Positions 1 through 64,000 of a stretch of 64,000 nucleotides of DNA are shown here, one piece after another. The DNA is from Enterobacter ludwigii. Lineage in GTDB: Bacteria; Pseudomonadota; Gammaproteobacteria; Enterobacterales; Enterobacteriaceae. The first letter of the stretch is position 1; every line of letters begins with the position of its first letter. The notes under the pieces are model-generated. The model was not told the origin of the DNA. It ran no database searches and saw only the letters and a program-made list of their open reading frames with translations. Made by a program: the position numbers and the translations under genes. Location: positions 372,001 to 436,000 of the forward strand of contig CEFQ01000005.1 in NCBI GenBank assembly GCA_900068845.1. Reading direction: 5' to 3'.

Positions 1-480
1 GGCACGCTGGAACAGCAGCAAGCCAATCGGCAGCCACGCCAGCGGGCTGACCGGGCGCAGCAGCGCGATGATTGGATTGAGCATGTGTGCGACGAAGCTG
101 AAGCGACCAATCAGAAACCCGGCGGGAATCCCCACCAGCGCCGCCAGACCAAAGCCAATCGCCACCCGCTGTAGAGAGGCCACCACGTTCCAGCCAATGC
201 CCTGATCGTTGGGACCGTTGTTGTAGAACGGATCGGCGAACAACGTGACGGCAGCTTGCCAGGTGGCATAAGGCGTGGGAAAACCCTGGCTCGACATTGA
301 CGCCAGCTGCCAGATAAACAACAGCAGAATGATGCCGCAACTGGCCGGAATCAGCCGCTGCAGCAACGGACGTAACCTACGTTGACGCCGGCGCGTTGCG
401 GGTGCCACCTTTAGCGCAATCACCTGCGCGGGTGGTGCGGCAATCGGCGCAGCATTGAGCGTGCGTGCTTCTGATTTCAT
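1..480 (-). CDS. nasE: Nitrate ABC transporter permease (partial, N-terminal part)
   Basis: Inner-membrane permease of a nitrate/nitrite ABC importer (NrtB/NasE family). Only the first 160 codons lie in the window and the gene runs off the left edge. The reading frame starts MKSEARTLNAAP at 480. A basic stretch is followed by a first membrane segment (about residues 40-58) and then by the family-typical region ending in PVSPLAWLPIGLLLF. It lies 11 bases after nasF on the same strand, so the two are co-transcribed. In Klebsiella the order is nasR-nasFEDCBA, so the ATPase and reductase genes would be expected beyond the edge. The family is clear; the exact substrate rests on the nasF/nasR context. 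Confidence 0.9.
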   Translation of the reverse strand, partial: MKSEARTLNAAPIAAPPAQVIALKVAPATRRRQRRLRPLLQRLIPASCGIILLLFIWQLASMSSQGFPTPYATWQAAVTLFADPFYNNGPNDQGIGWNVVASLQRVAIGFGLAALVGIPAGFLIGRFSFVAHMLNPIIALLRPVSPLAWLPIGLLLFQRA

Positions 481-491
481 GATGACCTCGC

Positions 492-1748
492 TTAACTGCG
501 TTTGATGGCAAAACTGTCGGCATAGGCTGCGGGATGACTGCCGTCCCACACTTTGCCGTCGAATAGCGTGCTGCTGCGCATCTCGCTGGCGGGCACGGTG
601 ATGCCACCCACCACGCTGGCAGCCTGTTTGTAAACGTCAATACGGTTGATCTGGCGCGCTACTGCCGCGTAATCCGGGGCAGTTTTCACCATGCCCCAGC
701 GCTTCATTTGCGTCAGAAACCACATACCGTCAGAGATCCAAGGGAAACTCACTTCCCCGTCGCGGAAGAAGCGCATACCGTGAGCGTCCTGCCAGCGTTG
801 ACCAAGGCCGTTTTCATAGTGACCGAGCATGCGTCCTTCCAGCGTTTCCACTTTGGTGTTGATCCACGCACGACCTGCCAGCACCTGCGCGGTCTCTTTG
901 CGATTGTCGTCGGACGCATCGATCCAGCGTGCAGCTTCCAGCACGGCGGCGGTGAGCGCACGCGCTGTGTTCGGATTTTCTTGCACCCAGGCGGCGCGCG
1001 TGGCGAGAATTTTTTCCGGATGATCCGGCCAGATTTGCTGCGTGGTCGTGGCGGTAAAGCCGATGTTGTCGCTGATGGCGCGCTGATTCCACGGCTCGCC
1101 AACGCAGAAGCCGCTCATGTTGCCCATCTTCATATTCATCACCATCTGCGGCGGCGGGACCACCACGGTGCGTACATCTTCAAAGGGGTCAATCCCGGCG
1201 TTGGCCAGCCAGTAATAGAGCCACATGGCGTGCGTACTGGTTGGAAAGGTGTGGGCGAAGGTGTAAGTGCCTTTAGCCTGACTGGCGATCAGTTTTTGCA
1301 GACTGGCCGCATCGGTGACCTTCTGTTTTTTCAGCTGATTCGCCAACGTGATGGCCTGCCCGTTGTTGTTGAGCGTCATCAGGTTGGCCATCTCATGCTG
1401 TGGCCCGGCAATGCCCAACTGCAAACCATAAATCATGCCGTACAACGCGTGCGCGGCATCTAACTCGCCTGCGGTGAGCTTGTCGCGTACAGCCGCCCAG
1501 CTGGCTTCTTTACTTGGTTGCAGCGTCAGACCGTATTTTTTATCGAAGCCTTTTACAGACGCCATGACCACCGGCGCACAGTCGGTGAGCGGTATAAAGC
1601 CGACGCGAATGCTACTTTTCTCAGGCGCATCGGAACCGGCGGCCCACACCGCATTGCGTAAACCTGGCAGTAAATAGCTGCCACCTACCACCGCGCTACC
1701 TAAGAGAAACTGACGTCGTGACACCGTGAACCGTGTTTTGCTCATCAT
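492..1748 (-). CDS. nasF: Nitrate ABC transporter substrate-binding protein, Tat-exported
   Basis: Periplasmic nitrate-binding protein of the NrtA/NasF family, feeding the NasE permease. The N-terminus (MMSKTRFTVSRRQFLLGSAV) carries a twin-arginine signal (RRQFLLG), then an Ala-rich cleavage region. The mature part has family motifs such as VGFIPLTDCAPVVMA and GFCVGEPWN. The frame is open further upstream, but that part is leader RNA with a terminator hairpin. The start is placed at the ATG at 1748 (or 1745), which follows a CAGGATG ribosome-binding site. Expression is predicted to need sigma-54, NtrC and NasR antitermination. Confidence 0.93.
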   Translation of the reverse strand: MMSKTRFTVSRRQFLLGSAVVGGSYLLPGLRNAVWAAGSDAPEKSSIRVGFIPLTDCAPVVMASVKGFDKKYGLTLQPSKEASWAAVRDKLTAGELDAAHALYGMIYGLQLGIAGPQHEMANLMTLNNNGQAITLANQLKKQKVTDAASLQKLIASQAKGTYTFAHTFPTSTHAMWLYYWLANAGIDPFEDVRTVVVPPPQMVMNMKMGNMSGFCVGEPWNQRAISDNIGFTATTTQQIWPDHPEKILATRAAWVQENPNTARALTAAVLEAARWIDASDDNRKETAQVLAGRAWINTKVETLEGRMLGHYENGLGQRWQDAHGMRFFRDGEVSFPWISDGMWFLTQMKRWGMVKTAPDYAAVARQINRIDVYKQAASVVGGITVPASEMRSSTLFDGKVWDGSHPAAYADSFAIKRS

Positions 1749-1770
1749 GCGCATCCTGAAAAAAAGGAAT

Positions 1771-1815
1771 AAAAAAAGGCGTCCTCCCACCTGTAAAAAC
1801 AGAGGGCCGGACGCC
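1771..1815 (-). terminator. Leader terminator (attenuator) of the nas operon
   Basis: On the minus strand a GC-rich imperfect hairpin has outer arms GGCGTCC and GGACGCC (1778-1815). It is followed directly by seven T (1777-1771), ending about 23 bases before the nasF start. This is the form of a factor-independent terminator inside the leader. In Klebsiella the nasF leader terminator is read through when NasR with nitrate or nitrite binds an upstream hairpin. The presence of nasR next door supports the same mechanism here. Confidence 0.85.
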
Positions 1816-1819
1816 TTTA

Positions 1820-1862
1820 TCCAAAGCACTCGCTTCACCGCCGTTGGCGAAACAAATGCGCA
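1820..1862 (-). promoter_or_regulatory. Candidate NasR-binding antiterminator hairpins in the nas leader
   Basis: Between the predicted transcription start (about 1867) and the terminator, the minus-strand RNA can form two small stems. One is CGCC-AAC-GGCG and the next is AAGC-GAGT-GCTT, with the second stem close to the terminator. ANTAR proteins bind paired small hairpins of this kind. The stems are visible, but the hexaloop pattern typical of ANTAR targets is not clear, so the exact binding site is uncertain. Confidence 0.5.
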
Positions 1863-1877
1863 ATGTCTATAGGGTAT

Positions 1878-1893
1878 TGCAAAGCCTGTGCCA
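1878..1893 (-). promoter_or_regulatory. Sigma-54 promoter of the nas operon
   Basis: The minus strand reads TGGCACAGGCTTTGCA, a full match to the sigma-54 consensus TGGCAC-N5-TTGCA. It places transcription start near 1867 and gives a leader of about 120 bases before nasF. A nitrogen-regulated promoter is expected for nitrate assimilation. Confidence 0.93.
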
Positions 1894-1976
1894 AAAAACA
1901 GGATGCGGTTCTATCAAGCCCGGCGGCAAATTTGCGCAGTGAGCGCGCCCATATTGCACTGTGCTGACGCACAATA

Positions 1977-1993
1977 TGCACAGGCTTTGTGCA
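1977..1993. promoter_or_regulatory. NtrC (NRI) enhancer site
   Basis: TGCACAGGCTTTGTGCA is a perfect TGCAC-N7-GTGCA dyad, the NtrC consensus. It lies about 85-100 bases upstream of the sigma-54 promoter. A weaker half-dyad (GTGCAATATGGGCGC on the minus strand, about 1946-1960) may be a second site. Confidence 0.85.
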
Positions 1994-2008
1994 GCTACCC
2001 CGTTCGGG

Positions 2009-3229
2009 TTACGCCTTCAGGGTCGCGGCAACCGCCAGCACCGCTTGGGCAATTTCCAGCACGCGTTTATTTTGATTCATGGCGCTTTTACGCAGAGCTT
2101 GCCAGGCATCTTGTTCACTGAATCCATGCTGCTGCATTAGCCAGCTTTTGGCCTGATCGATGATTTTGCGCTCATCCAATGAAGCACGCATGCTGGCCAA
2201 TTCATCGGCCTGTAGCTGTAAACGCTGCGACTGTTCGCCAATCAGCGTTAATACTGAGCGACCAAGCTGAGGTGCAAGACCATTGCTGTCTAGAGTGGTC
2301 TCAGCGCCTGACAGCCAGCTGGCTCCCGCAATATAGAGCGAGAACCTGGCCTCTTCAGCGATGGCAACCGGTGGATGATCGCTGTGCTGGGTGGCGGCAA
2401 GCGCGCGATGGCAACAGCGCATCAGTGCGGCACAGAGCGCATCTTCGATTTGCTTCATCTGATCGAGCCGCGTGCTAAGCAGCGTAAACCATTGCAACAC
2501 GCCATTTTCGCCACACTGCGCTCCGGTGCAGGCGATGCGTCGCAGCCGCTCAATTTGGCTGCCGGCATCGGCCATCGCGCGCCAGCGCTGCAGATTCTCT
2601 GCATCAGCAAATTGACTGAAGGTGGCAAAACTCTGCTCCTGCGCATCAATCAGCACCTGGATCCGCTGACGCTGCGCCTCAGTAAATGCACCGGCGGCAT
2701 AGCCGGCCGAACCTGTGGCGCGCTCCTGCCCCGCCAACTCTTTGCCCTGCATAAAACTGAACAACGCAATCAAGGCGCGTGAAATGTCCGGCTCACTGGC
2801 GGTATCCGCCGCTTCGAATACCAGGTTAAGTAACGTGCAGATGATGTGATTAAAGCCATCCATCGCCTGCGCCTGGGTCACGCTGCGGCTTTGTACTTGC
2901 TGACGCAACACCGGAAGACCGTCCAGAGCCTGCAGCGCGGTGGCAATGAGCATGCAGAAACGGCTGTAACCTGGCTGTGCCACCGCTTCAGGCAGCGCAG
3001 CCATGGCACGACGCTCCTGCAGAGCCACCTCCACCGCGCGCTGCGCGAGTTCTTCACCAAAAAGCCGACCTGCGGAGCACAGCCAGATATTGCTGGCACC
3101 ACGTTCACGCTGCAGCACATGGATCAATTCACTAATGGCAGTGATTTGCTCGCCGGTGCTTAGCAGCCGCTGCAAACTGGCAATCTCGCTGGCTCGGCTG
3201 GCACGCAGGTACTTCAAAGCCCGATTCAT
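2009..3229 (-). CDS. nasR: Nitrate-responsive antiterminator NasR (NIT and ANTAR domains)
   Basis: RNA-binding positive regulator of nitrate assimilation. The long N-terminal helical part (about residues 35-310, with LQRERGASNIWL near its start) matches the NIT nitrate/nitrite-sensing domain. The last 60-70 residues (ERKIIDQAKSWLMQQHGFSE, then DAWQALRKSAM) are an ANTAR RNA-binding domain. Length (406 aa) is near that of Klebsiella NasR. The start ATG has a strong GCAGGAGAAAGCA ribosome-binding region. It is transcribed toward nasF and probably acts on the nas leader hairpins in between. Confidence 0.95.
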   Translation of the reverse strand: MNRALKYLRASRASEIASLQRLLSTGEQITAISELIHVLQRERGASNIWLCSAGRLFGEELAQRAVEVALQERRAMAALPEAVAQPGYSRFCMLIATALQALDGLPVLRQQVQSRSVTQAQAMDGFNHIICTLLNLVFEAADTASEPDISRALIALFSFMQGKELAGQERATGSAGYAAGAFTEAQRQRIQVLIDAQEQSFATFSQFADAENLQRWRAMADAGSQIERLRRIACTGAQCGENGVLQWFTLLSTRLDQMKQIEDALCAALMRCCHRALAATQHSDHPPVAIAEEARFSLYIAGASWLSGAETTLDSNGLAPQLGRSVLTLIGEQSQRLQLQADELASMRASLDERKIIDQAKSWLMQQHGFSEQDAWQALRKSAMNQNKRVLEIAQAVLAVAATLKA

Positions 3230-3713
3230 TGCTTTCTCCTGCTGATTACCGACGTAAACAATAAATTAAGCAAAAGCCATGCCGTGCTGGGCCTGAAATG
3301 GGCGGAATGTGGCCCGGAAATTCCGAAATTAATAAAATTGTTTCGCTGGGCAATCTTTTTTGTTTCACATAAATAGATTAATCTTATTTACCATTTTCGT
3401 TTGGCACTAACAGTGATTAAATGCCTTTGCGCACCCGCGCTTTGCTAACGGCAACAAATAAATAAAATAAGCTTATCTATCACCGTGACTATGTGTTTTA
3501 TATCATCGGCCTGCGCTGCTTTTTCGCCCGCTAGCACGGGATTTCTCATGGCGCAATGGTTTGAATTCTCAAAAGTCTTAGGTAGACTTAGTTCAGCACT
3601 ATCTTTCTGTAATCTGTCTGTTTTTTTGATGGCTTTCTCGCTGCCTAATCTGCCCGCCTTAAAGGCTCGTGCCGCAGATTACTCTGCAGCTAATCTGATG
3701 AAATTTGAGGATC
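3230..3713. other. Intergenic region between nasR and the T6SS-like operon
   Basis: Divergent promoter region of 484 bases, AT-rich around 3330-3480. It should hold the nasR promoter (minus) and that of the lipoprotein-tssL operon (plus). A short palindrome, CGGAAATTCCG, lies near 3317-3327. I see no convincing gene. An open frame of 79 codons at 3485-3724 has no ribosome-binding site and overlaps the next gene. Confidence 0.5.
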
Positions 3714-4208
3714 ATGGTGAATAAGAGTCTCGTGCTTGTGTTGCTGGCGGTATTAAGTTTGGCTGCTTGTAAAGCGCCACCGCCACCCGTTACTGATGAC
3801 ACGCTGGTAACCAGTGAAGTGAATGGCGTCCAACTGGTTCATCGTCATGCGGTGGCAGCACCTGGCGAATTCACGCCGGTCAATGAGAGTTATCGCGCGC
3901 TGTATGCAGCCTCTGTGATGACCACGCCTGATTATGGCGGCAAGGTGGTACGCTATCTTGATAACGCCAAACCGTTTGAAGTGCTCGGCCGTGTTGAACA
4001 CAGCTGGCTGGCGATAGCCGATGAGCCTAACGGCCCATTAATTGGCTACATTCCGCCAAAAGCCGGTGTGGAGAGCAGCCGTTATGACGCTACCCTTCGT
4101 AGCGATCGTCCGCGCCCCCGCCGCAATAGCAAACAGGTCTGCGTGGCCGTTGGAGGCGCCAGTAAAGCTTGTCGCACTAACGATACCGCGACCTGGATTT
4201 TAGACTGA
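3714..4208 (+). CDS. SH3-type lipoprotein at the head of the T6SS-like operon
   Basis: Predicted outer-membrane or periplasmic lipoprotein. A signal peptide with lipobox LAAC-K is followed by a Pro-rich linker and a globular part (about residues 55-120: YRALYAAS, VVRYLDNAKPFEVLGR, SWLAIADEPNGPLIGYI) resembling a bacterial SH3 domain. Two cysteines lie near the C-terminus. The start is ATG at 3714 or GTG at 3717, just after GAGG; an upstream TTG at 3705 is less likely. It precedes tssL by 84 bases, where a TssJ lipoprotein often lies, but I see no TssJ similarity. It may take that role; this is inference. Confidence 0.8.
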   Translation: MVNKSLVLVLLAVLSLAACKAPPPPVTDDTLVTSEVNGVQLVHRHAVAAPGEFTPVNESYRALYAASVMTTPDYGGKVVRYLDNAKPFEVLGRVEHSWLAIADEPNGPLIGYIPPKAGVESSRYDATLRSDRPRPRRNSKQVCVAVGGASKACRTNDTATWILD

Positions 4209-4292
4209 TAATGCAATCCGGCGCACCGTGCCCGCAGAAAGTTTCGTTCTGCGGCCTGTGATTTTCGCCCTTGCCTGGATAACCAAGATTTA

Positions 4293-5507
4293 ATGACTCA
4301 GGATTCCCTTGCTCACGATGGCATTGTCGTGGGCAATGATAACCTTTTGCTTAATGCCGCAGCACCGATCCTGAATGCCGTGGTACGTATACGGCAGGCC
4401 GCGACGCATGACGATCCAGCCGGATTGCGCCAGTTACTCATCGAAGAGATCCGCCATTTCGAACAACGCTGTAAACAAGCGGGTTTAGCCTTTGAGATGA
4501 TTATTGGTGCGCGTTACTGCCTGTGCAGCGTACTGGATGAAGCTGCAGCGCAAACGCCGTGGGGCACGCGCGGTGTGTGGTCCGGTAACGGTATGTTGGT
4601 CACGTTTCATAATGAGAGCTGGGGCGGCGAAAAGGTCTTCCAGCTGTTATCACGCGTATCGCAAAGCCCGCAGCAGCATCTTTGGCTGCTGGAACTGATC
4701 CACTATTGTCTGTTGCTCGGTTACGAAGGTCGCTATCGCGGCAGTGACAGCGGTCGCGCGCAGTGCGAAGCCATCCGTAAACGTCTGGCGCAACTGATTG
4801 CCGAGCATCGCTCGCCGAGCGCCCACCCGGCGGTGCCACTGGTGGAAGTGCATCCGCTGGTCAGCACCTTAACGCGTCCAATGGTGCCGCTGTGGGCCTG
4901 CGTCACCTTAGCGACGCTGGTGGCGAGCCTGATTTACAGCGGCCTGAACTGGCGGCTCGGCAACGCTGCTGAACCGCTGTTACGCACCATTTACCAAACG
5001 CCATTGCCACAGATCACCCCCGGACGTCGTCCCACCTCACCCCAGGCGCTGCTCGATTTACATCAACGCCTGAATGATGTGATTGCCGCCGGACAGCTGG
5101 AAGTGAGCGACGGCGCGTTCGGCAGTAAAGTGATCATCCCCGCTGATAAACTGTTCTCCAGCGACGGTACCGTCGTCAATCAGGTGGGCCGCGCGCTGCT
5201 GACGCATGTGGCCAGCGCGATGAAAACCGTCAAAGGCACGGTGCTGGTGTCGGTGTATACCGATAACAGCCCGGTCGATGGCCGTTTCGCCTCCAGCTAC
5301 GAATTCTCCTTTGCCCGCGCACGCGCCATCACGCAGCTGCTTAATCCGCAGCTCGCCGAAGGCCACAGCGTGAAAGCGGAAGGTCGCGGCGACAGCAATC
5401 CGCTGCTGCCGAATGACAGTAATGAAAACCGCGCCCGCAACCGTCGGGTGGAAATCACCCTGTTTGTGACACCGGAAACCCTCGGCAATCATCAGGGAGG
5501 CCAATGA
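4293..5507 (+). CDS. tssL: T6SS membrane-complex protein TssL (IcmH/DotU with OmpA-like domain)
   Basis: Inner-membrane anchor of type VI secretion, 404 aa. Residues 1-190 form the cytoplasmic DotU/IcmH domain (RYCLCSVLDEAAAQTPWG and FHNESWGGEKVFQLL are family signatures). A single membrane segment lies at about 197-219. Residues 270-395 are an OmpA-like peptidoglycan-binding domain with the expected NRARNRRVEITL motif. It appears complete, of the 'evolved' TssL type. It overlaps tssM by 4 bases (ATGA), so the two are translationally coupled. No tssK lies upstream, unlike in most T6SS clusters. Confidence 0.93.
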   Translation: MTQDSLAHDGIVVGNDNLLLNAAAPILNAVVRIRQAATHDDPAGLRQLLIEEIRHFEQRCKQAGLAFEMIIGARYCLCSVLDEAAAQTPWGTRGVWSGNGMLVTFHNESWGGEKVFQLLSRVSQSPQQHLWLLELIHYCLLLGYEGRYRGSDSGRAQCEAIRKRLAQLIAEHRSPSAHPAVPLVEVHPLVSTLTRPMVPLWACVTLATLVASLIYSGLNWRLGNAAEPLLRTIYQTPLPQITPGRRPTSPQALLDLHQRLNDVIAAGQLEVSDGAFGSKVIIPADKLFSSDGTVVNQVGRALLTHVASAMKTVKGTVLVSVYTDNSPVDGRFASSYEFSFARARAITQLLNPQLAEGHSVKAEGRGDSNPLLPNDSNENRARNRRVEITLFVTPETLGNHQGGQ

Positions 5508-7621
5508 TGCGCGCATCACTGCAACATCTGTTAACCCACCGCTTGCTGTGGAGCCTGATTGGCGTCACGGCGTTGAGCTGCGTGCTGTGGATGCTCGGCC
5601 CCTTGTGGAGCTGGGGCGATACGCGCCCGCTTGAGCCCGTATTCCCGCGCCAGATCGCGGTCGGCCTGCTCTATTTCCTCTGGCTACTGTTCCAGTTTAT
5701 TCCGGCACTGTGGCGCGGTTGGTTTAACAGCAAACTGCTCAACCGCCTGCAGCAAATGAGCCAGGAAGAGTTGTCCGATCGTCAGGCCACCGAAACCCTG
5801 CTGGCCCAGCGCTTCAGTGAAGCGGCGCTGCGCCTGAAGCGCACCCAGTTTGGCCGCCGTCATCAGCAGAGCTGGCTGGCACGTTTTCAAAGCCATTACC
5901 TTTATCAATTACCCTGGTACGTCATGATTGGCGCGCCGGGAGCCGGTAAAACCACCGCGTTACTCAATGCTGGTCTGGAATTCCCGCTGACCGACAGTCT
6001 CGGCAAAGCGGCGATTCGCGGCGTTGGCGGCACGCGGCATTGCGACTGGTGGTTCACCGACAGCGCGGTACTGATTGATACGGCCGGGCGTTACGCCTTG
6101 CAGGAGAGTCAGCGCGCACGCGATGGCGCAGAGTGGCAGAGTTTTATCAATCTGCTGAAGCGCTATCGCACCCGCCAACCGATTAACGGCGTGATCATGA
6201 CCATCAGCGTCTCCGATCTGTTAACTGATTCGGCAGAGGCGCGCCATGCGCAGGCCAGCGCCCTGCGTGAGCGCATGGCGGAGCTGCATCAGCACACCGG
6301 CATTCACTTCCCTGTTTATGTGATGGTGACAAAAACCGATCTGCTGAAAGGTTTTATGAGTTTCTACGGCACCCTAAGCAAGCCGCAGCGCGATGCGATT
6401 TGGGGCTTTACCTTCCCGTGGGAACCGGGCAAACCGCATAAAGATGACTGGCATCGCAGCTTCAGTCAGCAGTATCAGCACTTAGAGCAGCGGTTGCAGC
6501 AGCAGTTGGCCGACGTGATGGCAGGCGAGCGCGATCTTACCCAGCGCGCCGATTGTTTCTTGTTCCCGCAAGAGTTCAGCTCGCTGCGCCCGTTGTTGAA
6601 TGAGTATCTCGACGTGGTGTTCTCGAGCCATCAGGATCCGATTGCCTGGTCGGCGCGCGGTCTGTTCTTCACCAGCGGCACCCAGGAAGGGTTGCCGTTT
6701 GACCGCATCATGGGTGAGCTGAACCGCAAATTGCAGCTGCCGCATACCGGCGAGAGCAGCCTGGCGGCGTGGGATAGCGTCAATCGCAGCAGCCCAATCC
6801 CTGGCAACAAAGGGCAGAGCTACTTTATCCGCGATTTGCTGAGCGATCTGGTGTTCCGCGAAAGCGGCCTGGCGGGCAGCAATCGCCATTGGGAATATCG
6901 CAACCGTCTGTTCCACTGGATTGGTTATGGCGTGCTGACCGGTGCGCTGCTGCTGCTCTCCTGTTTGTGGCTCACCAGCTATATTCAGAACCAGCGTTAT
7001 CTGGACCAGGTTGCAGAGCGCATCGGGCCGATCACCACGCAAAGCCAGCAGGTGACCCATCAGCCCGCCGATAATATTTTTGATCTGCTACCCTTCTTAA
7101 ATAACCTGGTGAAACTGCCGCTCTCCGAGCGTTTTTCCCTCGACAATCCTCCGCTTACCATGCGCGTTGGCTTGTATCGCGGCACCCAGGTCAGCGATGC
7201 GGCGTGGGCGCTTTATCAAAATGCGCTTAAGTCTTTACTGTTACCGCGGGTGGCTCAGCAGATCACTAACTTGCTGCGTGACGATCCGGGCACCGATAAC
7301 GACTACAGCCGCAATGCGCTGCGTGCCTATCAGATGCTGTATCAGCCGCGCAATTATGACGGCGAGTTTCTGCGTGGCTGGCTGATGCAAAACCTGCAGC
7401 GCACGCTGCCAAGTGATGTCAGCGCGCGCGATTTGCAGCAGCTCGACTGGCATCTGAGCCAGCTGTTGGATCAGCAAATTCAATCTTCACCGTATGCGCG
7501 TGACAACGCGTTAATGATGCGCAAGCTGGCGGAGAATCTGAAAAATGCCGGTGACAGCAGCAACACGCTGGCGATTACGCCGCATGTCGTTTCGCAGCGA
7601 TTGACCAGACACAGTGAGTAA
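5504..7621 (+). CDS. tssM: Short TssM/IcmF, lacking most of the periplasmic domain
   Basis: T6SS inner-membrane NTPase-like protein. Membrane segments lie at about residues 14-36, 50-70 and 472-494. Walker A GAPGAGKTT is at 143-151, followed by DTAGRY and TKTD motifs. Typical TssM proteins are about 1,100-1,200 residues, with some 700 in the periplasm. This one is 705 and stops about 210 residues after the third membrane segment, so the TssJ-binding C-terminal domain is absent. The stop is clean, tagF follows at once, and no leftover C-terminal fragment follows. The gene is therefore either naturally short or an old deletion. Confidence 0.9.
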   Translation: MMRASLQHLLTHRLLWSLIGVTALSCVLWMLGPLWSWGDTRPLEPVFPRQIAVGLLYFLWLLFQFIPALWRGWFNSKLLNRLQQMSQEELSDRQATETLLAQRFSEAALRLKRTQFGRRHQQSWLARFQSHYLYQLPWYVMIGAPGAGKTTALLNAGLEFPLTDSLGKAAIRGVGGTRHCDWWFTDSAVLIDTAGRYALQESQRARDGAEWQSFINLLKRYRTRQPINGVIMTISVSDLLTDSAEARHAQASALRERMAELHQHTGIHFPVYVMVTKTDLLKGFMSFYGTLSKPQRDAIWGFTFPWEPGKPHKDDWHRSFSQQYQHLEQRLQQQLADVMAGERDLTQRADCFLFPQEFSSLRPLLNEYLDVVFSSHQDPIAWSARGLFFTSGTQEGLPFDRIMGELNRKLQLPHTGESSLAAWDSVNRSSPIPGNKGQSYFIRDLLSDLVFRESGLAGSNRHWEYRNRLFHWIGYGVLTGALLLLSCLWLTSYIQNQRYLDQVAERIGPITTQSQQVTHQPADNIFDLLPFLNNLVKLPLSERFSLDNPPLTMRVGLYRGTQVSDAAWALYQNALKSLLLPRVAQQITNLLRDDPGTDNDYSRNALRAYQMLYQPRNYDGEFLRGWLMQNLQRTLPSDVSARDLQQLDWHLSQLLDQQIQSSPYARDNALMMRKLAENLKNAGDSSNTLAITPHVVSQRLTRHSE

Positions 7622-7634
7622 TGGTGAGGTAACG

Positions 7635-8333
7635 ATGCCGACACACACTGCGCCAGGCTGGTACGGAAAGTTACCGGCCACCGGCGATTTTTTGCGCCAG
7701 CGTCTAAGCGAGAATACCGTGACGCCCTGGAGCCACTGGTTTCAACAAGGATTGATGCACTGGCATCAGCAGCCGGATGCCAGCACCGCACAGTTTCTGC
7801 GCGCGCCCGTGTGGAATTTTGTGTTGCCGCTTTCGCCACTGCGTCAGCAGGTGCAGATGGGCTGCCTGCTGCCGTCCAGCGATCGCGTTGGACGCACCTG
7901 GCCGCTGTTGGCGCTGCGCAGCTTTCCGCTGAGCAACTGGCACAGCGCACAGCTGGCGATGTCCGGCGATTGGTTCCAGGAGCTCGGCGCGCTGTTACTG
8001 CACGCGGTACGCGATCGGCTCAGCCCCGATGCGCTGGAGCAGCAGATGCAGCGCTTGTCGCCGTTGCTGGTGCCGGACACGCAGCGAAGTGACATCATGG
8101 ATGTCATTGGTTTTGATGATTTGCCCTGCACGCTGAGCTGGCGTGAAGTGGCCGATAAGTTCGATCCGCAGCAGCACATGAGCTACTGGTGGAGTAATCG
8201 CAGTGACGGTTTTAGCCATGCCACCCATAAACACAGTGGCCCGCTGACTGCGCAACTTTTTTCATTATTGTTTAACCCGGCGTCAGGTGCACAGCCGGGC
8301 CGCAACGGCCTCTATCCACCGATGTTTGAATAG
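7635..8333 (+). CDS. tagF: T6SS-associated protein TagF (ImpM family)
   Basis: The N-terminal motif WYGKLPATGDFLRQRLS is the TagF/ImpM signature. In Pseudomonas aeruginosa TagF is a post-translational repressor that works alongside the PpkA-PppA-Fha switch; that is family knowledge. Start ATG at 7635 follows GGTGAGG at good distance. An ATG at 7614 overlapping the tssM stop is possible and would add seven residues. The short length (232 aa) fits a stand-alone TagF without fused PppA, which is encoded separately two genes downstream. Confidence 0.9.
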   Translation: MPTHTAPGWYGKLPATGDFLRQRLSENTVTPWSHWFQQGLMHWHQQPDASTAQFLRAPVWNFVLPLSPLRQQVQMGCLLPSSDRVGRTWPLLALRSFPLSNWHSAQLAMSGDWFQELGALLLHAVRDRLSPDALEQQMQRLSPLLVPDTQRSDIMDVIGFDDLPCTLSWREVADKFDPQQHMSYWWSNRSDGFSHATHKHSGPLTAQLFSLLFNPASGAQPGRNGLYPPMFE

Positions 8334-8366
8334 GCCGTGGCGATTGCCTTGTTAACGGGATGACTC

Positions 8367-9479
8367 ATGCAATTTACCATTGTGCAGTGCAATACGGATG
8401 TGCCCGCCAAGACGGTCGCCTTCAAACCGCCCGGCGGTACCATCGGCCGCAGTCAGGATAACGATCTGGTGCTGCCCGACGAATCGCGCGCCATATCGCG
8501 TCTGCAGGCGCTGGTGCACCTTTCGCCAGAAGGCGAGTGCCGCCTGACCAATCAGGGCAGCGTGACGTCGGTGGTTCTGAACGGCGTAGCGTTGCAACGC
8601 GGTTCTCAAGTGGCGTTGCAGGATGGCGACACGTTACAAATTGGTGAGTACGGGCTCGAAGTGCGCGATCCTAATACCCTCAAAACTCAGCAGGACGACC
8701 CGCTGGCGTTCTTTGCCGACAGCAGTGACGATCCGCTCGGCATGCTGCAGGAACCCGAAATTATTCCCGAGCCAATAGCACGTCAGGAACGCCGCAACGA
8801 TCCGCGTCTGGCCATTGACCCGCAAAGCGACGTGCCGACGCGGCCTGCCTTGTTGCCCGGTGCCGATCAGGACAAACTGATCGCCGCGTTGCTGGAAGGC
8901 ATGGGGCTGAATAACGGCCATCAAACCACCATCACAGAAGAACAGATGCGCGTGACCGGACGTATGCTGAGCCTGTTTTCGCAAGGCACCGTCGCCCTGC
9001 TCTCCTCGCGCTCGATCCTCAAGCGCGGCGTGAAAGCCGATATGACGATGATCCTCAATGAGGCGAATAACCCGTTCAAAATCCTGCCGTCCGGTAAAAC
9101 CGTGCTAATGCAGATGTATCAAAGCCAGATGCCCGGCTTTATGCCGCCGGAACCGGCGGTGCGCGATGCGCTGGTGGATTTACAAGCGCATCAGCTTGGC
9201 ATGATCGCCGGCATCCGCGCCATTATCGCCGCCATGCTGCAATCGTTTAGCCCACCGCGCCTGGAAGAAGAAGCCCGCAAAGATGGCGTGCTGCCAAAAA
9301 TGGGGTTCAGTACCGGACGCAAAGCGGCGCTGTGGGACTACTTCTCGCGCCACTATCAGCGCACCGCGGGCGAAATTGAAGATGACTTTCATACGCTGTT
9401 CGGTGAAGCCTTCCTGCATGCCTATGATATGGAAGTGAATCAGTACAAAGACTCCCAGACGCGGACCGAAGACGCATGA
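8367..9479 (+). CDS. tagH: FHA-domain T6SS regulator (Fha/TagH, ImpI type)
   Basis: Cytoplasmic phosphothreonine-binding scaffold. The forkhead-associated domain spans about residues 20-95 (GGTIGRSQDNDLVLPDESRA, with the GR, S and N positions expected for phosphopeptide binding). A low-complexity linker follows. The C-terminal half (about 170-360: RGVKADMTMILNEANNPFKI, MPGFMPPEPAVRDAL) matches the type VI FHA C-terminal domain. The known partner is the kinase PpkA, present six kilobases or less downstream. It overlaps the phosphatase gene by 4 bases, indicating coupled translation. Confidence 0.92.
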   Translation: MQFTIVQCNTDVPAKTVAFKPPGGTIGRSQDNDLVLPDESRAISRLQALVHLSPEGECRLTNQGSVTSVVLNGVALQRGSQVALQDGDTLQIGEYGLEVRDPNTLKTQQDDPLAFFADSSDDPLGMLQEPEIIPEPIARQERRNDPRLAIDPQSDVPTRPALLPGADQDKLIAALLEGMGLNNGHQTTITEEQMRVTGRMLSLFSQGTVALLSSRSILKRGVKADMTMILNEANNPFKILPSGKTVLMQMYQSQMPGFMPPEPAVRDALVDLQAHQLGMIAGIRAIIAAMLQSFSPPRLEEEARKDGVLPKMGFSTGRKAALWDYFSRHYQRTAGEIEDDFHTLFGEAFLHAYDMEVNQYKDSQTRTEDA

Positions 9480-10252
9480 AGATGATGTTTGCCAGTCGCT
9501 GCCAGCAAGGCATGCGCGACGAAAATCAGGATCGCACCGGGGCCGAACTGGACGAGCGTAAAGCCTGTTTTCTGGTGTGTGATGGCGTGGCGGGTTTGCC
9601 TGGCGGGGATATCGCCGCGCAGCTGGTGCGCGATACGCTCCTGACGCAGTTGCAGCATAGCGATATTTTTACCCCGGAAAGCACGCGCGCCGCCATCGAA
9701 CACTGCCAGCAAGTGCTGATCGAGGCACAGGGAAACAATCCGAATTTTTCACGTATGAGCACCACCCTTGCCTCGCTGTTTATTGACCGTGAAAAACAGC
9801 TCGCATGGTGGGCGCACGCAGGTGACAGCCGGGTTTATCACTTCCGTCATGGGGTGCTAAATCAGGTCACGCGTGACCACAGTTTGGCCCAGCAGTTGCG
9901 AGAGGCGGGCTATGAAAATACCGGCATTAACAGTAATTTACTCTATAATGCGCTCGGTGTTGAGCCTGCACGTCCGGCGACCTTTAGCGAGGTGATTTCG
10001 CTGGCCGATGGCGATGCCTTTTTGGTTTGCAGCGATGGATTCTGGCTCAATCTCACCACCCACGAAATGGAACTTGCCCTGCGTATGGTGAATGCCTGCG
10101 AAGAGTGGCTAACTTTGATGGAACAAGCCGTTAACCGCAGTGTGAAAAGCGACAATCTCAGTGCTTTGGCAGTCTGGATTGGCGAACCGCAGGAAGCGAC
10201 GCTGCTTTACTCCCAGGCTGATGCGGCACGTTTTCTGCCGTCACGTTATTGA
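9476..10252 (+). CDS. pppA: PP2C-type Ser/Thr phosphatase of the T6SS switch
   Basis: PPM/PP2C-family phosphatase, 258 aa. The metal-binding motifs RDENQDR (residues about 14-20), CDGVAG, HAGDSRVY and CSDGFW are all present, so it should be active. In known systems PppA removes the phosphate that PpkA puts on Fha and so turns secretion off. The first motif has CDGVAGLPGG rather than the usual DGMGGH form, which is common in this T6SS branch. No membrane segment is seen. Confidence 0.92.
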   Translation: MKMMFASRCQQGMRDENQDRTGAELDERKACFLVCDGVAGLPGGDIAAQLVRDTLLTQLQHSDIFTPESTRAAIEHCQQVLIEAQGNNPNFSRMSTTLASLFIDREKQLAWWAHAGDSRVYHFRHGVLNQVTRDHSLAQQLREAGYENTGINSNLLYNALGVEPARPATFSEVISLADGDAFLVCSDGFWLNLTTHEMELALRMVNACEEWLTLMEQAVNRSVKSDNLSALAVWIGEPQEATLLYSQADAARFLPSRY

Positions 10253-10265
10253 TCCAAGGATCCTT

Positions 10266-11216
10266 ATGAAAGTGTGGTTGACGGGCTTTGCAACGCTGTT
10301 GCTGGCCTTAAATGCGCAGGCTGAAGATTATCGTGTGGTGTATTCACCGAGCCTGTCATTGGAAGTCTACATTGATGACGTGGCCAGTAAGGCGCCCAAC
10401 GACTGGTGTAAAGAGACGCTGCCGCTGCGTATCGTTTCGGGCAAAAGCACCGATTCCAGCATTCTGACCAGCTTTCTGCCGCGCGTCGGTACATTGCTGG
10501 CAAATCAGTGTGGCTTGCTGGATGAGTTGCCGTGGCAGATGACGAATAAAGACGGCAGCGTGCTGGCTAACGGCAGCGCAGCCAAATTACAAAACTGGCG
10601 CCCGATCGTCATCAATGATGCGACCGCCAGCGCCACCAGCAGCAATGCGGCGCCGCTCGATCTGTCGCGCCCGGCGGATAACACGCCGCTGCAACATTTT
10701 GCGCTGCCCGGCGGCTGTCATTTCCGCACCTGGTGGGACGACAAAGGCGAATCGCTGTTTATCCCGGATAATCCGAAGCAGCACTGCTCCACCGAAGGTT
10801 GGCTGGAAGGCCCAAGCGAAATGACGCTGATGAGCCAGGGTAAAACGCGTAATGTGGCGCTGAACTTTTATCAAGGCTACCCGATTGCAGATTTGAAACT
10901 CAGCGGTCCGCCGCTCGAAGTGGTCTCGGTCAATAACCAACGCATGATTGTTACGCGTCCGGATGCCGATGATAGCTGGTTAGTGCTGCCCTTTGATGCA
11001 CAACAGCATGTGTGGCGCTTCAGCGGCACACTCCTGATGAAGATGGACAAAACCGCCGATCAGGACAGCGATGCTCTGAAAAAGCGGGTTGAAACGTTAC
11101 GCGGCGTTTGGTCGCCGCAATTTATGCCACAGCAAAAAGTGACTGTGTTACTGATTGACACCCTGCATGCGGATCTCGCCGATCCGGCGATTGGTGCCTG
11201 GCGTAACATTAATTAA
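10266..11216 (+). CDS. Exported protein of unknown function in the T6SS-like operon
   Basis: A Sec signal peptide (MKVWLTGFATLLLALNAQA) precedes about 297 mature residues with a few cysteines (DWCKETL, NQCGLLDEL, GGCHFRTWWDD, KQHCSTEGW) that could form periplasmic disulfides. I do not recognise a named domain. The start is placed at 10266, 13 bases after pppA, behind CAAGGATCCTT; an in-frame upstream extension would overlap pppA. Its place between phosphatase and kinase suggests a periplasmic sensor or partner for the PpkA extracytoplasmic domain. That role is inferred from position alone. Confidence 0.75.
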   Translation: MKVWLTGFATLLLALNAQAEDYRVVYSPSLSLEVYIDDVASKAPNDWCKETLPLRIVSGKSTDSSILTSFLPRVGTLLANQCGLLDELPWQMTNKDGSVLANGSAAKLQNWRPIVINDATASATSSNAAPLDLSRPADNTPLQHFALPGGCHFRTWWDDKGESLFIPDNPKQHCSTEGWLEGPSEMTLMSQGKTRNVALNFYQGYPIADLKLSGPPLEVVSVNNQRMIVTRPDADDSWLVLPFDAQQHVWRFSGTLLMKMDKTADQDSDALKKRVETLRGVWSPQFMPQQKVTVLLIDTLHADLADPAIGAWRNIN

Positions 11217-11233
11217 TTAGCGGTCGTTGCCTG

Positions 11234-11251
11234 CCGTCATCGTGATGACGG
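11234..11251. promoter_or_regulatory. Perfect small hairpin before the kinase gene
   Basis: CCGTCATCGTGATGACGG forms an 8-bp stem with a 2-base turn in the 66-base gap before ppkA. No T-run follows, so it is not an intrinsic terminator. It could stabilise a processed mRNA end or be a protein-binding site. Confidence 0.45.
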
Positions 11252-11282
11252 GGCGCTACAGGACGTGTTCAGAGAGTTCACT

Positions 11283-12698
11283 ATGTCGGCAAACGAAAAC
11301 CATACACCTAACGCCCTCCCTGCGGGCTACCGGTTTAATGAATTTGAAATCAAGGAAGTGATTGGCGGCGGCGGCTTCGGCATTGTTTATCGTGCCTGGG
11401 ATCATCAGCTGGAACGCACCATCGCCATCAAAGAGTACATGCCGGTTTCGCTGGCGGTGCGTGCGGCAGATATGTCGCTGGAACTGCGCGGTGAGCGTTT
11501 CCATAAGCTGTTCACCGCCGGTCGCAACAGTTTTATTCAAGAGGCGCGCCTGCTGGCACGCTTTAATCATCCCGGCCTGCTGCACGTCTTGCGCTTCTGG
11601 GAAGAGAACGGCACCGCCTACATGGGGACGCTCTATTACAGCGGCATGACGTTGAAAGAGTGGCAGATCACCAGTCCGAACAGCATTGATGAAAGCTGGA
11701 TTCGGCGTCTGCTGCCGCCACTGTTTGGTGCCATTGATACCATTCACGCCGCCGGTTATCTGCATCGTGATATCTCACTGGATAACATTCAGATTCAAGA
11801 AAACCAGCTGCCGGTGCTGCTCGATTTTGGTTCTGCGCGCAAAGAGATCGGTAACCTCTCTGATGAAACCGAGATCATGCTTAAACCCGGCTTTGCGCCG
11901 ATTGAGCAATACAGCGAAGAGGGTGAAATCGAGCAAGGTCCGTGGACCGATATCTATGCGCTGGGTGCGGTGCTGCACAACCTGATCACCGGCCACGCAC
12001 CGCCGGTGAGCGTGGTGCGCTGTATCGAAGATAACTATCAGCCGCTGGTGGAGCGCAAGCCGGAAGGCTATTCGCTGCCGCTGCTGAGCGCCATTGACTG
12101 CGCGTTAGCGATGAAGCCCGCCGATCGTCCGCAAAGTATTGATGCCTTCGCCAGCTTGATTGATCTGCCGGTGAGCGATGTTGAAGCACTCTCAACCACC
12201 CTTCCGGTGGTGGCAGAACCTGCTTTAGCGGCGGAACCGATCACCACTACGCCGGAACCGCAGATTTTAGCGGTGAACCATGGCGCCGCCGCGGTTGAAC
12301 CCTTGACGCCGCGCAACGTGCGTCGCTTGTCGCCAGGTTTAGTGGCAGCCGCCGCGATTGCCGTTTTGGCGGTTGTGGTAGTGGTATGGAAAGCGAATCG
12401 TCACAGCGAAGTGCCGCCGGTGGCTGCGAGCACCACGCCAGCCGCGCCGGCTGCGCAAAGTAGTAATGCCGTGAGCAGCGCACCCACGGTAGCGACAGTT
12501 TATCTGCGTTTGCAGGCGGGTGAGAATGTGATGCTGAATGGGGAAGCCCGGGATGTGAAGCCTTCCACCAGCGGGTTTGCCTCGCTGAATCTGGCGGCCG
12601 GTAATTATCGCATTGAGGTGCGTAACGGCAACCAGGTGCATAGCCAATCGCTGACCATTGATAAGCCGGGAACCTGGCTGATTAACCCGGGTCAGTAA
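11283..12698 (+). CDS. ppkA: Membrane Ser/Thr protein kinase of the T6SS switch
   Basis: Hanks-type kinase, 471 aa from the ATG at 11283. Residues 15-290 form the kinase domain: Gly loop GGGGFGIVY, ATP-binding Lys in IAIKEY, catalytic HRDISLDN and metal-binding DFGSAR are all intact. An Ala/Pro-rich linker leads to one membrane segment at about 351-371. A small periplasmic domain of about 75 residues follows a second Ala/Ser/Thr-rich linker (VYLRLQAGENVMLNGEA). The expected substrate is the FHA protein. It ends the operon, and chaC converges on it with only six bases between. Confidence 0.92.
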   Translation: MSANENHTPNALPAGYRFNEFEIKEVIGGGGFGIVYRAWDHQLERTIAIKEYMPVSLAVRAADMSLELRGERFHKLFTAGRNSFIQEARLLARFNHPGLLHVLRFWEENGTAYMGTLYYSGMTLKEWQITSPNSIDESWIRRLLPPLFGAIDTIHAAGYLHRDISLDNIQIQENQLPVLLDFGSARKEIGNLSDETEIMLKPGFAPIEQYSEEGEIEQGPWTDIYALGAVLHNLITGHAPPVSVVRCIEDNYQPLVERKPEGYSLPLLSAIDCALAMKPADRPQSIDAFASLIDLPVSDVEALSTTLPVVAEPALAAEPITTTPEPQILAVNHGAAAVEPLTPRNVRRLSPGLVAAAAIAVLAVVVVVWKANRHSEVPPVAASTTPAAPAAQSSNAVSSAPTVATVYLRLQAGENVMLNGEARDVKPSTSGFASLNLAAGNYRIEVRNGNQVHSQSLTIDKPGTWLINPGQ

Positions 12699-12704
12699 TC
12701 CACT

Positions 12705-13376
12705 TTAGCGCGCTGCCGCATGACTCTGCAGCGCTCTGACTTCTGCCGCGAGGCGCGTCAGCGCCGCTTCCTGCATCCCTCGTTTACCCAGTTCTTGCTC
12801 CAGCGCATACAGATACTGTGCGTTAGTGCCGAGCGGACCGCTGGCCTGAGCAATCAATGGCGCGATGGTGCTACGGCAGGAGTCGGTTTCATACAGCGGA
12901 TGACGCGGGTCCATGATGAACACCAGCGCGGTCACTTTGCGCCCATCCTCCAGCGCCAGTTCACACCAGGTCGGCAGATAGCAACCGGTGATCATCTCAC
13001 GCTTCCACAGCAGCTCCAGCTCATCATGCAAGCGCGATTCCGGTAACCGGAACGCCAGTCCGCTGGTTGAGCCGCCCTCTTTCAGCGCCAGCATACGGCC
13101 AGGTGCGGTAACGGTGCCGCGACCCGCAATCAGACGCAGGCAAAAGGCGCGGTGCCAGCCTTCTAATCGGCCTGGTGCCACTTCGGCCGCTTCAAAAATC
13201 GGATTCCACATCAGCGAACCATAGCCAAAGATCCATACCGGACTTTGATCAGGGCGGCAGGCAAGCGTCGCTGACAGGGATGCCGCGCGCTTTTCACAGC
13301 TCCAGAACAGCGCTTCATCAATGTCGCCAAACGATGTTTTACAATCTGCTTTTAATAAAAATTCCCGCGTTAACAC
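12705..13376 (-). CDS. chaC: Glutathione-specific gamma-glutamylcyclotransferase ChaC
   Basis: Cytosolic enzyme that splits glutathione into 5-oxoproline and Cys-Gly. The substrate-binding loop VWIFGYGSLMWNP lies near residues 46-58, and the family glutamate is probably in LWKREMITGCY. The 223-residue length is close to the E. coli protein. It lies with chaB and chaA as in E. coli, although chaB and chaC are here separated by 237 bases and may have separate promoters. Confidence 0.93.
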   Translation of the reverse strand: MLTREFLLKADCKTSFGDIDEALFWSCEKRAASLSATLACRPDQSPVWIFGYGSLMWNPIFEAAEVAPGRLEGWHRAFCLRLIAGRGTVTAPGRMLALKEGGSTSGLAFRLPESRLHDELELLWKREMITGCYLPTWCELALEDGRKVTALVFIMDPRHPLYETDSCRSTIAPLIAQASGPLGTNAQYLYALEQELGKRGMQEAALTRLAAEVRALQSHAAAR

Positions 13377-13613
13377 TGTTGTCTCCTCTACTGCGCTGAC
13401 ATCTTGCCGGTGTGGTTCCTTAAAACTGATGTCTACAGGCGACGCTCATGGCATCGTCTTAAGAGAAGACATTAATTCATTTTTAACAAAAATTTCAAGA
13501 TTGACCCCGATCACAAAAGGGAAATTCTGTGTAAATAGCATCGGCTGCCTGGCGGGGAACTTGAATAGCGATGAAAAAAGTGCGAAGCGGGCCGCAATGG
13601 CCCGCATGACAAG

Positions 13614-13844
13614 CTAGTGTTTAGGATGCCACTTGTCGTCATCGCCTTTAGCATACTCTTGCTTGACGGCTGACCAGGCGACCTTGTGCGCGACCTCTTC
13701 TCGCGATTCGTCGCCGCGTCTGTCGTCCGGATCTTTGTACTGGTCCCAGGCACTGTTAAACGCCTTTTGATAAATAGTTTGTGCGTGACTGGGTAACACA
13801 TGACGCACGCTATCTGGCAGTTCTTTATGAGATGAATACGGCAT
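13614..13844 (-). CDS. chaB: ChaB family protein
   Basis: Small 76-residue protein (MPYSSHKELPDSVRHVLP...), matching E. coli ChaB, a putative regulator associated with the ChaA antiporter. The start is set at 13844, behind AGGAGG on the minus strand; the longer frame to 13901 adds 19 unlikely residues. It is charged (DPDDRRGDESREE) and has no membrane segment. It is divergent from chaA. Confidence 0.92.
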   Translation of the reverse strand: MPYSSHKELPDSVRHVLPSHAQTIYQKAFNSAWDQYKDPDDRRGDESREEVAHKVAWSAVKQEYAKGDDDKWHPKH

Positions 13845-14211
13845 ATTTCCTCCTGTTTCATGCACCGGTCTTAAGCCTGGATCATCTGCGTTAAAATGCA
13901 AACCCTCACTTTCAGTGACAGAACGAGTAAAGAAGGGTTAAACCAGCATAAATCATAGTATAAAGGGAGATTACTGCGAACAATTCCACCTTTAATCTGT
14001 TAATCCTCTATTGCAACATAATGAATATAGGCGCTAATCCAGCGATAACACGCTCTTTTACCGTGTTATATATAATAACGGCCTTTGGTAAAATCGCGTA
14101 AAGTCACAGCAGCATAGCTGATGAAAAGTTACACTGCGTTACGTCAGAAAACTCATTATATTTATCAGGCAATGATTGCCTGCTTTGTACTTTTTCCGGA
14201 GAGGATGGTAA
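13845..14211. promoter_or_regulatory. chaB-chaA divergent promoter region with an inverted repeat
   Basis: This 367-base AT-rich gap holds an inverted repeat at 14045-14069 (ATAACACG, 9-base spacer, CGTGTTAT). TATATAATAACGG follows and could serve as a -10 region for chaA. The repeat is a good candidate operator. No gene is seen; the 79-codon frame at 14121 lies over the chaA start. Confidence 0.5.
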
Positions 14212-15297
14212 ATGCCTGGACAAGAGAAAACCCGCCATACCGAGTACTCACTGATTTTCCCCGTTGCTGCGCTGGCGGTGCTGAGTTTCTTCGGCAACCA
14301 GACAGCGCTTCTGCCGGTTATCGGCATCAACTTGCTCGCCTTAGTCGCCATTCTCTTTAGCGCTTTCAGCGTGGTGCGTCACGCCGACGTTCTGGCACAC
14401 CGTTTAGGCGAACCTTATGGCTCATTGATTCTGAGCCTTTCGGTGGTGATTCTCGAGGTTAGCCTGATCTCCGCGCTGATGGCCACCGGCGATGCCGCGC
14501 CCGCGCTGATGCGCGATACGCTCTACTCCATCATCATGATCGTGACCGCCGGTTTGGTGGGTTTTGCTCTGCTGCTGGGCGGACGCAAATTTGCGACACA
14601 GTACGTCAATCTGGCGGGCGTTAAGCAATACATGATCGCCATCTTTCCGTTGGCGATTCTGGTGCTGGTGTTTCCTAATGCGTTACCCGGCGGCAACTTC
14701 ACTACCACCCAGGCACTGATAATTGCGGCCATTTCCGCGGCGATGTATGGCGTATTCCTGCTGATTCAAACCAAAACGCACCAAAGCTTGTTCGTTTATG
14801 AACATGAAGATGATGGCGATGATCCCCATCACGGTAAACCCTCGGCGCACAGTTCGTTGTGGCACACCGCGTGGCTGATTGTGCATCTGATTGCTGTCAT
14901 CACCGTGACCAAGATGAATGCTAACCCGCTGGAAAGTTTGCTGACGGAATTGAACGCCCCAGCGCAGTTCACGGGCTTCCTGGTAGCGCTGTTGATTTTA
15001 TCGCCGGAAGGTTTGGGGGCAATTAGAGCGGTGCTGATGAATCAGGTGCAGCGCGCGATGAATTTGTTCTTCGGTTCAGTGCTGGCAACCATTTCACTCA
15101 CCGTGCCTGCGGTGACAATCATTGCGACCTTAACCGACCAGCAATTGGTGTTCGGCCTTGAGCCACCGCAAATGGTGATGATGAGCGCCGTACTCATTCT
15201 GTGTCATATCTCGTTCTCAACCGGTCGTACCAACGTGTTGAACGGTGCCGCGCATCTGGCGCTGTTTGCGGGATATTTGTTGACGATTATGCTGTGA
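14212..15297 (+). CDS. chaA: Ca2+(K+,Na+)/H+ antiporter ChaA
   Basis: Inner-membrane cation/proton antiporter of the CaCA family, 361 aa with about 11 membrane segments. The two alpha repeats carry acidic motifs (LSLSVVILEVSLISALM near residue 75 and LLILSPEGLGAIRAVLMN near 262). The central acidic cytoplasmic loop (YEHEDDGDDPHH, about 197-208) is typical of this family. Start ATG at 14212 follows GGAGAGG. It exports calcium or sodium/potassium at alkaline pH in E. coli. Confidence 0.95.
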   Translation: MPGQEKTRHTEYSLIFPVAALAVLSFFGNQTALLPVIGINLLALVAILFSAFSVVRHADVLAHRLGEPYGSLILSLSVVILEVSLISALMATGDAAPALMRDTLYSIIMIVTAGLVGFALLLGGRKFATQYVNLAGVKQYMIAIFPLAILVLVFPNALPGGNFTTTQALIIAAISAAMYGVFLLIQTKTHQSLFVYEHEDDGDDPHHGKPSAHSSLWHTAWLIVHLIAVITVTKMNANPLESLLTELNAPAQFTGFLVALLILSPEGLGAIRAVLMNQVQRAMNLFFGSVLATISLTVPAVTIIATLTDQQLVFGLEPPQMVMMSAVLILCHISFSTGRTNVLNGAAHLALFAGYLLTIML

Positions 15298-15324
15298 GTT
15301 GCAGGTCAGCATGAGCACACACTC

Positions 15325-15366
15325 TGTAGCGGCGTGATTTATCGCGCAATACATTGCGCCGTTAGC
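15325..15366. repeat. Dispersed palindromic repeat, copy 1 (degenerate)
   Basis: Sequence of the GTAGCGGCG...CGCCGTTAGC type with the inner core GATTTATCGCGCAAT. It lies between chaA and the bidirectional terminator. It is related to the copies at 40756, 58687 and 60890. Confidence 0.7.
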
Positions 15367-15394
15367 ATATTTATAATTTGCGCATTACAAACAT

Positions 15395-15420
15395 AAAAAA
15401 GGCGCCATCGGCGCCTTTTT
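15395..15420. terminator. Bidirectional terminator between chaA and kdsA
   Basis: AAAAAA, then GGCGCC-ATC-GGCGCC, then TTTTT. The GC stem is flanked by A and T runs, so it can end transcripts from both convergent genes. Confidence 0.9.
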
Positions 15421-15435
15421 CACATCTGAAAATCA

Positions 15436-17121
<1,686 letters not shown>

Positions 17122-17125
<4 letters not shown>

Positions 17126-17520
17126 ACAATCCCCAATAACGGCATTTTGGTCATCGCCAGCTTAATCACAAACAGTAAAGCTACGATTGCAATCAGGAAG
17201 GCGATCCAACGTGTCCCCATTTTACGTGGGCGACGGCTCAATGCCACGGAACCTAAGGCGATGTAGATAATAACCCCTAACAGCTTCTCCGTCAGCCAGC
17301 TTCCTTGCGGTGTGAACGGATAAAAGTGCGTGATCATCACTAACAACGCACCGCTTAACAGCAAAAAGGTGTCGTTGATGTGCGGCGCAATGCGCACCCA
17401 GCGGCGCTGTAGCATGGCTGAGCCAGTGCTCTGCCAGTAGAAACGCAGCAAAAACAGACTGATGGTCAGGGCGACAGTCAGCAAGTGAAAATGTTTGATC
17501 AGGGGATACCAGCTCGCCAT
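17122..17520 (-). CDS. sirB2: SirB2 family membrane protein
   Basis: Inner-membrane protein of 132 aa with four predicted membrane segments (about residues 10-27, 42-64, 75-93 and 105-125). Homologue of E. coli YchQ/SirB2, whose function is unknown; it was named for an effect on Salmonella invasion genes. It lies 2 bases after prmC and overlaps sirB1. Confidence 0.93.
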
Positions 17521-17522
17521 CG

Positions 17523-18362
17523 TTATTCCTTATTAAAAAATTGTCCTAGTGTGACGCGCGGATTACCGCCGTAATCGTCAACGGTGCTTACCGCCTGATA
17601 ACCGTGCTGCGTCATGATGGCGCGCACGGCTTCGCCCTGCTGCCAGCCATGTTCCAGCAGCAACCAGCCGCCAGACTGCAACCAGTGCGGTGCGGTGTGA
17701 ATGATGAAACGTAAATCGGCCAAACCCTGATCGTCCGCTACCAGCGCACTGAGCGGCTCAAAGCGCACGTCACCCTGCTGCAGATGTTCATCGGCGGCAT
17801 CAATATAGGGCGGATTACTCACAATGAGATCAAAACGTTGGGCGGGAAGAGCGTGAAACCAGTTGCTGAGGAAAAAACGGGCGTTATCAATGTGGAGACG
17901 TTGTGCGTTGTCCTGCGCCAGTTCTACCGCCGCCGCAATGCGATCGCAGCCGATAACCTGACAGCCAGGCCGTTCGCTGGCGAGTGCCAATGCAATCGCG
18001 CCAGTGCCGGTGCCCAAATCCAACAGTGAGGTTGCCGTTGCCGGCAAATGTGCCAGCGCTTGCTCCACCAGCACTTCGGTATCTGGACGCGGAATCAGCG
18101 TGGCATCGCTCACGCGCAACGGCAGCGACCAGAATTCTCGCTCGCCAACCAGATGCGCAATTGGCTCACCCTTGACGCGGCGTGCCAGCAGCGCATTCAG
18201 CTGTTCCAGTTGCTGCGCGTCCAGTTCCGCGTCGTCAAACGCAATCAGCCAACTGCGAGGTTTGCCTGTCACAAAACCCAGCAAAATTTCCGCGTCACGC
18301 TTCGGGCTGTCGCCGCCACAGAGCGCGACGACAGCCTGTTGAAGCCAGCGACGGATGAGCAT
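17523..18362 (-). CDS. prmC: Release factor glutamine methyltransferase
   Basis: Methylates the GGQ glutamine of RF1 and RF2, encoded in part by the adjacent prfA. The S-adenosylmethionine site LLDLGTGTGAIALALA and the catalytic NPPY motif (VSNPPYIDAAD) are intact. The start overlaps the prfA stop by one base (TAATG), showing tight coupling. Confidence 0.96.
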   Translation of the reverse strand: MLIRRWLQQAVVALCGGDSPKRDAEILLGFVTGKPRSWLIAFDDAELDAQQLEQLNALLARRVKGEPIAHLVGEREFWSLPLRVSDATLIPRPDTEVLVEQALAHLPATATSLLDLGTGTGAIALALASERPGCQVIGCDRIAAAVELAQDNAQRLHIDNARFFLSNWFHALPAQRFDLIVSNPPYIDAADEHLQQGDVRFEPLSALVADDQGLADLRFIIHTAPHWLQSGGWLLLEHGWQQGEAVRAIMTQHGYQAVSTVDDYGGNPRVTLGQFFNKE

Positions 18363-19444
18363 TAATCCTGTCCAGCCAGTGCGGCCAGCTGATCGGCTTG
18401 ATACTCCTGCACAATCGGCTCAATCAGCGCATCCAGCTTGCCTTCCATCACCTCATCAAGCCGGTAGACGGTAAGGTTGATGCGGTGATCGGTCACGCGA
18501 CCCTGTGGGAAGTTATAGGTGCGGTTACGATCCGAACGGTCGCCGCTGCCGAGCAGGTTACGACGCGTTGAGGCTTCAGCGGCATTACGCTTCGCGGTCT
18601 CCGCAGCGTGAATACGCGCACCCAGCACCGCTAAGGCTTTAGCTTTGTTTTTGTGCTGTGAACGTTCGTCCTGACACTCCACGACAATGCCGGTGGGCAA
18701 GTGGGTGATACGAATGGCGGAATCGGTGGTGTTAACGTGCTGGCCACCCGCACCGGAGGAACGGAAGGTGTCGATTTTCAAATCGCCCGCGTTGATTTCC
18801 GGCATTTCTGCTTCTGGCAGTTCCGGCATCACCGCAACGGTGCAGGCTGAGGTGTGAATACGCCCTTGTGATTCGGTTTCTGGCACGCGCTGTACGCGAT
18901 GACCGCCCGATTCAAACTTAAAGCGCCCATAAGCACCGTCGCCGCTGATGCGGGCGATCACTTCTTTATAGCCGCCGTGCTCGCCTTCGTTAGCGCTGAT
19001 GATCTCGACCTGCCAGCGACGCGCTTCGGCGTAACGGCTGTACATGCGGAACAGATCGCCGGCAAAAATCGCGGCTTCGTCACCGCCGGTACCGGCACGC
19101 ACTTCGACAAAGCACGAACGTTCATCATCGGGATCTTTCGGCAGCAGCAGCACTTGCAGCTGTTGTTCCAGCACTTCACGCTTCTCGCGTGACAGTTTTA
19201 ATTCTTCCTGCGCCATCTCGCGCATTTCCGGGTCTTCCAGCATCATTTCGGCAGTTTCAACATCTTCCTGCACCTGCTGCCACTCGCGGAAACAACGGGT
19301 GACGTCGCTAAGCTGGGCATATTCGCGTGATAACGCACGGAAACGATCCTGATCGGCAATCACGCCGGCATCGCCCAGCAACGCTTCCACTTCCTCGTGG
19401 CGTTCCTGGAGCGCTTCCAGCTTGGCAACAATAGAGCTCTTCAT
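18362..19444 (-). CDS. prfA: Peptide chain release factor 1
   Basis: Ends translation at UAA and UAG. The 360-residue length matches E. coli RF1. The GGQ loop ([15 protein letters not shown]) and the RF1 recognition loop of domain 2 are present. It lies 41 bases downstream of hemA in the same operon. Confidence 0.97.
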
Positions 19445-19485
19445 GTAATAGCGGGTATCCCAGTGATAGATCGTGACTGACCAGA

Positions 19486-20742
19486 TTACTCTAAACCGAG
19501 GCTGTCACGTAAGATCTGCAGGCGTTCGCTGTCGCCGTCGCGCGCGGCCTGCTGCAGTGATTTGGTTGGTGCATGAATTAAACGATTGGTCAGCTTGTGG
19601 GCCAATTCCTGCAGGACTTTCTCGGCGTCAGCGCCCTGACGCAACGCCATGACAGCACGTTCATGCAGTTCGGCGCGCACCTGATCGGCCTGCGAGCGAT
19701 ATTCGCGGATGGTCTCGACGGCGCTTTGCGCGCGCAGCCAGGACATAAATTCACCGCTTTCCTGCACCACAATGCTTTCAGCCTGCACGGCAGCGGCTTT
19801 ACGCTGCGCCATATTCTGCTCAATGATCGCTTGCAGGTCATCAACGCTGTAGAGGTAGGCGTTCGCCAGTTTGCCCACTTCTGGCTCAACATCGCGCGGT
19901 ACGGCGATATCGACCAGCAGCATGGGCTGATTGCGACGCGCTTTCAGCGCGCGCTCCACCATCCCTTTCCCGATAATCGGCAGCGGGCTGGCGGTGGAAG
20001 AGATAATAATGTCAGCATCGGCCAGACGAGTTTCGATATCGCCTAAACCAATCACTTCTGCCCCGACTTCGTCGGCCAGCAGCTGCGCGCGTTCGCGGGT
20101 GCGGTTGGCGATCATCAACTTTTTAACGTTGTGTTCGCGCAGATGACGCGCCACCAGCTCGATAGTTTCACCCGCGCCCACCAGCAACACGTTGACAGTA
20201 CTGAGCGATTCAAAGATTTGACGCGCCAGTGAACAGGCGGCGAAGGCGACCGACACCGCGCTGGCGCCAATTTCGGTTTCGGTACGCACGCGTTTAGCCA
20301 CCGAGAAGGTTTTCTGGAACATGCGCTCCAGTTCACTGCTCAGCGCGTGGTCGCGTGACGAATCAACAAACGCTTTTTTAACCTGACCTAAAATTTGTGG
20401 TTCACCCAACACCAGTGAATCCAGCCCACTTGCGACACGCATCAGATGGCTGACTGCTGCGTTATCCTGATGCCAGTAGAGGCTGTTACGCACATCCTCT
20501 TCACGCAGATCGTGATAGTCACACAGCCAACGCACCAGCTTCTCCTGCAGGTCGGCTTGCTGCTCTACACTGAGGTAGAGTTCCGTACGGTTGCAGGTCG
20601 AGAGGACCACGCCGCTCTGCACCATCGGCTGGGACAGCAGGCTATTCAGCGCCAGTTCCAGCGTGTCTGGTGTAAACGCAACGCGTTCGCGTAGCGCAAC
20701 AGGTGCAGTTTTGTGGTTGATTCCGAGTGCAAGCAGCGTCAT
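19486..20742 (-). CDS. hemA: Glutamyl-tRNA reductase
   Basis: First committed step of haem synthesis: reduces glutamyl-tRNA(Glu) to glutamate semialdehyde with NADPH. The catalytic Cys lies in [13 protein letters not shown] (about residue 50), followed by the NADPH-binding [17 protein letters not shown] and a C-terminal dimerisation helix. The start is set at [15 protein letters not shown] (20742), giving 418 aa as in E. coli; the open frame continues eight codons upstream. Divergent from lolB. Confidence 0.96.
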
Positions 20743-20955
20743 GTGATTCGGGTTGGGATATCCCAATAGTTGTCAGGGTTTTGTGCAGCGCATTCTACAA
20801 GATGCCACAGGTCAAGAAAAGCCATACAAAGCCTATGACAGTAATAAGATTAAACTGATCGTGCGCAATTATTGCCATTACAGCATTGACGGCTTACATG
20901 CGGATGGTTAGCGTTACCGGTTACGAAGTAAAAACGTGTCTGAGGAGATGACCAC

Positions 20956-21582
20956 GTGATGCAATTGCCCCCGCGCAAGTTACTGCGCCTTTTACCCCTT
21001 GCCAGCGTGTTACTGGCTGCATGTAGCGTTAACAAACCACAAGGTCCGGGCCCAAGCACCACATCACCGCAATGGCAGCAGCATCAGCAAGCCGTGGCGA
21101 AAATCAGCCAGTATCAGACGCGCGGCGCGTTCGCTTACCTGTCGGATAAGCAAAAAGTGTATGCGCGCTTTAACTGGCAGCAAACCGCTGCCGATCGTTA
21201 TCGCCTGCTGTTAACCAATCCGCTGGGCAGCACTGAACTGCAGCTGGATGCGCAAGGTTCTGTGGTGCAGATCGTGGATAACAAAGGCAAGCGCTACGTC
21301 AGCAACGATGCTGAGAAGATGATTTCACAGCTTACCGGTATGGATATCCCGCTCGCCAATCTGCGTCAGTGGATGATGGGCTTGCCGGGCGATGCCAGCG
21401 ATTATCAGCTGAACAACAATTACCAGCTGCAGAGCCTGAACTACAGCCGTGACGGTCAGCAGTGGAAGGTAAATATTTCTGATTACGACAGCAAAGTGAA
21501 TCCGCCGCTGCCGGCCAATCTGGAGTTGTCTGAAGGCGGTCAACGCATCAAATTACGCATGGATAGCTGGACCACCCAATGA
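20956..21582 (+). CDS. lolB: Outer-membrane lipoprotein insertion factor LolB
   Basis: Accepts lipoproteins from LolA and inserts them into the outer membrane. A lipobox (LLAAC-S) follows a short signal peptide; the mature domain has the LolB fold signatures ([22 protein letters not shown]). The start is GTG at 20956 or ATG at 20959, behind GAGGAG. An out-of-frame four-codon frame (ATGACCACGTGA) begins at 20948 and ends across the start, which could slightly tune initiation. It is followed by ispE with a 4-base overlap. Confidence 0.95.
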
Positions 21583-22436
21583 TCACCACGTGGCCCGCGC
21601 CAGCTAAACTGAATCTTTTTCTGTATATCACGGGCCGTCGTCCTGACGGCTACCACAATCTGCAAACCCTGTTTCAGTTTCTTGATTACGGCGACACGCT
21701 GGAGATCACCCCGAATAGCAGCGGCGAGATTACGCTGCTAACGCCGTTGGCGGGCGTGCCGGATGACGAGAACCTGATTGTGCGTGCCGCGCAGGCATTA
21801 AAAGCGTTCGCCGCCGCACGTGGCACCTTGCCCGCGCAGGTCGGTGCAACCATTGCGCTGGAGAAGGTTTTGCCGATGGGCGGCGGATTGGGAGGCGGTT
21901 CATCGGATGCGGCTACAGTGTTAGTGGCACTGAATCATCTGTGGCAAACCGGTTTAAGCGTGGATGACCTGGCTGCGATTGGCATTAAACTGGGCGCCGA
22001 TGTGCCGGTGTTTATTCGTGGTCATGCGGCTTTTGCTGAAGGCGTTGGCGAGCAGTTGCAGCCAGCCAATCCTGCGGAAAAGTGGTATTTGGTTGCGCAT
22101 CCTGGCGTGAGCATCGCCACGCCCGATCTGTTCCGCGATCCCGAGTTGACGCGTGATTCGCCAATCCGCACATTAGATGAACTGTTACAGCGTCCTTTTC
22201 ACAATGATTGTGAGGCTGTGGCAAGAAAACGTTTTCGTAAGGTTGATGAGCTGCTTTCCTGGCTGCTAGAATACGCGCCGTCGCGCCTGACTGGGACCGG
22301 AGCTTGTGTGTTTGCTGAATTTGACACCGAATCCGACGCACGTCAGGTGCTGGAGCTTGCCCCGAAATGGATTTGCGGATTTGTGGCGCGCGGGCTTAAT
22401 CTCTCGCCGTTGCAGCGCACACTTTCTGGGCTATAA
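21579..22436 (+). CDS. ispE: 4-diphosphocytidyl-2-C-methyl-D-erythritol kinase
   Basis: GHMP kinase of the MEP isoprenoid pathway. The N-terminal substrate site [19 protein letters not shown] and the ATP loop [15 protein letters not shown] are clear, and the length (285 aa) is normal. It overlaps lolB (ATGA). The 3' part of the gene carries the promoter and probable PurR operator of prs. Confidence 0.96.
22223..22238. promoter_or_regulatory. Probable PurR operator for prs, inside ispE
   Basis: AAGAAAACGTTTTCGT differs from the PurR consensus ACGCAAACGTTTNCNT at two positions. It sits just upstream of the predicted prs promoter; purine repression of prs is known in E. coli. Confidence 0.7.
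22243..22272 (+). promoter_or_regulatory. Candidate prs promoter inside ispE
   Basis: TTGATG and TAGAAT are separated by 18 bases. Transcription from about 22279 would give a leader of roughly 294 bases before the prs GTG, close to the long untranslated leader known for E. coli prs. Confidence 0.6.
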
Positions 22437-22500
22437 GCGTTTACGTGACAGTGTCACCCGTTCCAGACACTGCACGTTGCGCATTAACACACCCGTATGA

Positions 22501-23520
<1,020 letters not shown>

Positions 23521-23531
23521 TTCATCGCGTG

Positions 23532-23556
23532 AAACCGGGCCCCGTGCCCGGTTTTT
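23532..23556 (+). terminator. Terminator after prs
   Basis: ACCGGGC-CCCGT-GCCCGGT stem followed by TTTTTCTTT, 12 bases after the prs stop. Confidence 0.88.
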
Positions 23557-23747
23557 CTTTGCCTCTGCTTTAAACTTTACTCACCGATTAAGCCACTTTC
23601 ACCACTGATATTTCCGCGATAAATTCCGTTAAAACCCGCTATTCTCGCTGCCATTCACTCTTTTATGCCAACTCGCATTGCCGTCCTTTAGCGTTCCAAT
23701 GATTAATGGTATTTTTCTCCACACTTTTGCTAAGAGCTCCGACCACT

Positions 23748-24923
23748 ATGACTCTCGACATTTACACGCTGTTTGTTTGCGAGCTCTATGTGTTGGGGTT
23801 TTTAAGCATCATTTTGGTGTTTGCCTGGGTCGGCGCGCAATATGACCGCGTGTTGGGCTGCACCACACTGGCGCTGGTGTTGACCTTAGGCGCCGTCTTG
23901 CTCAGTAGCTTGCGCAGCGCGGGATTCCATTTTTTACCCGTCGCGGTCGGCAATGTGATGTTGCTTTTGGCCTATGGCAATCTGCTCAATGCTTTCCGGA
24001 TTTTTTGTGGCAAACCCATTGGATTCAGTTGGTTAGCTGGGGGGTTGTTATGGGCAATCCTGTGCCTGTTCCCCGAGTTTTACTACAGCCAGCCGAAGCG
24101 TGTGCTGGTAATTTGCCTGCTGTGCATCATTTTTACCGGTGCGCTAATTCGCCTGTTGTGGCGTGTGCATGCCTCTTTGACCGTGACCTTCTGGCCAGCG
24201 CAAATCCTGCTGTGGATTCATTTGTTGTTTCACGTGGTGCGCCTCTTTCTGGATGATGCCGTGGCGTCACCGGTACGTGGATCGATTGGCGGTTCCAGCT
24301 TCTCGGTGTATGTCATTCTCGAATCGATTCTGTTTGTCATCGGCCTAACCTTCACGATTCTGGCAATGGTCAATGAACGCACGCAAATCGCTCATAAGCT
24401 GGCCTCGATGCACGATCCGCTCACCAGCGTGTGGAATCGCCGTGCGCTGTTCGAGCAGGCGGAAAAAATGGCGCAGCGCAGCGCGCGCCAGACGCAGACT
24501 TTTGTCTACAGTGCGGTTCTGTTCGATTTGGACCATTTTAAAAGCATCAACGATCGCTTTGGTCATCAGCAAGGTGACCAGGTTTTGGTGGATTTTTGTC
24601 AGGTTGTGCAGAGGTTATTGCCTGAAGAAGCGCACTTTGCCCGGTTGGGCGGCGAAGAGTTTGCGGCGATTATCCCGGGCGATGCTGAGCAGGCGCAAGT
24701 AGTGTGTGAACGTATTCGTTTGGCGACACAGGTGTCGCAACCCAACGACGTACGCTATACCGTGAGTATTGGCTTTGCCACCGCCCTGCAAGCCGGTCAA
24801 CCTTTTCCGCCGCTGCTGGCGCTGGCCGATGAAGCCTTATATCGCGCTAAAGCCAGCGGCCGTAACCGCATTGAACGTTATTTCACGCCGTTACAGCCGG
24901 TGCAGAAAGCGGTGTTGACTTAG
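23748..24923 (+). CDS. Membrane-bound diguanylate cyclase (GGDEF)
   Basis: Makes cyclic di-GMP. The first 215 residues hold six or seven membrane segments with no recognised sensor domain. The GGDEF domain spans about residues 230-385, with DLDHFKSINDRFGHQQGD and the active-site variant GGEEF (RLGGEEFAAI). No RxxD inhibitory site precedes it, so product feedback is not expected. The start is set at MTLDIYTLFV; upstream in-frame codons lack a ribosome-binding site. It takes the place between prs and ychH where E. coli carries dauA (ychM). Confidence 0.92.
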   Translation: MTLDIYTLFVCELYVLGFLSIILVFAWVGAQYDRVLGCTTLALVLTLGAVLLSSLRSAGFHFLPVAVGNVMLLLAYGNLLNAFRIFCGKPIGFSWLAGGLLWAILCLFPEFYYSQPKRVLVICLLCIIFTGALIRLLWRVHASLTVTFWPAQILLWIHLLFHVVRLFLDDAVASPVRGSIGGSSFSVYVILESILFVIGLTFTILAMVNERTQIAHKLASMHDPLTSVWNRRALFEQAEKMAQRSARQTQTFVYSAVLFDLDHFKSINDRFGHQQGDQVLVDFCQVVQRLLPEEAHFARLGGEEFAAIIPGDAEQAQVVCERIRLATQVSQPNDVRYTVSIGFATALQAGQPFPPLLALADEALYRAKASGRNRIERYFTPLQPVQKAVLT

Positions 24924-25195
24924 TGTGACGAGTGGTTGCGGCGGCAACGCTTGTCGCCGTAATGACGCAACCAGTAATAACGATCTTCTACGCGCTCACG
25001 TCCACTGACGCGCGCGCCTACCAGCCACAGTAAAGCGCCAACAAAGATGCTGAACATTGCACCGTGTGCGAGAAATTGTGGCAGATTGAGTGAAGGAAGC
25101 TGATTAATAATAGAATACCCGACGCCCAGTACCATCGTCAGTAAACCCAGACACATCAAACTATTACCTACAACGCGGCATTTTTGACGTTTCAT
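24920..25195 (-). CDS. ychH: Stress-induced membrane protein YchH
   Basis: Small inner-membrane protein (91 aa) of the YchH/DUF2583 family with two membrane segments (about residues 10-30 and 42-62) and a basic C-terminus. E. coli YchH is induced by several stresses and affects biofilm. The 3' end overlaps the diguanylate cyclase gene by 4 bases on the opposite strand. Confidence 0.9.
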   Translation of the reverse strand: MKRQKCRVVGNSLMCLGLLTMVLGVGYSIINQLPSLNLPQFLAHGAMFSIFVGALLWLVGARVSGRERVEDRYYWLRHYGDKRCRRNHSSH

Positions 25196-25454
25196 GATCC
25201 ACCTCCATCCTTATAAAAAAGCGAAACAGCACGTATGGTTAACCAGCCATAAGCTTAGGCAATACCTGCCGCTTAAGTTGCGTACAGGATCACAGTTCCT
25301 TCACAACCTATGACAAATCTTTACCGCCAGCACCTTGATTTCGATAGAAAATGACTAGTAACGCAGAGATATTATCTGCCGTTAACGACCTTTGTCATCC
25401 GTGGCGCCAGGCAGTAAACTATCGCCCTTTCCGCAGCAAGACAGGATAAACATC

Positions 25455-26042
25455 GTGAGCAGCATTAAACTGATTGTGGGGCTGGCTAATCCCGGCGCTG
25501 AATACGCCGCAACGCGCCATAACGCTGGCGCCTGGTATGTCGATTTACTGGCGAGCCGCAACAATCAGTCGTTAAAAGACGAGCCAAAATTTTATGGCTA
25601 CACCGCGCGCCTGTCGCTGGCGGGAGAGGATGTGCGCCTGCTGGTACCCACCACTTTTATGAACCTGAGCGGAAAAGCAGTGGCGGCGATGGCGACCTTC
25701 TACCGGATTACGCCGGAAGAGATTTTAGTGGCGCACGATGAGCTGGATTTGCCGCCGGGCGTGGCGAAGTTCAAGCAAGGTGGCGGCCACGGCGGCCATA
25801 ACGGGCTGAAAGACATCATCAGCAAACTGGGCAACAACAATAATTTTCACCGTTTACGCGTCGGTATCGGCCATCCCGGTGACCGCAATAAAGTCACCGG
25901 TTTCGTGCTAGGCAAACCGCCAGCCAGCGAACAAAAACTGATAGACGATGCCGTAGACGAAGCGGTTCGCTGCACCGAATTGTGGCTGAAAGAAGACAAA
26001 ATTAAGGCAATGAACCGCCTGCACGCGTTCAAGGCTGGCTAA
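25455..26042 (+). CDS. pth: Peptidyl-tRNA hydrolase
   Basis: Recycles peptidyl-tRNA. GTG start at 25455 gives [20 protein letters not shown] and 195 aa, close to E. coli Pth (194). Catalytic residues of the family (Asn in GLANPG, His in TRHNAG, Asp in [10 protein letters not shown]) are all visible. Forms an operon-like pair with ychF. Confidence 0.96.
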
Positions 26043-26072
26043 GGCCAATTCCCGCGCCGCAGAAGGCAATTC

Positions 26073-26082
26073 TGTGTATAAT
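26073..26082 (+). promoter_or_regulatory. Extended -10 promoter candidate for ychF
   Basis: TGTGTATAAT is a consensus -10 hexamer with an extended TG element, 72 bases before the ychF start. No good -35 is seen. Confidence 0.55.
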
Positions 26083-26153
26083 GCGCGAAATTTTTTGAAT
26101 CTGTCGGTGCTGTTCAACAGTACTGCGCACTCAGTGAGAAAGGTAATCAGACC

Positions 26154-27245
26154 ATGGGATTTAAATGCGGTATTGTGGGCCTGCCGAACGTCGGTAAATC
26201 CACCCTGTTCAACGCGCTGACCAAAGCGGGTATCGAAGCAGCCAACTTTCCGTTCTGCACCATCGAGCCAAACACCGGTGTGGTGCCAATGCCCGATCTG
26301 CGCCTCGATCAGCTGAGCGAAATTGTTAAGCCACAGCGTGTGGTGCCAACCACCATGGAATTCGTGGATATCGCTGGTCTGGTGAAAGGCGCATCCAAAG
26401 GTGAAGGCCTGGGCAACCAGTTCCTGACCAACATCCGTGAAACTGAAGCCATTGGCCACGTAGTGCGCTGCTTCGAGAACGACAACATCATCCACGTTGC
26501 GGGTAAAGTTAACCCGGCGGAAGATATTGACGTGATCAACACCGAGCTGGCGCTGTCCGATCTCGACACCTGTGAACGTGCCATTCAGCGTTGCCAGAAG
26601 AAAGCCAAAGGCGGCGACAAAGATGCCAAAGCCGAACTGGCTGCGCTGGAGAAATGCCTGCCACACCTGTCAGAAGCGGGTATGTTGCGCGCACTCAATC
26701 TGGATGCGGACGAGAAAGCGGCCATCCGCTACCTCAGCTTCCTGACGCTGAAGCCAACCATGTACATCGCTAACGTTAACGAAGACGGTTTCGAAAACAA
26801 TCCGTATCTTGATCAGGTGCGAGCGATTGCTGAAGCCGAAGGTTCCGTCGTGGTGCCGGTGTGTGCTGCCGTTGAGTCTGATATCGCTGAGCTGGAAGAT
26901 GACGAGCGCGACGAGTTTATGGCTGAACTGGGTCTGGAAGAGCCGGGCCTAAACCGCGTGATCCGCGCCGGTTATGCACTGCTGAACTTGCAAACCTACT
27001 TCACCGCTGGCGTGAAAGAAGTGCGCGCCTGGACCATCCCTGTCGGTGCAACAGCGCCACAGGCGGCGGGCAAAATTCACACCGACTTCGAGAAAGGCTT
27101 TATCCGTGCACAGACCATCGCGTTTGATGATTTCGTGGCGTTTAAAGGTGAACAAGGTGCGAAAGAAGCCGGCAAAATGCGCTCAGAAGGTAAAGAGTAC
27201 ATCGTTAAAGATGGCGACGTGATGAACTTCCTGTTCAACGTCTAA
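26154..27245 (+). CDS. ychF: Ribosome-associated ATPase/GTPase YchF (OLA1 family)
   Basis: Obg-related P-loop NTPase that prefers ATP and acts in translation and oxidative-stress control. G1 loop [14 protein letters not shown] lies at residues 8-21, with G3 [10 protein letters not shown]. The C-terminal TGS domain includes [20 protein letters not shown]. The 363-residue length is standard. Confidence 0.96.
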
Positions 27246-27264
27246 CCTGTAAACACCAATAAAA

Positions 27265-27292
27265 AGCCCAGTTTATTAACTGGGCTTTTTTT
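27265..27292 (+). terminator. Terminator after ychF
   Basis: AGCCCAGTT-TATT-AACTGGGCT with seven T following; a preceding A-run lets it also serve the convergent MFS gene. Confidence 0.92.
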
Positions 27293-27313
27293 ATAACCAA
27301 AATCTCACGTCTG

Positions 27314-28549
27314 TCAGGCCGTTTTATCTGTCATCGCGACCCTTTCATCCAGCTCTTCTGGTGTTTTCAGGAATGGCGTCAGCACGCCGCTCAGAACGTA
27401 CAGCCCGGCATAAATTCCTAATACGCCGCCCGCCCCGAGCGATGAGTAGAACAATGCGGTGATTGCGGGTGCAATAAATGCGCCCAGACCTGCCCCGAGA
27501 TTCAGCACCGACATGGCCGCACCCTTGCTGTCTGGAGCCAGTAACGGGAACAATGCCGACAGCGGAACATATCCCGCCATGGTGATACCACACAGGCACA
27601 GCACGAACGCCATCACATAGAAGTTGTGGCCCAACACCTGCGGTACAGCCCATACCAGAATCAACACAGCGGCATAGCCAAAGCCGCCGACCCACATGAT
27701 GGTGGTACGCCAGCCAAACTTATCGCCGAAGAAGCCAAAAAACAGGTTGGCGAAAATGGCCACCAGGAAGACCGCCGACCACATATGCAGCCACTCGGTT
27801 TTGCTGTAGCCAAAACTGATCAGGTACAGCGGCAGGAAGGTCGCTAAGCCATATTGGGCGATGCCATTCACCGACTTCACTACCAATCCCATGGCAATCA
27901 CCGGCCGCTGCAAAATGGTGATGCCTTTGATCAACTCTGCCGCGCTAAAGGGATGAATTTCAGAAGCAGGCACCACGTCGCGGTTCACCCAAATGCCTAA
28001 CACTGAGCCCACCACGACAAACGCCATCCCGACCCACAGCACATGAATTTCGCCCATAACCGGCAGTGCCAGCGAGGAGAAGAACGGACCAATGACGCTT
28101 AATCCCAGCGAGAAGGTGAACCAGAACCAGCCCACCGCGGTAGAACGCCGTTCCACCGGGGTACTGTAGTTAATCCAGATTAAAAACGAGTAGGCAAACA
28201 GCGGATAACCGATGCCGCGAATCGCATAAAACGGCAGCATCCAGGCCATGTGCATGGTCTTCAACCCTATGCCAATAAACCCGATGCTGCCGATGACGAA
28301 GGTAATCAGGCCATACACCATCACTTTGCGCGGGCCGAGGGTTTGCACCAATACGCCGGTCACCCAGGCTGCCAGCGTTACCGTGACACCGTAGGCGGTG
28401 ATCAGATAAGAGGCTTGCGCGACGGACAGCCCTTTATCCACCAGCCAGAGGGCGATCCACGCTTGTTCTACGCCATCGCCGATCATGAATATCGCGAGAC
28501 CGATATAGCCCCAAAGCAAGTTTTTTGGCAAACCTATTTTATCGAACAT
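27314..28549 (-). CDS. MFS transporter, polyol permease-like
   Basis: Twelve-segment major facilitator protein of 411 aa. Its N-terminus (GLPKNLLWGYIGLAIFMIGD) and WIALWLVDKG motif resemble pentitol permeases such as RbtT and DalT. It lies 63 bases downstream of a TIM-barrel isomerase in a probable operon, divergent from an RpiR regulator and a PfkB kinase. The substrate is therefore probably a polyol or related sugar. The precise compound cannot be read from sequence. Confidence 0.85.
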   Translation of the reverse strand: MFDKIGLPKNLLWGYIGLAIFMIGDGVEQAWIALWLVDKGLSVAQASYLITAYGVTVTLAAWVTGVLVQTLGPRKVMVYGLITFVIGSIGFIGIGLKTMHMAWMLPFYAIRGIGYPLFAYSFLIWINYSTPVERRSTAVGWFWFTFSLGLSVIGPFFSSLALPVMGEIHVLWVGMAFVVVGSVLGIWVNRDVVPASEIHPFSAAELIKGITILQRPVIAMGLVVKSVNGIAQYGLATFLPLYLISFGYSKTEWLHMWSAVFLVAIFANLFFGFFGDKFGWRTTIMWVGGFGYAAVLILVWAVPQVLGHNFYVMAFVLCLCGITMAGYVPLSALFPLLAPDSKGAAMSVLNLGAGLGAFIAPAITALFYSSLGAGGVLGIYAGLYVLSGVLTPFLKTPEELDERVAMTDKTA

Positions 28550-28612
28550 AGTTTTCCCCAGTGCCAGACACTGACTGGTCGTAGTTAATAGAGGTAAGTT
28601 TTGATTTTGTTT

Positions 28613-29566
28613 TTATTCAGCGATCATTTTCATCAGCATGCCCTGCACTTTAAGTGCATCCTGGCTTTTGATCAGCTGATCGATTTCGTCAATGCTCAGG
28701 CGATCAATAAAGCTGGAAAGTGCTTTATACATGCGGATGTTCTGTGCGCACTCGGCAACCGGATCTTCACGGCTTGGGAAGGTATCGAAATAGATCAGGC
28801 CGCTGAAGTTCACGCGTTTTGCGTAATAGATGTATTCAAGCGTCTGCATCAAATGCACGGAACCCAGCATCAAACCATCATCAAAATGCCCATACCCATC
28901 ATTCAGGTGGAAACCAATCAAACGGTTTTTGCGTGCGGACTGGAATAATGAAAATGCAGGATTCTCTTTTTTCATGATCATGTGGCAGAAATCGAGAGTA
29001 ATACCTAGATTGTCGGAGCCAACATCATCAATCAGCATTAACGTTGATGAGACGTCACCAATAAAGGAGAACGTGCGCGGTTCATAGGGCTTGTATTCAA
29101 AACTGAATTGCATGTCCGCATGCGCCTGCGTCACGGTCTGTAGCGCACTGACCAGCCACTCATAGGCGCGGAAGTAATCCTGCTGGAACGGATAATCGTA
29201 GCCGTCGTAACCAAACCACAGCGTGACAGTATTTCCGCCGAGGTATTTACACATTTCTGCGGCCTCGAGGGTGATTTCAATCGCTTTATTACGCAGTGCT
29301 GCGTCAGGATTGGTGAATTCGCCATCAATAAACTCTTTGTTATAGCGCAGTGCGATACCGCCGACCTGCAGATTGTTCTTCGCGATAGTCTGCTTGATCA
29401 GCTCTTTATCCTGGCCAATAAAATGTTCTGGATAATTCAGTTCAATATGCGTCAAGCCGTCAACGGTACCCATTCGCGTAATAAGATCGCAAGTATCCAT
29501 GTTGTTCCTGGCCGTAAACAGATCGGCTCTGGATCGAAATGAATTTATACGTGATGAGAATTTCAT
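28613..29566 (-). CDS. Sugar phosphate isomerase/epimerase (TIM barrel)
   Basis: Cytosolic xylose-isomerase-like TIM barrel, 317 aa. Metal-ligand type motifs are present: FSFEYKPYEPR (Glu), GITLDFCHM (Asp, His), GFHLNDGYGHFDD and a late acidic strand. The start at 29566 has an AAAGGT site nine bases upstream. It is the promoter-proximal gene of a unit with the polyol permease, opposite the RpiR regulator. It probably interconverts the transported sugar or its oxidised form. Confidence 0.85.
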   Translation of the reverse strand: MKFSSRINSFRSRADLFTARNNMDTCDLITRMGTVDGLTHIELNYPEHFIGQDKELIKQTIAKNNLQVGGIALRYNKEFIDGEFTNPDAALRNKAIEITLEAAEMCKYLGGNTVTLWFGYDGYDYPFQQDYFRAYEWLVSALQTVTQAHADMQFSFEYKPYEPRTFSFIGDVSSTLMLIDDVGSDNLGITLDFCHMIMKKENPAFSLFQSARKNRLIGFHLNDGYGHFDDGLMLGSVHLMQTLEYIYYAKRVNFSGLIYFDTFPSREDPVAECAQNIRMYKALSSFIDRLSIDEIDQLIKSQDALKVQGMLMKMIAE

Positions 29567-29675
29567 TTTTAATTACCTTTGAAGTGATTTCCATTTTTTT
29601 ATAAATGAGTTTTCTCATCACGTAAATGCAAACGGACAAATACTACTGCTAATAAAATCAACGCGCGCTTTATAA

Positions 29676-29700
29676 TAGTAAAATTTTACTATGAGTAAAA
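29676..29700. promoter_or_regulatory. Operator 1 (RpiR-type), overlapping dyads
   Basis: TAGTAAAATTTTACTA (29676-29691) overlaps TTTTACTATGAGTAAAA (29684-29700). The latter is almost identical to operator 2. Confidence 0.75.
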
Positions 29701-29772
29701 TCATTATAATACAATACGTTAAATATTCATTTTCGTGTTAGTAAAATAAAAACCTCGATTAAGCCTATTTAA

Positions 29773-29789
29773 TTTTACTATCAGTAAAA
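29773..29789. promoter_or_regulatory. Operator 2 (RpiR-type)
   Basis: TTTTACTATCAGTAAAA differs from the dyad at 29684 by one base in the spacer. Same arms, same 5-base spacer, 89 bases apart. Confidence 0.75.
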
Positions 29790-29796
29790 TGCATCA

Positions 29797-29810
29797 GTAA
29801 AACGTTTTAC
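29797..29810. promoter_or_regulatory. Operator 3 (RpiR-type)
   Basis: GTAAAACGTTTTAC is a perfect 14-base palindrome with the same half-site in reverse order, 77 bases before the regulator start. Confidence 0.65.
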
Positions 29811-29886
29811 AGCATGTGATCGACTTAACACTTTTCACCTAATCGCCATGCTAGCTTAACCATAACGTTTTTAATGAGCACTCAAA

Positions 29887-30768
29887 ATGCATAACCGACT
29901 TAAAGGCAATGAGATATTCCTGCTGGCTCGCACGCTTGCACCTGAACTGGGAAAAAAGGAACGCTCTATTGCGCGTTTTATTGACGACAATCCACAGTCA
30001 TTATCTAAAATGTGCATCACGGATATTGCGAATTATCTTAATGTCAGCGTGTCGAGCATTACAAAAGTTTCAAAGAAGCTCGGTTTCACCGGTTTTCATG
30101 ATCTAAAAATTAATATCGCCCAGCAGGTCAGCACCCAGGAAGATATTATCGATATTCCTGTCATTCCGGATTCTGAAAAATACGTTGAACAGGTTATCGA
30201 GAGTACCTTTTTGAATTCGGTACTGGCGCTGCAGGATTCACTGAGTATGATTAACAGTGCGGTCATCAAGGCTGTGGCCTATCTGTTTATTAATAAGCCG
30301 GAAAGTGCGCGCATCTTTATCGCCGGTTGCGGTGGATCAGGTTCCATCTGTGATGACTTCAATCATAAGTTGCTGAAGATTGGCATCTTCTCTTCGGTAT
30401 TCAGTGATAGCCACAAACAGCTGATGACCGCCTCGTTAATGCAACCTGGCGATATCCTGCTGGCGATTTCCCATTCCGGCCAAACCACAGACATCATCCA
30501 AATGGTAAAAGCGGCCAATGAGAATGGCGCAGAAACCATTTGCCTGACCAACTATCCCAACAGCCCACTGAGTTTGATTGCCCGACATTCGATCATCTCT
30601 TCGGTTAAAAACAACCCGATTACCGGGGAAAACGCCACCACACGCATTGTGCATCTGAATATTCTCGATGCCATTTTTACCATTATTGCCAGCAAGACCA
30701 GCGAAGAAAGTCAGACCAGTTTACACAACACCAGAAATGCGGTTGCGTCTAAACGCACCGCCAATTAA
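29887..30768 (+). CDS. RpiR/MurR-family transcriptional regulator
   Basis: 293 aa. The N-terminal helix-turn-helix of the RpiR type covers about residues 1-80 (KERSIARFIDDNPQSLSKMC, NYLNVSVSSITKVSKKLGF). A C-terminal SIS sugar-phosphate-binding domain follows from about residue 125 (RIFIAGCGGSGSICDD, LLAISHSGQTTDIIQM). It probably senses a phosphorylated intermediate of the neighbouring pathway and binds the TTTTAC-GTAAAA sites in its own upstream region. The kinase gene follows by 8 bases. Confidence 0.9.
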   Translation: MHNRLKGNEIFLLARTLAPELGKKERSIARFIDDNPQSLSKMCITDIANYLNVSVSSITKVSKKLGFTGFHDLKINIAQQVSTQEDIIDIPVIPDSEKYVEQVIESTFLNSVLALQDSLSMINSAVIKAVAYLFINKPESARIFIAGCGGSGSICDDFNHKLLKIGIFSSVFSDSHKQLMTASLMQPGDILLAISHSGQTTDIIQMVKAANENGAETICLTNYPNSPLSLIARHSIISSVKNNPITGENATTRIVHLNILDAIFTIIASKTSEESQTSLHNTRNAVASKRTAN

Positions 30769-30776
30769 GGGCCGAA

Positions 30777-31712
30777 ATGATGAAACATAATATTGTTGTT
30801 ATTGGCAGTCTTAACTACGACATTCTTGTCCAGCAGGATCGCTTGCCGGAAATTGGGGAGACGTTTACCGGTAACGAATTAATGCTGATGCCAGGGGGAA
30901 AAGGGGCAAATCAGGCGGTTCAGTGCGCTAAGCTGGGGCTGAACGTTAATATGGTGGGCTGCGTAGGAAATGATATTTATGGCACCGAGCTGATTAAATC
31001 ACTGAATGAAAACGGTGTAGCGGTAGATAACATTACTCAACGCGGAAAAACCTCAGGCATTGGCATTGTTCAGATTCTGGAATCTGGCGATTACTGCAGC
31101 ACCATTATCAAAGGCGCCAATTACCTGATTACCGAGTCAGACATTAACGATACGTTATTCAGCGATCGGCCACTTTTGATCCTTCAATCAGAGATTCCCG
31201 ACCATGTGGTGGAACGTGCTATCAGTAGCGCACGCCGTCACGATTGCCAGATCTTGCTGAACAACGCGCCGGCACGCGAAATCTCCTCGCAAGCGCTCAG
31301 CCAGGTCGATCTGCTGGTGGTGAATGAGACCGAGGCCAGTTTTATGAGCAACACCTCCGTTACCACAGTGAAAGAGGCGCTAGGCTGTGCGGCTGACTTA
31401 CAGCAAAAGGTTAATGGCCGGGTGATTATTACGCTGGGAGAGAAAGGCGCGGTGTTATCCAGTGATCAAGGTGCCATGCACTACCCCGCCGTGTTCTGTC
31501 CGGATGTGGTTGATACCACCGGCGCGGGCGACTCATTTATTGGTGGCATCGCCTATTGCCTCGTTAATAACATCGCCCTGGAAGAAGCGATTCCTTTCGC
31601 TGCTGAAATCAGTTCCTGCTCTATCCAGAAATATGGCGGTCAAAGTTCTTTCCCGATGCTGCCTGATGTGGCGCATGCGCTAACGCAAAATCGCCAACGG
31701 CTGTTTGGTTAA
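30777..31712 (+). CDS. PfkB-family (ribokinase-like) sugar kinase
   Basis: 311 aa. N-terminal VVIGSLNYDILVQQDRLPE and GGKGANQAVQCAKLG, and C-terminal DTTGAGDSFIGGIAYCL (catalytic Asp in GAGD), are the two PfkB signatures. It is closest in style to ribokinases. In an operon with the RpiR regulator, it probably phosphorylates the sugar or polyol product made by the divergent genes. Confidence 0.9.
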   Translation: MMKHNIVVIGSLNYDILVQQDRLPEIGETFTGNELMLMPGGKGANQAVQCAKLGLNVNMVGCVGNDIYGTELIKSLNENGVAVDNITQRGKTSGIGIVQILESGDYCSTIIKGANYLITESDINDTLFSDRPLLILQSEIPDHVVERAISSARRHDCQILLNNAPAREISSQALSQVDLLVVNETEASFMSNTSVTTVKEALGCAADLQQKVNGRVIITLGEKGAVLSSDQGAMHYPAVFCPDVVDTTGAGDSFIGGIAYCLVNNIALEEAIPFAAEISSCSIQKYGGQSSFPMLPDVAHALTQNRQRLFG

Positions 31713-31872
31713 ATCTGCGCGCCTCAGTGCGTGAACAATTCAGCTATTTGAGCAAGCCGCTACCGTTATAGCCGTTTGCTCAAAACAGCCGCGTTAAGGG
31801 TGTAGCCTTGTCAGGTCGCCAGCCGGAAATTCGCTATTTTGTGAGATGCCGCACTAATCCTTGATGTTTTTT

Positions 31873-31884
31873 GTAATCGATTAC
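31873..31884. promoter_or_regulatory. LacI-type operator 1
   Basis: GTAATCGATTAC, a perfect 12-base palindrome with central CG, typical of LacI-family operators. Confidence 0.85.
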
Positions 31885-31900
31885 TTTTATAGTGAATATT

Positions 31901-31912
31901 GTAATCGATTAC
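31901..31912. promoter_or_regulatory. LacI-type operator 2
   Basis: The same GTAATCGATTAC repeated 28 bases downstream, ending 19 bases before the exported isomerase start. The flanks match operator 1 too (TTGTAATCGATTACTTTTA). Confidence 0.85.
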
Positions 31913-31931
31913 TTTTAACAGGAGATCAGTA

Positions 31932-32780
31932 ATGGCAGTAAGAACCCTTTTTCAGGCGGGATTCATCACCGTAATGGCGCTGTCTGCTGTGTCGGCGCAA
32001 GCGGAGAATTTCAATAATGAAATTGCACTGCAAATGTACACATTACGCAATGCAGGTACCGTTGCGCAGCAATTTGCGATGGCACAAAGCGCGGGTTTTC
32101 AGAATGTGGAGTTAGTCGGGAATCAAGGGCTGGATAGCGCGCAGATGAAAACGCTACTGAGCAAAAACCATCTTCAGGTTACGTCGGCGCACATTCAATT
32201 GCATGAGTTAGAGAACAATTATCAAAAAACCGTTGCCTTCAATAAAGCCATCGGCAACCCGATGGTGATCGTGCCATGGATTGAACCTGCCGACCGTCCT
32301 GACTCAACCCAAGGTTGGATTGACTACGCTCAGCGCCTGGACAAACTGGGCGCAAAACTACATAAAGACGGGCTGCAGCTTGGTTATCACAATCATAATT
32401 TTGAGATGAAGAAATATGACGGTGTGACCGCACTGGAGATCATCCTTAATCACACTCAGCCGCAGAATTTAAAACTGGAAATGGATGCGGCATGGGTATC
32501 ACGCGGCGGTCAGGATCCGGTGCGGATTTTGCAAACCTATCCGAAAAGGGTGTACGCCATCCACGCCAAAGATAACGCCGCGATTGGCGTTCGCGATGAT
32601 GAGATGAATTTCGCGCCACTGGGAGAAGGCTTACTGGATTGGCAGCATATCGTGCCCGCAGCTAAAGCGAGTGGCGTTCGATGGTTTATCGTTGAACATG
32701 ACGCCCCTAAAAATCCGTGGAGCATCATTACGACGTCATACCGTAATCTTCGTCAGCAATTAACGCTATTAGCACAATAG
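31932..32780 (+). CDS. Exported sugar isomerase/epimerase-like TIM-barrel protein
   Basis: 282 aa. A Sec signal peptide (ending VSAQA-E near residue 24) precedes a xylose-isomerase-like TIM barrel (ALQMYTLRNAG, LGYHNHNFEMKK, LEMDAAWVSRGG, YAIHAKDN, WFIVEHDAP), with metal-binding His, Asp and Glu positions conserved. Proteins of this family are usually annotated as sugar-phosphate isomerases, but a periplasmic enzyme should act on free sugars. Two LacI operators sit just upstream, and a LacI regulator converges from the other side. RBS AGGAGAT. Confidence 0.88.
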   Translation: MAVRTLFQAGFITVMALSAVSAQAENFNNEIALQMYTLRNAGTVAQQFAMAQSAGFQNVELVGNQGLDSAQMKTLLSKNHLQVTSAHIQLHELENNYQKTVAFNKAIGNPMVIVPWIEPADRPDSTQGWIDYAQRLDKLGAKLHKDGLQLGYHNHNFEMKKYDGVTALEIILNHTQPQNLKLEMDAAWVSRGGQDPVRILQTYPKRVYAIHAKDNAAIGVRDDEMNFAPLGEGLLDWQHIVPAAKASGVRWFIVEHDAPKNPWSIITTSYRNLRQQLTLLAQ

Positions 32781-32793
32781 CCATTAGTGCCTG

Positions 32794-33774
32794 TTAAGTA
32801 CTGGCACGCTCCACAAAGTGCCAGTCCATCATAATGCGTTCAGCGGGCGAATCAGGTTGATCGATCTTTTTCAGCAGTAAGCCGAACGCCCGACGTCCCA
32901 TTTCGCGCGAAGGCTGTGCCAGCGTACTCAGCGGCGGCGTGACCATTTCGGCGAGGTCGGTGCCATCAAATCCGGTCACCGCAATATCCTGCGGCACGCG
33001 CAGTCCGGCGGCGTGAATGGCCGAGAGCGCGCCCGCCGCTAAGGTATCCGACACGGCAAACACGGCGTCAGGACGCTCGGGTGCCGCCAGCAAGATTTCC
33101 ATCGCCTGCTTGCCGGCAGTGAAACTCAACTCGGTGGCGTAAGTGATAGCCTGCCAACTGCATTTTTCCTGCATAAGTTGCTGCTGATAGCCAGCCTGAC
33201 GCAGCTGCGCATATTTATAGCTGAGATCGTGATTGATTAGCGCAATACGCTGCCGCCCCATGCCCGCCAGATAAGCGACCACATGTGCCGCAGCCTGCAC
33301 ATCATCTATGCCAACGCAGGAGATATCACCGGCATCGGCGTATTCCGCACATTGAACCCACGGGGTTTCGCCAATCAGCTGTGCCAGTTCTGGCAATTTA
33401 CTGAACGCATCCATGGTGATAATACCGTCAACCATCTTCCCGGCCAGTAATTGCAAACTCGATCGAGACCGCTCAATGTCCGAGCCAGAGTTACACAGCA
33501 AAATACGATAGCTGTTCTTCTCCGCCTGTTCCTCAATGCCTTTCACCAACTCGGCACAAAAAGGATTGGAGATATCCGACACCATGACGAGAATCATCGA
33601 GCTACGCGCAGTACGCAACTGACGCGCTAACAAATTTGGCTGGTAATTACTCACTTTAATGGCTTGCAGGACTTTCTCACGATTCTTGTCTTTAACCGTA
33701 TCGCTGTTATTCAGAACCCGTGAAACCGTTGCCACAGAAACGCCCGCTAAGCGGGCGATTTTTTGGATGGACAT
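32794..33774 (-). CDS. LacI-family transcriptional regulator
   Basis: 326 aa. The N-terminal helix-turn-helix (IQKIARLAGVSVATVSRVLNN) and hinge helix (QPNLLARQLRTARS) are intact, followed by a periplasmic-binding-protein-like sensor domain (about residues 60-326). It is convergent with the exported isomerase, 13 bases away. The likely target is the pair of GTAATCGATTAC operators upstream of that gene; the inducer is unknown. Confidence 0.92.
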   Translation of the reverse strand: MSIQKIARLAGVSVATVSRVLNNSDTVKDKNREKVLQAIKVSNYQPNLLARQLRTARSSMILVMVSDISNPFCAELVKGIEEQAEKNSYRILLCNSGSDIERSRSSLQLLAGKMVDGIITMDAFSKLPELAQLIGETPWVQCAEYADAGDISCVGIDDVQAAAHVVAYLAGMGRQRIALINHDLSYKYAQLRQAGYQQQLMQEKCSWQAITYATELSFTAGKQAMEILLAAPERPDAVFAVSDTLAAGALSAIHAAGLRVPQDIAVTGFDGTDLAEMVTPPLSTLAQPSREMGRRAFGLLLKKIDQPDSPAERIMMDWHFVERAST

Positions 33775-33984
33775 GCTTGCAACTCTTGCTCAGTCAGATA
33801 CTACGCAGGCTACCATAAATCCGGACCAACAATAAGTTTGCCGGCTTCAGCTCGCGCACTCTGTTATGCGTTATTTTTGCTTCGCACCCAACGCGGTTGC
33901 CATAGAGTCACTGCACGATTCTGATAGCGAGCATGGATCGCTGTATTCCACTGCCCGGGGAAGAAGCCGCATATCAATAACTGA

Positions 33985-34659
33985 TCAATTATTCAACAGT
34001 GCCTGTTTAAACGAATAGATATGCACCCGCGCCGCCTCTTCCGCCAGCTCAGCATTCCCCTGCTCCAGTGCCGCAATGATCGCTTCGTGTTCGGCGATCA
34101 CTTCGTTCATATGCGCCGCGCTCGATAACGTGGTTGCCCAAAAGCGCTGTGCTTGCGCATGGATGATGCTGAGAATATCGGCAAGACGACCGTTGGCGGC
34201 GATATCCGCCAGCACCTGATGAAATTCGCGGTCCAGCAGCATCATCTGTTCACGATCGCGTGACGCGCTGGCGGTGGCAATTCGCTGATTCATTTCGCGC
34301 AAATACACAATCTGCGCCGCATTGACGCGCTGCGTCGCCAAACGTAAACACAGCGCCTCATTCACCAGACGCACCTCAATTAACTCCAGCGCATCATCAA
34401 TCGACAGCGGCGACACCATCACGCCTTTACGTGGAATGATTTGTAGCAACCCTTCCGTTTCCAGCCGATGCACCGCCTGATTCACCGGCGTTCTGCCCAT
34501 CTCAAGGTCATCCATCACCTGCGCGATATTGAGATATTCGCCCGGTTTATAGCGCAGCGTGATCAGCCGGTGCTTAAACGCCAGATAGGCTCGCTCGTTA
34601 AGCGAAATGCTCTTCGGGGTAGTTGGCGAGCTCACATTTTCAGCCATCAGATTACTCAT
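33985..34659 (-). CDS. GntR-family regulator (FadR/FCD subfamily)
   Basis: 224 aa from the ATG at 34659, behind AAGGA; the open frame continues 31 codons upstream through the divergent promoter and is not likely translated. The winged helix lies at about residues 15-80 (NIAQVMDDLEMGRTPVNQAVHRLE). The helical FCD ligand domain follows (REFHQVLADIAANGRL, EVIAEHEAIIAALEQGN) with metal-binding Asp/His positions. Divergent from the DUF2848-amidase operon and probably its regulator. Confidence 0.9.
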   Translation of the reverse strand: MSNLMAENVSSPTTPKSISLNERAYLAFKHRLITLRYKPGEYLNIAQVMDDLEMGRTPVNQAVHRLETEGLLQIIPRKGVMVSPLSIDDALELIEVRLVNEALCLRLATQRVNAAQIVYLREMNQRIATASASRDREQMMLLDREFHQVLADIAANGRLADILSIIHAQAQRFWATTLSSAAHMNEVIAEHEAIIAALEQGNAELAEEAARVHIYSFKQALLNN

Positions 34660-34734
34660 CGCGCAAATCCTTATTAGGTAACTGAGACATATTACACAAA
34701 AACCTGGCATGAAAATGGCTAGATTGAAATCACA

Positions 34735-34746
34735 GTGAAATTTCAC
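34735..34746. promoter_or_regulatory. Candidate GntR operator
   Basis: GTGAAATTTCAC is a perfect palindrome in the 115-base gap between the GntR gene and the DUF2848 gene, 28 bases before the latter. Confidence 0.6.
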
Positions 34747-34774
34747 ACGCATTTCTCAGATGGAGATCTATCCC

Positions 34775-35455
34775 ATGAAATTACGGTTTACGACAGATTA
34801 CGCAGATGCGGCAGTACTTGATGTTGAGGTTAATCAGCTGGTTATCGCGGGCTGGGTCGGACGTGACCAGCAAGCGGTGTTGCACCATATCAGGGAACTG
34901 GAAGCGCTTGGCGTGCCCGCTCCTGGTGCAGTGCCGCTGTTTTACCGCGTCGCGACCAATCAATTAAGTCAGCAGATGCAGCTGGAAGTGGTTGGCGATC
35001 AAACATCCGGTGAAGCCGAACCCTTTGTATTTTTCCATCGCGGCGAATACTGGGTTTCGCTGATTTCCGATCATACCGATCGTCATCTGGAAACCTTTAG
35101 CGTTGCGCTATCGAAACAGGCGTGCATCAAACCGGTTGCGGGTCACGCATGGCGCATGGCGGAACTCAACGCGCATTGGGATCAGCTGGAGCTCAGCGCA
35201 TGGATCAAAGTGAACGGCGACTGGGTCACCTATCAGCAAGGCGCCCTCTCCTCGCTGTTAACGCCGCTTGACCTGTTAAGCCGTTATTTCGCTGGCGGAC
35301 AGGTCGAGGAAGGCTTCGCCATGTCGTGCGGCACGCTTAGCGCCATCGGCGGTATTCGTCCTGCGAGTGAATTTCGCATGGCCCTGCACGATCCCGTGCT
35401 GAACCGCACGCTGGAACACACCTACATCACTGGCTCGCTGCCGGTTATCGCCTGA
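34775..35455 (+). CDS. DUF2848 family protein
   Basis: 226 aa. Full-length match in style to DUF2848 proteins, which lie next to amidases in many proteobacteria (IAGWVGRDQQAVLHHIREL, LGVPAPGAVPLFYRVA, EYWVSLISDHTDR, GEAEPFVFFHRGEYW). The function is not established; the fold may be related to fumarylacetoacetate hydrolases. ATG at 34775 follows GGAG; an ATG at 34760 is a weaker choice. First gene of a four-gene operon. Confidence 0.82.
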   Translation: MKLRFTTDYADAAVLDVEVNQLVIAGWVGRDQQAVLHHIRELEALGVPAPGAVPLFYRVATNQLSQQMQLEVVGDQTSGEAEPFVFFHRGEYWVSLISDHTDRHLETFSVALSKQACIKPVAGHAWRMAELNAHWDQLELSAWIKVNGDWVTYQQGALSSLLTPLDLLSRYFAGGQVEEGFAMSCGTLSAIGGIRPASEFRMALHDPVLNRTLEHTYITGSLPVIA

Positions 35456-35463
35456 GGATCCCT

Positions 35464-36807
35464 ATGACAACGTTATGGCAAGCGAGCCAGCAACTGCTCG
35501 CCGGGCAAATCAGCCCCGAAACGCTGACGCAGGATGCACTGAGCGCCATTGCGGCGGAAGCCGGTGAAGGCAAGCGCGTATTCACTCGCGTGTACGCCGC
35601 GGGTGCCCAGCAGCAGGCTGCACAAGCCAATATACGCTGGCAACAGCAACAGCCGCGTAGCGCGATTGATGGCCTGCCCATCAGCATCAAAGATCTGTTT
35701 GATGTCGCTGGAGAAGTGACACTGGCCGGTTCGCGTTTACTCAGCAACGCCAGCGAAGCCACGGCGAATGCCAGTATGGTTGATCGGCTGCTGCAGGCCG
35801 GTGCCGCCATCGTGGGCAAAACCAATATGACAGAGTTCGCTTTCACTGGCCTCGGCATCAATCCGCATTACGGCACGCCCGCCAATCCCTGGCAGCGGGC
35901 GCAGCAGCGCATTCCCGGCGGATCGTCCTCGGGTGCAGCGGTCGCGGTGAGTGATGGCATGTGCCTGGCGGCGGTGGGCACCGATACCGGTGGTTCGGTG
36001 CGCATTCCAGCGGCACTGTGCGGCTTAACCGGTTTTAAACCGAGCGCCAGCCGCATCAACCAACGCGGAACATTACCGCTGGCGGCCTCGCTCGACAGCA
36101 TCGGCGTGATTGCTCACGACGTACAGAGCTGCTGGCTGCTCGACAGTGTGATTGCCGATCGGCCGCTGGAGAGGGATGCGCGCAATTTGTCTGAGGCACA
36201 TTTCGTTATCCCACAAACGCGGGTGCTGGATGGGCTTGACGCACACGTCAGCGCCGCATGGGAGCGCGCGCTCGATCTGCTGCGCGCGCAGGGCGTGAAA
36301 ATCACCGAGCTGCCGCTGCAGGAGCTGGCCGAACTTGAAACCCTCAACGCGCGCGGCGGTATTACCGCGTGGGAAGCCTGGCAATGGCATCAGCATTACG
36401 CCCAATCCCAGCCTGAAGCCTACGATCCGCAGGTTTTGACGCGCATTAAACGCGGCAGCCTGCTGAATGCCGACGATGCCGCCGCGCTGTATCAGCTGCG
36501 CGCCGACTGGAAAACGCGAGTGGAAGCGGCAGTGGCGCCTTTCGACGGCATATTGATGCCAACGGTGCCGCTGATTGCCCCCACGCTCGCCGAGCTTGAG
36601 GATCCTGCGCGCTACATGCAGGTCAACCTGTTGATGCTGCGCAACACCAGCGTGATCAACATGCTGGATGGCTGTGCAATTTCTCTGCCTTGTCACAAGC
36701 CTGGCGCTGCGCCGGTTGGCCTGATGCTCTCTTCCACCCATGGCAACGATGCTGCATTACTCAGCTGGGCTGCCGCGATTGAAACCACCCTGAAACGGAG
36801 TAGCTGA
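35464..36807 (+). CDS. Amidase (amidase signature family)
   Basis: Hydrolyses an amide, 447 aa. The Ser-cisSer-Lys triad is visible: Lys in PISIKDLFDVAG, and both Ser in PGGSSSGAAVAVS and DTGGSVRIPAALCG. Family resemblance to GatA, but it is a stand-alone catabolic enzyme here, with DUF2848, a small alpha/beta-barrel protein and an MFS importer. The natural substrate is unknown. Confidence 0.92.
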   Translation: MTTLWQASQQLLAGQISPETLTQDALSAIAAEAGEGKRVFTRVYAAGAQQQAAQANIRWQQQQPRSAIDGLPISIKDLFDVAGEVTLAGSRLLSNASEATANASMVDRLLQAGAAIVGKTNMTEFAFTGLGINPHYGTPANPWQRAQQRIPGGSSSGAAVAVSDGMCLAAVGTDTGGSVRIPAALCGLTGFKPSASRINQRGTLPLAASLDSIGVIAHDVQSCWLLDSVIADRPLERDARNLSEAHFVIPQTRVLDGLDAHVSAAWERALDLLRAQGVKITELPLQELAELETLNARGGITAWEAWQWHQHYAQSQPEAYDPQVLTRIKRGSLLNADDAAALYQLRADWKTRVEAAVAPFDGILMPTVPLIAPTLAELEDPARYMQVNLLMLRNTSVINMLDGCAISLPCHKPGAAPVGLMLSSTHGNDAALLSWAAAIETTLKRSS

Positions 36808-36809
36808 AC

Positions 36810-37445
36810 ATGACTCAATCCCACGGCATGCTGTTTGTCGCCACCAATATCGATGCTGCAGATGAAGCGGATTTCAACCAATGGTATGACCACGAGCACG
36901 TAGAAGAGCGCGTGGCGATCGGCGGATTTCTTAGCGGCACGCGTTATCAAGCGGTGGATGCTGAACGCAAATACCTCGGCCTGTATGAAACCGCATCGCT
37001 GGAAGCCTTCACCAGTGCGGATTATCACGCCGCCTTCACACGCCAGACAGAATGGTCGGTGAAAAATCTCAACAAAATGGTCAACCCGATGCGCCGCGTC
37101 TGCGCCATCTCCCATCAGCATGGCCGGGGAACCGGCAGCCATCTGGCGGTACTGACCTTAAAAACCGGTACAGATGTTGCATCGCTGGGCGACTGGCAAA
37201 GCCGCGTGCAGCAAAAACCGGGCTATATCGCCTCACGTTTGCTGACGCCTGACACCACGCTGAGTTCGCCGCTGCCACGGGAAACCCGCGCGACGCGACC
37301 GATGCATCCGATGCTGCTGCTGTTCTGCCGTGATGCGCAGGTGTGTAAAACCCTCGCCGCGGATGCCGCGCAGGCACTCAACGCGGACGTTCAGCTTTAC
37401 TCCCTCAGCTGGCAGTTAACCAAACAGGAGATGGCTCATGGCTAA
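36810..37445 (+). CDS. Dimeric alpha/beta-barrel protein (two-repeat), function unknown
   Basis: 211 aa. It begins with a ferredoxin-like repeat (GMLFVATNIDAADEADFNQWYDHEH) resembling proteins annotated as DUF4286-like or EthD-like. A second similar half starts near residue 110 (HLAVLTLKTGTDVASL). The conserved FNQWYDHEHVEER motif suggests a small-molecule active site. It lies 2 bases after the amidase and overlaps the transporter by 8 bases, so it is probably part of the same degradation pathway. Confidence 0.7.
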   Translation: MTQSHGMLFVATNIDAADEADFNQWYDHEHVEERVAIGGFLSGTRYQAVDAERKYLGLYETASLEAFTSADYHAAFTRQTEWSVKNLNKMVNPMRRVCAISHQHGRGTGSHLAVLTLKTGTDVASLGDWQSRVQQKPGYIASRLLTPDTTLSSPLPRETRATRPMHPMLLLFCRDAQVCKTLAADAAQALNADVQLYSLSWQLTKQEMAHG

Positions 37446-38751
37446 TACCGATTCAACGTTGCCGCACGCTTCAGGCGCGCGCGCCAGCCACACCAAAACC
37501 GGTCGCCTCGCGGCGGCCAGCTCGATCGGCACCGCGTTGGAATGGTATGACTTCACGGTCTATAACATCATGGCGGCGCTGGTATTCAACCACGTATTTT
37601 TCCCCAGCTTTGATCCGCTGGTCGGTACCATTCTGGCATTTTCCACCTATGCTGTGGGTTACATTTCCCGTCCGGTGGGCGGCTTTATTTTTGGTCATCT
37701 GGGCGATGTCGCCGGGCGTAAAGCCGTGCTTATCACCACGCTGGTGATTATGGGTGTCACCACCGCGCTGATGGGCTTGCTGCCGGGCTATGCGGCGTGG
37801 GGCATCTGGAGCCCGGTATTATTGGTGGCCTTGCGCTTTATTCAGGGCATTGCGCTCGGCGGTGAATGGGCCGGTGCGGTATTGCTGTCAATGGAGCACG
37901 GCGATGCGAACAAACGCGGCCGTAACGCCTCGTTTGCCCAAGTGGGTCCATCATGCGGCACGTTGATTGGCACTGGATTTATCACGCTGGTGACGGTGGC
38001 ATTAAGCGGTGAGCAGTTCCAGGCGTGGGGATGGCGCATTCCGTTCCTGCTGAGTCTGCTGCTGGTGATGTTTGGTTTATGGCTGCGTCGCGGCGTGGAA
38101 GAGACACCAACGTTTGTGGCGATGCAACAAGCGGAGAAAACCACGCATACCCCGCTGAAAGAAGTGTTTGTGCGTTATCCGCGTGAGCTGCTGATTGCCG
38201 GCGGTTCACGTATCGGCTCAGACGTGTTGTATGCGCTGGTGGTGGTTTTCACCCTCACCTATGTCACCACGGTGCTGCAGTTACCGCGTCCGCTGGCGTT
38301 GATGGCCACCATGCTGGGTGCCATCGGCAATGCGATTACGGTTCCGATGTTTGGCGCGCTCTCCGATAAGCTCGGTCGTCGCCCGGTCTACATCGCCGGT
38401 GCGCTGCTGGCCATCGTCTGGTCGTTTGTGTTCTTTGTGCTGCTGGATAGCTCACAGCCGACCCTGATCGTACTGGCAGTGATTGGCGGGCTGTTGATTC
38501 ATGCGGTGATGTACGGCCCGCAGGCGGCATTTGTCACCGAGCAGTTCCCCAGCCACGTGCGCTACGCTGGATCGTCGCTGGCTTACACGCTGGCGGGCAT
38601 TATCGGCGGTGGCTTTGCGCCATTGATTATTACGTCACTGTATAAAGAGATGGGCAGCACGCTGTGGGTATCGGGGTATGTCAGCCTGGCGTTACTGATC
38701 ACGCTGTTTGCGCTGTGGAAAGCGAAAGAGACCGCGCACCACCCGCTTTAA
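37438..38751 (+). CDS. MFS transporter, metabolite:H+ symporter type
   Basis: 437 aa, 12 membrane segments. The MHS signature is clear: SSIGTALEWYDFTVYNIMAAL at the start, GHLGDVAGRKAVL between segments 2 and 3, and RFIQGIALGGEWAGAVLLSMEH. Related to ShiA, KgtP and ProP, which import organic acids or zwitterions. As the last gene of the amidase operon it probably brings in the amide substrate. Confidence 0.9.
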   Translation: MANTDSTLPHASGARASHTKTGRLAAASSIGTALEWYDFTVYNIMAALVFNHVFFPSFDPLVGTILAFSTYAVGYISRPVGGFIFGHLGDVAGRKAVLITTLVIMGVTTALMGLLPGYAAWGIWSPVLLVALRFIQGIALGGEWAGAVLLSMEHGDANKRGRNASFAQVGPSCGTLIGTGFITLVTVALSGEQFQAWGWRIPFLLSLLLVMFGLWLRRGVEETPTFVAMQQAEKTTHTPLKEVFVRYPRELLIAGGSRIGSDVLYALVVVFTLTYVTTVLQLPRPLALMATMLGAIGNAITVPMFGALSDKLGRRPVYIAGALLAIVWSFVFFVLLDSSQPTLIVLAVIGGLLIHAVMYGPQAAFVTEQFPSHVRYAGSSLAYTLAGIIGGGFAPLIITSLYKEMGSTLWVSGYVSLALLITLFALWKAKETAHHPL

Positions 38752-38831
38752 TCAGCATGATGTTGGTGTTTGGCGAGGGATTGCCAGACTTTAGCAGAGG
38801 AGAACAACAAGGCGCGGCACGCGCGACCCAG

Positions 38832-39035
38832 TTAGTGCAGTTTTTTAGCCAGAATACGAATGGCTTTCTCGCAGGCGACTTTCGTCTTGCTGTCGGTGGA
38901 ACGCAAACTCAGGCGATACAACGCGCCAATAAGTTCCTGAACGGTAAGCGCCTCATCAGGACGAAGAATGCGTGTCACCACCCTTCCCACCAATGCGCGA
39001 ATATCTTCCGTAATGTCTGAATCTTCGTCTTTCAC
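38832..39035 (-). CDS. Small protein, YmgB/AriR-like
   Basis: 67 aa, mostly helical. The pattern DITEDIRALVGRVVTRIL, then LIGALYRLSLRSTDSKTKVA, resembles the biofilm/acid-resistance regulators YmgB/AriR and relatives. These are short helical dimers that are poorly conserved, so the assignment is tentative. It is alone between the MFS gene and the TetR gene. Confidence 0.6.
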   Translation of the reverse strand: MKDEDSDITEDIRALVGRVVTRILRPDEALTVQELIGALYRLSLRSTDSKTKVACEKAIRILAKKLH

Positions 39036-39096
39036 TCGCCCTCCGGCTTTACGCTTCGCTTATTTAGGAAGTATCCACCTCCTAATTAGCCAAATT

Positions 39097-39714
39097 TTAG
39101 TCCAGCAGCTTCATTACTAACTTGATGGTCTCGGGTTCGTCTGCTACATCCGTGATCTTCCCCACAACGCGCATGCCAAAGGCGATGCACAGAATCAACC
39201 CCGCCGCTGTTTCGGTATCCAGACGCTGCGTCACCGATCCATCTTCCTGGCCAAGTCGCAGCAACGAGGCAAGAAAGTTTTTATTGCGGATTACCGCCTC
39301 ACTCACCAACTGCGATAGATCGTCATCCAGCACCTGTAACTCTACTGCGCTGCCCACCACCAAACAGCCGGTGCGGCCTTCCACTGCCCGCGCCGAATCG
39401 AGGTAAAACTGCAGCAGCTCGCTGAGCTTCTCGCGGCCGGTAGTGAACTGCGCCAGACGCTGGCGCAAGTCGGCATTGCGCACCGAAAGATAGCGTTCAA
39501 ACACCAGCAGAAACAGGTTGCGCTTATCTTTGAATGCCTTGTAAATGCTGCCCGCTGTCAGCCCCATCGCTTCGCCCAAATCGTTCAATGAAGCAGCATG
39601 AAAACCCTTTTGGCGAAAAACAATCATGGCTTTGTCCAGAGCCTGTTCGATATCGAACTCTCTCGGGCGGCCTCGATCTCTGTTTTTCGATTCTGCGGTT
39701 GGCGGTTTGCTCAT
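39097..39714 (-). CDS. TetR-family transcriptional regulator
   Basis: 205 aa. The helix-turn-helix lies at about residues 20-65 (ALDKAMIVFRQKGFHAASLN, GSIYKAFKDKRNLF). The C-terminal ligand domain contains GRTGCLVVGSAVEL with a Cys typical of the NemR/YcdC-like branch. No obvious divergent target: the next gene upstream is the csbD-like gene, 302 bases away. The 8-base direct repeat TATAGCCT at 39776 and 39800 lies in its promoter region. Confidence 0.88.
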   Translation of the reverse strand: MSKPPTAESKNRDRGRPREFDIEQALDKAMIVFRQKGFHAASLNDLGEAMGLTAGSIYKAFKDKRNLFLLVFERYLSVRNADLRQRLAQFTTGREKLSELLQFYLDSARAVEGRTGCLVVGSAVELQVLDDDLSQLVSEAVIRNKNFLASLLRLGQEDGSVTQRLDTETAAGLILCIAFGMRVVGKITDVADEPETIKLVMKLLD

Positions 39715-40016
39715 GGCTGATACATCGATTAATGCAGGTTTCCAGAAGTTGACTAAAAAATATTTCGTTGGTCACTATAGCCTAACTGGTGAGAGCCTGT
39801 ATAGCCTTCCTCGGATAACCCCTTAAATTGTATAGTTTTTAATGCTGTTAGCTGCGCATTTAACCTGCAAATTTAACCTGATAGCAAATTTATGAGTTAG
39901 CTCACACGCCAACGAAGCAAAGCGCAAATCCTGTGCCAGGATTAATGCAGCGGTTGGCATTCGGCCAACCCTAATGATCCTTCAGTAACCGGTAACGACT
40001 AAATAGGGAGATCGAC
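39715..40016. other. Intergenic region between tetR and the CsbD-like gene
   Basis: 302 bases without a gene. It holds two direct copies of TATAGCCT (39776-39783 and 39800-39807), 24 bases apart, that could be regulator sites. The CsbD-type gene at 40017 has an AGGGAG ribosome-binding site. Confidence 0.45.
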
Positions 40017-40226
40017 ATGAACGAAGATCGTATTAGCGGCAACTGGAAGCAGTTTAAGGGAAAAGTGAAGGAAAAATGGGGCGACCTGACTGATGATGAT
40101 ATGACCGTGGTTGAAGGCAAACGCGATCAACTCGTCGGTAAAATTCAGGAGCGCTACGGTTATGAAAAAGACCGTGCGGAGAAAGAAGTGAAAGAGTGGG
40201 AAGATTCGAATAAGTACCACTGGTAA
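40017..40226 (+). CDS. CsbD-family stress protein (YjbJ-like)
   Basis: 69 aa, highly charged and helical. The N-terminus MNEDRISGNWKQFKGKVKEK and the central LTDDDMTVVEGKRDQLVGKI, ending KEWEDSNKYHW, match E. coli YjbJ and the CsbD family. These proteins are abundant in stationary phase or under stress; their biochemical role is unknown. Confidence 0.93.
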   Translation: MNEDRISGNWKQFKGKVKEKWGDLTDDDMTVVEGKRDQLVGKIQERYGYEKDRAEKEVKEWEDSNKYHW

Positions 40227-40268
40227 CCCTGCAGTTATGCCGGACACCCTTTGTCCGGCATTCACTGA

Positions 40269-40547
40269 TTAATGCTGAGTGGAATCATCCGCCCCGCTGT
40301 TTTTAGCCATAAAGCTCATCATGCTCTCTTCTGAGGCCTCAACGTTACCGGCTGTGCTGTCACGCTTCACCACCTCTAATGCCACTCTGGCGACCCGAAT
40401 GTCGTCCGCCGAGCCACCCGCATAAATCATCTTCTCTAATTGCGCAATCAAGGTGGTGTGCGAAATGGCCGCGTCTGCATCAAATAATTCAATCACTGCA
40501 TCACCAATCATGATGTCGCATAACTGTTTGTCATTACTGTTTTTCAT
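40269..40547 (-). CDS. Small acidic protein, possibly YmgB/AriR-like
   Basis: 92 aa. The segment IGDAVIELFDADAAISHTTL, then IAQLEKMIYAGGSADDIRVA, is helical and recalls the YmgB/AriR group, but similarity is weak. The C-terminal 25 residues are Ser/Glu/Asp-rich and likely disordered. Start at 40547 with GAGAG upstream. Function unknown. Confidence 0.6.
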   Translation of the reverse strand: MKNSNDKQLCDIMIGDAVIELFDADAAISHTTLIAQLEKMIYAGGSADDIRVARVALEVVKRDSTAGNVEASEESMMSFMAKNSGADDSTQH

Positions 40548-40864
40548 GGGCTCTCTGTCACCGTCAAAACCAACCCTGGCCGGAGGATCCTGATTGCGCA
40601 GAGCATACCCAATGAGTAAAAAACGTCAAATATAAAAAAGCGTCGATGCAATCGAAAAAAATACATCATAAGGAATGGCTTGCGGCGCGAGGAACACGCC
40701 GCAAAGTGGTTGTAATACAGAACAGGTAAACACCGCATCCAATCACCACACATTCCGTAGCGACGCGATTTATCGCGCAATGAATGGCGCCGCTACACTG
40801 CGAGCGTTCAGTAATTTGGGTTTTCATCTCTTACTAACAAGCATTACGCAAAAGGTGCTTGTGA
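40548..40864. other. Intergenic region with a palindromic repeat
   Basis: 317 bases containing repeat copy 2 (40756-40797). Apart from this and the presumed promoter of the small acidic protein I see nothing. The aldo/keto reductase gene ends at its right side. Confidence 0.5.
40756..40797. repeat. Dispersed palindromic repeat, copy 2
   Basis: CGTAGCGACGCGATTTATCG at the left arm and a near-complementary right arm ending GGCGCCGCTACA. Same family as 15325, 58687 and 60890, with several arm mismatches. Confidence 0.8.
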
Positions 40865-42753
<1,889 letters not shown>

Positions 42754-42856
42754 TTAGTTTCCGAAAGCATAACGCCTGAGGATTGTTTTGATTAGACCCG
42801 GTAATCAGCTAGGGTTTATTAACTCAATTCATGAATCAATCCCCCCTGCTGGCCGG

Positions 42857-43918
42857 CTACTGCAGATTCTTCTGTTGGAAAAACGCGCTAACCTGGTCGG
42901 CGATTTGCACATTATTCAGATCGGAGAACGGGAAGTGCGTATTTCCTTTAATGCCAATCTCCGGCAGATGGATCACTTGCACATCGCCACCGTGTTTATT
43001 GACCACATCTCGCCACTGGCGCGCCATCGCCAGCCTTACCCGCCAACTGTCCTGCGCCGGCATGCTGCTCGCTTTATCCGGAATGTTGTCGCCATAGAAA
43101 ATCAGAATCGGAATTTTGGTCAGCGCCATGAACTTGTCCAGCGCCACCGGCTCGCCTTTTAGCGTATCGAACGCGCTGGGCATCGGTGCCGGCAATTCGT
43201 TTTCGGGAAACACAAAGCCGCTGCCCGGTTCAAAGGCGACAATGGCTTTAACCTTGCTGTTTTTCATCGCGGTATACCAGCCAGGCCCGCCGCCCTGTGA
43301 ATGGGTAAACAGAATGGCGGGACCGCTTTTGTCGACAACGGCGGACATCGCATCGGAGATGACATTGATGTCAAACGGCCCGGTATTGGGCGTCATTTGG
43401 CGGAAGTATTGGTTCAGCGCGTCTTTATCCTGAGAGAACTGTACGCCTTTAAAGAAGGTGGGCCATACGCCAAGGCGGAATTGGTTAAACCACATCTGTT
43501 CATCCGGTTTCGGCGTGACGGGGGTTGCTACCGTGCTACGACCAGCCGCACCCCGGCGCGGTTGGTCAACCAGATAGGTGGCAAATCCGCGACGCAGGAA
43601 AATATTTTGAAAACCTTCGCGCCCATCCGGGGTACTTTCCCAGGTGCGCGAGAACTGTCCGGCACCATGCAGCATCACGATGGGATATTTATGCGGATGT
43701 TGCGGAATCTGATAAAACACCGCCGCGTGGTCGCCATGATAGGTTTGGCCCGCTGCATCCAGCGGTTTTTTGGCATCAAATTGTCCCGGCGCTGTCACCA
43801 CCGTACCGCCCGCAGCGAAGCTGCCTTGTGCCTGAATCACTAACGGTTCGGCGTGGCTGGTAGCGATAAACCCCGCCACCAGCAAACCTACACCCCAGAT
43901 TTTTACCGATCTCTTCAC
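42857..43918 (-). CDS. Exported alpha/beta hydrolase
   Basis: 353 aa. A Sec signal peptide (ending ATSHA-E near residue 23) is followed by an alpha/beta-hydrolase fold. The oxyanion region is IVMLHGAGQFSRTWE, the nucleophile Ser is in FTHSQGGGPGW, and a late His is in GIKGNTHFPFSDLNN. It is the last gene of the cupin-CMD-flavodoxin set, 27 bases after the flavodoxin. Substrate unknown, probably an ester or lactone in the periplasm. Confidence 0.87.
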   Translation of the reverse strand: MKRSVKIWGVGLLVAGFIATSHAEPLVIQAQGSFAAGGTVVTAPGQFDAKKPLDAAGQTYHGDHAAVFYQIPQHPHKYPIVMLHGAGQFSRTWESTPDGREGFQNIFLRRGFATYLVDQPRRGAAGRSTVATPVTPKPDEQMWFNQFRLGVWPTFFKGVQFSQDKDALNQYFRQMTPNTGPFDINVISDAMSAVVDKSGPAILFTHSQGGGPGWYTAMKNSKVKAIVAFEPGSGFVFPENELPAPMPSAFDTLKGEPVALDKFMALTKIPILIFYGDNIPDKASSMPAQDSWRVRLAMARQWRDVVNKHGGDVQVIHLPEIGIKGNTHFPFSDLNNVQIADQVSAFFQQKNLQ

Positions 43919-43945
43919 ACGCTTTCCCTCTTTTATGTTTGTGTA

Positions 43946-44536
43946 TTAGCTGTCAACCGTCGCTAACCATTGGGTGACGGTCTCGGTGGTTCTTCTCTCC
44001 TGATCGCACTCCAGCACCAGCGGTTTTTCTCGTTGCGCCGCAGCGGCCAGCGTAGCGAGAATCGCTTCACTGTCGCCGATGCCGTAACCACCGTGGGTAA
44101 TAAACGGAATGATGCGTTTATTACGGCAATCATGGCTGCTGAGAAACGATTGCACCACCGGCGGCACCGTGGTGCCCCAAACCGGAAAGCCCAGATAAAT
44201 CGTCTGGTAGCGATCAAAGTCCGCAACGCTGCTTTTTAACGCCGGTTTCACCTGCCGATCGCGCTGATTTTTCGCCAGCTCAACCGTTTGAAAATAGTCA
44301 TCGGGATAGGCCACTGCCGGTTCAATTGCAAAAATATCGCTGTTGAGTTGACGATGAATAACACCTGCCAGTACCCGCGTATTGCCACTGCGGGAGAAAT
44401 ACACCACCAGCGTCGCGCGGTTATTTTGCCCAGGCGCGGTGTTAGCCAACGCCGGCTTAAGCACGGCAGCGGAAAACGCCGCGCCCGCCAGCGCGCTGAG
44501 TAGTACTCTGCGGTTAGCATCATGCGCATCTGACAT
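43946..44536 (-). CDS. Tat-exported flavodoxin-like protein
   Basis: 196 aa. A twin-arginine signal (NRRVLLSALAGAAF, cleavage near PALA-N) precedes a flavodoxin fold with the FMN phosphate loop YFSRSGNTRVLA. FMN contacts are expected in GFPVWGTTVPPVV and THGGYGIGDSEA. Export of a folded flavoprotein through Tat makes sense. A periplasmic flavodoxin is unusual; it could pass electrons to, or reduce, a quinone-like substrate. It lies between the CMD and hydrolase genes in one operon. Confidence 0.87.
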   Translation of the reverse strand: MSDAHDANRRVLLSALAGAAFSAAVLKPALANTAPGQNNRATLVVYFSRSGNTRVLAGVIHRQLNSDIFAIEPAVAYPDDYFQTVELAKNQRDRQVKPALKSSVADFDRYQTIYLGFPVWGTTVPPVVQSFLSSHDCRNKRIIPFITHGGYGIGDSEAILATLAAAAQREKPLVLECDQERRTTETVTQWLATVDS

Positions 44537-44560
44537 GACTTCGCTCCTCTGACATGAAAT

Positions 44561-45322
44561 CTATGGCGTATTTTGCGCCGCGTGCAGTGCGGCTTCCGCG
44601 CGCGCAGCGGCCTGCTCTTCCCCGCTGGCACGTAAAATTTGCACCAGATGCTGCAGCTGCCCGCGCGTCAACCCTACCCGCAAACTGGCACGGGTATGCG
44701 ATAGCAGCTGCGCTTCAATACCCGGCGTGGCGGCTAAGGCACCTACCGTCGCCAGTTCGCGGCTTTGCCAGTCAAGGTTGTCACGGGCAAAAATATCGCC
44801 AAACAGATGGCTTTGCAGGAACTGGTTGATCACCGGCGCAAAATCAAACAGCGGTCCTTGCACTGGCGCGCCAGAAATTTTGGTTTGGTTAGCGGTGCCG
44901 AGCTGACGCAGCGCATCCCCCACCGGAATGGGCTGCACAGGCTCTTTGCCCGGTTCATCCTTAATGCCACGCTGCTTACGCGCTTCTGTCACTTTCATCA
45001 ACGCGCTTAGCGCATTGAGACTGCGCGGAAATCCGGTATAGGCATACAGCTGCACCAGAATTTCTTTGGCTTCACTGACCGTCAAGCCAGCATCCAGCCC
45101 CTGATTCAGCGCGGCATCCAGTTTTTCCATATTGCTGGTTGCCATAAATACCGCCATCAAAGGAATGGCTTGTTGTCGTGCGGAGAGGGTTTCGGACTGA
45201 TTCGATGACTCGTTCATTGCAGGTGTTACTCCCTGGTGAGTTGCAGCATAGGTTGTCAGGTTACCGGCAAAAAGCATGAGTACGGCGAAGGTGAAGGACT
45301 TAATCGGCACGGTATTGTTCAT
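44561..45322 (-). CDS. Exported carboxymuconolactone-decarboxylase family protein
   Basis: 253 aa. A signal peptide (ending TYA-A near residue 26) is followed by two CMD-type helical domains (EAKEILVQLYAYTGFPRSLN near residue 85; SRELATVGALAATPGIEAQL near 190). The first domain lacks the CxxC of AhpD-like peroxidase partners, so thiol peroxidase activity is unlikely. The start overlaps the cupin stop by 23 bases. The function is unknown; the neighbours suggest a role in removing a reactive ring compound or lactone. Confidence 0.85.
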   Translation of the reverse strand: MNNTVPIKSFTFAVLMLFAGNLTTYAATHQGVTPAMNESSNQSETLSARQQAIPLMAVFMATSNMEKLDAALNQGLDAGLTVSEAKEILVQLYAYTGFPRSLNALSALMKVTEARKQRGIKDEPGKEPVQPIPVGDALRQLGTANQTKISGAPVQGPLFDFAPVINQFLQSHLFGDIFARDNLDWQSRELATVGALAATPGIEAQLLSHTRASLRVGLTRGQLQHLVQILRASGEEQAAARAEAALHAAQNTP

Positions 45323-45770
45323 CAGTCACTTTCTCCAGCCAGGTCACACTTTTGCCATCCACTCTGCCGGTCACCGCGAGGTGCGTCATGGCACTGTTGG
45401 CACTCGCGCCGTGCCAGTGCTTGACGCCCGGCGGGCACGACACCACATCGCCAACGCGAATAGTGCGCACCGGCTGCCCCTCCTGCTGGGTTAACCCTAC
45501 GCCGGAGGTGACAATCAGGCGCTGTCCGGCGGGATGGGTGTGCCAGGCCGATCGCGCACCCGGTTCGAAGGTGACATAAGCAGCCGAAGCATTGATCTGT
45601 TCATCCGCCACAAACAGCGGATCAACGCGTACCCGGCCGGTAAAATTTTGCGCCGGACCCGAAAGCGCCGGTTGGCTACCGGCCGGTGTAATCTTTACTA
45701 CCGGCTCGGCAGCAAAAGATGAGAAAGTAAGGGGCAGCAATAGCCCCAGTAAGCCCGATTTTGCTGTCAT
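45300..45770 (-). CDS. Exported cupin-domain protein
   Basis: 156 aa. A signal peptide (ending SSFAA) precedes one cupin barrel. Metal ligands are visible in AWHTHPAGQRLIVTSG (HxH and Gln) and PPGVKHWHGAS (His). Similar proteins, often annotated as mandelonitrile-lyase-like cupins, accompany CMD proteins. First gene of a four-gene operon of exported enzymes. A CTGACA-TGTCAG dyad lies about 85-100 bases upstream. Confidence 0.87.
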   Translation of the reverse strand: MTAKSGLLGLLLPLTFSSFAAEPVVKITPAGSQPALSGPAQNFTGRVRVDPLFVADEQINASAAYVTFEPGARSAWHTHPAGQRLIVTSGVGLTQQEGQPVRTIRVGDVVSCPPGVKHWHGASANSAMTHLAVTGRVDGKSVTWLEKVTDEQYRAD

Positions 45771-45838
45771 GCAATGCGTCCTTTATTTATTGAACGTGGA
45801 TGCTGCGAGGCATCGATTCTAACGAGGCGCAGATGTCG

Positions 45839-47293
45839 TCATGCTGACGGGTTGCTGACAATGTTGTCAGTTTTGATCGCTGCGACATCGCGAGCGGCAG
45901 CTGACAGCGATTTACGCTCAGGCGTTAAGGCAAAGGTCAGCCCAAAGGTATTCATTCCACCTTCACTGCGCGCGAACACATCACCGCGATGCATGATAGC
46001 GACCGCGCGCACAATCGATAACCCCAGCCCGTGATGGGTGGTACTTTTGGCGCGCGCAGAATCAACCCGGTAAAAACGTTCAAACAGTCGATGCAGATGT
46101 TCGGGCGCGATGGCGGCGCCGGGATTTGTGACCGCAACCACCGCCTGACCGGCGTTTTCACTGAAGTTAACGCTAATGGTGCTGTGCGGTGCCGCATGTC
46201 GCGCACTGTTCTCCAGCAGATTCGCCAGCGAACGGTGGAATAAGCGACGGTCGATATGCACCCACACGTCGCCGTCGATCTGCAATTTCAACTGTTTTTC
46301 GGCGAATGAGGGTTCAACATATTCGGCGGTTTTCACTGTCTCGGCGCGCAGGGAAACGCGCGTCAGCTGTGAAGCATGTTCCCCGGCATGCGCATGCGAC
46401 AGGAAGAGCATGTCGTTGACGATAGAGGTCATGCGTTCCAGCTCTTCGAGGTTGGAACCGAGTAGATCCTCCAACTCCGCCGGCGAGCGGCGGCGCGCCA
46501 GCCCGAGCTGGGTCTGACCAATCAAATTGGTGAGCGGCGTGCGCAATTCATGTGCGACATCAGCATTGAAACTCTCCAACTGCCGCCAGGCAATCGCCTG
46601 CCGCTCTAGCACACCATTAAAGGCAGCAGCCAGCGGCTGCAGCTCATCCGGTAACCTGCCGGTGTCCAGTCGCTGAGTATGATCGCCCGGTGCCAGCTGA
46701 TGCGCCTGCTGGCTTAGTGCACCAACCGGACGCAAACCAATACGGGATACGGCATAGCCCAGTAGCGCCACGATAAATACGCCGATGGACGAAACGATCA
46801 GTAAGGTACGCGTGAAAGCATCAAGCGTACCCATATAGGGCGTTGAGTCGATGGCCACCACGTAGCGCAACGCGGGTCGCTCACCGCGAGCCGCAAGGGT
46901 TTTGACCAGCAAGAACAGGGAGCAGGCGGCATCCGTTGCGCCTGGAACTTTATTAAACCCTTCCTGCAAGGAAGCCCAATTCACGCCCAACGGCGGCGCG
47001 CCGCCGAGGCTAAAACGCGCATCATCGCTCAAAATCCAGTAGCGCACGCGTTCGCCTTCGGCGCTGGTTAAATCGGTAAATTTACGGGCCAACGTCGCCC
47101 AGCCATCGTCTGAGGTGCGCGCCGTGATCCACGGACTCATTAAGGATTCCCGAAACAGCAGTTCGTTATGCATCTGCTTTTGCAACGAGTCATGCAGTGA
47201 AGCGCGCAGAAGCAAGCCGATGGTCGAAACGATCAGCACAATACTCAGCACGAACATCAGCGCGAGACGTACGGAAATGGAACGTTTAATCAT
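45839..47293 (-). CDS. Sensor histidine kinase, heavy-metal type (CusS/IrlS-like)
   Basis: 484 aa from the ATG at 47293; a longer open frame upstream lies inside the response regulator gene. Two membrane segments (about 9-30 and 180-203) flank a periplasmic sensor of about 150 residues containing [11 protein letters not shown]. Then come HAMP, the H box HELRTPLTN, the N box [11 protein letters not shown] and G box GLGLSIVR. It overlaps its regulator by 8 bases. The signal is unknown; the exported target genes suggest a reactive compound or metal in the periplasm. Confidence 0.92.
45855..45870. promoter_or_regulatory. Candidate response-regulator box upstream of the cupin operon
   Basis: CTGACAATGTTGTCAG is a 7+2+7 inverted repeat, at the very end of the kinase gene and 85 bases before the cupin start. 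The same CTGACA half-sites occur upstream of the response regulator gene. Confidence 0.7.
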
Positions 47294-47975
47294 GGTGAGG
47301 CTCCCGCACTTCCAGCACGTAACCCATGCCGCGCACAGTGTGCAGCAGCTTAATCGTAAAAGGCGCATCAATCTTGGCGCGTAACCGTTTAATGGCCACC
47401 TCAACCACGTTAGCATCGCTGTCGAAATTCATGTCCCACACCTGCTCGGCGATCATCATCTTCGACAATATTTCCCCCTGATGCCGCGCCAGCAGGCTGA
47501 GCAGTGCGAACTCTTTAGCCGTCAGCTCAAGCCGAATACCGTGGCGAAACACCCGACGGGCCAGCAGATCGAGATGCAAATCATGGATTTGCAGTTGCGT
47601 GATGTCGGCACCATCGCTGATGCGACGGCGCACGAGCGCCTGAATGCGCGCCACCAGCTCAATTAGCGAAAAGGGTTTGGGCAGATAATCATCCGCCCCC
47701 AGGCGCAGCCCTTTTACCCGCTCATCCACCGAGCCGCGCGCCGAGAGCATCAGCACCGGCGTCTGTTTGCTGCTACGAATCCCTTCAAGCACGCGGTAAC
47801 CGTCAATGCCTGGCAGCATCACATCAAGAATCACCGCGTCATAATCGAACTCCAGCGCAAAGTGCAGGCCTTCTGCGCCGTCAGCTGAGACATCAACGGT
47901 AAAACCCGATTCACCCAACGCCCGGCTCAGGTAAGTGGAGGTCTTCTCTTCGTCTTCAACCAACAATAAGCGCAT
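47286..47975 (-). CDS. Response regulator, OmpR family (CusR/IrlR-like)
   Basis: 229 aa. The receiver domain has the acidic pocket LLVEDEE, phospho-acceptor Asp in [12 protein letters not shown] (about residue 51), Ser in MLSARG and Lys in YLPKPFS. The C-terminal winged helix ([20 protein letters not shown]) binds DNA. Divergent from an exported hydrolase gene; likely binds the CTGACA boxes in between. Confidence 0.93.
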
Positions 47976-48036
47976 CGCGGGGCTTCCTTATGTCAACCTT
48001 TAAACGGTATTTTGCCGGCAGCTCACCAACAGTAAG

Positions 48037-48118
48037 CTGACAATTTTCTGACAGCGCTGTCAGCCAACGCCCCGGTGAAACTGACAGGGTTGTTATCTTG
48101 TGGTCATGATGCTGACAG
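48037..48118. promoter_or_regulatory. Cluster of CTGACA boxes between regulator and hydrolase
   Basis: Direct repeat CTGACAATTTTCTGACAG (48037-48054), perfect palindrome CTGACAGCGCTGTCAG (48048-48063), CTGACAGGGTTGTTA (48081-48095) and CTGACAG (48112-48118). This covers the control region for both the two-component genes and the divergent hydrolase. Confidence 0.72.
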
Positions 48119-48198
48119 CCCGGGCGCCTTAAGCTCACCCGACGATATCACTCTCGCGAGCCCACTTTGCAGGCCGCGACTTTTCTCCGGGAGCGAAG

Positions 48199-49242
48199 AT
48201 GAAACTCACTGCTATCCATGCCCTGCTGATCGCGGCAATGTCCGTAAGCGTTCAGGCCGCTAACCACCAGCAGAACCCTTTCACGCTGGTTTATCACGGC
48301 GCCATCACGCAAAACGTAGCGGGCAAAGTCAACATCCATCCGGTGAAGTATGATTTGCACGGGCTGCAAATTGCCGCCAACGTCTATACGCCCGCCAATT
48401 ACGACCCGGCGAAGCACTATCCGGCCATCGTGGTCGCTCATCCTAACGGCGGTGTGAAAGAGCAAGTTGCCGGCCTCTACGCGCAGCGTCTTGCCGAGCA
48501 CGGTTACATCACCATCACCGCCGATGCCGCCTATCAAGGTGCCAGTGGCGGCATGCCGCGCAGCGTAGATAAACCGGCTAACCGTATCGAAGATATTCAC
48601 GGCATGGCGGATTACCTTATTCGCTATCCCGGCGTTGATGCGAAACGCATCGGTTTACTGGGTATCTGCGGTGGCGGCGGTTATGCCCTCAAAGCCGCGC
48701 AGACCGATAAACGTTTTAAAGCGTTGGCCACCCTGAGCATGTTTGATTCCGGCCTGGTGCGGCGTAACGGCTATCAGGATTCACAGCTCGCGACGATTCA
48801 GGATCGCCTGCGGGCAGCAACCGAGGCACGCAGCAAAGAAGCCACCACCGGTGAAGTCACCTATTCCGGCGATGCCAATCTGACAGATGAGCAGATTGCT
48901 AAACTGCCGTTCGATCTCTATCGCCAGGGCTACGAGTACTATTGGAAAACCCATGCCCATCCAAATTCAACCTTCCGCTACACCACCAGCAGCCTGCTGG
49001 ATTTGATGCGCTTTGACGCTCAAAGCAACATGGACCTGATTAATCAGCCGGTGCTGATGATGGCGGGCAGCAAAGCGGATTCGCTCTACATGACGCAAAG
49101 TGCGTTTAGTAAAGCCACCGGCACCACCAACAAAAAGCTGTATCTGATTGAAGGCGCAACGCATATCGAAACGTACTGGGTAACGCGTTATGTCGATCAG
49201 GCGATGGGCCAGCTCGATCCGTTCTTCGACCAAAACATTTAA
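48199..49242 (+). CDS. Exported alpha/beta hydrolase with Cys nucleophile (DLH-like)
   Basis: 347 aa. A signal peptide ends at VQA-A (about residue 20). The nucleophile elbow is LGICGGGGYAL, so the nucleophile is probably Cys as in dienelactone hydrolases. An acid is expected in MMAGSKADSLYM and His in EGATHIETYW. Lipases and esterases use Ser here. Divergent from the two-component system and under the same candidate boxes. Confidence 0.87.
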   Translation: MKLTAIHALLIAAMSVSVQAANHQQNPFTLVYHGAITQNVAGKVNIHPVKYDLHGLQIAANVYTPANYDPAKHYPAIVVAHPNGGVKEQVAGLYAQRLAEHGYITITADAAYQGASGGMPRSVDKPANRIEDIHGMADYLIRYPGVDAKRIGLLGICGGGGYALKAAQTDKRFKALATLSMFDSGLVRRNGYQDSQLATIQDRLRAATEARSKEATTGEVTYSGDANLTDEQIAKLPFDLYRQGYEYYWKTHAHPNSTFRYTTSSLLDLMRFDAQSNMDLINQPVLMMAGSKADSLYMTQSAFSKATGTTNKKLYLIEGATHIETYWVTRYVDQAMGQLDPFFDQNI

Positions 49243-50450
49243 CCGTGAGATTTTACCGTGGCGGCGCTGAGCGCCATCACCGCGCTTGCCACGGTAAACA
49301 GCGCGATAATCCACGCCATGGTCCAGGGCGTGCCATCGCTGAGTAGCGCCAGCAACAACGACGAAATAATGCCGCTGCCATATTGCAGCGAGCCGATGAG
49401 CGCTGAGGCGGAACCCGCCATATTGGGCACGGTGTCCATGGCAGCGGCCGTGGAGGTTGCGGCGATAATGCCGTTCATCGAGAAGAACACAAACACCGGT
49501 AGAATAATCATCAGGATGCCGCCGAAGGCCAGTTTGGCGCTCAGCGCCACTATTAACGCGGCGAAGGTGGCCGTGATCACCGCTACTTTGAGCAGGGATT
49601 CCAGCGGATAGCGGTGCACCAAACGCCGGTTCACCATGCTGACCGCCATCAAACCCACCACGTTCACCGCAAACAGCCAGCCATAATGTTGCGCATCGAT
49701 GCCGAAATAAGAGATATAGACGAAAGGCGAGCCGGTAATGAAGGCGTAAGCCGCCACGTAGTAGAACGCCACGCACAGCGTAAAGCGCATGAAATGGCGA
49801 TTTTTCAGCAGAGCAAGATAGTTGCTAAACGCACCGGCGAGCGACGCTTTTATCCGCTTGTCTGCCGGTAAGGTTTCGGGCAACCAGCACATCAAAATGA
49901 GCATCACGCCGCCGATAACCGCCAGCAGCCAGAAGACGGCATGCCAGGATGTCACGCGGATCATCTGACCGCCCAGCAGCGGCCCGGCAATCGGTGCAAT
50001 CGCCATAACCACCATCAGCGTGGAGAGCATCTGCGCAGCGCGGGTGCGGGCAAAGAGATCGCGGATCATCGCGCGCGCCAGCATCGGCCCAGTACAGGCA
50101 CCCAGGGCCTGAAACACCCGCCAGAACACAATCTGCGTGATATCGCTGGAAAGTGCACAGCCGACAGAGCCGATCACAAACAGCACCAATCCGATAAACA
50201 GCGGCACTTTGCGGCCAAAATGGTCGCTGATCGGTCCCCAGATGAGCTGGGCAATACAGAAGCCGATGAGAAATCCGGTAATGGTGAGTTCCGCATCGCC
50301 GTGCAGCTCGCGCGCCATGACCGGCATGGCGGGCAGATAGATATCGGTGGATAACGAGGTGATCGCCATCAACGCACTGAGAATGAGGATAAACGGCAAA
50401 CCGCTCGATTTGACGGTGAAGGACTGAGAACGCGTTGAGGCGTGATCCAT
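49239..50450 (-). CDS. Bcr/CflA-family multidrug efflux transporter (MFS)
   Basis: 403 aa, 12 membrane segments. The DHA1 signature STDIYLPAMPVMARELH is at the start, with GPISDHFGRKVPLF between segments 2 and 3 and motif C (MVVMAIAPIAGPLLGG) in segment 5. It exports drugs or metabolites by proton antiport. It converges with the Cys hydrolase, overlapping by 4 bases. Confidence 0.92.
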   Translation of the reverse strand: MDHASTRSQSFTVKSSGLPFILILSALMAITSLSTDIYLPAMPVMARELHGDAELTITGFLIGFCIAQLIWGPISDHFGRKVPLFIGLVLFVIGSVGCALSSDITQIVFWRVFQALGACTGPMLARAMIRDLFARTRAAQMLSTLMVVMAIAPIAGPLLGGQMIRVTSWHAVFWLLAVIGGVMLILMCWLPETLPADKRIKASLAGAFSNYLALLKNRHFMRFTLCVAFYYVAAYAFITGSPFVYISYFGIDAQHYGWLFAVNVVGLMAVSMVNRRLVHRYPLESLLKVAVITATFAALIVALSAKLAFGGILMIILPVFVFFSMNGIIAATSTAAAMDTVPNMAGSASALIGSLQYGSGIISSLLLALLSDGTPWTMAWIIALFTVASAVMALSAATVKSHG

Positions 50451-50620
50451 GTTGAATTCCAGAGAGATCGAATACGGTCATAGTAGCGGAAGGGATGGTG
50501 TAGATAATGGCCTGAAAAAGGATTGGCTCTATGAATAGGATTCATTAATTAGCGGTCGCCATGAATGGCACCCCTACGATGTTGTAGGGTGCGCATTCAT
50601 GCGCACCTGGGTGAATCGTA

Positions 50621-52003
50621 TCAGGAACCCAACGTCAATTTCCTTTGCGGATGCGACGCGGGCAACCGGCTCTCTTTGCCGAAAATCTTCTCGCGCAGCG
50701 TGCCGTCTTTATAGGCCTTTTGCGCCAGACCGCGCTTCTGCAACACCGGCACCACGTGCTCGACCCATTCATCCCACCAGCCGAGCGTGGTGACCGGCAC
50801 CACGTTAAAGCCATCAACACCGGCATCTGCAAATTGCTGCACGCGATCGGCAATCTGCTCGGGTGTACCGGCAAAACGGCCCGGCAGCAACGCGTGCTGG
50901 ATCAGGTATTCACGCCACGTCAGCACGCGGCCCTGGCCGTAATCCGCATCTACCGCAATACGGAATTTGGAGCGCATATGCTGGCTGAACTCTTCGCGAC
51001 GGCTGAGCTCAGTCAGCGGCGTATCAGGATCGATAGTGGCCAGATCGATGCCGGAACCGCCGCTGTAGAACCCTTGCAGCGCGTTGATATCGATATTGTC
51101 GAACAGATATTGCTGCTTACGTTTCGCCTCCTCTTCCGTCGACCCGATTACGGTGGAGAGCATCACCAGCTTCTTCAAATCCTCCGGCTGGCGACCAAAA
51201 TCCACCACATCCTGATTGAGAATGGCGATATCTTTACGCGCGGTGTCCGGCGTTTGTGACGGCAGGAAAGTGACCTCGGCATTGCGGGCGGCAAAGCGGC
51301 GGCCGGCATCCGAGTTCCCCGCCTGGAAGAACACCGGGCTGCGCTGCGGCGACGGCTCTACGATGTGCGGCCCTTCTACCCGATAGCGCTTACCAACGTG
51401 GTTAATCTTGTGGATTTTATCGGCATCAAAGAAGCGATTGGTGGCGGGATCGTGCAGCACCGCGCCCTCTTCCCATGACAGTTCCCACAGTTTGTACGCC
51501 ACATCGAGGTACTCCTGCGCCCATTCGTAGCGCTCGTCGTGCGGCACAATGTCCTGATAACCGTAGTTGCGGAAGCCGTTGGAGAGATACGAGGTGACGA
51601 TGTTCCAGCCAATGCGGCCGCGGGTGAACTCATCCAACGAGGAGATCTGGCGCGCAAACGAGAACGGGTGCGCCTGAATCACGTTGCTGGTCACCACCAG
51701 TCCCAGATTCTCCGTGGCCAGTCCCAGTGCCGAGAGAATGGTGATCGGATCGGGCTCAGGGAACTGCGTACCGGCGCTGATGGTGGTTTTGCCATCGCCA
51801 TATTCAATGTCATACACGCCCACCACATCGGCGATGAACAAAGTATCAAACAGCCCTTTTTCGAGGGTTTTCACCGTTTTCACATAGGCATCAAGCTGGT
51901 TGTAGTTGTACTGCACCTGACCTTCCGGCGTGCGCCAGTAACCGTGACTGTGATGATTGGGGGTGAGATGCAAAAATCCGTTATAAATCAGTTCGCGTGA
52001 CAT
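50621..52003 (-). CDS. FMN-dependent monooxygenase, NtaA/SnaA/DszA family
   Basis: Luciferase-like flavin monooxygenase, 460 aa from the ATG at 52003 (MSRELIYNGFLHLTPNHHSHGY). The TIM barrel holds TLFIADVVGVYDIEYGD, ITILSALGLATENLGLVVTS and GRIGWNIVTSYLSNGFRNYG, all typical of the DszA/NtaA branch. It needs reduced FMN from a separate reductase, which is not in this window. It is the last gene of the peptide-type ABC operon, 19 bases after the ATPase. It probably oxidises the imported compound. Confidence 0.9.
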   Translation of the reverse strand: MSRELIYNGFLHLTPNHHSHGYWRTPEGQVQYNYNQLDAYVKTVKTLEKGLFDTLFIADVVGVYDIEYGDGKTTISAGTQFPEPDPITILSALGLATENLGLVVTSNVIQAHPFSFARQISSLDEFTRGRIGWNIVTSYLSNGFRNYGYQDIVPHDERYEWAQEYLDVAYKLWELSWEEGAVLHDPATNRFFDADKIHKINHVGKRYRVEGPHIVEPSPQRSPVFFQAGNSDAGRRFAARNAEVTFLPSQTPDTARKDIAILNQDVVDFGRQPEDLKKLVMLSTVIGSTEEEAKRKQQYLFDNIDINALQGFYSGGSGIDLATIDPDTPLTELSRREEFSQHMRSKFRIAVDADYGQGRVLTWREYLIQHALLPGRFAGTPEQIADRVQQFADAGVDGFNVVPVTTLGWWDEWVEHVVPVLQKRGLAQKAYKDGTLREKIFGKESRLPASHPQRKLTLGS

Positions 52004-52022
52004 GTTCGCTCCAATAGCAAAG

Positions 52023-53645
52023 TTAGGCAGTTTCCAGCGCGGCCAGACGTGGCAACGCGGCAAGTAACGTTTGGGTATAGGGGTGGCGCGGGCGGTAGAA
52101 CACCTCATCGGCGGTGCCCTGCTCAACCGCCTGGCCGTTTTGCATCACCAGCACGCGATCGCTCATGTGATGGATAACGCCAAGGTCGTGAGAGATAAAC
52201 AGGTAGCTGACGCCAAGCTGCGCCTGCAGATCGCTAAGCAGATCAAGAATTTGCGCCTGAATAGTGACATCCAGCGCCGAGACGGCTTCATCAAGCACAA
52301 TTATTTGCGGATGGGTGGCGATGGCGCGGGCAATCGCCACGCGCTGGCGCTGGCCGCCCGACATGCGCGCCGGCCATTGATTGAGATGTTCCGCGCCAAG
52401 TCCGACCGATTGCAGCAGGCTAATGGCGCGCTCACGCGGTGTCTGCGTAGGCGCATGCCGATCCAGCGCAATCGCATCCAGCAGGATATCGGCCACTCGC
52501 CAGCGTGGATCGAACGAGGAAAGCGGATCCTGATACACCACGGCAATCTGGCGGCGGATGGCGCGTTGATGGGCAGCGGACGTCCGGCTCCACGGCTGAC
52601 CAGCAAATAGCACCTCGCCACTGTCCGGTGATTCCAGCGCCAGCGCGATACGTGACAAGGTGGTTTTACCCGAACCGGACTCGCCGACAATCCCCAGCGT
52701 TTCGCCACGTTTCAAGGTAAAGGAAACGTCATCAACGGCGCTGTGCCCACGAAAACGCTTCACGATATGCCGCGCTTCCAGCAGCACTTCCGTTGATTTC
52801 GCCGCCGCTGGCGCAGGTTCACCGGACGCGTTCCCGGAAAGCCGTTGTCCTTTGGTGTGCTCGCTGGGAATCGCGTTGATCAATCCTTGGGTGTAAGGAT
52901 GTTTCGGTTGCTGCAGCACCTGTTGTGCCGTGCCCGCTTCTACAATTACGCCACCCTGCATTACCAGAATCTGATCGGCAATTTTCGCCACCACCGCCAG
53001 ATCATGGCTAATCAGAATCACGCTGGTGCCGCGATCCAGCATCTGCCGCAACACCTCCAGCACCTGCGCCTGTACCGTCACATCCAGCGCGGTGGTCGGC
53101 TCATCGGCGATCAGCACATCCGGATGCAGCGCAATTGCCGAGGCAATCAATGCGCGCTGGCGCAGGCCGCCAGATAACTCGCCCGGTCGCTGGCGGGCGC
53201 GATAGGCCGCCTGTGGCACGCCGACTTCTTCTAGCAGCGCATGCACTTTCTGCTGGCGGCTGGCCGCGTTACCCCAGCCATGCAGCGCCAGCGCTTCAGC
53301 GATCTCTTTTCCTACCGGACGCAGTGGATCGAGCGACACCAGCGCATCCTGCAAAATGAACCCCACTTTGCTGCCGCGTACGCGTCGCCACCAGCCGTCG
53401 CTGCGCCCGAGCAGCGTCTCGCCATGCAGGCCCAGCGTTTCAGCCTGTACGTGTAATCCGTCACCGGCTAATCCCACCAGCGAACGGGCGGTCACGCTTT
53501 TTCCCGATCCCGATTCGCCCACCAGCGCCAGACATTGGCCGCGAGGCAGCGTAAAGCTGACATTTTTCACAATATGGCGTGGTTGCCCACTTTCGCTGCT
53601 GGCCCAGATATTCAGGCCGCACACATCAATTACATTGCTGCTCAT
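52023..53645 (-). CDS. Fused dipeptide-type ABC transporter ATPase
   Basis: 540 aa with two complete ATPase domains, each with Walker A ([14 protein letters not shown] near residue 40 and [15 protein letters not shown] near 320). The ABC signatures are [12 protein letters not shown] and [12 protein letters not shown], and each half has its Walker B ([24 protein letters not shown]). It corresponds to DppD plus DppF fused, as in GsiA/YejF. The start overlaps the permease stop by one base. Confidence 0.93.
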
Positions 53646-54502
53646 TAGCGCTTCTCTCCTTCTGCTCGCTGCTGGAGGTAGCGGCCAATTTGCGTAAACG
53701 ACAGCGCCACCAACACAATTGCAATACCCGGCAGCACTTCCAGCCACCATGCAACGGTGACGTTAATTTTTCCCGCTTCAAGCAGCGCGCCCCACTCCGG
53801 CGACGGCGGCACCACGCCTAATCCAAGAAACGACAGACCCGACGCCCACACCACCGATTGCCCGATACCTAACGCCACCAGCGAGAACAGCGGCCGGAAC
53901 ACGTTGGGCGCGATGTGCTTGGTAAACAGCCGCTGCCACGGATGACCCAGCGCGCGCGCCGCTTCGACATAACCGGATTGCTTCACCTGCAACGCCTGCG
54001 CGCGCACCAGCCGCGCATAGCCCGGCGCGGTACCAATGCCGACCGAGATCAGCAAACTGCTGGCGGACGGCCCGAGTAAGGCAACAAACAGCAGCGCTAG
54101 CAGCAAGGTGGGAAACGCCAGCAGGATTTCCAGCAGGCGATTGACCGGTTCCGCCAGCCAGCGCGGCCCGAGCGCGGCGCTAAAGCCGAGTACAATCGCA
54201 CCCAACAGCGCGATCGCCATCGCACCGATACCAATCAGCAACGACTGACGCGTGCCCCAGATAATGCGGCTGTACAGATCGCGTCCGATGTCATCGGTGC
54301 CGAGCCAGTTGGCCCACGATGGCGCTTGCAGGGCGCGATAGAGATCGGTGCTGAAGGGATCGTGGGTCGCCAGTACGCCAGGCGCGATCGCCGCGATAAT
54401 AAAGAACAGCGCCACAATGCCGGAGAGCAGCACCGAAAGTGGCCATTGCCAGCGGGCGCGTGTTGCCTGCGGACCGGCGTACTCCGTGAGATGAGTTGTC
54501 AT
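53645..54502 (-). CDS. ABC transporter permease, DppC type
   Basis: 285 aa, six membrane segments. The cytoplasmic EAA loop reads YVEAARALGHPWQRLFTKHI, and N-terminal DPFSTDLYRALQAPSWANWL and GTDDIGRDLYSRIIWGTR are the DppC/OppC signature. Overlaps the upstream permease by 4 bases. Confidence 0.93.
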   Translation of the reverse strand: MTTHLTEYAGPQATRARWQWPLSVLLSGIVALFFIIAAIAPGVLATHDPFSTDLYRALQAPSWANWLGTDDIGRDLYSRIIWGTRQSLLIGIGAMAIALLGAIVLGFSAALGPRWLAEPVNRLLEILLAFPTLLLALLFVALLGPSASSLLISVGIGTAPGYARLVRAQALQVKQSGYVEAARALGHPWQRLFTKHIAPNVFRPLFSLVALGIGQSVVWASGLSFLGLGVVPPSPEWGALLEAGKINVTVAWWLEVLPGIAIVLVALSFTQIGRYLQQRAEGEKR

Positions 54503-55518
54503 GCGCGACCTCGCAGGCGGGGATCGACGATCAAATAAATCAGGTCAACCACCAGGTTAATAACGATGTAGAGGAAACTAATCAGAATCACGATGCCGGA
54601 AACCAAGGCAAAGTCCTTGTTGCTCACGGCATTGACCAGCACATTGCCGAGCCCCGGTCGGGCGAACACCGCTTCTACCAACACCGCGCCGGACAGCAAA
54701 TTCCCAATCGCCCAGCCGCTCAGCGTGATGGCGGGAATCAAGGCATGGCGTAACACATGGCGCAGTCGCACACCGGCTAAACTCATGCCGCGCGCCCGCG
54801 CCGACAGCACAAACGGCTGCTGCATACTGCGTTCGAATTCTCCGCGAATCGCGTGACCAAGAAAGCCGGCCAGCGGAATCGCCAGCGTGATGGCGGGCAG
54901 CACAGTGCCGAGTACGCTGGTGCCGCCGACCACCGGGAACCAGCGCAGGCCGATGGCGAAAACGATCAACAGCAGAATGCCAATCCAGTACTGCGGCAAT
55001 CCGGCCATGATGGTTTCCACCGCCGAGCCAAACGCCGCCAGACGACGATTGCGCCCGGCGGTAAGCAGCGTCCAGGGAATGGCGATGATCCACGCCAGCA
55101 GCAGCGCGGCTATTGCCAGCGTAAAGGTCGGCAGCAACTGCTCGGCGATGATGTGCACCACCGGGCGCTGCAACTCAAATGAGAAGCCAAAATCAGCGTG
55201 CAGCAGCTGCCAGAGGTAGTGCAGATACTGTTCGGCGATCGGCTTATCGAAACCGTATTGCGCATTGATGGGCGCCAGTTCCGCCGGCGTGCGCTCAATC
55301 ACCTGCCCCGACGTGATGTTCAGCAGGATGGTGGCGCGATCGCCGGGCAGCACCGACAACACCAAAAAGGTCACGGTGATGGTGCCCCACAACACGAACA
55401 GCGCCGCAGCGATACGCAGGCTTACGGTGCGCAGCAGCGTCACCGTGCGGCTACGCGGCGCGGCAACCTTTTCAGTGCATGCGGCGCTCTCCTGCGGCGC
55501 GGACGTTAATTCACTCAT
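54499..55518 (-). CDS. ABC transporter permease, DppB type
   Basis: 339 aa. Six membrane segments; ALFVLWGTITVTFLVLSVLP and the EAA loop region FVLSARARGMSLAGVRLRHV are typical of DppB/OppB. Overlaps the substrate-binding gene stop by 4 bases, so the whole unit is coupled. Confidence 0.93.
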   Translation of the reverse strand: MSELTSAPQESAACTEKVAAPRSRTVTLLRTVSLRIAAALFVLWGTITVTFLVLSVLPGDRATILLNITSGQVIERTPAELAPINAQYGFDKPIAEQYLHYLWQLLHADFGFSFELQRPVVHIIAEQLLPTFTLAIAALLLAWIIAIPWTLLTAGRNRRLAAFGSAVETIMAGLPQYWIGILLLIVFAIGLRWFPVVGGTSVLGTVLPAITLAIPLAGFLGHAIRGEFERSMQQPFVLSARARGMSLAGVRLRHVLRHALIPAITLSGWAIGNLLSGAVLVEAVFARPGLGNVLVNAVSNKDFALVSGIVILISFLYIVINLVVDLIYLIVDPRLRGRA

Positions 55519-57125
55519 AGCTTCTCCTGCACGAAGTACGCATCGTTAAAGTTCAGCAATCCATTGCCCTGATCCTGCCAAAGCCCGCGGATGTGATGGG
55601 CGATGGCGACGTTGTAGGTGAAGTTGTAGCCGCCGATGGCAATCGCCTGATCGTCAAACCACTTTTGCAGCACGTCGAACTTCTGCTGGCGCCGCTGGGG
55701 ATCGGGCTCGCGCTGTGCATCAAGGATTTGCGCTTCCACTTCGGGATGATTGAAAAAGCTGGTGTTGTTGCCGTTGAAGGCGCCGTTCAGCGCGTGGTTG
55801 TAGACGATGTCGAGGATGTTGGGCGACGGCCACACCCAGTAACCAAAGCTGATTTCTTTGTCCGCCGGACGCGAACGCGCCCCGGCAAAACCTTCGGTTT
55901 GCGTCAGCGGGATCAGTTCCAGCTTGATGCCGACGCGTTTGACCTGATCCTGCACCGCCTGCAGCATCAGCGCTCCTTCCTGGTCGATAATCGCCTGGAT
56001 AAACGGCAAGCGCGCATCCAGCGTTTTGCCGTCTTTAGTGCGATAGCCTTGCGCATCACGCCCGGTCCAGCCCGCGTCATCCAGCAACTGATTGGCTTTG
56101 GCGATATTGAGTGAATAGCGATCATCAACATTGAGATAAAGCGGCGTACTTTTACTCAGCGAACCGTTGCCCTCATACGGCACCGCGCCTTTGAACACGG
56201 TTTTGACGATCTGCTTGCGATCCAGCGCGTAAGCAAACGCCTGGCGTACTCGCTGGTCGGTAAACGGCCCGCGCTGCACGTTAAACGAGAACGCCTGCGG
56301 CCGCCCGGTGGCGACATAAGAAAGCGTTTGATAATGCTGTTGCAGCGCCTGCCACTGCGCCGACGGCGGTTGATAAATGACATCCGCACCGCCGCTGACC
56401 AGCGCGCCCCAGCGCGTGGTAGCATCCGGTACGAACTTCCACTCCAGATGCTTAATATACGCCGGGCCGTTGTGGTGCGCGTTTGGCGGTGCCCAGCGAT
56501 AATCGTCGTTGCGCACAAAGCTGATGCCATCGCCGCGTACCCAACGCGCCACTTTCCATGGTCCGGTGCCGACCGGGCGTAAGCACTTCTGCTCGCTGCT
56601 GTTATGCGCCAGCGAATCGGGTGACTGAAATCCGTAATGACCATTTGCCAGCACGTTATAGATTTCAGGATTCGGCTCCGATAAATGCAGCGCCACGGTA
56701 TATTCATCGACCTTGGTAAATCCCGTCATATAAGTAAAACCGTGCCAGCCTATGCCTTTTTGCCACGCCGGATAATTAGCAATAACCGCATCGGCATTAA
56801 ACATATCGCCATCGGTAAATTTAACGTCGTGACGTAAATGAAAAGTAATGGTTTTACGATCGGCGGATTCACGCCAGCTGGCAGCCAGCCACGGACGAAT
56901 CTGTCCGTTGTCATAACTCACCAGATAATCAAAAACCTGACGCGATAAATAGGCTTGCTGCACCCAGCCGCCCCACAAGCACGGCGGCTCCTGTTCATGC
57001 AGATAAACCAGTGTGCCGTCGCTATAACGGGGCGACGCGGTTTGCGCGCTGACGCTTAAGGGCAACGCACAACCTATCGTCGCCAATATCGGTATAAATA
57101 ACCGCTGAAGAGGCTGATATTTCAT
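55515..57125 (-). CDS. ABC transporter substrate-binding protein (peptide/opine family 5)
   Basis: 536 aa from the ATG at 57125; upstream in-frame codons run through the promoter region. A Sec signal peptide ends at VSA-Q near residue 26. Family 5 motifs: FHLRHDVKFTDGDMFNADAV, PVGTGPWKVARWVRGDGISF and VRQAFAYALDRKQIV. It is first in the operon and carries the substrate to the two permeases. With the monooxygenase next door, the ligand may be an organosulfur or amine compound rather than a peptide. Confidence 0.92.
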   Translation of the reverse strand: MKYQPLQRLFIPILATIGCALPLSVSAQTASPRYSDGTLVYLHEQEPPCLWGGWVQQAYLSRQVFDYLVSYDNGQIRPWLAASWRESADRKTITFHLRHDVKFTDGDMFNADAVIANYPAWQKGIGWHGFTYMTGFTKVDEYTVALHLSEPNPEIYNVLANGHYGFQSPDSLAHNSSEQKCLRPVGTGPWKVARWVRGDGISFVRNDDYRWAPPNAHHNGPAYIKHLEWKFVPDATTRWGALVSGGADVIYQPPSAQWQALQQHYQTLSYVATGRPQAFSFNVQRGPFTDQRVRQAFAYALDRKQIVKTVFKGAVPYEGNGSLSKSTPLYLNVDDRYSLNIAKANQLLDDAGWTGRDAQGYRTKDGKTLDARLPFIQAIIDQEGALMLQAVQDQVKRVGIKLELIPLTQTEGFAGARSRPADKEISFGYWVWPSPNILDIVYNHALNGAFNGNNTSFFNHPEVEAQILDAQREPDPQRRQQKFDVLQKWFDDQAIAIGGYNFTYNVAIAHHIRGLWQDQGNGLLNFNDAYFVQEKL

Positions 57126-57428
57126 TTCGCTACATTTTCCCCGGCTAAAGGCCAATAACAGATTTCGCGTGGATCTATTACGCTTGAAATTATATTTTCT
57201 GGAAATTAATGGGTAATTTTCGGAGTAGCGTTTGAATAGAGCACAGATATAAAGCGCGGCAAATAACAATTGTGGCAGTCAATATGCAGAACTGAATTAT
57301 TTGTTCCATATAGTGAAATAACCGCTGATTAGTTATTTGACGAAATAGCTTACGCAGAAAAAGCATTAAATCGCGCCCAATGGCGATGACATAGTAATGA
57401 ACAAATTACTACGCTGGAGAGACGCGTC
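57126..57428. promoter_or_regulatory. Divergent promoter region of the monooxygenase/ABC cluster
   Basis: 303 AT-rich bases with no gene. An inverted repeat AAATAAC-N9-GTTATTT (57316-57338) is a candidate operator for a LysR- or AraC-type regulator encoded elsewhere. GGAGAG precedes the start at 57429. Confidence 0.55.
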
Positions 57429-58664
57429 ATGTCGCACATCGAATCAGGCTGGGGCGCTGGCCCCTCATCCCGTTATGAACAGCTGGCGGAGCGTTTCCGC
57501 CCTGTGTTCCAGAAAATACGCACAGGTGCGATTGCGCGTGAGCTGCAGCGTCAACTGCCGCTGGAGCAAATTGCGTGGCTAAAACAGAGCGGTTTTACAG
57601 CGCTGCGCGTGCCGGAGAGCCATGGCGGCCTGGGGGCAACGCTGCCTGAATTGTTTGCGCTGCTGATTGAGCTCGGCGAGGCGGACTCCAATCTGGTGCA
57701 GTCGATTCGCGGCCATCTCGGCTTTGTGGAAAACGTACTGAACAGCGGCAGCAGCCATTTTCGTGATCAGTGGCTGACGCGGCTTGGACGCGGTGACATC
57801 GTGGGCCCCGCATGGAGTGAGACCGGTGATGCGCGCCAGTCTGAATTCTCCACGCGCATTGAGCGCAGCGGCGAATCCTGGCGGCTCAATGGCCGCAAGT
57901 TTTATACCACCGGTTCACTCTATTCCGACTGGATTGATATCGGCATCACCGATGAAAATGGCAAAGGCGTATCAGTAACGGTTTCGCGCACCGCGGAGGG
58001 CGTGACGGTGCTGGATGACTGGAACGGCTTTGGCCAAACCCTGACCGCCAGCGGCACGGCGATTTTTGCCAACGTGGCGATCGCCGCCGATGACATCAAT
58101 GAAGAGATTCATTTCAGATATTCACCCGCGTTTTATCAGCTGATTCATCTGGCGACGCTGGCCGGCATTGGCCGCGCGCAAAGCGGTGAAGTGGCACAGC
58201 AGGTCGCCGCACGTACGCGTACTTACAGCAACGGTAATGCGCCGCGTGCCGCGCAGGACGCGCAGGTTTTACAGGTGGTGGGACGCCTGCGCGGTGCAGC
58301 CTACAGCAGCGGCGCCATAGTGCTGCACGCCGCCAGAGCGGTGCAACGCGCGTTTAATGCGCACCTGAGCGGCAATCAGGAACAGGAAAATCAGGCGGTG
58401 GCGATGGCCGAGCTGGAGGTGTCGCAGTCGCTGAATGTGGTGAGCGATTTGCTGCTCAATACCAGTTCAACGCTGTTTGATGCGTTAGGTGCATCGGCCA
58501 CGCTGAAGCCATTGGCGCTGGATCGCTTCTGGCGTAACGTGCGCACCCTTTCTTCGCATAATCCGCGCATCTATAAAGATCGCATCGTTGGTGATTTCGC
58601 GGTGAACGGCACCTTGCCGCCCGAGCAGTGGCGCATTGGTGTGGCGGATAAATCTTCCAAATAA
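57429..58664 (+). CDS. Acyl-CoA-dehydrogenase-like flavoprotein (DszC/SfnB-like monooxygenase)
   Basis: 411 aa. It has the acyl-CoA dehydrogenase fold (FTALRVPESHGGLGATLPEL; GPAWSETGDARQSEFSTRI; GRKFYTTGSLYSDWIDIGI). The form is typical of the group that includes dibenzothiophene monooxygenase DszC and SfnB, not of fatty-acid enzymes, since the usual catalytic Glu region is not evident. Divergent from the ABC importer, whose operon ends in a DszA-type enzyme. A two-enzyme oxidation pathway is likely. Confidence 0.85.
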   Translation: MSHIESGWGAGPSSRYEQLAERFRPVFQKIRTGAIARELQRQLPLEQIAWLKQSGFTALRVPESHGGLGATLPELFALLIELGEADSNLVQSIRGHLGFVENVLNSGSSHFRDQWLTRLGRGDIVGPAWSETGDARQSEFSTRIERSGESWRLNGRKFYTTGSLYSDWIDIGITDENGKGVSVTVSRTAEGVTVLDDWNGFGQTLTASGTAIFANVAIAADDINEEIHFRYSPAFYQLIHLATLAGIGRAQSGEVAQQVAARTRTYSNGNAPRAAQDAQVLQVVGRLRGAAYSSGAIVLHAARAVQRAFNAHLSGNQEQENQAVAMAELEVSQSLNVVSDLLLNTSSTLFDALGASATLKPLALDRFWRNVRTLSSHNPRIYKDRIVGDFAVNGTLPPEQWRIGVADKSSK

Positions 58665-58686
58665 TTAATATTAATAACCGCACCTA

Positions 58687-58732
58687 TCCGTAGCGGCGCA
58701 ATTTATTGCGCAATAAATTGCGCCGCTACGGA
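58687..58732. repeat. Dispersed palindromic repeat, copy 3 (perfect 46-bp palindrome)
   Basis: The 23-base arm TCCGTAGCGGCGCAATTTAT plus TGC is followed directly by its exact complement with no spacer. It lies between the DszC-like gene and the GlxA-like regulator. It is the cleanest copy of the family seen at 15325, 40756 and 60890. Confidence 0.93.
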
Positions 58733-58755
58733 TTGTGCACGGTTATCACGCATGC

Positions 58756-58784
58756 GACACTTTGGCTTATTTCGCTAAAGTGTC
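58756..58784. promoter_or_regulatory. Inverted repeat with T-run just upstream of the GlxA-like gene
   Basis: GACACTTTGGC and GCTAAAGTGTC flank a 7-base loop and are followed by six T, ending 5 bases before the start codon. It could be a terminator/attenuator or an operator for autoregulation. Confidence 0.6.
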
Positions 58785-58787
58785 TTT

Positions 58788-58796
58788 TTTACGCCA
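58788..58796 (-). promoter_or_regulatory. TGGCGTAAA motif, copy 1 (overlaps the regulator start codon)
   Basis: TTTACGCCA on the plus strand, its last base being the A of the regulator's ATG. The same 9-mer occurs twice more before the GAPDH gene (59769-59777 and 59795-59803). Confidence 0.55.
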
Positions 58797-59776
58797 TGAA
58801 AACCTTTCTTATTATTGTGCCCGACGGCGGCATGCTGTTTGAATCAGCGGGTATCGCCGATATTCTGATGCGTGCCAATCAGCATCTGCCGGTTGGCACG
58901 GAACAGCAACGCTATCGCGTTAGCCTCGCCACCACCCAATCGCATCAGGTGATCCACGGCCAATCCGGCCTTAACTTGTTGGCCGATATCAAACTGGCAG
59001 ACCTCGATCCGCGCACCGCCTGGGACACCATTATGATTACCGGCCGTGGCGACAGCGCCGATGAAGGCAATATGGTGGTCGATTTCATCAGGCTGGCGGC
59101 ACCCCAAGCGCGCCGCGTAGTTTCGGTGTGTGGCGGCGCGCTGTTGCTGGCCGAAGCCGGCCTGCTGGATGGCCGCCGAGCCACCACGCACTGGCGCTTA
59201 CTCGATACCCTGCAAACGCGCTTTCCGCAGATTCAGGTGGCAGGTGGCCCGCTGTTTATTCAGGACGGTCCGATCTGGACTTCCGGCGGCGTCAGCTCGG
59301 GTTTTGATCTGACGCTGGCGCTGGTGGAAGAGGATTTCGGCTTCAGCGTGGCGCGCGATATTGCGCAGGACATGGTGATGTATCTGCGCCGTCCCGGTGG
59401 GCAGATGCAGTTCAGCCGTTTCCATCTGCAAGCGCCGAGCGGCGTTGGCCCGATTAGCGAGTTACAACGCTGGATCCGCGCCAATCTTGCCGGCGATCTG
59501 TCGGTGGAGAAGCTAGCAGCGCGCGTCGCCATGAGCCCGCGCAATTTCACCCGCGTGTTCACCCGCGAAACCGGTGCGCCGCCCGCACGTTATGTCGCCG
59601 AAGCGCGCCTCGCCGCCGCGCGTGAGCAGTTAGAGCAAAGCAACGACACGCTGGATCGCATCGCGCTGCATACCGGCTTTGGCAGTAGCATCAATTTACG
59701 TCGCTGCTTTGAGCGCCAGCTGCATCTTACGCCGGGCGAATATCGCCAACGCTTCCACTGCAAGAAGTTGGCGTAA
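58796..59776 (+). CDS. GlxA-type transcriptional regulator (DJ-1/PfpI plus AraC domains)
   Basis: 326 aa from the ATG at 58796. The N-terminal DJ-1/PfpI-like domain (about 1-180) has the nucleophile-elbow Cys in RRVVSVCGGALLLAEAG. The C-terminal AraC domain (about 215-320) has two helix-turn-helices, KLAARVAMSPRNFTRVFTRE and LDRIALHTGFGSSINLRRCF. It belongs to the GlxA/FtrA group of activators. A second GAPDH gene follows 78 bases downstream on the same strand and shares a 9-mer motif with the regulator's own start region. Confidence 0.9.
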   Translation: MKTFLIIVPDGGMLFESAGIADILMRANQHLPVGTEQQRYRVSLATTQSHQVIHGQSGLNLLADIKLADLDPRTAWDTIMITGRGDSADEGNMVVDFIRLAAPQARRVVSVCGGALLLAEAGLLDGRRATTHWRLLDTLQTRFPQIQVAGGPLFIQDGPIWTSGGVSSGFDLTLALVEEDFGFSVARDIAQDMVMYLRRPGGQMQFSRFHLQAPSGVGPISELQRWIRANLAGDLSVEKLAARVAMSPRNFTRVFTRETGAPPARYVAEARLAAAREQLEQSNDTLDRIALHTGFGSSINLRRCFERQLHLTPGEYRQRFHCKKLA

Positions 59777-59803
59777 AGTGATCCTTTTTTGGCGTTTACG
59801 CCA
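59769..59803. promoter_or_regulatory. TGGCGTAAA motif cluster before the GAPDH gene
   Basis: TGGCGTAAA at 59769-59777 (overlapping the regulator stop codon) and the perfect palindrome TGGCGTTTACGCCA at 59790-59803, whose minus strand gives TGGCGTAAA again. AraC-type regulators usually bind two such half-sites. Confidence 0.65.
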
Positions 59804-59854
59804 CAGCGCCATCGGCCTACAGTGACTCCAGCATCTTCGGAAAAGGAGTCAATC

Positions 59855-60865
59855 ATGACTAAGATCGGCATCAACGGCTTTGGCCGTATCGGACGTAACG
59901 TTTTTCGTGCAGCGCTCGGCAGCGACGATATTGAAATCGTTGCCATCAATGACCTCACCGACAGCAAAACGCTGGCTCATCTGCTAAAACACGACTCCCT
60001 GCTTGGCAGGCTACCGGCGGAAGTCGAAGCCGGGGAAGGCGAATTACGCATTGATGGCAAAGCGGTGCGCGTGTTCAGCGAACGCGATCCGGCCAATATC
60101 CGCTGGCGCGACGTTGGCGTGGATATCGTGATTGAGGCCACCGGCTTCTTCACCGAACGCGACAAAGCCGCCGTACACATCACCAGCGGCGGCGCTAAAC
60201 GCGTGATTATCTCCGCGCCAGGCAAGAACGATGATCTGACGATAGTATTGGGCGTCAACGATCAGCGTTACGATCCGCAGCAGCATTTTGTGGTGAGTAA
60301 CGGCAGCTGCACCACCAACGGCTTAGCACCTGCTGCTGCGGTACTGCATCAGGCATTTGGTATCGAGCACGGTTTAATGAACACCACGCATGCTTATACC
60401 AATAGCCAGGTACTGCACGATCAGCCGGAAAAAGATCTGCGCGGTGCGCGAGCGGCGGCGCTGTCGATTGTGCCTTACTCAAGCGGTGCCGCGAAGGCGC
60501 TGGGTCGGGTGATTCCGGAGCTGGATGGTCGTTTGACCGGTTATTCTCTGCGCGTGCCGGTGCCGGTAGTATCGATTGTCGATCTGACCGTAACGCTGAA
60601 ACGCGATGTGACGGCTGAAGAAGTGAATGACGCGTTTAAAACTGCCGCGGCAGAAGGTCCACTGAAAGGGATTCTTGGTTACAGTGACGAGCCGCTGGTA
60701 TCCAGCGATTATCAGGGCGATGCCCGTTCATCGATTATTGATGGGCTTTCCACGCTGGTGATTGGCGGCAACCTGGTGAAGATCCTTGCCTGGTATGATA
60801 ACGAATGGGGCTTCTCGAATCGTTTAGTGGATTTAGCACGCTTGATGGCGAAACGCGGGTTGTAA
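59855..60865 (+). CDS. Type I glyceraldehyde-3-phosphate dehydrogenase, secondary paralogue
   Basis: 336 aa. It has the NAD(P)-binding GINGFGRIGRNVFRAAL, catalytic Cys in SNGSCTTNGLAP, His in TTHAYTNSQV, and the C-terminal AWYDNEWGFSNRLVDL. The motif is normally SNASCTTNCLAP: the second Cys is Gly here and Ala is Gly. It is distinct from the housekeeping GapA expected elsewhere. AAAGGAG precedes the ATG at 59855. It is probably controlled by the GlxA-like regulator upstream, perhaps as an oxidation- or inhibitor-resistant bypass enzyme. Confidence 0.93.
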   Translation: MTKIGINGFGRIGRNVFRAALGSDDIEIVAINDLTDSKTLAHLLKHDSLLGRLPAEVEAGEGELRIDGKAVRVFSERDPANIRWRDVGVDIVIEATGFFTERDKAAVHITSGGAKRVIISAPGKNDDLTIVLGVNDQRYDPQQHFVVSNGSCTTNGLAPAAAVLHQAFGIEHGLMNTTHAYTNSQVLHDQPEKDLRGARAAALSIVPYSSGAAKALGRVIPELDGRLTGYSLRVPVPVVSIVDLTVTLKRDVTAEEVNDAFKTAAAEGPLKGILGYSDEPLVSSDYQGDARSSIIDGLSTLVIGGNLVKILAWYDNEWGFSNRLVDLARLMAKRGL

Positions 60866-60889
60866 CAAATACGCGCATAACGCTTGCAT

Positions 60890-60931
60890 CGTAGCGGCGC
60901 AATTTATTGCGCGATAAATCGCGCCGCTACG
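60890..60931. repeat. Dispersed palindromic repeat, copy 4
   Basis: Left arm CGTAGCGGCGCAATTTATTG, right arm ending CGCGCCGCTACG, with two or three mismatches between arms. It lies between the convergent GAPDH and phoA genes, where no other terminator is seen. Confidence 0.9.
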
Positions 60932-60941
60932 GAATGTGCGC

Positions 60942-62348
60942 TTATTTGAGTCCCATCGCATCCTTCAGGGTAAAGAACAGATCGGTCTGATCGGTCAAAC
61001 CTACCACATTCGCCGCATGCGGACCGTACGCCGCAATGCGGACTTGTGTGCCGGTATGCTCCTGCGAATCCTCTTCTGAATTGCCGTAGCTGATGGTCAT
61101 CACCGCGCCATCTTTGGTATTCACCGCTTGCGTCAGGCCCGGTGCTTTGGTGCCGTTTTCCACAATCTGGCTGCTGTGTGCGTGATCGGCGGTCACCACC
61201 ACCAGCGTATCGCCGTGCTCGCGGGCAAACGCCAGCGCTTCCTGCACCGCTTCATCCAGATCGACGGTTTCACCAATCTGACCGCACGGATTAGCCGCAT
61301 GGTCCTGTTTATCAATCGACGCGCCTTCCACCTGCAGGAAGAAACCTTTGTCGTTGGTGCTCAGCAGATTGATGGCTTTTTTAGTCATCTGCGCCAGCGT
61401 CGGCACAGAAGCCGGACGATCTTTGTTCACTTCACAGGTCACCACCGGTTTATCGATGTTGCCGTGATAGCTGGCTTTTGGTCCTTGCCAGCGTACCGGC
61501 ATATTGCCATCGGCGAACAGTCCCAATACGGGTTTGCGCTGATCGGCCTGTTGAATGGCGTTCAAGCCATCCAGATTATCAATCCACTGATAGCCCAGCG
61601 CCTGCGCCTGTTCACGCAGGGTTTTGCCCTGATACTCGCCGGCTTTGGCGGTTTCGCCGAAGGATTTCGCGCCGCCGCCCAACGTGACGTCCGCGCGGGC
61701 TTTCAGCATCTGTTCAGTAATCGATCCTTTTCCGCCCTGCTCCAGCGCGTTGCCCGGGCACAGCTCGCTGGTTTTCTCCGGGCCATAGCATTTACGCGAG
61801 GTCACGTGCGCCATTAACGCGGCTGGCGTGGCATCCTGCAGCTCAGCGGTCGAAACGTTCCCGGTGGCTTTCCCGGCGGCTTTCGCCAGCTCAAGAATCG
61901 TCACCTGATCTTTGCCGTTCACATCAACACCAATCGCGCCGTTATAGGATTTGGTGCCGGTCGCCCACGCGGTAGCCGACGCGGCGGAATCCGTCACGTA
62001 ATTCGGCTTATGGGTTTTCTTGTCGAGCGAATAGTGGGTGTATTGGCCGGTAAGCGGCAACGCATCAAGGCCAGGGAAGAAACCGCCGGCACCGCGCGCC
62101 TGGTTACGCGCAGCGGTGATTTCCGAATCGCCCATGCCGTCACCAATCAGCAGAATCACGTTTTTTGCGGTGCTATTGATTAATGAAGCTTTAAGCGCTT
62201 CAGTTTGGTCCCCGTTGAGGCGACGCGCCCCGCCGTGTTCGGTCACGTCGCCAGTGGCTGCGCGTGAATAATTTGCGTCTTCTGCCACGGCTGACGTCGC
62301 GATCAGAGAAGCCAGCAGCGTAACCGTAAAGAGAGGTATCTGTTTCAT
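60942..62348 (-). CDS. phoA: Alkaline phosphatase
   Basis: Periplasmic phosphomonoesterase, 468 aa. A signal peptide ends at AVA-E near residue 22. The metal site [14 protein letters not shown], catalytic Ser in [14 protein letters not shown] and ligands in [14 protein letters not shown] and [11 protein letters not shown] match E. coli PhoA. Two Cys pairs ([17 protein letters not shown] with NPCGQ) correspond to the known disulfides. Regulated by phosphate through the Pho boxes upstream. Confidence 0.96.
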
Positions 62349-62400
62349 TTATAAGCATCCTTAGCCATCGATATAACCAAATATTTCCGTGGACAAGTCT

Positions 62401-62429
62401 GCGACAGTGCGGTGACAGTTTTGTGACGG
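62401..62429 (-). promoter_or_regulatory. Tandem Pho boxes of phoA
   Basis: The minus strand reads CCGTCACAAAACTGTCAC (62429-62412), close to the PhoB consensus CTGTCATAAAACTGTCAT. A further CTGTCGC repeat 11 bases on gives a second, overlapping box. They lie about 50-80 bases before the phoA start. Confidence 0.85.
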
Positions 62430-62525
62430 AATGGGAATGATTTGATGACAGAATCGACATTCTGAACAGGGGAAAGGCAATCCGCTCAGAGCTTAAGCGG
62501 ATAGAACAAAAGGAGAAAATAGCGC

Positions 62526-62554
62526 TTGACCCTTTTCAGCGATCTCCCTATAGT
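62526..62554 (+). promoter_or_regulatory. Promoter of tRNA-Ser
   Basis: TTGACC and TATAGT are separated by exactly 17 bases, followed by a GC-rich discriminator (AGCGCCCCG) typical of stringently controlled stable-RNA genes. Confidence 0.9.
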
Positions 62555-62592
62555 AGCGCCCCGTTGACCCAGCGCGGTTAACAAAAAAATGT

Positions 62593-62680
62593 GGTGAGGT
62601 GTCCGAGTGGCTGAAGGAGCACGCCTGGAAAGTGTGTATACGGCAACGTATCGGGGGTTCGAATCCCCCTCTCACCGCCA
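62593..62680 (+). tRNA. tRNA-Ser (anticodon GGA)
   Basis: 88 nt with acceptor stem GGTGAGG/CCTCACC, D arm, anticodon loop CTGGAAA (GGA), long variable arm TATACGGCAACGTATCG, T arm GGGGGTTCGAATCCCCC (one mismatch at the end) and encoded GCCA end. Almost identical to the E. coli serW/serX product. Confidence 0.97.
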
Positions 62681-63049
62681 CATTAAGTAGGACGTTGCGT
62701 GGACAACACCGCATGTAGCCTGACTCCAAAGACTACAGCGAGACAACGGAACTACAAAAGAAGTACAAAATAGTGCACGTAAAATGCACGCGCATCTTGG
62801 ATGCAAAGAAAAAGCCTCTGGTTAACGCCCGAGGCTTTTCTGTTTGTGTCTGATTGCAACGAAATGTTTCTTTTAGATGCTCTATGCTATGCTCTCTTTC
62901 CATAGAATCCGTCAAACGCATTAAACCCTTTTTTGACCTACATCAATCAACCATCCGCTTCGCCCTGACTTAACTCAAACCACCTACTATGATTTTCTCG
63001 TAGTCAGTCAGCCTATTAAATTCTTCGGAAACTTATGTGAGGTATTCCT
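62681..63049. other. Region between tRNA-Ser and the KGG gene
   Basis: 369 bases, AT-rich, without a convincing gene. It contains a terminator (62809-62840), a GTGCA-N7-TGCAC dyad (62773-62789) and TTGACCTACATCAA (62933-62946), close to an FNR site (TTGAT-N4-ATCAA). It may include an attachment-site scar, but no direct repeat of the tRNA 3' end is visible in the window. Confidence 0.5.
62809..62840 (+). terminator. Terminator downstream of tRNA-Ser
   Basis: AAAAAGCCTC, 12-base loop, GAGGCTTTTC. A-run and T-run flank the stem, so it may act in both directions. Confidence 0.75.
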
Positions 63050-63235
63050 ATGGAAGAGCACGTTTATAAAGGTGGCTCAGGGAATTTTGCTAACAATCCT
63101 GATCGCGCCAGAGAAGCCGGCAAAGCCGGAGGAAAAGTCAGTGGGGGTAACTTCCGAAACGATCCAGCAAGGGCCGTTGAGGCTGGAAGAAAAGGAGGCA
63201 AAATCAGCCTCAGACCAGCAGCAAAGGATGAGTAA
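63050..63235 (+). CDS. KGG-repeat stress protein (YciG/ConB-like)
   Basis: 61 aa, too short for many gene callers but clear. Two repeats, SGNFANNPDRAREAGKAGGK and SGGNFRNDPARAVEAGRKGG, match the stress-induced KGG motif of E. coli YciG. TGAGG lies nine bases before the ATG. Such proteins are usually RpoS-dependent; their function is poorly known. Confidence 0.92.
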   Translation: MEEHVYKGGSGNFANNPDRAREAGKAGGKVSGGNFRNDPARAVEAGRKGGKISLRPAAKDE

Positions 63236-63285
63236 AACGAGAGTGCTTGTTTGCCACGGACTGGCACCAAGATAATTATCGGCGT

Positions 63286-64000
63286 TTAGAGGATTACCTC
63301 ATCTTGTTCTAAGAAAGCCATGGCATCAAGTATAGATGCCCATCCTGTTGACTTAGTTAAGGGGTAATTCAAAATCCGCATCCCATTGTGTAGGTAAATA
63401 TCACAAGTTTTCGATCTGCCATCAAGTTTGATATCTTTAAACAAAGCTCGTGCTAATGCTTGATACTCTTTTCTGTCACTAATATTTAGGACGTCTAAAG
63501 CCGCGGCTGTTTTTATATCTCGTTCAACTTGCATGTCAGCCATAGAATTTTTTAATTGGCTTATTTCAGTCGATATCTCAGAAGCTCTTAGCGTTAACTC
63601 GCTAACGTCTGGAGCCAGCTCTATTGCTTTAATTATATTTTGAAGTTTTCCTGTTAACTCCATATGCTTTGCTGTCATAGAAATTAGAGCAGTTTCCTTT
63701 GAGAAACTCATGTTCATGGCAGAGGCACCATTTATGACGCCCGTGATTAAATAGCGATCTGTTAAGTCTCTCCTGACTGCCTCAGTAGTGCATCTATGCT
63801 GGCGGCGCATTGAACACACATAGTAGCCATAGCCCTTAGCACTTATTGCTGTCAATATAATGGCGTGGCCACATTGTTTACAATGCATTAGCCCTTTAAA
63901 TATATTAATAAGATGAGGGTTAAAATTCAGATTTCGTCTACTTTCTGGCTCATAGCTAATACGCTGCACACGTTGAAAATCGTCCGAATTTATAATTGAA
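63286..64000 (-). CDS. Large serine recombinase, C-terminal part (partial)
   Basis: The frame is open to the right window edge, so the N-terminus is missing. It contains the start of the recombinase domain end (DDFQRVQRISYEPESRR), then the zinc beta-ribbon FKGLMHCKQCGHAI...YYVCSMRRQHRC (four Cys), then a coiled-coil segment (about ELTGKLQNIIKA to ISQLKNSMADMQ) and a C-terminal beta region. This is the layout of phage-type large serine integrases. The catalytic Ser domain must lie beyond the window. Base composition is clearly more AT-rich than in the neighbours, which suggests acquired DNA. Confidence 0.88.
   Translation of the reverse strand, partial: SIINSDDFQRVQRISYEPESRRNLNFNPHLINIFKGLMHCKQCGHAIILTAISAKGYGYYVCSMRRQHRCTTEAVRRDLTDRYLITGVINGASAMNMSFSKETALISMTAKHMELTGKLQNIIKAIELAPDVSELTLRASEISTEISQLKNSMADMQVERDIKTAAALDVLNISDRKEYQALARALFKDIKLDGRSKTCDIYLHNGMRILNYPLTKSTGWASILDAMAFLEQDEVIL

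Follow-up and report, generated by a model that had tools for sequence, protein, structure and literature searches.

The window, by which we mean the whole 64,000-nucleotide stretch of DNA analysed, carries eight open reading frames on the + strand between positions 3714 and 12698, in the order TagV-TssL-TssM-TagF-FHA-PppA-RtkS-PpkA, as read from the list of open reading frames together with HMM searches. All eight genes named in the original prediction were recovered in the same order and on the same strand, with HMM support far above chance. The features are as follows:

3557..3592 (core 3563-3588), + strand: conserved, putatively promoter-like element, some 125 bp before tagV, with a possible -35 TTGAAT and -10 TAGACT
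3714..4208, + strand: TagV-like lipoprotein, 164 aa (NF041850), with a presumed outer-membrane location, as for Serratia TagV
4293..5507, + strand: TssL with a C-terminal OmpA-like peptidoglycan-binding domain, 404 aa (DotU PF09850, OmpA PF00691)
5504..7621, + strand: short TssM, 705 aa (TIGR03348, P-loop)
7614 (GTG) or 7635 (ATG) to 8333, + strand: TagF (PF09867, 1.9e-36)
8367..9479, + strand: FHA protein (TagH/Fha), 370 aa (PF00498, PF20232)
9476..10252, + strand: PppA, PP2C-type phosphatase, 258 aa (PF13672, 1.9e-11)
10266..11216, + strand: RtkS, by match to the solved RtkS, an exported protein of 316 aa with a signal peptide that partners PpkA in the periplasm
11283..12698, + strand: PpkA, Ser/Thr kinase, 471 aa, with a C-terminal domain resembling the RtkS-binding periplasmic domain (Pkinase PF00069, 8.2e-22)

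Of the 13 core genes TssA-M, only TssL and a truncated TssM are encoded in the operon, which is therefore not a complete T6SS, and the sheath, tube and baseplate genes were, as predicted, not among the eight genes at window 3714-12698. The gene overlaps, described earlier as kept, are few: they lie between TssL and TssM and between FHA and PppA (4 bp each), as well as between TssM and TagF solely with the GTG start. Elsewhere, 13 to 84 bp separate neighbouring genes. Across 50 such loci, all eight genes are uninterrupted in 40 (window included), a count that takes in three loci with a TagV match starting at residue 16-18, and at least one gene is damaged at 6. The chaC gene lies downstream of the operon in 45 of the 50 loci, the contig end being reached first in the other five, and a NasR match is found beside 32 (window included); of the two flanks described earlier, the cha side is thus constant and the nitrate side variable. 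The core of the upstream element is identical in 29/50 orphan loci, this one included, with ≤ 4 mismatches in 46 and ≤ 7 in 49, and was not found at the 5 T6SS-1 loci tested. Its 22-base core is single copy in the genome at ≤ 3 mismatches, and 0 matches to the core are expected by chance in the window.

The TagV match to NF041850 covers nearly the whole length of the protein (E 5.7e-60), but its 201.7 bits lie below the curated 300, and we class the protein as a TagV-like paralogue, not as a certified member of the family; the lipobox Cys and the pocket Trp are each conserved in 45/45 sequences. TssL combines a DotU domain (1.1e-63) with an OmpA domain (3.2e-6), its score against TIGR03350 (TssL long form) being 103.3 bits, under the cut-off of 139.8, and the OmpA-motif residues N379, R384 and R385 are kept in 46/46 sequences and R380 in 45/46. 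The short TssM has an IcmF N-terminal domain (E 1.5e-83) and scores 646 bits against TIGR03348 (cut-off 388), with a match that spans positions 1-630 of 1168. Aligned to a T6SS-1 TssM (1207 aa), it ends about 35 residues past the last block in common and lacks some 500 C-terminal amino acids. The P-loop GAPGAGKT is present in 48/48 sequences, and the topology would consist of N-terminal membrane helices, an NTPase-like domain, a third membrane helix and a periplasmic stub; the predicted structure (pLDDT 61) was too low for use. A TssM/TssL-like pair works without a T6SS in type IVB systems (IcmF/DotU), and such pairs can therefore be put to use in machines of another kind. The pair studied here differs from it, as the operon has no T4BSS gene, TssM scores only 66.6 against IcmF_IVB (cut-off 1000), and the orphan TssM branches with enterobacterial T6SS TssM in the tree. 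The DotU-like protein clears the IcmH_DotU_IVB cut-off of 50 with a score of 143.5, and scores higher for TIGR03349 DotU/TssL (213, cut-off 90) and for a T6SS DotU family (484, cut-off 520).

In the published TssJLM + TagV complex, as described in PMC7614798, TssM contacts TssJ via its C-terminal domain. The locus resembles this complex in having a TssL with a peptidoglycan-binding domain, the NTPase part of TssM and TagV, and differs from it in the roughly 500 missing TssM residues and in the operon, where TssJ is not among the eight genes. With the C-terminal part of TssM gone and TssJ not encoded in the operon, TagV is left as the sole outer-membrane part, and the Serratia TagV showed no interaction with TssL or TssM in the test reported in PMC7614798. 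The suggestion that the complex spans the envelope is therefore not supported in that form.

The FHA protein contains the FHA domain (6.5e-12) and T6SS_FHA_C (1.1e-47), and its residues G27, R28, S44 and N72 are invariant (n = 47). The usual form of the FHA motif is SRxHA, and this protein reads SRLQA at the motif position. Likewise invariant are Asp 19, 36, 187 and 226 of PppA (n = 45), presumably the metal site, and K50, D163, N168 and D181 of PpkA (n = 43). We take these conserved kinase, phosphatase and FHA residues to be the catalytic and phosphopeptide-binding positions, and the motifs of the threonine phosphorylation pathway are, as expected, intact. The protein described earlier as an exported unknown is 40% identical to the solved RtkS, resembles it in sequence and fold, and is encoded just downstream of fha and pppA; its N-terminal domain (about 20-130) lies outside the matched portion. 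At its C-terminus, PpkA aligns over residues 403-470 with the PpkA chain of 9k1u (E 2.4e-17). These matches to the solved complex identify the exported protein as RtkS, which partners PpkA in the periplasm, and the intact signalling half extends to the RtkS-PpkA pair. RtkS, PpkA, FHA, PppA and TagF are thus all present, as in the Serratia marcescens threonine phosphorylation pathway, which governs a firing T6SS according to PMC6082577, whereas no firing parts are encoded alongside them here.

The doubts about the novelty of the locus were justified, since De Maayer 2011 (PMC3235180) already described it as the partial, "potentially non-functional" "T6SS-2" of Pantoea and Erwinia, and the 9-kb eight-gene PA T6SS-3 (Shyntum 2014, PMC3942780) appears, from its published description, to be the same locus. 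The likeness to T6SS-2 includes eight syntenic genes (TssL/DotU, IcmF, FHA, kinase and phosphatase among them) with few core genes and no sheath, tube or baseplate, a position beside separate complete T6SSs, and one TssM lineage apart from T6SS-1 and about 50% identical to it. The published account of T6SS-2 states that it may be non-functional and gives no mechanism in its treatment of the locus. Our literature search, mostly confined to papers outside subscription, turned up neither a functional assignment for the locus nor an experiment on it in a T6SS-free strain.

Median dN/dS ranged from 0.087 to 0.166 for the eight genes and from 0.030 to 0.217 for five flanking genes. The periplasmic stub of TssM (0.099) was the most constrained of its five regions. 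For seven of the orphan genes (all but PpkA), comparison with the T6SS-1 paralogues in the three genomes that have both gave about equal constraint, PppA having 0.07 vs. 0.03 in the paralogue. Each of the eight genes is thus under purifying selection, which, together with the invariant catalytic residues, agrees with the earlier view that simple decay does not explain the locus. By the reading suggested in De Maayer 2011 (PMC3235180), the locus is what is left of a duplicated T6SS-1 in slow decay, an origin that would account for the truncated TssM, the missing core genes, the damaged loci (6/50), the reduced forms that the same paper describes in Erwinia amylovora, pyrifoliae and tasmaniensis, and the knock-out reported to be without phenotype in virulence and antibiosis (PMC5603701, citing Shyntum 2015). 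E. amylovora CFBP 1430 has only four of the genes. Nevertheless, dN/dS of 0.09-0.17, on par with the T6SS-1 paralogues, invariant active sites, the conserved upstream element, an origin predating several genera and presence in 58/61 genomes of the genus all speak against a remnant, which we consider quite improbable and which dN/dS and residue conservation strongly disfavour for Pantoea.

The search of the genome for the missing core genes and a second T6SS found a complete T6SS on two other contigs (TssA, B, C, E, F, G, H, J, K, L, M, Hcp and VgrG). Contig C12, which starts inside vgrG and thereby cuts VgrG, carries VgrG, TssH, Hcp, TssL, TssK, TssC and TssB, and contig C8, reached via a TssF search, carries a 1162-aa TssM, TssA, F, G, J and E; judging from the gene content, C8 presumably continues the C12 cluster. 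The resident TssM scores 235 bits against TIGR03348 (E 1.6e-69), below the curated 388, and together with the resident TssL it belongs to a class other than the orphan pair. Searches with the TssM protein and with PF14331 missed this class, and each returned only the short TssM in the genome. From this sole match we had suspected a split T6SS, in which a sheath/tube cluster elsewhere would depend on the module for its membrane complex and its control, and the 60 kb read around the resident T6SS (C12:1-40000 and C8:20001-40000), with no match to FHA, PppA, RtkS or PpkA, would fit such an arrangement. It was dropped once the cluster proved to have its own TssM, TssL and TssJ, the orphan status of the locus in its genome being thereby upheld; the short TssM moreover lacks the TssJ-binding part of the complex described in PMC7614798, and we hold a split system to be very improbable indeed.

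Among the 61 genomes of the genus sample, the short TssM is present in 58 and unbroken in 55 of these; the three that lack it have sizes of 1.4-2.9 Mb. The 49 short-TssM rows fall into a single clade (SH-aLRT 100) whose branches follow the genera for the most part, with 50-56% identity to the T6SS-1-type TssM, and since this clade coincides with a fixed site before chaC, the sequences point to a single origin before the split of Erwinia, Winslowiella, Mixta and Pantoea. The T6SS-1-type TssM occurs in 32/61 genomes of the genus and was not found in this genome and in 25 other orphan-carrying ones. TssC is missing in 10/61. Of the 14 genomes that were also searched for TssF, 6 have neither TssC nor TssF, and two of these 6 keep all eight orphan genes.

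These distributions bear on a serious rival, if on balance a doubtful one, by which FHA, TagF, PpkA/PppA or TssL/TssM act in trans as regulator or decoy on a genuine T6SS elsewhere, for example through shared FHA phosphorylation or mixed membrane complexes that restrain assembly. Most carriers have some T6SS (TssC match in 51/58 in the genus), the wider family search gave a TssC match for 15/15 genomes with a 705-751-aa TssM frame (276-287 bits) among the matches listed, and TssM is broken more often in genomes that lack TssC than in those that have it (2/7 vs. 1/51, Fisher p 0.036). TagF over-expression blocks the T6SS in Serratia, as reported in PMC6082577, and a 2026 paper on P. allii raises the possibility that the two clusters interact. 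Against action in trans stand the different class of the resident TssM/TssL, the lack of matches to FHA, PppA, RtkS and PpkA in the 60 kb read, the 26 orphan carriers in which no T6SS-1-type TssM was found, and the locus deletion reported to leave antibiosis, like virulence, unchanged (PMC5603701, citing Shyntum 2015). The two genomes without TssC and TssF matches that keep the locus intact likewise speak against it, as their constraint is not significantly different from that of their sisters. On TssC-less branches generally, the nonsynonymous/synonymous ratio was 0.019-0.062, somewhat above the sister's in 4/9 comparisons and with p < 0.05 in 0/9, a weak test of independence because the T6SS loss there is undated; the largest rise was in P. 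eucrina Russ (outgroup L017), with 0.032 vs. 0.013, 15 vs. 6 nonsynonymous changes and p 0.069.

Because the locus has been closely kept by evolution, even in some genomes without a sign of a T6SS, it probably works as a sensor in the envelope and is not a broken leftover. Constraint, intact sites, the RtkS identity, the promoter-like element and carriers without T6SS matches argue against the "non-functional" label, and in most of the evolutionary tests made the locus behaves like a working gene set. The explanation towards which we lean, with slightly less than even confidence, is that the operon is a working envelope phosphorylation switch derived from the assembly checkpoint of the T6SS membrane complex, a cluster without its machine. 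Against it weigh the reported lack of a knock-out phenotype, the more frequent breakage of TssM without TssC, the somewhat raised ratios in 4/9 branch comparisons, the damaged or reduced loci, and the TagV and TssL scores under some curated cut-offs. Periplasmic RtkS would bind and stabilise the periplasmic domain of PpkA, as described for Serratia in PMC6082577, both halves being conserved here; by analogy with the same pathway, PpkA would phosphorylate FHA, PppA would reverse this, and FHA would then lift the hold of TagF on the TssL/TssM platform. The OmpA-like domain of TssL may tether this protein to peptidoglycan, and TagV may link the outer membrane to peptidoglycan, as their motifs suggest. 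TssM has kept its NTPase site and the highly constrained periplasmic stub and lost the C-terminal TssJ-binding part, and because of this loss, in an operon without TssJ and TssK, the platform should neither reach the outer membrane nor dock a baseplate, and hence could not fire. As its output, the switch would set how far the inner-membrane TssL/TssM platform is assembled; candidate downstream effects are a scaffold, a local tether within the envelope or the recruitment of another machine. For the Erwiniaceae as a whole, we propose still more tentatively a free-standing phospho-switch for envelope status, in which RtkS-PpkA would sense a periplasmic signal and cause a peptidoglycan-anchored TssL/TssM NTPase platform to assemble for a non-injection purpose. 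Should the locus prove functional where no T6SS exists, TssL/TssM and the phosphorylation checkpoint would have an independent role, and T6SS-free carriers would be a clean background for studying RtkS sensing and FHA phosphorylation without sheath assembly. Within the genus, the orphan locus is retained in more genomes (58/61) than the sheath gene TssC (51/61).

The eight-gene locus of the original prediction is real, old and under selection; ORFs and profile searches with family matches placed its genes and neighbours in the window as follows:

2009–3229, − strand: NasR-like regulator, upstream flank of the operon (name read off the sequence, without a family search)
3714–12698, + strand: module of TagV-like lipoprotein, TssL with an OmpA-like domain, TssM (705 aa), TagF, FHA protein, PppA (PP2C phosphatase), exported protein and PpkA (kinase), in this order
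12705–13376, − strand: chaC, downstream flank of the operon

The identity of the last two proteins as the sensor pair RtkS-PpkA is added by the present analysis, and a mechanism for the module may be inferred by analogy with Serratia, where RtkS is the periplasmic partner of PpkA. RtkS residues ~20–130 (window 10323–10655) form an N-terminal domain beyond the matched part of solved RtkS chains, for which a convincing fold match was not found. The gene overlaps said to be kept amount to 4 bp at two joints, with a third possible if tagF uses a GTG start, the other joints being short gaps; the claimed nitrate and cha flanks do adjoin the operon in the window, although NasR was found at only 32 of the 50 orphan loci compared. 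The match of the short TssM was confined to positions 1–630 of the 1168-position TssM model, and in an alignment with a T6SS-1 TssM of 1207 aa, it ended ~35 residues past the last block in common.

The check for a second, complete T6SS in the genome of the window found one, with its own TssL, TssM and TssJ, on two other contigs (C12:1–10550 and C8:24505–37949; L002, L115). C12 starts inside vgrG, so that VgrG is truncated at the contig end, and also carries TssH, Hcp, an OmpA-like protein, TssL, TssK, TssC and TssB, while TssM (1162 aa), two TssA-like proteins, TssF, TssG, TssJ and TssE lie on C8, where two ORFs (408 and 440 aa) had no NCBIfam family match. When the module proteins were compared with the 60 kb read around these genes, TssL alone matched, weakly, in its OmpA part, and the other seven had no match there. 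Since the resident T6SS is separate and complete, with nearly no module-protein matches beside it, the module is an orphan; by the same comparison, the resident system is without such a kinase set in the stretches read. Its TssM was overlooked by the PF14331 (IcmF N-terminal domain) search, which matched 132/295 family genomes vs 168/295 for TssC, and because PF14331 misses this class of TssM, T6SS counts based on IcmF alone would be too low.

The kinase, phosphatase and FHA motifs, described as intact, were invariant across 43–47 sequences: N168, the kinase lysine and the aspartates of HRD and DFG in PpkA (n = 43), four aspartates of PppA (n = 45), and G27, R28, S44 and N72 of FHA (n = 47). 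The same held for the TssM P-loop (n = 48) and the lipobox Cys and pocket Trp of TagV (n = 45), and the peptidoglycan-motif residues of TssL were near-invariant (n = 46). We take the functional meaning of these residues from general knowledge, the TagV pocket Trp being the one exception. In the FHA domain (window 8367–9479), the position of the usual SRxHA motif is occupied by SRLQA, its Gln invariant in 47/47.

All eight genes were uninterrupted in 40/50 orphan loci; of the other ten, four were cut by contig ends (L014, L031, L032, L060) and six were damaged (L011, L027, L033, L034, L047, L058). Decayed modules were those of M. mediterraneensis, Ca. Pantoea haifensis and the Euschistus symbiont Eser (L033, L047, L058). 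The dN/dS check on each gene (NG86, medians) gave low values throughout (0.087–0.166), indicating purifying selection: TagV 0.087, TssL 0.110, TssM 0.138, TagF 0.153, FHA 0.156, PppA 0.138, RtkS 0.166 and PpkA 0.155; flanking genes had 0.071 (ChaA), 0.093 (ChaC), 0.111 (NrtA), 0.217 (NasR) and 0.030 (KdsA). Module values were 0.027–0.069 among four close genomes (window, L007, L008, L009), in which a T6SS-1-type TssM was searched for and not found. In three genomes with both loci, constraint on seven orphan genes was similar to that on their T6SS-1 paralogues, PppA excepted (orphan 0.07 vs T6SS-1 0.03), the FHA, PppA and RtkS values coming from one orphan pair. Within TssM, the retained periplasmic stub (501–672) had the lowest dN/dS (0.099), followed by the NTPase part (0.123), third helix (0.195), N-terminal part (0.238) and tail (0.405); such guarding of the stub would not be expected of a chance leftover.

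In a TssM tree built with a quick method, with some long branches and a poorly supported nearest relative of the clade, 49 short TssM formed one clade (SH-aLRT 100) within enterobacterial TssM. Its branches were Erwinia, Winslowiella, Mixta and Pantoea, the last of which also took in a few differently named rows (e.g., L014, L016, L033, L049). chaC followed the operon in 45/50 loci, the remaining five ending before it; one old origin and vertical descent fit both the clade and this constant position. The record named Enterobacter cancerogenus M004 (L014, L054) grouped with Pantoea species, and its name is probably wrong.

Short TssM was present in 58/61 genus genomes (unbroken in 55/58), missing only from three of 2.9, 2.4 and 1.4 Mb. 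A T6SS-1-type TssM (50–56% identity) was counted by hand in 32/61, including G375 and one of two G376 copies with the N-terminal part in a separate frame. TssC was found in 51/61, two of these having a truncated or split copy only (G345, G400); seven of the ten TssC-less genomes carried the orphan locus. Among named genomes with the locus, 41/48 had TssC, and a TssF search in 14 of these 48 found it missing in six, each also TssC-less: P. eucrina Russ, P. latae, MAG UBA2655, Mixta mediterraneensis, P. stewartii and the stink-bug symbiont Eser. P. conspicua had TssF and no TssC. G296 and G297 (genomes of L008 and L009) each had two TssF matches, one of them more distant (E ~1e−118), and a single TssC match.

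All eight module genes were kept in P. eucrina Russ and P. latae, and the UBA2655 module was intact up to the end of its contig; such intact loci in genomes without TssC and TssF matches, a further addition of this study, strengthen the case that the module works. At the P. stewartii locus there was no TagV ORF, TssM was interrupted in M. mediterraneensis, and several genes were broken in the decayed Eser module. Short TssM was broken in 2/7 genomes without TssC vs 1/51 with it (Fisher p 0.036), an excess that counts against independence of the module from a T6SS. On branches to TssC-less genomes, ratios of nonsynonymous to synonymous change for focal vs sister branch, counted over codons where sister and outgroup agree and valid between branches, not as absolute values, were 0.021 vs 0.021 for P. 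eucrina Russ (other outgroup, 0.032 vs 0.013), 0.062 vs 0.069 for P. latae (other sister, 0.061 vs 0.048), 0.044 vs 0.041 for P. stewartii, 0.054 vs 0.031 for P. conspicua, 0.046 vs 0.073 or 0.053 vs 0.053 for M. mediterraneensis, and 0.019 vs 0.066 for Eser (one gene). None of the nine comparisons reached p < 0.05, the lowest being 0.069, towards relaxation, in P. eucrina Russ; the T6SS losses on these branches may be recent.

The doubt originally voiced about novelty was justified, as the published record already contains the locus as T6SS-2, eight syntenic genes called "partial and potentially non-functional" and perhaps a partial T6SS-1 duplication (PMC3235180); what is new here is the strength of the case for its working. 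PA T6SS-3 spans 9 kb and eight genes, the sole core ones being icmF and dotU (PMC3942780). T6SS-2 was kept in 29/29 strains in a comparison of P. ananatis and P. stewartii, the T6SS-1-less DC283 among them, and its knock-out reportedly leaves virulence and antibiosis unaffected (PMC5603701, citing Shyntum 2015). The same source gives T6SS-2 seven core proteins, more than were found here. For P. allii, PMC12873547 describes two possibly interacting T6SS clusters and reports a predicted complete T6SS-II in two strains. The literature found on the orphan locus assigned it no function.

A promoter-like element at window 3557–3592 is also added by the present analysis. Its 26-bp core, ~125 bp upstream of tagV, was not found at five T6SS-1 loci and was identical in 29/50 orphan loci, with ≤ 4 mismatches in 46/50 and ≤ 7 in 49/50; judged by its sequence, the element looks like a promoter whose spacer is conserved. 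A 22-base part of the core occurs as a single copy in the genome.
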